Below are positions 1-28,920 of a DNA stretch of 28,920 bases, piece after piece; within the stretch, counting starts at the first letter, position 1, and every line of letters begins with the position of its first letter. The translations under genes and the position numbers were made by a program. Source of the DNA: a virus; IMG/VR virus record IMGVR_UViG_3300008627_000040, positions 1 to 28,920 of that record, one strand, 5' to 3'. The notes below the pieces were generated by a model. The model had not been told where the DNA came from, made no database searches, and worked only from the letters and a program-made list of their open reading frames with translations.

Positions 1-65
1 GATACCTAATGTCATTCTCCGTCTGCAAAAAAGGCGAGCGACCTAACAAAAAGCAAATATTCTTC

Positions 66-102
66 TTTTAACGGAAGCAGATATCTTAGTTCTTTGTTCG
101 AT
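66..102. repeat. 37-bp inverted repeat, left arm
   Basis: Positions 66-102 are the exact reverse complement of 1546-1582. The right arm lies in the 3' part of the DUF1289-like gene. The left arm therefore repeats, in plus-strand sense, the codons for about residues 49-60 of that protein, with no start codon and a stop soon after. The two arms enclose about 1.44 kb. Confidence 0.95.
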
Positions 103-136
103 TGGCTGTAATTGACTAACGTCAAATAATTCCATA

Positions 137-170
137 TGGTAGGAATCAGACCTCTCACCTCTCCCTACCA
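137..170 (-). other. Hairpin downstream of the leftmost gene
   Basis: TGGTAGG (137-143) pairs with CCTACCA (164-170) across a 20-nt loop, just past the stop codon of the gene ending at 178. There is no T-run on either strand, so this is at most a weak terminator or an RNA-stabilising hairpin. Apart from this hairpin and the repeat arm at 66-102, I see nothing in bases 1-177. Confidence 0.3.
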
Positions 171-177
171 ACATAAG

Positions 178-747
178 TCAGATTAAGTTTTCCTTTCGGA
201 GAACTACCTCTACAGATGTTGGCAATTCAATATCTGTTCTGATATTTAGTTCTAACAATTTGTCATTGATTGCTGCCTTTCCTCGGCGCAATTCTTTGAC
301 CTTATTTTCCCAATGATCTCTGTCCTTTTTACAGATCACAGAAACTTCCATTTCCATATAACCATCGTATTCAGGATTATCAACACGAGCAAGTTTCCGC
401 TCACGTTTTTTCTCAAGAATCTCATCCTTCTCACGAACAGATTGTTGAACGATGAACCTTTGGATGGTGATGATTGCCGAGTCAGTAGAAGCCAATTCGG
501 TCAATAGGTCAGAAACACCACACTCTGCATTTGCAGCCGATACCAGTTTACGAATCTCAAAACGAGCATTCACCATATCCAACTTGGCACGAATTTCGTC
601 AAAATAACGAGTTTGTACGTTGTTGATTTCTGGTATCCACATAACAGTATTCAGAACATCAACTTCACGTTGAGTTTTGGGTGTGGATTTTACTACCTCT
701 GCAAGTGCTTCTTGAAGGGCGTTTGCTTTACGTAATGAAACTCTCAT
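178..747 (-). CDS. Conserved-type phage hypothetical protein, charged and helical
   Basis: This gene encodes 189 residues rich in Lys, Arg and Glu. It is probably mostly alpha-helical, with a strongly charged stretch around residues 100-160 (EILEKKRERK; ENKVKELRRG) that could form a coiled coil. No signal peptide, membrane segment or catalytic motif is visible, and I do not recognise the family. The start at 747 is supported by AAGGAAA about 7 nt upstream. It is the last gene of the module transcribed from the promoter at 1763-1791. A scaffolding or nucleic-acid-binding role would be speculation. Confidence 0.7.
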   Translation of the reverse strand: MRVSLRKANALQEALAEVVKSTPKTQREVDVLNTVMWIPEINNVQTRYFDEIRAKLDMVNARFEIRKLVSAANAECGVSDLLTELASTDSAIITIQRFIVQQSVREKDEILEKKRERKLARVDNPEYDGYMEMEVSVICKKDRDHWENKVKELRRGKAAINDKLLELNIRTDIELPTSVEVVLRKENLI

Positions 748-767
748 GATATTTCCTTATTCTGAGT

Positions 768-950
768 TTATTTTTCTCCAAATGATTTAGTATATTCTAT
801 GATATATTCTTTTGCTTCTTTTTCAGTTTTGAAGAAACTTCCACCCATTTCTTCACCATCCAGATATTCTCTTACAAAAAATTCCCCAGATGTTTTAGAA
901 CCAAATATTCTTTCGCCTGGTTCTAAGACTTCAAGTGTTGCTGTTCTCAT
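768..950 (-). CDS. Small hypothetical protein, 60 aa
   Basis: A 60-residue protein with a beta-rich N-terminal half (EVLEPGERIFG, GEFFVREYLDGEEMGG) and a C-terminal helix (FKTEKEAKEYIIEYTKSF). This resembles a compact alpha/beta fold, but I cannot name the family. Its first 20 nt overlap the 3' end of the upstream four-cysteine gene, consistent with an operon of coupled small phage genes. The ribosome binding site is weak (AAAG, about 10 nt from ATG). The overlap and compositional fit are the main support. Confidence 0.6.
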   Translation of the reverse strand: MRTATLEVLEPGERIFGSKTSGEFFVREYLDGEEMGGSFFKTEKEAKEYIIEYTKSFGEK

Positions 951-1131
951 TTATATATCTTTCGTTATCCCAAGCATTGGGAAAATCTATTGTTTTTGAT
1001 TCTACCTCACATTCATCAGAACACGCATATGCATGGTCTTTTCGTAAATTCCAAATGTGGCTGATGTCAAACCCACCATCACTAAATGTCTCATGGCAAA
1101 TAGAGCAGTGTTTGACATCAGGCCATCCCAT
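931..1131 (-). CDS. Small putative zinc-finger protein
   Basis: From ATG at 1131 this encodes 66 residues (MGWPDVKHCSICHE...). Cysteines C9, C12, C37 and C41, arranged as CxxC then CxxxC with nearby histidines, suggest one zinc-binding treble-clef or ribbon knuckle. I chose 1131 rather than the upstream in-frame ATG at 1149 because it forms a TAATG stop/start overlap with the preceding gene, which implies translational coupling. Function is unknown; binding of nucleic acid or host protein is a generic possibility for such knuckles. Confidence 0.65.
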   Translation of the reverse strand: MGWPDVKHCSICHETFSDGGFDISHIWNLRKDHAYACSDECEVESKTIDFPNAWDNERYINENSNT

Positions 1132-1508
1132 TATAACGCCCCTGTCCAACGAACTCGAGCAAACCTCTCATTTTCTGGATCAAAGATGTTTCCTCTTGCA
1201 AAGTTCCTTGCAGGAGTTTTCCAACCAGCAGGTTTCAGAATGTCACCATACTGAAACTTCTTATCGTTAGTACAAGCAACGACAAATGCACAAACTGATT
1301 CATTTGTGCATACCTTCACATACTTATTACCCATGTAGTAATGAAGCGAAGCATGATACTCATTACACATCCGAGCTCTATTTCCATGAGGATCGGCACC
1401 TTGGTCCATCCACTCACGATAACTGTCGTTCATGTGGTCGAGCATCAAGTCCATATGCTCAACAAATCTTTCTACCATCTCATCACTTGGGGGTTTCATT
1501 TCACTCAT
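1131..1508 (-). CDS. Hypothetical protein, 125 aa
   Basis: Begins MSEMKPPSDEMVERFVEHMD. The start at 1508 is preferred over the in-frame ATG at 1520 because GAGG lies just upstream of it with good spacing. The first half looks helical and Met/His-rich. The second half has a basic, aromatic segment (FQYGDILKPAGWKTPARNFA) and ends RVRWTGAL. No known motif is recognised. It is tightly packed between the DUF1289-like gene (its stop is immediately before the 1520 ATG) and the four-cysteine gene (TAATG overlap), so it is a genuine operon member. Confidence 0.65.
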   Translation of the reverse strand: MSEMKPPSDEMVERFVEHMDLMLDHMNDSYREWMDQGADPHGNRARMCNEYHASLHYYMGNKYVKVCTNESVCAFVVACTNDKKFQYGDILKPAGWKTPARNFARGNIFDPENERFARVRWTGAL

Positions 1509-1520
1509 ATTATACCTCAT

Positions 1521-1724
1521 TTACTTTTCGGATTTATTTCTGTATATCGAACAAAGAACTAAGATATCTGCTTCCGTTAAAATCTGAATTTCCTTTACAA
1601 TCTCTTCTCGTTCTTCTGGTGTGTAAAGTTTCCACATTGCTTCTTCTGTCGGCGTTCTGTCACAACCTACGCAATCATGATCTAAATCAATAAGACATTT
1701 TCCGTCACAACTGATTCTACTCAC
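1521..1724 (-). CDS. DUF1289-like small cysteine protein
   Basis: This encodes 67 residues from a GTG start at 1724, with AAGGAA 7-8 nt upstream. The pattern C6-x3-C10-x7-C18-x2-C21, then RTPTEE and W31 followed by YTPEEREEIV, matches the DUF1289 family layout (CxxxC...CxGCxRTxxExxxW...MSxxER). Members are small proteins often predicted to bind a metal or Fe-S centre; their function is undetermined. It is the first gene after the promoter at 1763-1791. About residues 49-60 are encoded by the 37-bp segment found inverted at 66-102. Confidence 0.7.
   Translation of the reverse strand: MSRISCDGKCLIDLDHDCVGCDRTPTEEAMWKLYTPEEREEIVKEIQILTEADILVLCSIYRNKSEK
1546..1582. repeat. 37-bp inverted repeat, right arm
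   Basis: This is the reverse complement of 66-102 with no mismatch over 37 bp. It lies inside the coding sequence of the DUF1289-like protein and is probably the original copy, because here it is part of an intact reading frame. Confidence 0.95.
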
Positions 1725-1762
1725 CTTGTTCCTTCAGAGGTTTTTCTCATTAACATACTTAT

Positions 1763-1791
1763 ATAATAACAAATTGACAACCATTTGTCAA
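1763..1791 (-). promoter_or_regulatory. Strong sigma70-type promoter (P1)
   Basis: On the minus strand TTGACA (1786-1791) is followed by a 17-bp spacer and TATTAT (1763-1768). A seven-A tract lies directly upstream of the -35, as in an UP element. It follows the stop codon of the gene ending at 1798 and drives the DUF1289-like gene and those downstream. The -35 is also one arm of a dyad (TTGACAA, 4-nt gap, TTGTCAA; plus strand 1774-1791). Confidence 0.85.
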
Positions 1792-1797
1792 GTTTTT

Positions 1798-2001
1798 TTA
1801 TGCGGTTTTTTCTGTGAGATGAGGAATTGGAATTTCATCCACCTCAAAGAAGTCAGGTTGTCTTGAACAACGAACCTCAACCCATTCACCAGTAAAATCA
1901 CGAAAGGTTTTGACACCGTAACGAGACAGAAACTCAAGTCCAGCCTCAACACTCTCAAGACCAGTTTCGTACTCAACAAATTCTTTTTTTACTATTCCCA
2001 T
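1798..2001 (-). CDS. Small hypothetical protein, 67 aa
   Basis: Begins MGIVKKEFVEYETGLESVEA. It is acidic, with an alpha/beta pattern, and contains GEWVEVRCSRQPDFFEVDEI near the C-terminus. There is no recognisable domain. TGGAG upstream of ATG is a good ribosome binding site. Its leader contains AAGAAAACCCC, resembling the leaders that follow the three strong promoters, but no promoter hexamers are seen here. It is probably co-transcribed with the gene at 2047-2313 from the promoter at 2352-2380. Confidence 0.65.
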   Translation of the reverse strand: MGIVKKEFVEYETGLESVEAGLEFLSRYGVKTFRDFTGEWVEVRCSRQPDFFEVDEIPIPHLTEKTA

Positions 2002-2046
2002 AACGATTCTCCAAAAGGGGTTTTCTTATTCATCAAATTATGAGGT

Positions 2047-2313
2047 TCATAACCTATAATATTGTTCTGTTAGTGACCAATCATCAAGGTCATTGGCTTC
2101 TCTCAAATCAGAAGCGTCACACCACTCACACGCACCATCTTCATAATAAACCATGTAATCATACTCACCATCTCCGTTGAGGGATCTCTTTGTCACCTCA
2201 CCAACCAGATCATTCAATGCATGAACAACAACCATGTCACCGACTTCCCAAAGGCGAAGTCCATCTTCAATGGCTTCTCTAATATCTCTGTCTAGACTTG
2301 ATTCGTATCTCAT
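2047..2313 (-). CDS. Hypothetical protein with possible small beta-barrel
   Basis: From the start at 2313 this gives 88 residues beginning MRYESSLDRDIREAIEDGLR. I prefer 2313 because CGGAGAT precedes it at ideal spacing; the longer frame from 2343 has none. After an N-terminal helix, WEVGDMVVVHALNDLVGEVT followed by YDYMVYYEDGACEWCDASDL has the strand rhythm of a Tudor, SH3 or KOW-type barrel (inference). It is very acidic. It is the first gene after the promoter at 2352-2380. Function unknown. Confidence 0.65.
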   Translation of the reverse strand: MRYESSLDRDIREAIEDGLRLWEVGDMVVVHALNDLVGEVTKRSLNGDGEYDYMVYYEDGACEWCDASDLREANDLDDWSLTEQYYRL

Positions 2314-2351
2314 ATCAATCTCCGAAAAGGTTATCTCAATCACTCACTTAT

Positions 2352-2380
2352 ACTATATCAAATCAGAGACAGAATGTCAA
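2352..2380 (-). promoter_or_regulatory. Strong sigma70-type promoter (P2)
   Basis: TTGACA (2375-2380), a 17-bp spacer, then TATAGT (2352-2357) on the minus strand, with an A-tract immediately upstream of the -35. It sits just beyond the stop codon of the membrane protein gene ending at 2390. Downstream of the -10 it shares the TATAAGT and TTGAGAT-like leader seen after P1 and P3. Confidence 0.85.
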
Positions 2381-2389
2381 ATTTTTTTC

Positions 2390-2638
2390 TTATTTTCTTT
2401 TACCAAATTCCCAATAATGATTGAGAAAAGAATCAAATTGTTTTTGAAGTGATTTGATTCTCAATTCATTGAGGTCAATCGGGTCATTTTTTGGAAGTGT
2501 TGATTGGAAGAAAATCCAACCAGCTGCAATAAGAAATGCACCTATTAAAAGTTGTGTATAAGGTTGAACCATCCATATGCCCAGAATAAAACAAATAGCC
2601 GATATTGTCCACTTAAAGATATTACTCAACGATTCCAT
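2390..2638 (-). CDS. Small two-span membrane protein
   Basis: From the start at 2638 (MESLSNIFKW...) this encodes 82 residues. Two hydrophobic segments, roughly residues 10-24 (ISAICFILGIWMV) and 29-45 (LLIGAFLIAAGWIFF), are separated by a short polar turn. A basic soluble tail of about 35 residues ends GKRK. The 2638 ATG has AAGGAAAA directly upstream. An in-frame ATG at 2656 overlaps the end of the FmdB-like gene and is the alternative. No family is recognised. A holin-like or envelope-modifying role is possible but unsupported. Confidence 0.65.
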   Translation of the reverse strand: MESLSNIFKWTISAICFILGIWMVQPYTQLLIGAFLIAAGWIFFQSTLPKNDPIDLNELRIKSLQKQFDSFLNHYWEFGKRK

Positions 2639-2648
2639 GTTTTCCTTT

Positions 2649-2918
2649 CTATTCATCTTTGATAGGTTTTGCTTCGGTTACACCTTCACTGGTTTTTGGT
2701 GGAGAAGGATTTGATTCTAGTTTTCGAGAACCATAACCATCTTTGTACCATCCATCACCTTTAAGTTGAAAAGACCCCAAACTCAAAACTCTTGACATCT
2801 TACCAAGAACATTACAATTTGGGCATTCTTTTCCTAAAAAATAAAATCCTTCAATTGATTTCTGAAGGACTTCTTCTATATGCTCACATTCTTCACATTG
2901 ATATTCATATATTGGCAT
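2649..2918 (-). CDS. FmdB-type zinc-ribbon protein
   Basis: An 89-residue protein starting MPIYEYQCEECEH. The N-terminal signature with C8/C11 and C32/C35 (CPNC), followed by VLSLGSFQLKGDGWYKDGY, is characteristic of the FmdB/CxxC zinc-ribbon family. That family is annotated as putative regulators, with no firmly established biochemical role. The C-terminal tail is low-complexity (SNPSPPKTSEGVTEAKP). The gene lies between glutaredoxin and the membrane protein, whose longer start would overlap its 3' end. A 60-nt gap separates it from glutaredoxin; I see no promoter or RNA gene in that gap. Confidence 0.8.
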   Translation of the reverse strand: MPIYEYQCEECEHIEEVLQKSIEGFYFLGKECPNCNVLGKMSRVLSLGSFQLKGDGWYKDGYGSRKLESNPSPPKTSEGVTEAKPIKDE

Positions 2919-2978
2919 TTTTAGAATTCCTGCGAAAAACGTTATAACATCTACGACTCCAACAATTCATACATTCCT

Positions 2979-3233
2979 TTATTCTTCTTCCATATCAAGA
3001 AAGTGTTGTAACATATCTTCATAACCCCCAATAAACTCACCTTTAATGACAATTTGTGGAACAAACTTTGATTTCGTTTCCTTCAACAACGAACCAAAGA
3101 ACATTTTGTCGGCATCAATAACTGCATACTTCAAACCCTTCTCATCAAGAAATTCTTTTGCTTTGTCACACCATGGGCAATTCGGAATTGATTGGTGACG
3201 GATTATGACATTTCCTCTTAAATTTATATTCAT
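2979..3233 (-). CDS. Glutaredoxin
   Basis: An 84-residue thioredoxin-fold protein with active site C19-P-W-C22, the cis-proline segment KFVPQIVI (Pro59) and GGYEDM (69-74), all standard glutaredoxin landmarks. Glutaredoxins use glutathione to reduce disulfides. In T4-like phages this class supplies electrons to ribonucleotide reductase, but no reductase gene lies in this window. AAAGGA precedes the ATG. The gene starts 13 nt after the CCA end of tRNA-Tyr, so tRNAs and mRNA probably come from one transcript. Confidence 0.9.
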   Translation of the reverse strand: MNINLRGNVIIRHQSIPNCPWCDKAKEFLDEKGLKYAVIDADKMFFGSLLKETKSKFVPQIVIKGEFIGGYEDMLQHFLDMEEE

Positions 3234-3246
3234 TTTTTCCTTTCAC

Positions 3247-3330
3247 TGGTGGAGAGGGCTGGAGTTGAACCAGCACAGTCTTAGACGGCGGGGTTACAGC
3301 CCGTTGAATTCACCATTATTCAGCCTCTCC
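3247..3330 (-). tRNA. tRNA-Tyr (anticodon GTA)
   Basis: Reading the minus strand from 3330: acceptor GGAGAGG pairs with CCTCTCC before an encoded ACCA at the 3' end. The D-arm is GAAT/ATTC. The anticodon loop CTGTAAC gives GTA. A long variable arm (GTC-TAA-GAC), typical of bacterial type II tRNA-Tyr, follows. The T-arm is GCTGG-TTCAACT-CCAGC. One A-C mismatch sits at the top of the anticodon stem. Confidence 0.92.
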
Positions 3331-3335
3331 ATATT

Positions 3336-3412
3336 TGGTCGGCGTGGCAAGACTCAAACTTGCGGCTTCTTGCTCCCAAAGCAAGCGTTCTATCAGGCTG
3401 AACTACACGCCG
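3336..3412 (-). tRNA. tRNA-Pro (anticodon TGG)
   Basis: Minus strand from 3412: acceptor CGGCGTG pairs with CACGCCG, followed by encoded ACCA. The anticodon stem CTTGC/GCAAG encloses the loop TTTGGGA, giving TGG. The T-arm is GCAAG-TTTGAGT-CTTGC. Only 5 nt separate it from tRNA-Tyr. Its first ten nucleotides overlap the last codons and stop of the 34-residue membrane peptide gene. Confidence 0.93.
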
Positions 3413-3507
3413 AGTAATACTTGTAAAATTGTCCCAACGATGAATAAGAGAACAAACATACCAATTCCCATCCACATCACTTTAGGCCAGTTAAAATCTT
3501 CTTTCAT
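3403..3507 (-). CDS. 34-residue single-span membrane peptide
   Basis: Begins MKEDFNWPKVMWMGIGMFVL and continues with a hydrophobic LLFIVGTILQVLL segment before a TAG stop. This gives a short polar N-terminus and one membrane span at about residues 11-32. Its ATG overlaps the stop of the SET-domain gene (TAATG), implying translational coupling; no independent ribosome binding site is evident. Its stop codon lies within the 5' acceptor strand of tRNA-Pro. No family is recognised. Single-span micropeptides of phages can be holin regulators, spanin-like or host-membrane effectors; which applies is unknown. Confidence 0.6.
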   Translation of the reverse strand: MKEDFNWPKVMWMGIGMFVLLFIVGTILQVLLGV

Positions 3508-3806
3508 TATGTTATTTCATATAAAGTGTAGATCCAAGTCAATTCTTCACCTTCTTCTATATCTCTTTTGGAAATAATCCAAACAGTATAATCATCTGTC
3601 ATCTCTAACTTATAACAAGAAGGATTAAAGGAATGATTCCCAAAAGCACCAAGTGGAGTTCTAAAATACCCATGTAATTCCTTTTCATTTGGGATAAAAA
3701 TCTTGCCAATTAAAGTTCCTGCTTTAATTTTTTTTGTCGCAAACAATCCTAAACCTTGAATTTGAGATGGACCAATCGTAACTCCATCTGGCAATGGTTT
3801 ATACAT
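3507..3806 (-). CDS. SET-domain protein, putative protein-lysine methyltransferase
   Basis: A compact 99-residue protein covering a whole minimal SET fold: QGLGLFATKKIKAGTLIG (17-34), the hallmark GNHSFNPSC (56-64), and EEGEELTWIYTLY (84-96), where GEELT and Tyr93 match the SAM-site and catalytic-tyrosine motif. SET enzymes transfer methyl groups from S-adenosylmethionine to lysine. The size recalls minimal viral SET proteins such as the Paramecium bursaria chlorella virus 1 enzyme. The Asp usual before the final motif Tyr is replaced by Ile. Substrate unknown; phage or host proteins are possible. It abuts the Sm-like gene upstream and shares TAATG with the micropeptide downstream. Confidence 0.85.
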   Translation of the reverse strand: MYKPLPDGVTIGPSQIQGLGLFATKKIKAGTLIGKIFIPNEKELHGYFRTPLGAFGNHSFNPSCYKLEMTDDYTVWIISKRDIEEGEELTWIYTLYEIT

Positions 3807-4081
3807 TATAAACTTAATCCAGTGATAGATGCAAGATAATTTTTCTCAATCTCACTTTTTGCTTCTGTTTCAACTACGATATGTGATAACGAAATTTGAA
3901 TAAAATCATCTTTTGCGGCCATCATCCAAGGAACCATCGCAAAACCCATCTGCCCTGGCGTCTGACCTGGCACCGGCGCCATTGTCATAGGTTTTTCAAG
4001 AATTATATTATCTCCTTCTTGCCCTACTCTTGCAATGACTTCTTCACCAGTTGTCAGTTTCAATACTTTTACTTCACTCAT
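3806..4081 (-). CDS. Sm/Hfq-like small beta-barrel protein, paralogue 1
   Basis: A 91-residue protein beginning MSEVKVLKLTTGEEVIARVG. The string of short strands (VLKLTTGEEVIARV, NIILEKPMTM, GFAMVPWMMAA, FIQISLSHIVVE) has the look of an Sm-like barrel: 'TGEE' turn, 'P' strand, 'PW', 'I...V'. The same pattern recurs in the gene at 10687-11022. Sm-like proteins commonly bind RNA as rings, but this assignment is from pattern only. The start at 4081 overlaps the lipase stop (ATGA). Marine T4-like phages carry similar small proteins of unknown role. Confidence 0.6.
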   Translation of the reverse strand: MSEVKVLKLTTGEEVIARVGQEGDNIILEKPMTMAPVPGQTPGQMGFAMVPWMMAAKDDFIQISLSHIVVETEAKSEIEKNYLASITGLSL

Positions 4082-4806
4082 AAGTGCCTTTTTAAAATTT
4101 TATTATATTCTTTTATAGAATGGTCCCTTGCATCAATTTTTGTCACATCACCAATCGGATGATCTTCATCCCAATCTAAAGTTTCAGCATTTATTCTCAT
4201 ACCCCAATGCACATAAGGAAAAGGTGGTAAAAAAGGCACAGGGTCATTTTCTAAATAAACTCTAAAATGTCCATCCATCCATAACTGTTCTGTCATTACG
4301 GAAGGAGAACCAAAAGTATATATTTGAACTTCGTATGCATCATCTTCTAACCACAGTCCAAGAATTTGTGCAACCGCTCCGCCAAGTGAATGACCTGTGA
4401 GAATAACAGTTTCTTCTAGTGCATGATTCTCAAGTAGGTCATTCCATATTTTCTCGGCTGCAGTTCTAAAACCTCTGTGAAGATCTGCACCAAGTTTCTT
4501 ATCTTTGAATGGTCTTGCATCAAGATCCGTTAGAACATTTCTTCCATTGTCCGTTCCACGAATGATGACGATTGTAACACCTCTGTCCTGAATGATATCA
4601 TAAGAAAATTCATTATCTGCAATCTCTTTTCCATCATCGTAAATTCTTTCACAATAATCGGCCATTTCTAACAGAACTTCTATCCCTACTGGTAGATTTT
4701 CTTTCGTTCCGTTTGCGCCACCCATACCCAAAAATTGATTTGTAGAAACACACGAATTAAGTAGTAGAAGAAGAATCGCTCCTATTATTATGAATTTCAA
4801 CTTCAT
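4078..4806 (-). CDS. Lipoprotein class 3 lipase/esterase
   Basis: From ATG at 4806 this encodes 242 residues. MKLKFIIIGAILLLLLNSC is a lipoprotein signal peptide with a lipobox-like LNSC (Cys19), predicting a lipid-anchored exported protein. The body is a class 3 lipase: RGTDNGRN oxyanion-side motif (83-90), nucleophile elbow GHSLGG (Ser140), acid Asp188 in ENDPVPFLP, and His229 in ARDHSIKEY. It would hydrolyse ester bonds of acyl lipids at a cell membrane. The start lies 50 nt inside the holin gene in another frame. GGAG and AAAG upstream favour 4806 over an in-frame ATG at 4830. A role in lysis or envelope alteration is inference. Confidence 0.85.
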   Translation of the reverse strand: MKLKFIIIGAILLLLLNSCVSTNQFLGMGGANGTKENLPVGIEVLLEMADYCERIYDDGKEIADNEFSYDIIQDRGVTIVIIRGTDNGRNVLTDLDARPFKDKKLGADLHRGFRTAAEKIWNDLLENHALEETVILTGHSLGGAVAQILGLWLEDDAYEVQIYTFGSPSVMTEQLWMDGHFRVYLENDPVPFLPPFPYVHWGMRINAETLDWDEDHPIGDVTKIDARDHSIKEYNKILKRHL

Positions 4807-5047
4807 CTTTCTTTCTCCATGCAGTTGCACCTAATATTGCACCGAATGAAAGATGAAACATGGCTCCTGCTTGTAATGTCAATGGTTCCCACCTGCTCGT
4901 CTGCATTTTTATTTCATCACTTTCCAATGCCATTCCTATATTCCACATCAGAGGCGCTATGAAAAAATCCACCAGACAGATGAATAGATACACATAGTAT
5001 GAATGTGTCCTGCAATATTTATGGAGTGTTTCGTTTATTTGTGTCAC
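4757..5047 (-). CDS. Holin-like membrane protein
   Basis: A 96-residue protein with two clear membrane spans, about residues 18-40 (YVYLFICLVDFFIAPLMWNI) and 55-77 (PLTLQAGAMFHLSFGAILGA), then TAWRKK and a hydrophilic Ser/Asp/Asn-rich tail. The RWEPLTLQAGAMFHLSFGAILG block is the recurrent core of the holin family seen in marine T4-like phages (my recollection of the family). Holins open the inner membrane to time lysis. Its ATG overlaps the upstream stop (ATGA), and its last 50 nt encode, in another frame, the signal peptide of the lipase. No endolysin gene lies in the window. Confidence 0.78.
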   Translation of the reverse strand: MTQINETLHKYCRTHSYYVYLFICLVDFFIAPLMWNIGMALESDEIKMQTSRWEPLTLQAGAMFHLSFGAILGATAWRKKDEVEIHNNRSDSSSTT

Positions 5048-5253
5048 CTCATACGCTTTCGAGTGTTTTCAATCGTTTGTTGAGCACTTTTGATTTTGCT
5101 CTTACGAAGTGATTCCACCTTGTCGGCAGAATCAGTTGACATCTCCTTATCTTCCATAATAGAGATGGTAAGTTCCGCATTTGCTTCGTGTAATGCGATT
5201 GTATTCTCAAGACGCCGAATGGCACCTTCTTGACGTTCACGTTTTGTTTGCAT
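5044..5253 (-). CDS. Small coiled-coil hypothetical protein
   Basis: A 69-residue, highly charged helical protein (KRERQEGAIRRLENTIALHE... SLRKSKIKSAQQTIENTRKR) with heptad-like spacing, probably a coiled coil or helical hairpin; no membrane span. Its stop overlaps the holin start as ATGA, suggesting coupled translation and possibly a lysis-related or accessory role, though nothing in its sequence proves this. GGAGAT lies upstream of the ATG. Confidence 0.65.
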   Translation of the reverse strand: MQTKRERQEGAIRRLENTIALHEANAELTISIMEDKEMSTDSADKVESLRKSKIKSAQQTIENTRKRMR

Positions 5254-5264
5254 AATCTCCTTTG

Positions 5265-5858
5265 TTATGCGGTTTCAAATTGTTCTGCAACGATTTCACC
5301 CATACCATACCGATGCCACTTTTCAATAACAACTTCCAGTTCATCAGCATAATCATTGTATTCGGCGGTATCTCGATTGTCCTCAAGTGCGAGGTTTCTG
5401 TATCGTTGTACTGTCCCTCGTCCTACACGAACAAATGAAGTGACCAACCAAGAAAATCCATTCCAAGTTGACTCATACCGAGGCGGATTTCCAAACTCAG
5501 CAGTAAAAGCTTTCGGATAAATTTTCTCTGTAGTCCAAGAAGAAACCATCCACTTTCCGCCAGTCCAGAGATAACCAAACTCTAGATGGCTGTTGTCCAT
5601 CATGTATAACTCAAACTCTTCCATAGAATCAAACATTTCAGGTTCTTCGTTATGAACCGAACCTTCTAATGATTCTTTTAGATTTTCACTCAAACTTGAA
5701 TAGTAACCCCCGACTGAAACAGCCAGAGCTCTCTCGTCTGAATTGTAGTGTTCCAAAAGGGTCATACCGACACCTGTCTCATATCCATCGTAATGAACAT
5801 AAGAACTTACGATTGAACCATCACTTCTCAAATACCCAACAACAGAATTAGTACTCAT
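5265..5858 (-). CDS. Conserved-type phage hypothetical protein, 197 aa
   Basis: Begins MSTNSVVGYLRSDGSIVSSY and continues HYDGYETGVGMTLLEHYNSD, a layout I associate with uncharacterised proteins of T4-like phages. A middle region is rich in Glu and aromatics (EEFELYMMDNSHLEFGYLW) and a C-terminal helix follows. No catalytic motif, signal or membrane span is seen. It has one of the best ribosome binding sites in the accessory region (TAAGGAGAT before ATG), whose TAA is the stop of the upstream micropeptide. Function unknown. Confidence 0.7.
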   Translation of the reverse strand: MSTNSVVGYLRSDGSIVSSYVHYDGYETGVGMTLLEHYNSDERALAVSVGGYYSSLSENLKESLEGSVHNEEPEMFDSMEEFELYMMDNSHLEFGYLWTGGKWMVSSWTTEKIYPKAFTAEFGNPPRYESTWNGFSWLVTSFVRVGRGTVQRYRNLALEDNRDTAEYNDYADELEVVIEKWHRYGMGEIVAEQFETA

Positions 5859-5867
5859 ATTATCTCC

Positions 5868-5975
5868 TTAAAGGGAAAAAAACATTACGAAATTAATATA
5901 CAGAACAATCGCACTGACTGCCCATCCACTCACACAAAGAACACATTCACGAATCACTTCTTTTTCCATAATCAT
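5868..5975 (-). CDS. Single-span micropeptide, 33-35 aa
   Basis: ATG codons at 5975 and 5969 are both in frame. From 5969 the product begins MEKEVIRECVLCVSGWAVSA and continues with a hydrophobic IVLYINFVMFF to a TAA stop at 5868. It has a charged N-terminus and one membrane span. It is the first frame after promoter P3, and its stop is embedded in the strong ribosome binding site of the next gene, which suggests translational coupling. No good ribosome binding site precedes it and no family is recognised, so confidence is moderate. Confidence 0.5.
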   Translation of the reverse strand: MIMEKEVIRECVLCVSGWAVSAIVLYINFVMFFSL

Positions 5976-6011
5976 TTTTAGGAAAGGGGGTTCTCATTCA
6001 CTCACACTTAT

Positions 6012-6040
6012 ATAATATCAAACTGAACTCATGATGTCAA
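6012..6040 (-). promoter_or_regulatory. Strong sigma70-type promoter (P3)
   Basis: TTGACA (6035-6040), a 17-bp spacer and TATTAT (6012-6017) on the minus strand, preceded by an A-tract. It begins right after the stop of the gene ending at 6050 and heads the lysis/SET/tRNA module. The leader TATAAGTGTG...AATGAGAACCCCC closely resembles that after P1. Confidence 0.87.
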
Positions 6041-6049
6041 GTTTTTTTC

Positions 6050-6388
6050 TCAACTTTTTTGCATATTAATCATCATCATCAACCCACGACCAGCTTCTAT
6101 TGCAGTATCTACAATCCAATCAAGATTTTCTTCGTCATAATTCCATTTCCCTTTGACATATTCCACCAGTTCATCATATTCTGCATCTGACAAATCTTCT
6201 ATCTCTGGAAGAACCTCTTCAATATCATCTACCGCCTCAAAGAGTTTTTTTACAGGGTCAATAAAATGTCTTGCATCACTCCATGACATTTCACCATCTG
6301 CTTTTGCCTTTCCAACTGCTTCTACAAACGAGAATACAAAATCAATAATATCTCTCGTTTCTTCTATACCTTTTTTTTCTTCAGCCAT
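6050..6388 (-). CDS. Acidic hypothetical protein, 112 aa
   Basis: A 112-residue acidic, mostly helical protein (MAEEKKGIEETRDIIDFVFS...). It includes the segment FIDPVKKLFEAVDDIEEVLP and ends GRGLMMMINMQKS. The pattern is that of conserved small proteins in marine T4-like phages with no assigned role. Its start overlaps the 3' end of the deformylase gene by 8 nt, making it the last gene of the gp55-gp47-gp46 operon. Its stop lies 10 nt upstream of promoter P3. No membrane span or catalytic motif is visible. Confidence 0.7.
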   Translation of the reverse strand: MAEEKKGIEETRDIIDFVFSFVEAVGKAKADGEMSWSDARHFIDPVKKLFEAVDDIEEVLPEIEDLSDAEYDELVEYVKGKWNYDEENLDWIVDTAIEAGRGLMMMINMQKS

Positions 6389-6908
6389 TTCTTTGTTTCC
6401 TTTCTGCTTTGCGTTTTAAGATTTTGCGTTTCTTCATTGCGGATTTCAGTTTGAAATCCGATACATTATCTATAAAAAGTTCACCTTCCATATGTTCCAT
6501 TTCGTGTTGGAAGATGATGGACAACAAACCACGAAAAGTTCCAAGTTGTTCTGTTCCATCTTTGAGTTGAAATTTGGTTCCGATAGTCTCGGCCCTCAAA
6601 ATAGGCATAAAAAGATAAGGAAAAGAAAGACAACCCTCTTTTTCATAAATCTCTTCGTCACTCCATTCTACAATTTCTGGATTGAATACCACCATAGGAT
6701 CACCATCAGAAATCATTGCAAAGGCTTTGATAGGCAAACCAATCTGATTAGCAGATAATCCAATGCCATTATAATGAAACATATTATCAATCAAACGTTT
6801 CTCAAATTTGTCTGAGTCTTCGTGTGGATTGTTAAAATCAAAACGATGTGGAACCTCTCGCAAAAAAGGGTCTTTTTCATCTATCAAAGGCACAATCAAA
6901 TCATTCAT
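6381..6908 (-). CDS. Peptide deformylase
   Basis: A 175-residue enzyme with all three family motifs: GIGLSANQIG (48-57; family GxGLAAxQ), EGCLS (91-95, metal-binding Cys93) and HEMEH (135-139, metal-binding histidines with Glu136). It removes the N-formyl group from nascent peptides. Phage-encoded deformylases are known from marine cyanophages; the usual idea is adapted processing during heavy phage protein synthesis. It has a basic C-terminal tail (MKKRKILKRKAERKQRNG), unlike minimal viral versions. Its start overlaps the gp46 stop (ATGA-type). Confidence 0.93.
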   Translation of the reverse strand: MNDLIVPLIDEKDPFLREVPHRFDFNNPHEDSDKFEKRLIDNMFHYNGIGLSANQIGLPIKAFAMISDGDPMVVFNPEIVEWSDEEIYEKEGCLSFPYLFMPILRAETIGTKFQLKDGTEQLGTFRGLLSIIFQHEMEHMEGELFIDNVSDFKLKSAMKKRKILKRKAERKQRNG

Positions 6909-8623
6909 ATTGTTCCTATTTTGCTAAAGTTTTTTTCCTTCACAAACTTAATCGTGTTGAGGAACTTATCATAAAGGATTTCTCCTTTGTGTGAAATCAC
7001 GAACACATTGGTATTTTCATCCATCGTATTAATAATTTTGAGGAATGCATCTGTTCCATCTGCATCAAGAGAAGAATCAAACACTTCATCCATAATGAGC
7101 AAATTGGTGTTGATACTATTTTTGAGTTTTGCAACCTGACGCCATGTGAACAGAAGTGCAAGATCAATCCTCATCTTCTCTCCTTCTGAAAAAGATGAAT
7201 AGGTAAACACATCACGATATTGAGAGCGAATTGTTTCGTTGAAGTTTTCGTCAATTGAAAAGTTAATGAGGAAATCAAGTTCGTTCAGGTACTTATTCAC
7301 ATATCTGTTGATAATCGGTACATACTGTTTGATAATTTTTGTCTTGATTCCTGTGTCACGCAGAAGTTCATGTGCGTAGTCGTAGAGTTGTTTCTGTTCA
7401 GTCAACTTAGCATAATCCTGCAAACATTCTTCAAGATTCTGTTGTAATAATTTTAACTCATCCTTCTCTGTATTGTCAAGTTTTTTCTTGTCTTTAAGTT
7501 TTACAATCTCACTTGTGGTTTTCTCTATATTTTCGTCCAATGAACTGATGTAAGATTGTAGGGCTGCAACTTTCTTGTTTTTTTCTACTATTGACTGACC
7601 AATCTCTTGAAATTCACGCAAAGTTTGTTCTAAAGAATCTATTTCTGATTGTATGTCATCAATAGCAGTGTCGTATTTCTTTGATTGGTCCATCAATTGT
7701 GAATTTCGTGTCTTTTTAAATCTTGCATCAATAGGTTGTTCACATACTGGACAGTCATCATTCTTGGTAAAAAATTCTCGTTGTTTATCCACTTCTGACT
7801 TCTTTGTGCCAATCTTGTTTTGAACCTTGTTGTATTCTTTGGTCTTCTTTTTGACAGTATCCTCATTTGTCAATTTCTCTCCCAGAGTTCCTATCTCTAC
7901 CTGAAGTGCCGCTACTGTATCAGTTTCTTCATTGATTGTCTTTCTGTAATTCTCAATATCTTTTTCTTTTTGTGATATGACTGTCTCATTGTCTACCTTG
8001 AGTCGTTCAATATAATCTTCTTGAATCTTAATCTTTTGATTATACAGTCCCTTCTCTACTTCAAGAGTTCCCAAGTCATCTTTCAACTCCAAGTTCTTTT
8101 TCTTGAGAACAGTATTCATCGTTGAGAATATTTGTATGTCAAGCAAGTCCTCGACAATCGCTCGTCTGTCTGATTGTTTGAGTTGCATAAATGGCTCAAA
8201 ACTAGAACTTCCGAGCAAAACAATTTGAGTGAACGATTTGTAGTTCAGTTTGAGAATGACCTTTTCTAGATACTCTTGATAATCTCTGTTATTTGCCAGT
8301 TGGTCAATCAACTTACCATTCAGATGAATCTCAAATAAATTTGGTTTCACACCTCTGCGAACCAGAAATTCCTTTTTACCAATTGCAAACTCAATCTCTA
8401 CCAACAAACCTTTTTCGTTGATTGTATTAATCAACTGGGCTTTATTGATATTTCGGAATGACTTTCCGAAAAGTGCAAAAGTCAATGCATCTAAAATTGT
8501 TGACTTCCCAGAACCATTCTCTCCAATGATGAGAGTTGTTGGTGACCTGTCAAAAAAGACAGTTGTTGGATTATCTCCTGTTGACAGGAAATTGGACCAA
8601 GAGATTTTTCTAAATGTAATCAT
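6905..8623 (-). CDS. 46: gp46-like recombination endonuclease subunit (SbcC/Rad50 family)
   Basis: A 572-residue SMC-like ATPase. Walker A GENGSGKST is at 34-42 and two long coiled-coil arms flank the zinc-hook motif CPVC (291-294). The ABC signature SFSEGEKMR is at about 477-485 and Walker B LLIMDEVFD at 508-516. Its length is close to T4 gp46. With gp47 it forms the nuclease that resects DNA ends for recombination-dependent replication and aids host DNA degradation. The start overlaps the stop of the preceding small gene (ATGA). Confidence 0.95.
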   Translation of the reverse strand: MITFRKISWSNFLSTGDNPTTVFFDRSPTTLIIGENGSGKSTILDALTFALFGKSFRNINKAQLINTINEKGLLVEIEFAIGKKEFLVRRGVKPNLFEIHLNGKLIDQLANNRDYQEYLEKVILKLNYKSFTQIVLLGSSSFEPFMQLKQSDRRAIVEDLLDIQIFSTMNTVLKKKNLELKDDLGTLEVEKGLYNQKIKIQEDYIERLKVDNETVISQKEKDIENYRKTINEETDTVAALQVEIGTLGEKLTNEDTVKKKTKEYNKVQNKIGTKKSEVDKQREFFTKNDDCPVCEQPIDARFKKTRNSQLMDQSKKYDTAIDDIQSEIDSLEQTLREFQEIGQSIVEKNKKVAALQSYISSLDENIEKTTSEIVKLKDKKKLDNTEKDELKLLQQNLEECLQDYAKLTEQKQLYDYAHELLRDTGIKTKIIKQYVPIINRYVNKYLNELDFLINFSIDENFNETIRSQYRDVFTYSSFSEGEKMRIDLALLFTWRQVAKLKNSINTNLLIMDEVFDSSLDADGTDAFLKIINTMDENTNVFVISHKGEILYDKFLNTIKFVKEKNFSKIGTI

Positions 8624-8844
8624 TCTGTTTCATTCAATATTTGTGGTTTAGTTCCGTCTTCAAACTGATAATCGGATTCTTTGATTTTGTTCTCTAACAC
8701 CTTGAGAATGAAATCATTGAGTGTCATTTTGTGTTCATGAGCTGCAAGTGTCAATTGCACGATTGTTTTGTCATCCAGAGCAAGTTCTACATCTACTGTT
8801 TCTCTTTCCATTTTTTCTCTCAATTCGTGGTGGTCGTGTAACAT
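8620..8844 (-). CDS. Ribbon-helix-helix-like small protein
   Basis: A 74-residue protein with a strand VDVELALDD followed by two helices (TIVQLTLAAHEHK; LNDFILKVLENKI). This layout is typical of ribbon-helix-helix DNA-binding proteins (MetJ/Arc type). The assignment is from pattern only. It sits between gp47 and gp46 and overlaps gp46 by ATGA. If the fold is right, it could act as a regulator dimer or a small gp46/47 accessory protein. The 44-nt gap to gp47 contains only a purine-rich ribosome binding site (AAGGAAAA). Confidence 0.65.
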   Translation of the reverse strand: MLHDHHELREKMERETVDVELALDDKTIVQLTLAAHEHKMTLNDFILKVLENKIKESDYQFEDGTKPQILNETE

Positions 8845-8888
8845 ATTTTCCTTTATAATGTTTGTTTATCTGAATCCATATTGTCTAT

Positions 8889-9947
8889 TCATACTGTCTC
8901 CACTGTCAATGCTTCATTATAAAGATCTTGCATTAATTTATTCAGTTCACTCTTATTGGAAATTTGTAAACTGTCTACACAATTCTCAATCACACTCATC
9001 GTATCTTCTACATCTTCCATGCTCTCTAAATCTTCACCCAAATCCTCAATGTCAAAAAGATTGTCTATGATTGAAATATTACCTACTCCAACCTTGATAA
9101 GACCATCCATCAGAGCCTCAAACATATATTGATTAGTCTTATTCTTAATGATAATTTTGACATAACAATTTTTGTACTTTGATAAGTCCTGTTCTGGTTC
9201 TTTACCATCAGTATCATCATAATAAATCTTGTGAAACATAGAAAAAGGATTTGGTATAAACTCTGTATCCAATGTTTCTGTATCAAAGATGTGAAAACCT
9301 CGTTGATCATTATAATCTGTCCATGTTATTTCGTAAGGGTTTCCAAGATAATGAATATTACCTGTGATAGAATGGTGATGAAAATGTCCACTGAATACCT
9401 TACGATAGGCCTTGAATAAAGATTGAGAAAATCCTTCTGTACATATGGAACCTTTATTGTGTTCAATTCCTTCTAGATGCAAATGTCCAAACACAACTGG
9501 ACATCTTGACTTTTCAAGTAACGACATTGATTGTTCAAGATTATCTTCACATATCCAAGGAAGAATCAGGCTTTCTATATTTCCCAACTTCACAACTGAT
9601 GGGTCTGAATAAATTGTTACATTATCCATTCCCTTTGTCAATTCTTCTATAGAATTTATTTTGAGAGAATTCTTAAAAAATGAATCGTGATTACCAACAA
9701 TAATTTTAATATTTCCACCCATTTCTTCAAGAGGGCGAAAAAACATCTCTTTCCATGAATTGAGAGTTCTATAATTGATAAATTTTCGTCTATCAAACAT
9801 ATCACCCAAATGAATTATATCAGTAATTCCTCTTTCTTTTAAAGTAGGAAAAAATACATTTTCATAAAACTTTTGAAAGAAGTTTGCGAATATAAGACTG
9901 TCATTTCTTGCACCAGCGTGTGTGTCCGTTATAAGTGCATATTTCAT
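8889..9947 (-). CDS. 47: gp47-like recombination endonuclease subunit (SbcD/Mre11 family)
   Basis: A 352-residue metallophosphoesterase nuclease. The motifs run in order: DTH (8-10), GDMFD with Asp49, GNHD (85-88), GHLH (154-157) and GHFHHH (187-192). These are the metal ligands of the Mre11 family. It pairs with gp46 as nuclease and ATPase. The start overlaps the gp55 stop (ATGA), so translation of the sigma factor and this nuclease is likely coupled. The C-terminal region is acidic (EDLGEDLESMEDVEDTM), probably a gp46-binding or regulatory tail. Confidence 0.95.
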   Translation of the reverse strand: MKYALITDTHAGARNDSLIFANFFQKFYENVFFPTLKERGITDIIHLGDMFDRRKFINYRTLNSWKEMFFRPLEEMGGNIKIIVGNHDSFFKNSLKINSIEELTKGMDNVTIYSDPSVVKLGNIESLILPWICEDNLEQSMSLLEKSRCPVVFGHLHLEGIEHNKGSICTEGFSQSLFKAYRKVFSGHFHHHSITGNIHYLGNPYEITWTDYNDQRGFHIFDTETLDTEFIPNPFSMFHKIYYDDTDGKEPEQDLSKYKNCYVKIIIKNKTNQYMFEALMDGLIKVGVGNISIIDNLFDIEDLGEDLESMEDVEDTMSVIENCVDSLQISNKSELNKLMQDLYNEALTVETV

Positions 9948-10540
9948 GCAGGAAGTTCCTCGTTGAGATAGGTTGTTAAAGGAGACAATTTTGTTATTTT
10001 TGAATCTGAAATTTCTTTGGCCCTTTTCTTTTTCCTTTTCTTCTCTTCAAAAGTAAAAATAAAATCATATATTGTAGCACGTTTATCTGTCGTGAGAGGT
10101 GAGGCTCCAGTTGAAATAAAATCTTCTGACCCCATAGAACTAGTATCAGAATTATCTTCCAACGAATCAAATTCATTCATCGTCTTGTACTTGATGTACA
10201 ACTGTTTCTTTTCTTTCTCTATTCTCCGTAAAAATGCGTAATAAATGATTTGAGTGAAGTATGCGAAAGGGTTTTGTGATTTCTCTGGATTAAAATTGTT
10301 CGCATACATGACACAATTTTCTATCCCATCACTTACCATTTCTTCACGAAATGCATAATTGATAAAATTTGGACGATGTGATAATTTCTCTGCAATTTTC
10401 AAAAAACATTCTCCTGCATAATCTGGGATTGGTGGTGGCTCAATATCATTATCTTTAGCAACTAGATATTGTTCACGATATTCACTCATAACCTCAAGGA
10501 GTTTAGAATTATCAACATAATGTTGTTTTTTTCTTGGCAC
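9944..10540 (-). CDS. 55: gp55-like late-transcription sigma factor
   Basis: A 198-residue protein from a GTG start at 10540 with AAGGAA upstream. The core DGIENCVMYANNFNPEKSQN (71-90) and PFAYFTQIIYYAFLRRIEKE (91-110) is the conserved sigma-2-like region of T4 gp55, which recognises TATAAATA late promoters with host RNA polymerase core. A basic stretch (EEKKRKKKRAKE) and the tail LTTYLNEELPA follow; the tail is in the position of the clamp-binding end of gp55. The TATAAATA sites in this window fit its presence. Confidence 0.93.
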   Translation of the reverse strand: MPRKKQHYVDNSKLLEVMSEYREQYLVAKDNDIEPPPIPDYAGECFLKIAEKLSHRPNFINYAFREEMVSDGIENCVMYANNFNPEKSQNPFAYFTQIIYYAFLRRIEKEKKQLYIKYKTMNEFDSLEDNSDTSSMGSEDFISTGASPLTTDKRATIYDFIFTFEEKKRKKKRAKEISDSKITKLSPLTTYLNEELPA

Positions 10541-10574
10541 TGGGTTCCTTTCATAAGTTTAATCATACAATACC

Positions 10575-10603
10575 ATTATACATGTTTATGAACCAAATGT
10601 CAA
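10575..10603 (-). promoter_or_regulatory. Sigma70-type promoter for the gp55 operon (P4)
   Basis: Minus strand: TTGACA (10598-10603), a 17-bp spacer and TATAAT (10575-10580), both hexamers perfect consensus. The leader to the gp55 GTG start is about 28 nt. It would be read by unmodified host polymerase, placing gp55, gp47, gp46 and deformylase in early or middle expression. Confidence 0.9.
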
Positions 10604-10617
10604 GTATGTTTTTTCTC

Positions 10618-10645
10618 TTGACATTTGTGCCACAGATGATATAAT
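10618..10645 (+). promoter_or_regulatory. Divergent sigma70-type promoter, antisense to the late block (P5)
   Basis: Plus strand: TTGACA (10618-10623), a 16-bp spacer and TATAAT (10640-10645). It points rightward into the Sm-like and uvsW genes, which are on the other strand; there is no plus-strand gene downstream for over 13 kb. A perfect dyad, AAGACT-GT-AGTCTT (10646-10659), overlaps the expected start site. Confidence 0.7.
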
Positions 10646-10686
10646 AAGACTGTAGTCTTTAAGAATAATAGTATATACAGAGAATA

Positions 10687-11022
10687 TTAGTTAATCATCA
10701 TGTTCTTGAGCATCTCTTCTGATACGAAATCCTCTTGATGTTCATTCACTTCTTTTAGAATATCATCATAAATTTCACTCATCTTCTTTGAAAGAGAGGC
10801 CATGGTGACGATGTATTTGGCGGATACAGGAATGGAATTGTCTTCTGTAAAGGGAATCCATTTGGTAAAACGAACGCCATCTTCACCTTCTTCGTCTAGG
10901 ATGTGAGATATTTTGATTGGGTGTTTGAAATGGAAAAATCCTTCTTTTGGTTTTTCTAAAATTGTAAGAAGTTCATCTCCTGTAGAAAGTTTGACATATT
11001 TAATATTTGGACCCATATTCAT
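10687..11022 (-). CDS. Sm/Hfq-like small protein, paralogue 2
   Basis: A 111-residue protein: MNMGPNIKYVKLSTGDELLT, then FFHFKHPIKISHIL, then RFTKWIPFTEDNSIPVSAKY. This repeats the 'K(L)xTGeE...P...W(I/M)...I' strand pattern of the gene at 3806-4081, suggesting the two are distant paralogues with an Sm-like barrel (inference). Unlike the other, it has a helical acidic C-terminus (about residues 75-111, KKMSEIYDDILKEVNEHQED). The start overlaps the uvsW stop (ATGA); an ATG two codons later is equally possible. It is the last gene before the promoter gap. Confidence 0.65.
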   Translation of the reverse strand: MNMGPNIKYVKLSTGDELLTILEKPKEGFFHFKHPIKISHILDEEGEDGVRFTKWIPFTEDNSIPVSAKYIVTMASLSKKMSEIYDDILKEVNEHQEDFVSEEMLKNMMIN

Positions 11023-12479
11023 CCTTTGATTGGTATGGTGTATATGTGATATGGAAATTGTTCTGAACTATAAATCTTTACTCTTTCCATAAAGTGATTG
11101 AGAGTATAGTTTTTCCTCTCTTTAAATGTTAGGTCATCTGCGATGTCGTAAAGTGAAGCTGTTGTCTTTGTATCTGATTTTCGCAGGCCTCTTCCTATTG
11201 ATTGTAAATTTCTTATACGTGATTTAGAAGGAGAAGCGAAAATGATGTTATGAAGATTCTTAATATCGATTCCTGTAGAGTATACACCATAGCTAGCACA
11301 AATGACTGCATCTTTTTCAGTTTCAATAATAGACCTGACCTGTTCTCTTGATTCTGCATCAGTACCACCATATACAAAGAATACTTTTCTTGAGTTGTCC
11401 AGTTTATCTTGCAACATATCATACAAAATGTTGCCGTGTTTTTCTACTAATTGAAATAATACGAGTGAATTACCTTTCAATCCGTCTACTAGGTTACAAA
11501 TATACTTATTTCTTTCAGGATGACTCACCAAAAAATCAATCTCTTCTTGATAGTTCAGTTTTGATACAATCATAGCCGATTCTTTGGAGTACTTCAGAAC
11601 TAGACATCGAATGTTTATTTCTGAAAGTGTCTTTTTCTTGATAAGTTCTTTTGTTGACGTAACCTTTTTTACTGGTCCGAAAAGTCCTGTGAGAATCAAC
11701 TTGTGTACCTCTATTTCGTCTAATGTTCCTGTTGTCCCAATACGATAAGGAGCATTCACTAGGTTTTTCATTATTTTTGTAAGTGACTTTGCTTTATACA
11801 AATGTGCTTCGTCACCAACTACCACCTCAAAATCATTAAAGAAAGATTTTTCAAGTTCGTATAATGATTGCCAAGTTGAGATGATTACTTCCTTGTTTGT
11901 CTCCTTCTCCTGTCCACCATAGATTTGATGAACATGATTCTTTACATTAAAATCTTTGTCTGAATAAACATCAAAATCAGAATACATTTGATACACAAGT
12001 GACAGAGTAGGTACAATTATCAACATCTTTCTTGGAAAATAATATCGCATCAAGTAATAGATGATGAGTGATTTTCCAGAAGCTGTGGGTGATAGTAAAA
12101 GACATCTTCGTTGGTCTATTGCATATCGTATTGCATTACTCTGATAGTCTCTCAATTTATATTCACAAGGAAATGATGTGAGAAACTGAAAATAATCTTC
12201 GTTTGCAATTTGTTGATATTTAGATACAGTATAGTCTTTTATTCTGTATTCTCTATCATTTGCAAATCTATAAATCTCCTGTTTTAGTCCTGTATAAATC
12301 TTTCCACTATCGTAATTAAAAAGATAAACATATCCATCCCATTTCTTCGCACGAAACATAGGCATGAATTGATAGTTATTTGGCCGAAAACGAAAATAAT
12401 GATTCAGTTCCATCTTTAGAGATGGTTCACACGAAATCTGAATATAGACATTATCAACAGGATTGATTTCTAGTTCCAT
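11019..12479 (-). CDS. uvsW: UvsW-like recombination helicase
   Basis: A 486-residue superfamily 2 helicase from ATG at 12479, three bases beyond the uvsY stop; a longer frame to 12512 would run into uvsY and lacks a ribosome binding site. Motif I PTASGKS is at 131-137, DEAH at 223-226, GTTGT at 248-252 and motif VI QSIGRGLRKS at 426-435. The N-terminal 100 residues (FRPNNYQFMPMFRAKKWDGY) match the double-wing domain of UvsW. In T4 this ATP-dependent translocase unwinds R-loops and branched DNA and switches origin to recombination-dependent replication. Length is near the T4 value. Confidence 0.93.
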   Translation of the reverse strand: MELEINPVDNVYIQISCEPSLKMELNHYFRFRPNNYQFMPMFRAKKWDGYVYLFNYDSGKIYTGLKQEIYRFANDREYRIKDYTVSKYQQIANEDYFQFLTSFPCEYKLRDYQSNAIRYAIDQRRCLLLSPTASGKSLIIYYLMRYYFPRKMLIIVPTLSLVYQMYSDFDVYSDKDFNVKNHVHQIYGGQEKETNKEVIISTWQSLYELEKSFFNDFEVVVGDEAHLYKAKSLTKIMKNLVNAPYRIGTTGTLDEIEVHKLILTGLFGPVKKVTSTKELIKKKTLSEINIRCLVLKYSKESAMIVSKLNYQEEIDFLVSHPERNKYICNLVDGLKGNSLVLFQLVEKHGNILYDMLQDKLDNSRKVFFVYGGTDAESREQVRSIIETEKDAVICASYGVYSTGIDIKNLHNIIFASPSKSRIRNLQSIGRGLRKSDTKTTASLYDIADDLTFKERKNYTLNHFMERVKIYSSEQFPYHIYTIPIKG

Positions 12480-12481
12480 TA

Positions 12482-12901
12482 TTATCCAAGTCCGGCAACA
12501 AACTTCCTCCAATTTATTGCGTTGTTGATATGGAAACTTCGGTTCTCAATGATTGATAATACCTTACTCAAATACTCTACTTTCGCTTCCTGCTCGTTAA
12601 GAATCTTTTCTGCTTTTTGTAATGGTTCATCGGCAGCAACATAATACTTTTCAAGTTCCGTCTTGGATAGTCGTATGTTGTGTTCTGGGCCTTTACCATT
12701 TTTAGAAATCACAACTTCCCATCTTTGTTGAAACAACACCTTCCAGTGTGTCTTCAAATCAGAAAGTTTGCGTTTTTCTTTACTATAAATGTTTAAATAT
12801 TTCTGATGAAGATTGGGTATCTTCAACGATTCATTATCTAAATTTGTGTCATCAATATGGGAATCATTCTCCCACATTGTCATTATTTCATCAATTGTCA
12901 T
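12482..12901 (-). CDS. uvsY: UvsY-like recombination mediator
   Basis: A 139-residue protein, nearly the T4 UvsY length, encoded directly before uvsW as in T4. The N-terminal MTIDEIMTMWENDSHIDDTN, the central basic helix segment (SKEKRKLSDLKTHWKVLFQQ) and the C-terminal SFHINNAINWRKFVAGLG fit the family layout. UvsY loads UvsX recombinase onto SSB-coated single-stranded DNA. uvsX itself is not in this window. Identification rests on size, position and weak motif similarity. Confidence 0.82.
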   Translation of the reverse strand: MTIDEIMTMWENDSHIDDTNLDNESLKIPNLHQKYLNIYSKEKRKLSDLKTHWKVLFQQRWEVVISKNGKGPEHNIRLSKTELEKYYVAADEPLQKAEKILNEQEAKVEYLSKVLSIIENRSFHINNAINWRKFVAGLG

Positions 12902-12917
12902 AAATTATATAGTTAGT

Positions 12918-13454
12918 TCAATTATCAAGTAGATTTTTAATTTCATAGTTTACATAACGAAATGTAGCAGTTGCAACAAAATATTCTACATCTGCAACGG
13001 AACTGTCAAATTCAATAGACGATACATTAATTGGAAATGCATCGTAAAAATGAAACTCCATTTGAGGATTCATTGCACTTGTTAGAAGTGTAAGAACAAT
13101 AGTGGAAACTGTCCCACCTCTTGCAGTTGGATTTGAGCCACCTGCTTTGAGTTTGCGATATTTCTCTTGTCCTTCTGCGAGCCCAAGTGCTATGATTCGG
13201 TCATAAATTTCTGTCCAGTTTTTCATATGTTCGTCTACAATAAAACGGATAGACAACTCTTCAAAATTCACTCTCGAACCAGCTACAGGAATAGTTGCGG
13301 TTGGATTGAAAATCTCTATTGCATCTATTGAAACGCCTGGAATGTTTGCTGCCTGACAAAACCATGTCATATGCGGAGCATCTTCCATAGTCAGACGAAA
13401 ACTGATATTGGAGAGATAGTTTAAATTATCGGGTACTTTATTTGATGCACTCAT
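12918..13454 (-). CDS. gp3-like / tail-tube-fold protein
   Basis: A 178-residue protein (NLNYLSNISFRLTMEDAPHM; TWFCQAANIPGVSIDAIEIF; NFEELSIRFIVDEHMKNWTE; FVATATFRYVNYEI) showing the beta-barrel rhythm of phage tube-type proteins, related in style but not closely to the three gp19-like genes. Size and position between gp23 and uvsY match the gene 3 slot of T4-like cyanophages (tail completion and sheath stabiliser, as I recall it). A tail-terminator or tube-initiator role is therefore likely. The alternative is a divergent tube paralogue. Confidence 0.65.
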   Translation of the reverse strand: MSASNKVPDNLNYLSNISFRLTMEDAPHMTWFCQAANIPGVSIDAIEIFNPTATIPVAGSRVNFEELSIRFIVDEHMKNWTEIYDRIIALGLAEGQEKYRKLKAGGSNPTARGGTVSTIVLTLLTSAMNPQMEFHFYDAFPINVSSIEFDSSVADVEYFVATATFRYVNYEIKNLLDN

Positions 13455-13458
13455 ATTA

Positions 13459-14160
13459 TTATTTATTCAGTAAATTTTCAAACTCTATGTAGTTTAAGTG
13501 TTTTCCAACGTGATATATTTTATTATCAAATTCTTCTTTTATTCTTTTATGTTGAACAATCCAATTTTCTCTGTCAAATTGTGTGTCTTTTTTTGAATTA
13601 AAATATTGATTGGCTTCATGAATATCCGAAGCATAATTATAATGTTTTGTACCTAAAAAAATATTATCTGCTGTTCTATCTAGGTAATAATCAAATCCAA
13701 TACAGTATATGTCTTCTTTGGGATACATCATACATGCTAACCTTATCGCAGCCGTACCAGTGGTATAAGAATTTTCAATATCATCTCCCCACCAATCTAT
13801 TTTTTCAGATAATTCTTCATCTCCTACCCAATATATACAGGCTTCATTGAAATTTACTTCTATTGTGATAAAGTTATTTGTTTTGGGGGTTGTTTCATAA
13901 ATTTTATATCCAGAAGGATACATTGAACGAATCATGTCATAATGAAAACTTGGAATTTTATCAAAAGATTTAAAAAAACATTTATTTTTCTTGGAATAAC
14001 CAGAAAAACAAATATCCCAAGTCATAGGATGATCACCACATATTAAGTAAGTAGGTGTATAATCTCGATATATGGCATTACATCCATATGTTATATGTCC
14101 ATTTAATTGATTTAAATTGAATACTGACCTTGAACGACCATTTCCAATAACAACTATCAT
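13459..14160 (-). CDS. Putative GT42/DUF115-like glycosyltransferase
   Basis: From ATG at 14160 (GTGAGG 6 nt upstream) this encodes 233 residues. MIVVIGNGRSRSVFNLNQLN is a Rossmann-type first strand with GNG (6-8); CNAIYRDYTPTYLICGDHP follows. SYTTGTAAIRLACMMYPKED (132-150) and CIGFDYYLD (153-161) complete a pattern shared by GT42 sialyltransferases and DUF115-type proteins (GNG, TSG/TTG-A, GxDxY). A nucleotide-sugar-dependent transfer is possible, perhaps modifying virion or surface polysaccharide. It lies alone between the gp23 terminator and the gp3-like gene. The longer frame to 14187 lacks a good start. Confidence 0.55.
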   Translation of the reverse strand: MIVVIGNGRSRSVFNLNQLNGHITYGCNAIYRDYTPTYLICGDHPMTWDICFSGYSKKNKCFFKSFDKIPSFHYDMIRSMYPSGYKIYETTPKTNNFITIEVNFNEACIYWVGDEELSEKIDWWGDDIENSYTTGTAAIRLACMMYPKEDIYCIGFDYYLDRTADNIFLGTKHYNYASDIHEANQYFNSKKDTQFDRENWIVQHKRIKEEFDNKIYHVGKHLNYIEFENLLNK

Positions 14161-14187
14161 TTTAACCTCACAAGAAAATGACAACAA

Positions 14188-14221
14188 ACAAAAAAGGGAG
14201 AGGATTTTGACCTCTCCCTTT
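14188..14221 (-). terminator. Intrinsic terminator after gp23
   Basis: On the minus strand AAAGGGAGAGG (14211-14221) pairs perfectly over 11 bp with CCTCTCCCTTT (14193-14203) around a 7-nt loop, and the transcript continues in a T-run (14190-14195). It lies 29 nt past the gp23 stop codon. It should insulate or attenuate expression of the genes downstream of the capsid gene. Confidence 0.93.
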
Positions 14222-14249
14222 GAAATCCCTACTATATGTAGGTACTGGT

Positions 14250-15620
14250 TTACATCAAGTTAGCAATTCTGCACTTTCTGTAATACTCATTTTGCTCTGC
14301 GGCAGCATTGTCAGTTACACCTGTCATCCTACCATTACCAACAGTAGTACCCTCAGCAAATGGATTTGCAACCATACCATATCGTGTTTTGAAAGCGATA
14401 CGTGGTTGGAAACTTGCACTATCAACTGCACGAACCATTTGCAATGGAACGTATGGGCAATAGAAAATACCAGCATCCATTGGAGATGCACCTTTATAAC
14501 CTACTGTGTAATATTCTGCAGCATTCTTAGCAGCAAAAGGATCAACATACACTTTATAACGTCCATTAAGAACACCAGCAAAAGTGTTTGATGCTTCATC
14601 AACATTGAGGTTTGTACTCATTGAAGGAGCGTAGTCAAGGACTCCGGCCATCTGAAGTGCAGATGCAACGTCCGAGGATGTGATAATGATGTTTCCTTTA
14701 CCTCGGCGAGTTCCCTTAGCAATGGAATTAGCATCACGCTCAATGTGCATCATAAGACCTTTGAACTTTTCAACCATCCAACGTCCGTTAGAATCTGTGT
14801 CAAGGTCAAATACACCAGTATTTGTGGAAGGTGTGTCACTAATCTTTGCGTTGATATAAATCTTACGAACAACCTCACGATTGATTTCTGCAAGAATTTC
14901 AGCGGAAAGAATATTTGCAAGTTCGCCTTCAGCATCAAGTCCGTGTACTGCACGTAAATCTTGAGCAAGTTCCATTGAATAGGAACCTTTGAGTGCTCTT
15001 GTTCCTGCGGCCACTGAAACTTTCTCAATGGAAAAAGACATTTCTTGACTAATATCAGCTTCACCAGTTGCTACAGTATCAGCACCACCAGATGAATAAA
15101 CAGTTGCAGTAGCATTTGCAGATCCATCTGTATGAATCAAGAGGCCTGGTGTATCAACTGCATCACCAGTTGCATCACCGGCAGCACCCGATAATGAAGT
15201 TAATGCTTCGTCATAAAGTGCTTCTGCACCGGCTTGTGTTCCAACACGAGCACGTAATGCGAAAATAAGTCCAGTAGGACCAGACATTGGTTGAACACCA
15301 CAAATATCATAAGCGATAAGTTGTGGCATTGCACGGCGAACCATACTGATAAGAACTGGATCGGCAAAATCTACTCCGACTTGTCCTGCATCAGTACCAC
15401 CAGCTGCACCAGATCCTACGGCTGTAGTAGTACCCATAACAGAAATTGGAGTTGCTTCTGAAAGAAGACCCCCACCTTGTTGATCTTGAGCGAATTGTTT
15501 TTCAACATTCTCAAGACATAAAGCAGTTACCGCTCTTCGATGTGCATCCTTAATCTCTGGAAGATCGGGATGGTCAAGAACAGGCGCCCACTTTTTGTTA
15601 ATTTGTTCTGCGAGTTGCAT
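14250..15620 (-). CDS. 23: gp23-like major capsid protein precursor
   Basis: A 456-residue HK97-fold capsid protein of the T4 family: N-terminal MQLAEQINKKWAPVLDHPDL, then ADPVLISMVRRAMPQLIAYD (the conserved 'virtual' capsid start), IINREVVRKIY-type spine and the C-terminal GNGRMTG. A consensus (L/I)xE processing site, LSE-A at Glu55, would let the gp21 protease remove the first 55 residues, like cleavage at residue 65 in T4. It is somewhat shorter than T4 gp23 (521). CAGGAGT precedes the start. No TATAAATA lies directly upstream, so it is probably transcribed with gp22. Confidence 0.95.
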   Translation of the reverse strand: MQLAEQINKKWAPVLDHPDLPEIKDAHRRAVTALCLENVEKQFAQDQQGGGLLSEATPISVMGTTTAVGSGAAGGTDAGQVGVDFADPVLISMVRRAMPQLIAYDICGVQPMSGPTGLIFALRARVGTQAGAEALYDEALTSLSGAAGDATGDAVDTPGLLIHTDGSANATATVYSSGGADTVATGEADISQEMSFSIEKVSVAAGTRALKGSYSMELAQDLRAVHGLDAEGELANILSAEILAEINREVVRKIYINAKISDTPSTNTGVFDLDTDSNGRWMVEKFKGLMMHIERDANSIAKGTRRGKGNIIITSSDVASALQMAGVLDYAPSMSTNLNVDEASNTFAGVLNGRYKVYVDPFAAKNAAEYYTVGYKGASPMDAGIFYCPYVPLQMVRAVDSASFQPRIAFKTRYGMVANPFAEGTTVGNGRMTGVTDNAAAEQNEYYRKCRIANLM

Positions 15621-15659
15621 TTTAAAACTCCTGTTTTGTTTTAAAAACTATGTAAAAAA

Positions 15660-16736
15660 TTACTTACGAGCAATTGCTTTGCTGTAAGCTTCCATGATGT
15701 TATTCATTTTAGGAGATTCTTCTGAAACCTCTTCTTCTGAAACAACATCTTCTTGTTCAATATTTTCATCCTGTTTAACTTGATTAGGGAAATAACTCTC
15801 CTTAATCATTTTTACCTTATTCTCAAAATCATCTGCATTTTCCTCGTAAGTCACTCCATCAACCAAAGATTTCATTTTCTCTGCTTGTGTGTCTGCAAGG
15901 TCATCGCATACTTCTTCGAGAATTTTATTTTTGCGATAATCATTGAGTTCGTCTTTAGTTTTGACGTTCTCTTCGATTTGAGAATTTAATTTCTCTTCTA
16001 GTTCCTCAACTTTGTCAAAAAGGTTCTCTACAATGTCAACCTTTTCATCTGGAACTTCGATATAATGTTCGGTGAACAGATTTTTCAATCCACCCATGAA
16101 CTCTTCTGTAATTTCGCTTCTCAAGGAACTCTCAAGTGCAAGTTCGTTTTCTTTCATCCACTCTTCAACTACGTAGTTGAGGTATCCGTCAACTTTTTCA
16201 GTCAACTCATCACGGAAAGAAACGATTTCTTCTTGTAAGTTTTCTTGAAATTCTTTTTCGAGTTCGTCTATTTTTTCACTCGAAACTTCCATTACTTTTT
16301 GATGTACTGCTGCTTCGAAAATTGTTGCTGCTTTTGACTTGAATTCTTCGGAAAGTTCTTCTCCTTGAACCAAAGCAGCAATGTCTTCTTTGACATTAAT
16401 TTCAGGTATTGCAACCTTCACTTTCTTTTTCTTTTTACCGATTGCAATCTTATCACCTTCTGGTGATGCATCATCGGGTTCTTCTCCACCCAAATCTTCT
16501 GCTTCGATTACATCTAATAGGTCTTTGAAACGTTTTGAAACTTCTTCTTTTTTCAATCCGTTTACTTTGTCAAAAAGTTGTTTGATCATTGCAGTTTTGG
16601 TTGAAGGAACCCGAATCTCTTCAATATTCTCTTCTTCCACAGTTTCTTCTGCAACCTGCTCTGGAGCTTCAACAAGTTCCTGTTCTTGCTCAGTCTGTTC
16701 CAGAACTTCTTCTTGGTTATTAATTTCTTCAGTCAT
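15660..16736 (-). CDS. 22: gp22-like prohead scaffold protein
   Basis: A 358-residue acidic, almost wholly helical protein dominated by Glu and Lys coiled-coil segments. It contains KKKKKVKVAIPEINVKEDIA and, at the C-terminus, PKMNNIMEAYSKAIARK, a tail typical of T4-like scaffolds. Its place between gp21 and gp23 is diagnostic. It forms the prohead core and is degraded by gp21 during maturation. It is longer than T4 gp22 (269) because of a Glu-rich N-terminal extension (residues 1-50). A late promoter lies about 45 nt upstream. Confidence 0.9.
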   Translation of the reverse strand: MTEEINNQEEVLEQTEQEQELVEAPEQVAEETVEEENIEEIRVPSTKTAMIKQLFDKVNGLKKEEVSKRFKDLLDVIEAEDLGGEEPDDASPEGDKIAIGKKKKKVKVAIPEINVKEDIAALVQGEELSEEFKSKAATIFEAAVHQKVMEVSSEKIDELEKEFQENLQEEIVSFRDELTEKVDGYLNYVVEEWMKENELALESSLRSEITEEFMGGLKNLFTEHYIEVPDEKVDIVENLFDKVEELEEKLNSQIEENVKTKDELNDYRKNKILEEVCDDLADTQAEKMKSLVDGVTYEENADDFENKVKMIKESYFPNQVKQDENIEQEDVVSEEEVSEESPKMNNIMEAYSKAIARK

Positions 16737-16778
16737 TGAAACTCCTAAAAATTTTTATAAGTAGTTCGTGTCTGTTAA

Positions 16779-16786
16779 TATTTATA
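16779..16786 (-). promoter_or_regulatory. T4-type late promoter before gp22
   Basis: Exact TATAAATA on the minus strand in the 54-nt gap between gp21 and gp22, followed by the gp22 start about 43 nt later. The site matches the gp55 recognition sequence. Confidence 0.85.
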
Positions 16787-16790
16787 AAAC

Positions 16791-17441
16791 TTAAAGATTA
16801 GACAATAAATTTTTGAATTCTTTGAGTTTTACTTCTTCAAGTTGTTTTGAAGATGCTTTTTGAATGTTTTGTTTTGCACGTTCTACATCTTGTGCTTTTA
16901 ACAAACCATTTTCCCAAATCCATTCCACACCTTCCATAATACCTTCTACGAAAGCATTAGGTGCGGATGGATCTGCGACAATATCAGCAGCAGTTGCAAG
17001 ATAGAAATCATCTTGAACAATCTGTACTTTCTTGTCTGCTTTCAGTGTTCCCATACCTCTTGAGGAAACACCTAATCTTGCACCTTCATCAATCAAACTT
17101 TTTACAATCTGACCATTCGGTGTATCAAGAATCTTTGCTCGTCCGATAAAGTTTTTTCCATCCTCTACCAATTCTGTAATCATGTGTGAAACTTTGTCAA
17201 GATTTACAGTTGGTCCGTCTGGATGTCCCAATTCTCCAAAGGCACGTTTTGGTTCTACGTATTCTTTATTATATCGCTTTACTTCTTTTTGAAGAATTTC
17301 TTTTGGATAGATTCGTCCGTTTTTGTTTTTCTGTTCGGACTGCATGAAAATACCTTCAATAAAATACTGTTTCTTTCCTCCTGCACCTTCTTCAATAAGT
17401 TCATAATCTACTGATTCTGTTAACTCGCAGATTAATTTCAT
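16791..17441 (-). CDS. 21: gp21-like prohead core protease
   Basis: A 216-residue serine protease of the T4 prohead family. RAFGELGHPDGPTVNLDKVS holds the catalytic His73 and ARLGVSSRGMGTL (121-133) the catalytic serine. Length is near T4 gp21 (212). It processes capsid, scaffold and core proteins at (L/I)xE sites and then itself. It is placed directly upstream of its substrates gp22 and gp23. The start at 17441 is followed by MKLICELTES, with AAGG-type purines upstream. Confidence 0.92.
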   Translation of the reverse strand: MKLICELTESVDYELIEEGAGGKKQYFIEGIFMQSEQKNKNGRIYPKEILQKEVKRYNKEYVEPKRAFGELGHPDGPTVNLDKVSHMITELVEDGKNFIGRAKILDTPNGQIVKSLIDEGARLGVSSRGMGTLKADKKVQIVQDDFYLATAADIVADPSAPNAFVEGIMEGVEWIWENGLLKAQDVERAKQNIQKASSKQLEEVKLKEFKNLLSNL

Positions 17442-17449
17442 ACTTGCCT

Positions 17450-17773
17450 TTATTTTGCGTTACTAAATGCAAAATCTAAAACTTTCATGAAAGATTTGGT
17501 ATCTTTATTCATGTTCATTTGCATTTTTTTCTTGTTAGAAGAATTAAGTGAATCGTAAGTTTTTAATAATACATTAGCCGAATCTGGGTCAATTGGAACT
17601 TCTGTCCCAGAATCAAACTTTATGTTCATTTCTTTTTTCTTTTTGGAAATGGTTCGTAACATATCAATCACATCTTCACCCAGTATAGTAGACATTTTTG
17701 TAAACTTATTTTGTTCCATTTTAGGTGCAACGGGCAACCCCAAAACTTGTTTAAATTCTTTTAGTGTTTTCAT
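17450..17773 (-). CDS. Probable prohead core protein (gp68 position)
   Basis: From ATG at 17773 this encodes 107 residues, basic and helical: MKTLKEFKQVLGLPVAPKMEQ... and a Lys/Met/Asn-rich C-terminal half. The start is fixed by the TAATG overlap with the preceding gene; the frame extends to 17842, but only inside that gene. It occupies the slot of T4 gene 68, a prohead core component, but I cannot show sequence homology. The segment DFAFSNAK ends the protein. Confidence 0.65.
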   Translation of the reverse strand: MKTLKEFKQVLGLPVAPKMEQNKFTKMSTILGEDVIDMLRTISKKKKEMNIKFDSGTEVPIDPDSANVLLKTYDSLNSSNKKKMQMNMNKDTKSFMKVLDFAFSNAK

Positions 17774-18168
17774 TATCCTGTCCAACCTGTGTCTTTTTTC
17801 ATTTCTAAACAAATATATCCAGTTGCATTTACTGAAACACATTCAATATCTGCTGATGTTGCGGTTGTGTTGGTTGCATTATTATAAATCATTGGTCCAT
17901 CATAGTAACCTGTTCCTGCAACACGAATTGCAGTAGTATCAGAACTTGCGCCCTTGAATTCAATTAATGCAGAACCACCATTTGCAGCCGATGCAACCAA
18001 TCCCCACCAAACTCTACTGATATTTAATTTAGCACCATTTGCAAAATTGTTTAGTCCATCGGCATCTAATGCGGTTGCTGAAGCATTATGAGCATCTATA
18101 TCCAATAAAACTGTTACTGTTCCCCCTCCTGCATCTACATCTCTAAGGGTTCTTGTTGCGAATGCCAT
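17773..18168 (-). CDS. Small putative virion protein
   Basis: A 131-residue beta-rich protein beginning MAFATRTLRDVDAGGGTVTV. It is rich in Ala, Gly, Thr and Asn with many short strands (VLLDIDAHN, ISRVWWGLVASAA, YICLEMKK), the composition of capsid decoration or head-associated proteins. It shares the 'MAF' start seen in this phage's gp18, gp19-like and gp20 proteins. It lies in the late head operon after the gp67-like gene. Function is inferred only from context. Confidence 0.6.
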   Translation of the reverse strand: MAFATRTLRDVDAGGGTVTVLLDIDAHNASATALDADGLNNFANGAKLNISRVWWGLVASAANGGSALIEFKGASSDTTAIRVAGTGYYDGPMIYNNATNTTATSADIECVSVNATGYICLEMKKDTGWTG

Positions 18169-18169
18169 T

Positions 18170-18403
18170 TCATACCTCCACTTGTTCTGGTTCTACCTCT
18201 GGTTCTGCTTGGATTTCTTCTTCTGGTTCTGTTTCAACTTTGTCTGTAAACATAGTATTAGAAACCTCTTGTTTCTTGGTTGCGAGCATATCTACTACTT
18301 TAGAAGAAATAAGTTGATTGAAAGCATCATTTACTTTCAAGGGGTTATTTTGCATTGAATAATCTATTAAATCTACAGTCTTAAATTCTTGTTGTTCTGA
18401 CAT
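18170..18403 (-). CDS. gp67-like prohead core protein
   Basis: A 77-residue protein (T4 gp67 is 80) directly after the portal gene. LKVNDAFNQLISSKVVDMLA and TKKQEVSNTMF follow the 'helix with F..L...K..D.L..K..EV' pattern of small T4-like prohead core proteins. An acidic Glu/Pro tail (EPEEEIQAEPEVEPEQVEV) follows, in keeping with a core component removed by gp21. A late promoter lies about 26 nt upstream of the ATG. Assignment rests on position and composition. Confidence 0.65.
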   Translation of the reverse strand: MSEQQEFKTVDLIDYSMQNNPLKVNDAFNQLISSKVVDMLATKKQEVSNTMFTDKVETEPEEEIQAEPEVEPEQVEV

Positions 18404-18428
18404 AATCCTCCAAAAAATTGTCTATTAA

Positions 18429-18436
18429 TATTTATA
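18429..18436 (-). promoter_or_regulatory. T4-type late promoter before the gp67-like gene
   Basis: Exact TATAAATA on the minus strand between the portal stop (18440) and the start of the gp67-like gene (18403). Confidence 0.83.
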
Positions 18437-18439
18437 AAA

Positions 18440-19930
18440 CTAGATGTCTTCGTCTTCTGAGTCATCTGATTCACTATCAAGTTCACTTTCAATTCTTTCG
18501 TTTTCCAACTGCGCTTCTTCTTCATTTTGTCTAAGTATGTTCGTCCTGAACCATTCTTTTGAATAATATTTTCCTACAAAATCTTCCATATCTCTTGCAA
18601 GAGTCATTCTTGCAGTCATTATTTCTTGATGTTTTAATTCTGTGTAGAAATGATCTGATGTAAAATTGTATTGTATTTTGTCTCTAATTTTTGACCAATC
18701 GGCAGAAGTCATTACATTTTTCAGTATCAACTGTTTTTCCATCACCTCTTGAAACAATGAAGAAAATCTTATCTGAAGTTTATTGACAAATTTACTGAAT
18801 AATAGTTCGTCCCTTGTAATTTCACTTTCTCTTCCAAGAGAAAATCCCGAATCTGCTTCTAGTCGTGAAACAGGAACGTGCATGGCTTTGTAAAGTTTTT
18901 TCTGAAAATAATCTACGTCATCTAATTGTCCAAGATTTTCACCGCCGGGGAGTGTGGTAATTTCTGTTCCTCTCCCACCTTCTCTTCGTGGCAACCAGTA
19001 ATCCTCTAACATTGATTGATGTCTGCGGTCATCTCTAACTTCTCCTGTGTCGGAATCATAGACTAACCGATTCTTGTATCGTGTCATAATGTCACGAATG
19101 TATTGTTCTGCTTTGACTTTTGGTAGATTTCCTACGTCAATGTAAAAAATTCTTCGTTCTGGTGCTCTTGATATGCGATAAATGACGATTGCATCTTCAA
19201 CCATTCGTAATTGATTGAGAGGTTTGATTGCCTTGTGAAGATAAGACAATACTTGTTTTTTCTTTGGATCAAGAAGTCCAGATGTACAGTATGCGATACT
19301 GTCCTTGGAAATGAGAATACCTTGTTGGTGTTGATTATTCATTCCAGCTGGATTGTACGTGAATATCTCATCAACCTTTACGTTGACAGTATCTTGTGGT
19401 GTTTTTTGTTTGTTGACATGATTGACTTTTTTGATTTTTGTAGCATCTAAACTTCGCAATTCAACAATACCTCTTGATGGATCATTTTCATCAATCATGA
19501 TGTGATAGTATAATCTTCCTTCCACATACCATCTGCGGAAAATCTCATGTCCGAAATTATTGAAGTTCAGTAAGTCAAGGACAACATCAAACTCATTTCT
19601 TATTTTTGTCTTGATTGATTCGGTAAGACCTGTATTATCAAGGAGAATATTTACTGGTCGTTCGCCTTTTCCTGCAACAATTGCTTCGTTTACAATATTC
19701 TCTATTGCAATTTCACAATCTGAAAGTGAGGACATTTCACGATATTTGAAGATAAGATCAACATCACTTTTATATGCACCCTCCATGTTGAGGTAAGAAC
19801 CATAGGCTCCTCCCCCAGCAATCATCATAGAACCATCTTCATTTTCTGGAAGTGCAAATGCAGGAACTTTTGCATTTGGTTGTTCTTCACTCTTTCTTTC
19901 AATTTTGAAACCAAATATTTCAAATGCCAT
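18440..19930 (-). CDS. 20: gp20-like portal protein
   Basis: A 496-residue portal subunit (T4 gp20: 524). MAFEIFGFKIERK; DVDLIFKYREMSSLSDCEIA; YHIMIDENDPSRGIVELRSL; LRMVEDAIVIYRISRAPERR; IFYIDVGNLPKVKAEQYIRD; WLPRREGGRGTEITTLPGGE; YKAMHVPVSRLEADSGFSLG are all classic T4-like portal blocks. The dodecameric portal nucleates prohead assembly, binds gp17 and conducts DNA. An acidic tail (SELDSESDDSEDEDI) ends it. GGGAGATT precedes the ATG. Confidence 0.95.
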   Translation of the reverse strand: MAFEIFGFKIERKSEEQPNAKVPAFALPENEDGSMMIAGGGAYGSYLNMEGAYKSDVDLIFKYREMSSLSDCEIAIENIVNEAIVAGKGERPVNILLDNTGLTESIKTKIRNEFDVVLDLLNFNNFGHEIFRRWYVEGRLYYHIMIDENDPSRGIVELRSLDATKIKKVNHVNKQKTPQDTVNVKVDEIFTYNPAGMNNQHQQGILISKDSIAYCTSGLLDPKKKQVLSYLHKAIKPLNQLRMVEDAIVIYRISRAPERRIFYIDVGNLPKVKAEQYIRDIMTRYKNRLVYDSDTGEVRDDRRHQSMLEDYWLPRREGGRGTEITTLPGGENLGQLDDVDYFQKKLYKAMHVPVSRLEADSGFSLGRESEITRDELLFSKFVNKLQIRFSSLFQEVMEKQLILKNVMTSADWSKIRDKIQYNFTSDHFYTELKHQEIMTARMTLARDMEDFVGKYYSKEWFRTNILRQNEEEAQLENERIESELDSESDDSEDEDI

Positions 19931-19965
19931 TATTTAATCTCCCAAATAAATGTAGGTTGTCTTGA

Positions 19966-20517
19966 TTATGTATTACTTGTGATTGTTGTTGATTCCCAAT
20001 AGTCATATGTCCAAGTGCAAGTAAATTCTTCTATTTCTCCTGCACTCCAATCTAAAGTAATTGGAGACAGAGCTGTAGGAAAAGCATTGAAAAATTTATA
20101 AGATTTCAATTTATTTCCTTGTTTTCCAAATTGAGTAACTGTCAATTCTTTTTTATATTTTACATTGTCACCTTCTGCAATACCAAAGTTACTGTCTCTA
20201 TTATTTAGTTTGTGTCCAGACACTAAATTCATCCATTGTTCCAATGCATTTCTAATACCAAAATCTTCATCGTTAATGATGGTAGTGTCCCAAGTATCAA
20301 AGGTTCTATCGCCTGCAACTTTGATTGACTTCCCATGAAAAAATACTTCATGAGAGCCAATATTAGATGCAGGAATAGATGTACCTTTTATAAGGAATTC
20401 TGAACGTGTAGGTGGATTGGTTACATCCGTTGGATAGAGAAGTTCAACTATGAACAGGGAAGGGCGTGCCCCTCCCTGTTGTAAATTAGATTTGAACTCC
20501 GTGACTGAAAAAGCCAT
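19966..20517 (-). CDS. 19: gp19-like tail tube protein, copy 3
   Basis: A 183-residue protein: MAFSVTEFKSNLQQGGARPS, IKGTSIPASNIGSHEVFFHG, TFDTWDTTIINDEDFGIRNA, FFNAFPTALSPITLDWSAGE, TCTWTYDYWE. This is the T4 tube-protein layout (T4 gp19 is 163 residues), forming the inner tail tube under the sheath. It is closer to copy 2 (shared NDEDF.IR and LDWS) than to copy 1. No clear ribosome binding site precedes its ATG, so translation may depend on copy 2. Which copy is the main tube subunit cannot be told. Confidence 0.88.
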   Translation of the reverse strand: MAFSVTEFKSNLQQGGARPSLFIVELLYPTDVTNPPTRSEFLIKGTSIPASNIGSHEVFFHGKSIKVAGDRTFDTWDTTIINDEDFGIRNALEQWMNLVSGHKLNNRDSNFGIAEGDNVKYKKELTVTQFGKQGNKLKSYKFFNAFPTALSPITLDWSAGEIEEFTCTWTYDYWESTTITSNT

Positions 20518-20531
20518 TCATTTTAAACTCA

Positions 20532-21104
20532 TTATTGCACGCCATTAATCAAGGAATTATTTTCCTCTGCGGATGCTCCATGACTCCAATAGTCAAATGC
20601 CCAAGTTACTGGATATTCTTCTACTGCATCACTAGACCAATCAAGAGGAATTTCTCCAAGTTCTGTCGGCCAAAGATTGTGCATTTTCCATGAATGTACA
20701 TCATCTCCTTTTACACCAACCTGTGTGACTACTGCACTGCCAGGTGTATTGGTTTGTCCAAAGGCACCAGATCTTGTACCATCTAAATCGCCCGATAATC
20801 GCCTCATCCAATTCATAATTTTGATACGAATTGCAAAATCTTCATCGTTAAGAATTGTAGTAGTCCAATTATCGTAAGTACGAAAACCTGTCATTTTATA
20901 AGCTCTTCCTGCATAATTTATAGGTAAAGGAGCAATATTTGCTGCAGGAATAGCTGCAGCTTTAACAAGAATATTTTCATTATCTGAAAATGAGTTTGTA
21001 CCTTCCCCATCATTGATTAAAATCTTAAACAATGCTGGTCTTGCACCACCTTGGACATTTTGTGCAAAAAGGTTACTTTTGAATTCTGTTACTGTGAATG
21101 CCAT
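20532..21104 (-). CDS. 19: gp19-like tail tube protein, copy 2
   Basis: A 190-residue protein: MAFTVTEFKSNLFAQNVQGG, ARPALFKILIN, AAAIPAANIAPLPINYAGRA, NWTTTILNDEDFAIRIKIMN, MHNLWPTELGEIPLDWSSDA, VTWAFDYWSHGA. Same fold as its neighbours, with a longer C-terminal tail (EENNSLINGVQ). AAAGGAT lies 9 nt before the ATG. It separates from copy 3 by 14 nt and from copy 1 by 12 nt, consistent with one late transcript and tandem duplication. Confidence 0.88.
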   Translation of the reverse strand: MAFTVTEFKSNLFAQNVQGGARPALFKILINDGEGTNSFSDNENILVKAAAIPAANIAPLPINYAGRAYKMTGFRTYDNWTTTILNDEDFAIRIKIMNWMRRLSGDLDGTRSGAFGQTNTPGSAVVTQVGVKGDDVHSWKMHNLWPTELGEIPLDWSSDAVEEYPVTWAFDYWSHGASAEENNSLINGVQ

Positions 21105-21116
21105 TGTTGTTATCCT

Positions 21117-21647
21117 TTATGCAAAAGTGTAGTAATTATAAGTCCAAGTTACATCAAATACTTCAATATCACTCGCCGTATCGTAACTTAATGCTATATC
21201 TCCAATTGTACTTGGCCAACAATCAACAAATTCAATTTTATGAATTGGTGTTGAACTACCAGCTTTACCATATTGGTTAAGTTTGACCGTTCCTGCAAAA
21301 CCATTTGAAGTAACATGTCCTTCATTCATTTTATTTTGGGTGGTTTTGTTTATTTCATCCATCCATTGTTCTAATACAGAACGTTCTTCTCCACCTTCTG
21401 TCATGATGATTGTAGTACTCAAATCTCCAAAAGTCATGTCGCCTGGAATTTTGACAACCCTACCAAAATATTGTCGTTCAATTGGTGTAATTGTCAAAGG
21501 TGGTAGTGCAGATACGTTACATACAAATTTAATATTATTTAAAGATGATACTCCTGCCGCCACCTTTGAAACCTCAAGGTCAAATAGACTTGGACGGGCG
21601 CCCCCCGAAGCGAGCGCACTTTGAAATGTTGATAAATTAAATGCCAT
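21117..21647 (-). CDS. 19: gp19-like tail tube protein, copy 1
   Basis: A 176-residue protein: MAFNLSTFQSALASGGARPS, VSALPPLTITPIERQYFGRV, KIPGDMTFGDLSTTIIMTEG, QYGKAGSSTPIHKIEFVDCW, YDTASDIEVFDVTWTYNYYT. It is first after the sheath gene, the T4 position of gene 19, and nearest in size to T4 gp19, so it is the best candidate for the true tube subunit. It is the most divergent of the three (MTEGGEERS in place of NDEDF). GGAGAAA precedes its ATG and a late promoter lies just upstream. Confidence 0.9.
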   Translation of the reverse strand: MAFNLSTFQSALASGGARPSLFDLEVSKVAAGVSSLNNIKFVCNVSALPPLTITPIERQYFGRVVKIPGDMTFGDLSTTIIMTEGGEERSVLEQWMDEINKTTQNKMNEGHVTSNGFAGTVKLNQYGKAGSSTPIHKIEFVDCWPSTIGDIALSYDTASDIEVFDVTWTYNYYTFA

Positions 21648-21676
21648 TTGATTTCTCCGATTTAAATCGTTTTAAT

Positions 21677-21684
21677 TATTTATA
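21677..21684 (-). promoter_or_regulatory. T4-type late promoter before the tube genes
   Basis: Exact TATAAATA on the minus strand, ending immediately after the sheath gene stop at 21685 and 30 nt before the start of tube copy 1. Confidence 0.83.
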
Positions 21685-24000
21685 TTAAAATGCACCTACG
21701 ACTTCAGAGAACTCAACACCAGAACGAACTGCAACAAAATTCAACTGAATGAAGTTGATAGCTCGTGATGGTTTGATATAAATATCTCCCCTAAACTGAT
21801 TTGAGTCAACAACTTGTGGTGTATTGTTTGAGGCATCACACACAACACGAAAATCTGTAATACCACCTCTACCCTGAATATCACGGAGAAATGGTTCCAC
21901 GATTGAAACAAATTGTGAACGTGTAAACTCATCATTGAATTCAAATAACTGGAATCGTGCTGCATTCGCAATTGCTTTTTCCAGAAGAATAAACAATCGT
22001 CTTACATTAATACGATCAAATGCAGATGGTTTAGTCAGTTGTGTTTTATCACCATAAAGAATTGTTCCTTCGCCTGGGAAGGTAACAACTGGATTCACTT
22101 GACTAGAATACAACTTATCTCTTTCAGCTTGTTTTGGATTATAAGGAAGTTTTACAACACCCTTGATTTGTCCTCTAGTGAAACCACCTGGCGAGAAGAA
22201 AGGATCTCTGTCAGCATCTGTTCTTGCACAAAGTCCAGCAATGTCACCATTTAATGGGACATAACGAAACTTATCATTATGTTTATCATACTGATACTTC
22301 CAACCAGAATCCATGACTGCATAAGATGTATTCATATTTACAGTATCCCGATAATCAACAACATCATCTGTAGCAGTTGAGGAATCGGTGTTATTAACAA
22401 CATCTGCTTTTTCTGGTGAGAAGAAAACAACGCAATCTTTTCGTGATTCTGCAATATTATTAATTATGTGTCTGACTACTGTAGAACCATGATTTGCAGT
22501 CGTTATTAAAGAAACGTCTGTATCCTCTGCGGATTTCATTTTATCGTATGCACGAATAAGATCTGCATCAGAAGGGTCACTACCATCTGTTCCGCCTTGA
22601 AAACTTGTAGAAAGAGGAGTATGAGGCATCATAAATGCGTTATTTGCAGTACCACCTGTGATATTCTGTGCAAGAGCTGCGGTAGATGTAATTCCCCATC
22701 CATGAAATGTTCCACTTCCAGTTCCACTTGTTAGAGTGATAGTTGCACCAGAACCAGTATCAAGTGTTTCTGTGCCAGTTGTTCCGTCTATATTTGGAAT
22801 ATTAAAAATAGGATGATCTGCAAACCAACAATATTCTGAATTTTTATTGAGATAATTCGCATAGAAGATATTTTCTCCATCAGCACCCTTTGCATCTTTA
22901 ATGACAGAAAGGTTTCCGAAGGCTTCTACGACTTCATTTTTAGTTCCTGTCCAATCTCCATCTTCGTCAACGATTGCAACATGAATCTCATCTAATTCAA
23001 GACTCTTGTCTTCTGCAAAGGCTGAAGTTGTTGGTGCTCCTTCAGAAAATGCATCTGCATATTCCCATTTTCTTTCGTATGCGGCGGTTGCATTGACTCC
23101 GATGAATTTTTCAGAAACAGTTAAACTTGTGTCACTTGCGATAGCAGAAATTTTTCTTTCTTCTCCACCCACTATAATTAAATCTCCAACTACAAATTGT
23201 GCAGAGAAAACTGTCGCTGTTCCTGTTACAGTAGTAGAGTCAGCTGTAGTTGTTACTGTACCGGCCGTGTCTGAAGATGATTGACGATAAACTGATCGTT
23301 TTCTACGTGTAGTTGCAGCTGCAGTACTAATATCTGCTTGTGTTCCAGATATTTCTTCACCTGTAGCTGCAGTGTCAGAAGTAACTGCTGTGATCACAAT
23401 ACCAGTGTCTGCTCCTGTGATATCTATAACATCCCCTACTCGCAATTCATCGCCAAAATTTGTAGTAGTACCAGTGAGAAGACTCCCTGATTCATCCCAT
23501 TCAACTGTACCTGTTAGAGTTGCGGATGGTCGATCAGCAGGACACCATGAAATTTTGAATGTGTTTCCAATTACACCTGCCCATTTTGCGGCTACTGATG
23601 CTGTCCAACTTGTAGCATTAGAACCACCAAAATCTGAGTCATAAGTATTATAATAATGTTCCGATGTTTTTACCTGAACATTTACATATGCACCAGTATT
23701 TGCAGTTGCATTTTTAGGTGCAGCGGTTTCTGATGAAGTTGTATTTGCTGCACGAACTACATTTATTGCATTTGAATAAGACAAGAAATTAGCAGCAGTA
23801 AAAAACTGTTCGTGATTATCATCATTTGGTTTTTGGAAAACCTCTACCAGATTATCTTCGTCTGTGATTAACATTACTTCTTCAATTGGACCCCAGCGAA
23901 ACCTTCCTGCTAATCCACCAGTTGAAGTTGCAGCGGCGACCACTACATTAGTTAAATCAATTTCAGAAGTATTTACGCCTGGACTTACTAGAAAGGCCAT
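21685..24000 (-). CDS. 18: gp18-like tail sheath protein
   Basis: A 771-residue contractile sheath subunit, longer than T4 gp18 (659). The N-terminus MAFLVSPGVNTSEIDLTNVV and GRFRWGPIEEVMLITDEDNL, and the C-terminal ITDFRVVCDASNNTPQVVDS, GDIYIKPSRAINFIQLNFVA are sheath-family hallmarks. The extra length comes from two similar beta domains, about residues 164-230 and 247-310, each with a TGTxTxFxxxxxVGDxI motif. The start is preceded by GGAGATAACA and by a palindromic late promoter. Confidence 0.95.
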   Translation of the reverse strand: MAFLVSPGVNTSEIDLTNVVVAAATSTGGLAGRFRWGPIEEVMLITDEDNLVEVFQKPNDDNHEQFFTAANFLSYSNAINVVRAANTTSSETAAPKNATANTGAYVNVQVKTSEHYYNTYDSDFGGSNATSWTASVAAKWAGVIGNTFKISWCPADRPSATLTGTVEWDESGSLLTGTTTNFGDELRVGDVIDITGADTGIVITAVTSDTAATGEEISGTQADISTAAATTRRKRSVYRQSSSDTAGTVTTTADSTTVTGTATVFSAQFVVGDLIIVGGEERKISAIASDTSLTVSEKFIGVNATAAYERKWEYADAFSEGAPTTSAFAEDKSLELDEIHVAIVDEDGDWTGTKNEVVEAFGNLSVIKDAKGADGENIFYANYLNKNSEYCWFADHPIFNIPNIDGTTGTETLDTGSGATITLTSGTGSGTFHGWGITSTAALAQNITGGTANNAFMMPHTPLSTSFQGGTDGSDPSDADLIRAYDKMKSAEDTDVSLITTANHGSTVVRHIINNIAESRKDCVVFFSPEKADVVNNTDSSTATDDVVDYRDTVNMNTSYAVMDSGWKYQYDKHNDKFRYVPLNGDIAGLCARTDADRDPFFSPGGFTRGQIKGVVKLPYNPKQAERDKLYSSQVNPVVTFPGEGTILYGDKTQLTKPSAFDRINVRRLFILLEKAIANAARFQLFEFNDEFTRSQFVSIVEPFLRDIQGRGGITDFRVVCDASNNTPQVVDSNQFRGDIYIKPSRAINFIQLNFVAVRSGVEFSEVVGAF

Positions 24001-24054
24001 TGTTATCTCCGTAAAAAGTGTGATTTTTGAGTTTTAAAGTATCATTACTCTCGA

Positions 24055-24070
24055 AATATTTATAAATATT
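24055..24070. promoter_or_regulatory. Palindromic, bidirectional T4-type late promoter
   Basis: The 16-bp perfect palindrome AATATTTATAAATATT contains TATAAATA on both strands: minus 24057-24064 facing gp18, plus 24061-24068 facing the HNH gene (ATG 24106). The sites overlap by 4 bp, so two gp55 polymerases could not bind both at once. Confidence 0.8.
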
Positions 24071-24105
24071 AGTATCTGGTGAATAATATTTAGTGTGTAG
24101 TAAAG

Positions 24106-24561
24106 ATGAAATTTCCTCAAAAAGCTATTAATAGATTCAATGCTAAAGTCAATAAAACCGAAAATTGCCATATCTGGAATGCTGCTAGACAGAAACAAGG
24201 GTATGGTATGTTCTCTTATGATGGCAAATCGTTACCAGCACATCGTTTTGCATATCTACTTCATAATGGAAATATTGCAGAAAATATGGTCGTTCATCAA
24301 ACCTGTGAAAATAATGCGTGTGTAAATCCAGAACATCTCGTTCTTCAGACCAAAAGTCAAAACAAAAGAAACTACAATTCAGTTCGTGTCAGTAAAGAGA
24401 TGGTAGAACGAGAAAGTGTAAAATATCTTTTTCGTTTGAGGAATCTCCGGCCGGATTTGGAAAAAGAGATTGATAATCTTCTTCAGTATCTCATAACCAA
24501 TAAACAAGAGGAAGAAGATGATTTTGGATTTTCTAAAGAAACAGAAGAAAATTATATCTAG
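24106..24561 (+). CDS. HNH endonuclease, probable free-standing homing-type
   Basis: A 151-residue protein and the only plus-strand gene. CHIWNAARQKQGYGMFSYDG (21-40), LPAHRFAYLLHNG (43-55), VVHQTCENNACVNPEHL (62-78) give the HNH_3-type fold, with catalytic histidines 46 and 64 and the CxxxxC...NPEHL finger (Cys67, Cys72, His77). Such enzymes nick or cut DNA and often move as free-standing homing genes in T4-like phages. The C-terminal half (85-151) is helical and acidic, without a clear DNA-binding repeat. Its stop overlaps the terminase stop on the opposite strand. Insertion between genes 17 and 18 suggests mobility. Confidence 0.88.
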   Translation: MKFPQKAINRFNAKVNKTENCHIWNAARQKQGYGMFSYDGKSLPAHRFAYLLHNGNIAENMVVHQTCENNACVNPEHLVLQTKSQNKRNYNSVRVSKEMVERESVKYLFRLRNLRPDLEKEIDNLLQYLITNKQEEEDDFGFSKETEENYI

Positions 24562-26198
24562 TAGAGTTCTTTCTGCCATTCTTCACCGGCAGGAGTCCAA
24601 GTACTATTATCGCCTGGAATGGAGAATTCATCTGGGTCGTGTCCATCTTCTATGATGCCAAAGGGAACAAGTTCTTCTTCAATCATTTTCATTTGCTCTG
24701 CAAACATCTTTTCACGTATATTTTGGTCCGTCAACTCCCTAAAGTATCTTTGTTGAACCAACCAAGAAAAGATTACACAAGTCATCACCAAGTCATCGTG
24801 AGTTCCATCGTCGGCTTCCCAAGATGTATTTTTTGCGATAAAAGTTGTTAATTCTGAAATCGTATCAAAATCATCAATCAAAAGGTTATCCTTCTCAATC
24901 AAATCTTTGAGAGTTGCACAACCAATTCGTTTGACTTGTTTTGTGGTTCGTATTCCCATAGAGACATTCTTTGAGAAACCACTTCCGATTTGTTGGCCAT
25001 TTCTACCGTGCATCGTAACCATCATCATGTTTTCGTATTCTAGGTCATGATAAAGAATATCGGTAACTTGTTGTCCTATGTCATTGACTTCCACCAAAAC
25101 AAATGCTTCGTTGTATTTCAGAGCCGTCGTGTAAATGATGTTTGGGTACAACATTGGTGAAATATCATTCTTACGATACTTCGCAACCTGACGATAGGGT
25201 TGTTTGGAAACATCAAAAACAGAAAAGGCAGAATAATCAAGACCAACACCTCTTGCAACGTCACAAACCATCACGTAAGTATGATTGTGAACTGGTTCTT
25301 GATAAACGTCCAACCCCTCGTTAAAGAAAACAGGTTTCTTGAAAGGCATCGACATAAGTTTTTCAGTAGAGATGAGAGTGTTTGAACTCCCTAAGAACGA
25401 GCAACTAAACTCTTGTTGAAACTGTCTTTCACTTGTATTCCTTATCGTATCTTCTTTCCACTTTTCATCTCTGCCTGGAACTTGTGACCAATGAACACTA
25501 ATTGGTGTATAATCATTATTTCCTTCTTCTGCATCTGTCCAAAGTTTATAAAACAAATTCATGCCATTTGGAGTAGAAACAATGAATACTTTGGTTGTCT
25601 GTCCAGATGAAATTGTGGGGTAAACAGAACTAAAAAATTCTTCTGAAATGTTTTGAGGTACAAACGCAAATTCGTCTAGAAAAATGATGTTAAAAGAACC
25701 ACCACGAATCGCAGAACCAGATGTTGAACTTGCAAGAATCTTGGAGCCGTTTTCAAGTTCAATATTTCCTTTGTTCCAAATCAAAATCCCTTGTTGCAAC
25801 CATTTTGGCATATATTCGTATGCAAGTTGCAATCTTCCAAGAAGTTCCATTGCAGTTGTCTTTTTGTTTGCAAGAATTGCAACGGATACGTTTTCGTTGA
25901 AAAGAATATAATGGAGTAGGTATGCAAGAATGGTAGTTGACTTGCCCGACTGTCTTGCCATTTTACAAATCACAAATCGATTATTATGAAATTTGTCAAT
26001 CATTTCTGACTGATAATCTCTCACATCAAAAGGAATCAGTCCTTCATCAACGGATACAATTTTTATGTATTGTCGTGAAAAGTGTTCTGGATCTTCTTTA
26101 CACTTGATAAACTCTTTGATTTGTTCCTCTGTGAAATCTTGAGGAACATATGCAGCCTTGAGTTGGGGATTACCCAGATAAGTTTCGTGTTGAGGCAT
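24558..26198 (-). CDS. 17: gp17-like large terminase (packaging ATPase-nuclease)
   Basis: A 546-residue packaging motor subunit. Walker A ARQSGKST is at 81-88, Walker B IIFLDE at 171-176 and the coupling motif STPNG at 208-212. The C-terminal RNase H-like nuclease has Asp313 (VMVCDVARG), Glu370 (LVEVND) and the HDD pair at 468-470. These match T4 gp17 catalytic residues in order. It pumps DNA through the portal and cuts concatemers. It is a little shorter than T4 gp17 (610). It starts 3 nt after the fibre stop codon. No small terminase gene (gp16) is in the window. Confidence 0.96.
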   Translation of the reverse strand: MPQHETYLGNPQLKAAYVPQDFTEEQIKEFIKCKEDPEHFSRQYIKIVSVDEGLIPFDVRDYQSEMIDKFHNNRFVICKMARQSGKSTTILAYLLHYILFNENVSVAILANKKTTAMELLGRLQLAYEYMPKWLQQGILIWNKGNIELENGSKILASSTSGSAIRGGSFNIIFLDEFAFVPQNISEEFFSSVYPTISSGQTTKVFIVSTPNGMNLFYKLWTDAEEGNNDYTPISVHWSQVPGRDEKWKEDTIRNTSERQFQQEFSCSFLGSSNTLISTEKLMSMPFKKPVFFNEGLDVYQEPVHNHTYVMVCDVARGVGLDYSAFSVFDVSKQPYRQVAKYRKNDISPMLYPNIIYTTALKYNEAFVLVEVNDIGQQVTDILYHDLEYENMMMVTMHGRNGQQIGSGFSKNVSMGIRTTKQVKRIGCATLKDLIEKDNLLIDDFDTISELTTFIAKNTSWEADDGTHDDLVMTCVIFSWLVQQRYFRELTDQNIREKMFAEQMKMIEEELVPFGIIEDGHDPDEFSIPGDNSTWTPAGEEWQKELY

Positions 26199-26201
26199 TA
26201 T

Positions 26202-28920
26202 TTAACCAAGAGCAATTGCCATTGCAGTTGAAGTTGCATCTGTATAAGCCTTGATGGATTGTTGAGTTGCAAGTTGTGTTGCAGAATCAGACGCCATATT
26301 GTCTTCATCTAACACGGCCGTTCCACTTACATCTGTATTCAATACTGGACTCGTAAGTGTTTTATTTGTTAATGTTTGAGAATCAGTAAGACCAACTACA
26401 TTACTTCCGATTCCATCTAATCTATTTAATTCCGTTGTAGTAATATCACTTGCTGAAATTACACCTGTGCCATTTGATACTAATGCACGACTTGCGGTTG
26501 TAGTTGCTAATTTTGAAAGTGCAATTGCAGCTCCAGATGCTACACTTGCATTGACAACTGCATTGGATGCTAATTCATCTGCACCAACTGCATCATCTGC
26601 AAGCATAGAATTTTCAACAGCTCCTGCTGTAATTGTAACCACTCCACCATTTGTCATAGTTACATCACCAGAAAGAGCGAATGCACCAAATCCTGTTCCG
26701 TCACCGATTACAATTTTCGTATCTGCTACTGTAAGTTCTGACAAATCACCAGAACTAGCTGCATCTCTCACCAATAATGAATTAGCCGCAACATTTTGCA
26801 TTTTTGCAAAGGTCACTGCATCGGCTGCAATTGTTTGTGCTCCATCAGCAGAAGATGTTACATCACCTGAATGATTTGGATGGGTGTATGCATTTGCACC
26901 ATCTGCAACATTGAGCATGGTTCGTAAATTTGTTGGTGTGATTTCTTCTATTACACCTGCTCCAGCACTATCTCTTCCAAGTATTCTATCAGTTGTAGAA
27001 ACATTTTGTATTTTAGCATAAGTTACTGCATCGTCTTCAATCATTGCAGTTTCTATTGCATCTGTTTGGATTGTAGAAGTACCAGTAACATTTCCAGAAC
27101 CAGTAAAGGATGCTGAAGTCCAAGAAACATCACCTGTCATTCCTATGGTTCTACCAGTTGCAAGGGCTGTTGCAGTATCAGCATTCCCAGAAGTGTCTTG
27201 AGTTCCAGAAGTATTCACTCCAGGCAAATTTATATTTGCAGAACCATCAAATGAAACACCTCCGATTGTCCTTGCAGTTTCAAGTGCAGTTGCAGTATCA
27301 GCATTTCCTGTTACATCACCTGTGACTGCACCCTCAAGATTTGCAACAATCGTTCCCTTTGTTCCAGAAACAACCTCTGAACTAATCGTTGCATCTGGAA
27401 CAAAGGTAAGTTTTCCAGCAGAATCATCGAATCCAACAAATGCAGTTTTTGCAACAGATCCATTATGATATTGCATTGCGAGTCCAACATCTTTATTTGT
27501 GTCGGCACTCAATGCACCTCCACCAGATGCAGTTTGTAATGTCATAATTGGGTCAACTACAGTTGTCGTTGTAGAATTGACTGTAGTTGTAGTTCCACTT
27601 ACAGTAAAGTCACCAGTTACAGAAAGATCTTGAGATATAGTTACATTTCCACTAGATGCAATTGCGATTGCATCCGTATCAGAAGCAGAACCAATATTTC
27701 CACCATCTGCAATAGTAAGTTGTGATGCTGATGTGACTGTTCCTGTGAAAGTTGGATTTGCAAACATTGTTGCTTTACTTTCATTCGTAACATTCTCTAG
27801 TCCAAGTGTCGTTCTTTGTGCAGCTGCATTTGCATCGTCAAGAAGTGCCTTACCAGCAACAGTTAGGTCAAATGTTGCAACTGTTCCTGAACCTGTGAAC
27901 TGAATACCTTTGTCAGCTGCAGAAGTCAACCCTGCAATTGCTGCTAAATCGGCATCATATGCCTGAACATCTGTCCCTATTACTAACCCTAAAGTTGTTC
28001 GTTGTGCAGAAGCGTTTGCATCATCTAAAAGAGCTTTTCCTGCATTGGTCAAATCATAGACCGCAGCAGTACCGCTTCCAGTAAACTGAATACCTTTGTC
28101 GGCTGCAGAAGTCAGTCCTGCTATAGCCGCAAGGTCTGCATCATATGCTTGAACATCAGAACCAATTGCAAGACCAAGTGTTGTCCTTTGTGCAGCTGCA
28201 TTTGCATCATCAAGAAGTGCCTTTCCAGCCGTAGTCAAATCATAAACCGCAGCAATTCCACTTCCAGTAAACTGAATTCCTTTATCTGCGGCCGAAGTCA
28301 ACCCTGCAATTGCAGCTAAGTCAGCGTCATATGCTTGAACATCAGAACCAATTGCAAGACCAAGATTTGTTCGTGCTCCACTAGCAGTTGACGAACCAGT
28401 TCCTCCCTCCGTTACTGGCAAATCTCCTGTGACATCGGTTGTTAAATCTATTTGTCCTCTTGTTATTGTCTGTCCACTAATGGTGATATAATCATAAGAC
28501 CCTGAAAGTGAGACATTCGTAGAATTGTCTGTTCCTGCCGCATCAACTCCCAAACTTGTTCTTGCAGTTGCACCCGATTCATTGACCCAAACAGTTCCAT
28601 TATGAACAAGAAAATGTCCGTCCGCTGGTGTAGAAAGAGATGTATCATTTAATTCTGCAAGTGTGTCTTCAGTTGCAATTTGTGCATCAACATATGCTTT
28701 AATGGACTGCTGAGTTGCAAGTTGGGTAGCACTGTCAGACGCCATATTATCTTCGTCCAATATAGCAGTACCACTTACACCAGTATTCAAAACTGGACTT
28801 GTTAAAGTTTTGTTTGTGAGTGTTTGTAAATCAGTAGTACCGATTACATCACCAGAAGGTCTTGATTTTCCATGCCACGATTGAAGTGCAGAACTAAGAG
28901 CAATATCAGTTTGGTCATTT
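26202..28920 (-). CDS. Repeat-rich tail fibre protein, 5' end missing
   Basis: The frame is open to the right edge of the window, so the gene is N-terminally incomplete: at least 905 residues, of which I read NDQTDIALSSALQSWHGKSR at the edge. An apparent TTG at 28790 is internal. Features typical of phage fibres: TNKTLTSPVLNT blocks, GNADTATALETARTIGG-like repeats, YTHPNHSGDVTS, and three tandem 62-residue repeats (27804-28361). It is Ala, Thr, Ser and Asp-rich. Its C-terminal block repeats its N-terminal one (LDEDNMASDSATQLATQQSI). No chaperone or enzymatic domain is seen at the C-terminus. A host-recognition fibre or fibre-hinge component is likely. Confidence 0.85.
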   Translation of the reverse strand, partial: NDQTDIALSSALQSWHGKSRPSGDVIGTTDLQTLTNKTLTSPVLNTGVSGTAILDEDNMASDSATQLATQQSIKAYVDAQIATEDTLAELNDTSLSTPADGHFLVHNGTVWVNESGATARTSLGVDAAGTDNSTNVSLSGSYDYITISGQTITRGQIDLTTDVTGDLPVTEGGTGSSTASGARTNLGLAIGSDVQAYDADLAAIAGLTSAADKGIQFTGSGIAAVYDLTTAGKALLDDANAAAQRTTLGLAIGSDVQAYDADLAAIAGLTSAADKGIQFTGSGTAAVYDLTNAGKALLDDANASAQRTTLGLVIGTDVQAYDADLAAIAGLTSAADKGIQFTGSGTVATFDLTVAGKALLDDANAAAQRTTLGLENVTNESKATMFANPTFTGTVTSASQLTIADGGNIGSASDTDAIAIASSGNVTISQDLSVTGDFTVSGTTTTVNSTTTTVVDPIMTLQTASGGGALSADTNKDVGLAMQYHNGSVAKTAFVGFDDSAGKLTFVPDATISSEVVSGTKGTIVANLEGAVTGDVTGNADTATALETARTIGGVSFDGSANINLPGVNTSGTQDTSGNADTATALATGRTIGMTGDVSWTSASFTGSGNVTGTSTIQTDAIETAMIEDDAVTYAKIQNVSTTDRILGRDSAGAGVIEEITPTNLRTMLNVADGANAYTHPNHSGDVTSSADGAQTIAADAVTFAKMQNVAANSLLVRDAASSGDLSELTVADTKIVIGDGTGFGAFALSGDVTMTNGGVVTITAGAVENSMLADDAVGADELASNAVVNASVASGAAIALSKLATTTASRALVSNGTGVISASDITTTELNRLDGIGSNVVGLTDSQTLTNKTLTSPVLNTDVSGTAVLDEDNMASDSATQLATQQSIKAYTDATSTAMAIALG
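26243..26370 (-). repeat. Fibre block repeated near both visible ends, left copy
   Basis: The C-terminal copy of the LTNKTLTSPVLNT...DNMASDSATQLATQQSIKAY block; see 28676-28813. Boundaries are approximate. Third-position differences show that the duplication is not recent. Confidence 0.8.
27804..28361 (-). repeat. Three tandem 186-bp coding repeats in the fibre gene
   Basis: Each unit encodes 62 residues with the pattern GLxIGxDVQAYDADLAAIAG, LTSAADKGIQFTGSG, DLTxAGKALLDDANAxAQRT. Units 1 and 2 are nearly identical; unit 3 (toward the C-terminus) differs at several positions (V for A, TVATF for IAAVY). They are tandem duplications within the coding frame. Confidence 0.92.
28676..28813 (-). 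repeat. Fibre block repeated near both visible ends, right copy
   Basis: Codes TNKTLTSPVLNTGVSGTAIL followed by DEDNMASDSATQLATQQSIK. The left copy at about 26243-26370 codes the same block with small changes (NTDVSGTAVL). They are diverged direct repeats about 2.4 kb apart. Confidence 0.8.

Follow-up and report, generated by a model that had tools for sequence, protein, structure and literature searches.

A conserved sigma70-type promoter facing the uvsW block, with a predicted start-site hairpin, in Kyanoviridae-like phages

Introduction

In bacteria, divergent or bidirectional promoters consist of two sigma70 promoters that fire apart, and the virion RNA polymerase of phage N4, a T7-like phage enzyme, uses promoters with a DNA hairpin upstream of the start. 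In the RfaH/ops system, a hairpin in the non-template strand is read via the G and T of its loop (PMC5995543). In phage T4, a late promoter drives uvsW, and the UvsW protein unwinds the R-loops formed at origins (PMC3016281). For the T4-like cyanophages, one report describes CfrI, an RNA of about 225 nt that runs antisense to both psbA and a gene for a homing endonuclease, and states that cyanomyoviruses are without motA and asiA and that their early/middle control is unclear (PMC2984593).

Here we analyse an antisense promoter at the uvsW/gp55 boundary of a T4-like marine phage and compare it with its counterparts in related phages. The element is not described in the texts covered by our literature search, which included cyanophage genome reviews; a start-site study of Syn9, reportedly the likely source of transcript data, lay outside that coverage, and the search is not proof of novelty.

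Results

The window (that is, the whole stretch of DNA analysed, a 28.9-kb virus fragment from IMG/VR record IMGVR_UViG_3300008627_000040) derives from a T4-like marine phage, with gene matches to gp55, gp47, gp46, UvsW, UvsY, gp23 and terminase, and the closest cultured relatives of this phage are the Kyanoviridae (cyanophages and pelagiphages). The minus strand holds nearly all of the genes, among them those for the late sigma factor gp55 (9944-10540, -; phrog_234), an Sm-like protein (10687-11022, -; phrog_471, with Pfam Sm_like just below the cut-off) and the UvsW helicase (11019-12512, -; gene match), the Sm-like gene following uvsW. A second Sm-like paralogue is present in the same fragment at 3806-4081 (-), the two being assigned to phrog_471/527. 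Elsewhere in the window we noted two adjacent tRNA genes (3250-3412, -), a 99-aa ORF (3507-3806, -) whose translation, judged by eye, looks like a small SET-domain protein (...IQGLGLFATKKIKAGTLIG...), an ORF that starts like a lipoprotein and has a lipase-like GHSLGG motif (4078-4830, -), an apparent HNH-endonuclease-like ORF, also judged by eye, lying between the genes for terminase and tail sheath on the strand that is otherwise empty (24106-24561, +), and a repetitive structural protein with several near-identical units of ~70 aa (26202-28919, -).

An antisense promoter and a dyad sit in the gap between gp55 and the Sm-like gene. The promoter is a 12/12 match to sigma70 on the plus strand (10618-10645), with TTGACA at 10618-10623, TATAAT at 10640-10645, a spacer of 16 bp (17 bp in most relatives) and a TG one base ahead of the -10 hexamer. 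No sense gene lies downstream of it on the plus strand, and it points at the Sm-like gene and uvsW from their 3' side. A preliminary description of this DNA had claimed both the hexamers and this orientation, and the sequence and the gene map bear it out on each point. The promoter is normally one half of a divergent pair, the other half being a gp55 promoter that the description did not mention. This second 12/12 site lies back to back with the first on the minus strand (10603-10575), with TTGACA at 10598-10603, TATAAT at 10575-10580 and a 17-bp spacer. From base composition, 0.06 perfect TTGACA-N16..18-TATAAT sites would be expected on both strands of the window, and the two that we found are adjacent. 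An 11-bp perfect inverted repeat (CAAATGTCAAG at 10594-10604 and CTTGACATTTG at 10617-10627) contains both -35 boxes, and the gap of 14 bp from -35 to -35 is one of a set of classes spaced by ~10 bp.

With TTGACA and TATAAT hexamers 16-18 bp apart, the antisense promoter has the sequence of a sigma70 (T4-early-type) promoter. It is unlike a T4 middle (MotA) promoter in having a full TTGACA -35 instead of a MotA box at -30, and unlike a T4 late (gp55) promoter in combining TATAATAAG with a consensus -35, rather than showing a TATAAATA-type -10 with no -35. Its position on the strand opposite a gene 3' end is the cis-antisense layout of the CfrI type.

We compared the regions upstream of gp55 in Kyanoviridae-like phages, 268 distinct sequences taken from IMG/VR scans and phage records, and called a promoter where the score exceeded the 95th percentile obtained with dinucleotide shuffles. 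The antisense promoter, with its -35 box, was called in 246 of the 268 and the gp55 promoter in 90%. All nine complete cultured genomes (9/9) carry the site at the locus; across these nine, comparable sites on the antisense strand number 11-41 per genome, which corresponds to ~0.01-0.03 expected per 200 bp. The hexamers and the dyad, whose conservation had been proposed as a check on the element, are kept in close and distant relatives. Most of the 22 exceptional regions have an extra gene that separates the Sm-like gene from gp55, and in ~20 of the 22 the element is found 30-195 nt past the Sm-like gene instead, usually with its TGT and hairpin and hundreds of bases (300-960 bp) off the gp55 promoter. 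In the 35 regions where the Sm-like gene is absent, the element adjoins uvsW. Since it stays at the Sm-like/uvsW end despite gene insertions, we assign the element to the late-block end.

These relocated copies bear on the simplest alternative, namely that the antisense promoter reflects incidental, functionless bidirectional firing from the AT-rich gp55 promoter region. Chance divergent sigma70 sites are possible in AT-rich DNA, and the pair does usually share a short intergenic region. However, hexamers, spacing, TGT and arms are conserved family-wide, and the element is kept away from the gp55 promoter and so is not a by-product of it; we regard this explanation as effectively refuted, with only the slightest probability left to it. 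Judged on sequence conservation, the comparison shows that the promoter, the start TGT and the complementarity around the start are under selection, and that the element is tied to the uvsW/Sm-like end and not to gp55.

Where the two promoters lie close together, their separation is phased. The -35 to -35 distances peak at about -16, -7, 6, 15, 24, 35, 45 and 56 bp, a period of 10.25 bp (jitter p = 0.003). When one random member was drawn per gp55 cluster, the mean vector length of the phasing was 0.60-0.63, whereas the 99th percentile of the null stood at 0.22 for 95% clustering, 0.27 for 90% and 0.34 for 85%; at 80% clustering (17 clusters) p was 0.017. The jitter nulls are simple ones, and the effect of common ancestry is removed only in part. 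Steps of about ten bp also occur inside several close clusters (24/34/45, 14/24 and 26/36). A single dyad operator made up of the two -35 boxes was considered and is disfavoured, the -35/-10 spacing of each promoter being fixed at 16-17 bp while the distance between the -35 boxes varies.

The predicted start of the antisense RNA is G10652, the G of a TGT at 10651-10653 (+). A TGT with its G at base 7 or 8 past the -10 is present in 241 of 246 antisense promoters as against 3 of 205 gp55 promoters; DSL-LC03 has TGC at the start site in place of TGT. A looser TGT pattern is also matched by three strong minus-strand promoters of the window, the gp55 promoter included, and TGT may therefore serve as an initiator as well as a loop. 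Separately, we observed that early-type sense promoters at 6040, 2380 and 1791 (-) share, beyond the hexamers, TTTG-N-TATTATATAAGT or TATAGTATAAGT in the region of the -10 and the start.

The dyad AAGACT-GT-AGTCTT (or AAGAC-TGTA-GTCTT) is exact at 10646-10659 (+). The preliminary description was right to call it a perfect dyad at the predicted start, but on its own it is not unusual: the window holds eight dyads that combine 6-bp arms with a 2-nt centre, so that taken alone it stands at chance level and its reality rests on comparison with relatives. There, the arm sequences diverge widely yet remain complementary, from AAGAC-TGTA-GTCTT in the window and AACGG-TGT-CCGTT in Mosig to GGACT-ATGT-AGTCC, CCGG-TATGT-CCGG and AACCCT-GTGG-AGGGTT in other relatives. 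We compared the observed pairing with a null in which 3' halves were exchanged between sequences (600 nulls, one draw per gp55 cluster). The mean hairpin score was 4.67 against a null maximum of 4.16 at 90% gp55 clustering (77 clusters) and 4.70 against 4.47 at 80% (18 clusters); at 75% (13 groups) it was 4.39 against 4.58, where an excess is not clear. Pairing classes were assigned by the pairing itself, and their 'paired' fractions are thus selected, so that the argument is carried by the number of pair types and by the swap null. Among non-Watson-Crick weighted cells on the antisense-RNA-like strand, G.T reached 93.8 versus 12.4 for A.C, and this preference, together with the covarying arms, points to single-strand pairing on that strand. 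The hairpins are short, with a mean MFE of -2.6 kcal/mol under RNA parameters, and in some lineages they are poor.

The dyad had been proposed to be either an operator or a 5' RNA hairpin, and neither proposal fits these observations. For a conventional operator, on which a dimeric repressor bound over the start would turn the antisense promoter off, the dyad is well placed, being perfect in the window and centred on the predicted start, a usual place for a repressor site. However, it is the complementarity and not the half-site that is conserved (AAGAC, AACGG, GGACT, CCGG, GCGG, AACCCT and so on), the arms changing freely in sequence, and a large excess of G.T over A.C on one strand would be unexpected for a double-stranded site. 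A fixed operator is ruled out by the lack of conservation of the arm sequences, and we consider a repressor site of any conventional kind highly improbable. As for an ordinary hairpin at the 5' end of the RNA, the start is predicted inside the TGT, so that the hairpin straddles it; an RNA start further upstream would change this inference. The persistence of complementarity on the non-template strand while the sequence changes is what an ops-like element would display, and a hairpin in RNA of that strand would account for it too. The pattern is thus that of a hairpin formed by the non-template strand or by its RNA, as opposed to a fixed operator. Two further candidates were set aside: a hairpin in sense read-through RNA is disfavoured because the wobbles are G.T on the antisense-like strand, and an intrinsic terminator, in either direction, was rejected because the hairpin comes without a T run.

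No intrinsic terminator was found along 3.5 kb of the antisense strand, so that no defined antisense RNA is delimited, and an Rfam 15 scan of the window returned two tRNAs only, with no known structured RNA above gathering score at the antisense element. The missing terminator would be in keeping with a hairpin that traps RNA polymerase during initial transcription, such that little antisense RNA is made and the enzyme itself, still bound, blocks sense read-through or modulates the gp55 promoter with which it is in phase. By its position relative to the -10, the dyad would fall inside the bubble of an initially transcribing complex, and the ~10.25-bp phasing holds in overlapping arrangements too (gaps -7 and -16). 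Such a parked polymerase is, on the other hand, hard to reconcile with an element that is kept even 300-960 bp from the gp55 promoter, and with copies in sense orientation ahead of genes, which suggest productive initiation. On balance we think it unlikely.

These sense copies are rare. IMG/VR contains at least 120 strict matches; among the matches listed, 114 are at the locus, on the strand opposite its genes, and 6 lie outside the uvsW/gp55 locus, in sense. S-PM2 has a near-duplicate of the element ahead of a hypothetical gene at 162737 (+) (L369), and P-SSM4 an extra copy, in sense orientation, ahead of a gene at 51125 (+) (L370). The existence of such copies ahead of other genes means that antisense action is not the sole context of the element. 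Several of them are followed, a few tens of bases downstream, by a CTAAATA/ATAAATA late-type motif. The extra sense copies ahead of other genes include those in L434, L452, L489, L502, L515 and L534, and in L522:236 (+) the antisense hairpin promoter occurs at the uvsW/gp55 locus in two tandem copies. One other scan match with a hairpin, at 33192 (-) in S-PM2, lies within a coding gene and was discarded as chance.

Discussion

The reading that we favour, although we put it at slightly below an even chance, is that of an early antisense promoter which opposes sense transcription at the uvsW late/early boundary and whose start-site hairpin gates escape or recruits a factor. Positioned where the uvsW/Sm-like late block has its 3' end, a host-sigma70 (early-type) promoter would fire antisense into the block, the RNA starting at the G within TGT. 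In the initially transcribing complex, the non-template strand, melted and scrunched from -6 to about +9, would form a small hairpin whose loop contains or adjoins TGT, and this hairpin might slow promoter escape or be read by a factor, for which the ops hairpin and RfaH offer a precedent (PMC5995543). The antisense polymerase or its RNA would then oppose sense transcription over the late/early boundary until late transcription takes over, and the promoter would be geared to the adjoining gp55 promoter through helical phasing. Late expression of uvsW in T4 is in keeping with this reading (PMC3016281). Weighing against it are the lack of a terminator that would define an antisense RNA, the shortness of the hairpins and their poor form in some lineages, the absence of a clear hairpin excess at 75% clustering, and the rare sense copies ahead of other genes. 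With rather less confidence, we suggest that the element may represent a new class of Kyanoviridae sigma70 promoter, one whose function depends on a non-template hairpin over the start, which is in helical phase with a divergent promoter and which serves to control the early/late boundary of a T4-like genome.

A different role, by analogy with T4 oriF/ori(uvsY), would be that of an R-loop replication origin, at which a non-coding transcript, remaining paired with the template, acts as primer for leading-strand synthesis, the displaced non-template strand forming the start-site hairpin and the neighbouring UvsW later removing the R-loop. Conservation of a promoter that has no gene ahead of it and a hairpin on the non-template strand would suit such an origin, as would the purine-rich +11..+17 segment and the AT-rich sequence beyond it. 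The locus also shares its uvsY-uvsW neighbourhood with T4 oriF, and T4 origins consist of a promoter and an A+T-rich unwinding element (PMC3016281). Against this, the cumulative GC skew of S-PM2, Syn9, P-SSM4 and P-HM2 does not turn at the locus, helical phasing with the gp55 promoter would be unexpected, and T4 oriF uses a MotA-type middle promoter and not a sigma70 -35/-10 promoter facing uvsW (PMC3016281). An origin therefore seems to us an improbable role, on a par with that of a parked polymerase.

A non-coding promoter that is kept family-wide where the recombination/late genes border on the gene for the late sigma factor is a concrete and testable candidate control point. Should the start-site hairpin act in the non-template strand, the reading of strand structure would extend from elongation, as with RfaH, to initiation.

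The element can be set beside several described systems. Unlike bacterial divergent promoters, the two promoters here are in helical phase, and the antisense one is kept even where its partner is not next to it. The N4 promoters likewise place a DNA hairpin in a phage promoter, but the present promoter is of the sigma70 type and its hairpin covers the start. T4 oriF/ori(uvsY) resembles it as a promoter for a non-coding RNA near uvsY/uvsW, the difference being that oriF has a MotA-dependent middle promoter and an unwinding element, whereas here a TTGACA/TATAAT promoter points into uvsW (PMC3016281). CfrI of cyanophage S-PM2 is similar in being a case of non-coding antisense transcription in a T4-like cyanophage (PMC2984593); in our case the transcription is predicted from sequence, and the element differs in lying at the uvsW/gp55 boundary, in being family-wide and in having a start-site hairpin. 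Finally, RfaH/ops resembles it in involving a small hairpin of the non-template strand that lies in the transcription bubble and has a G and a T in its loop as critical bases, but ops acts in a paused elongation complex and is conserved in sequence, whereas the hairpin described here lies at the start site and has freely covarying arms (PMC5995543).
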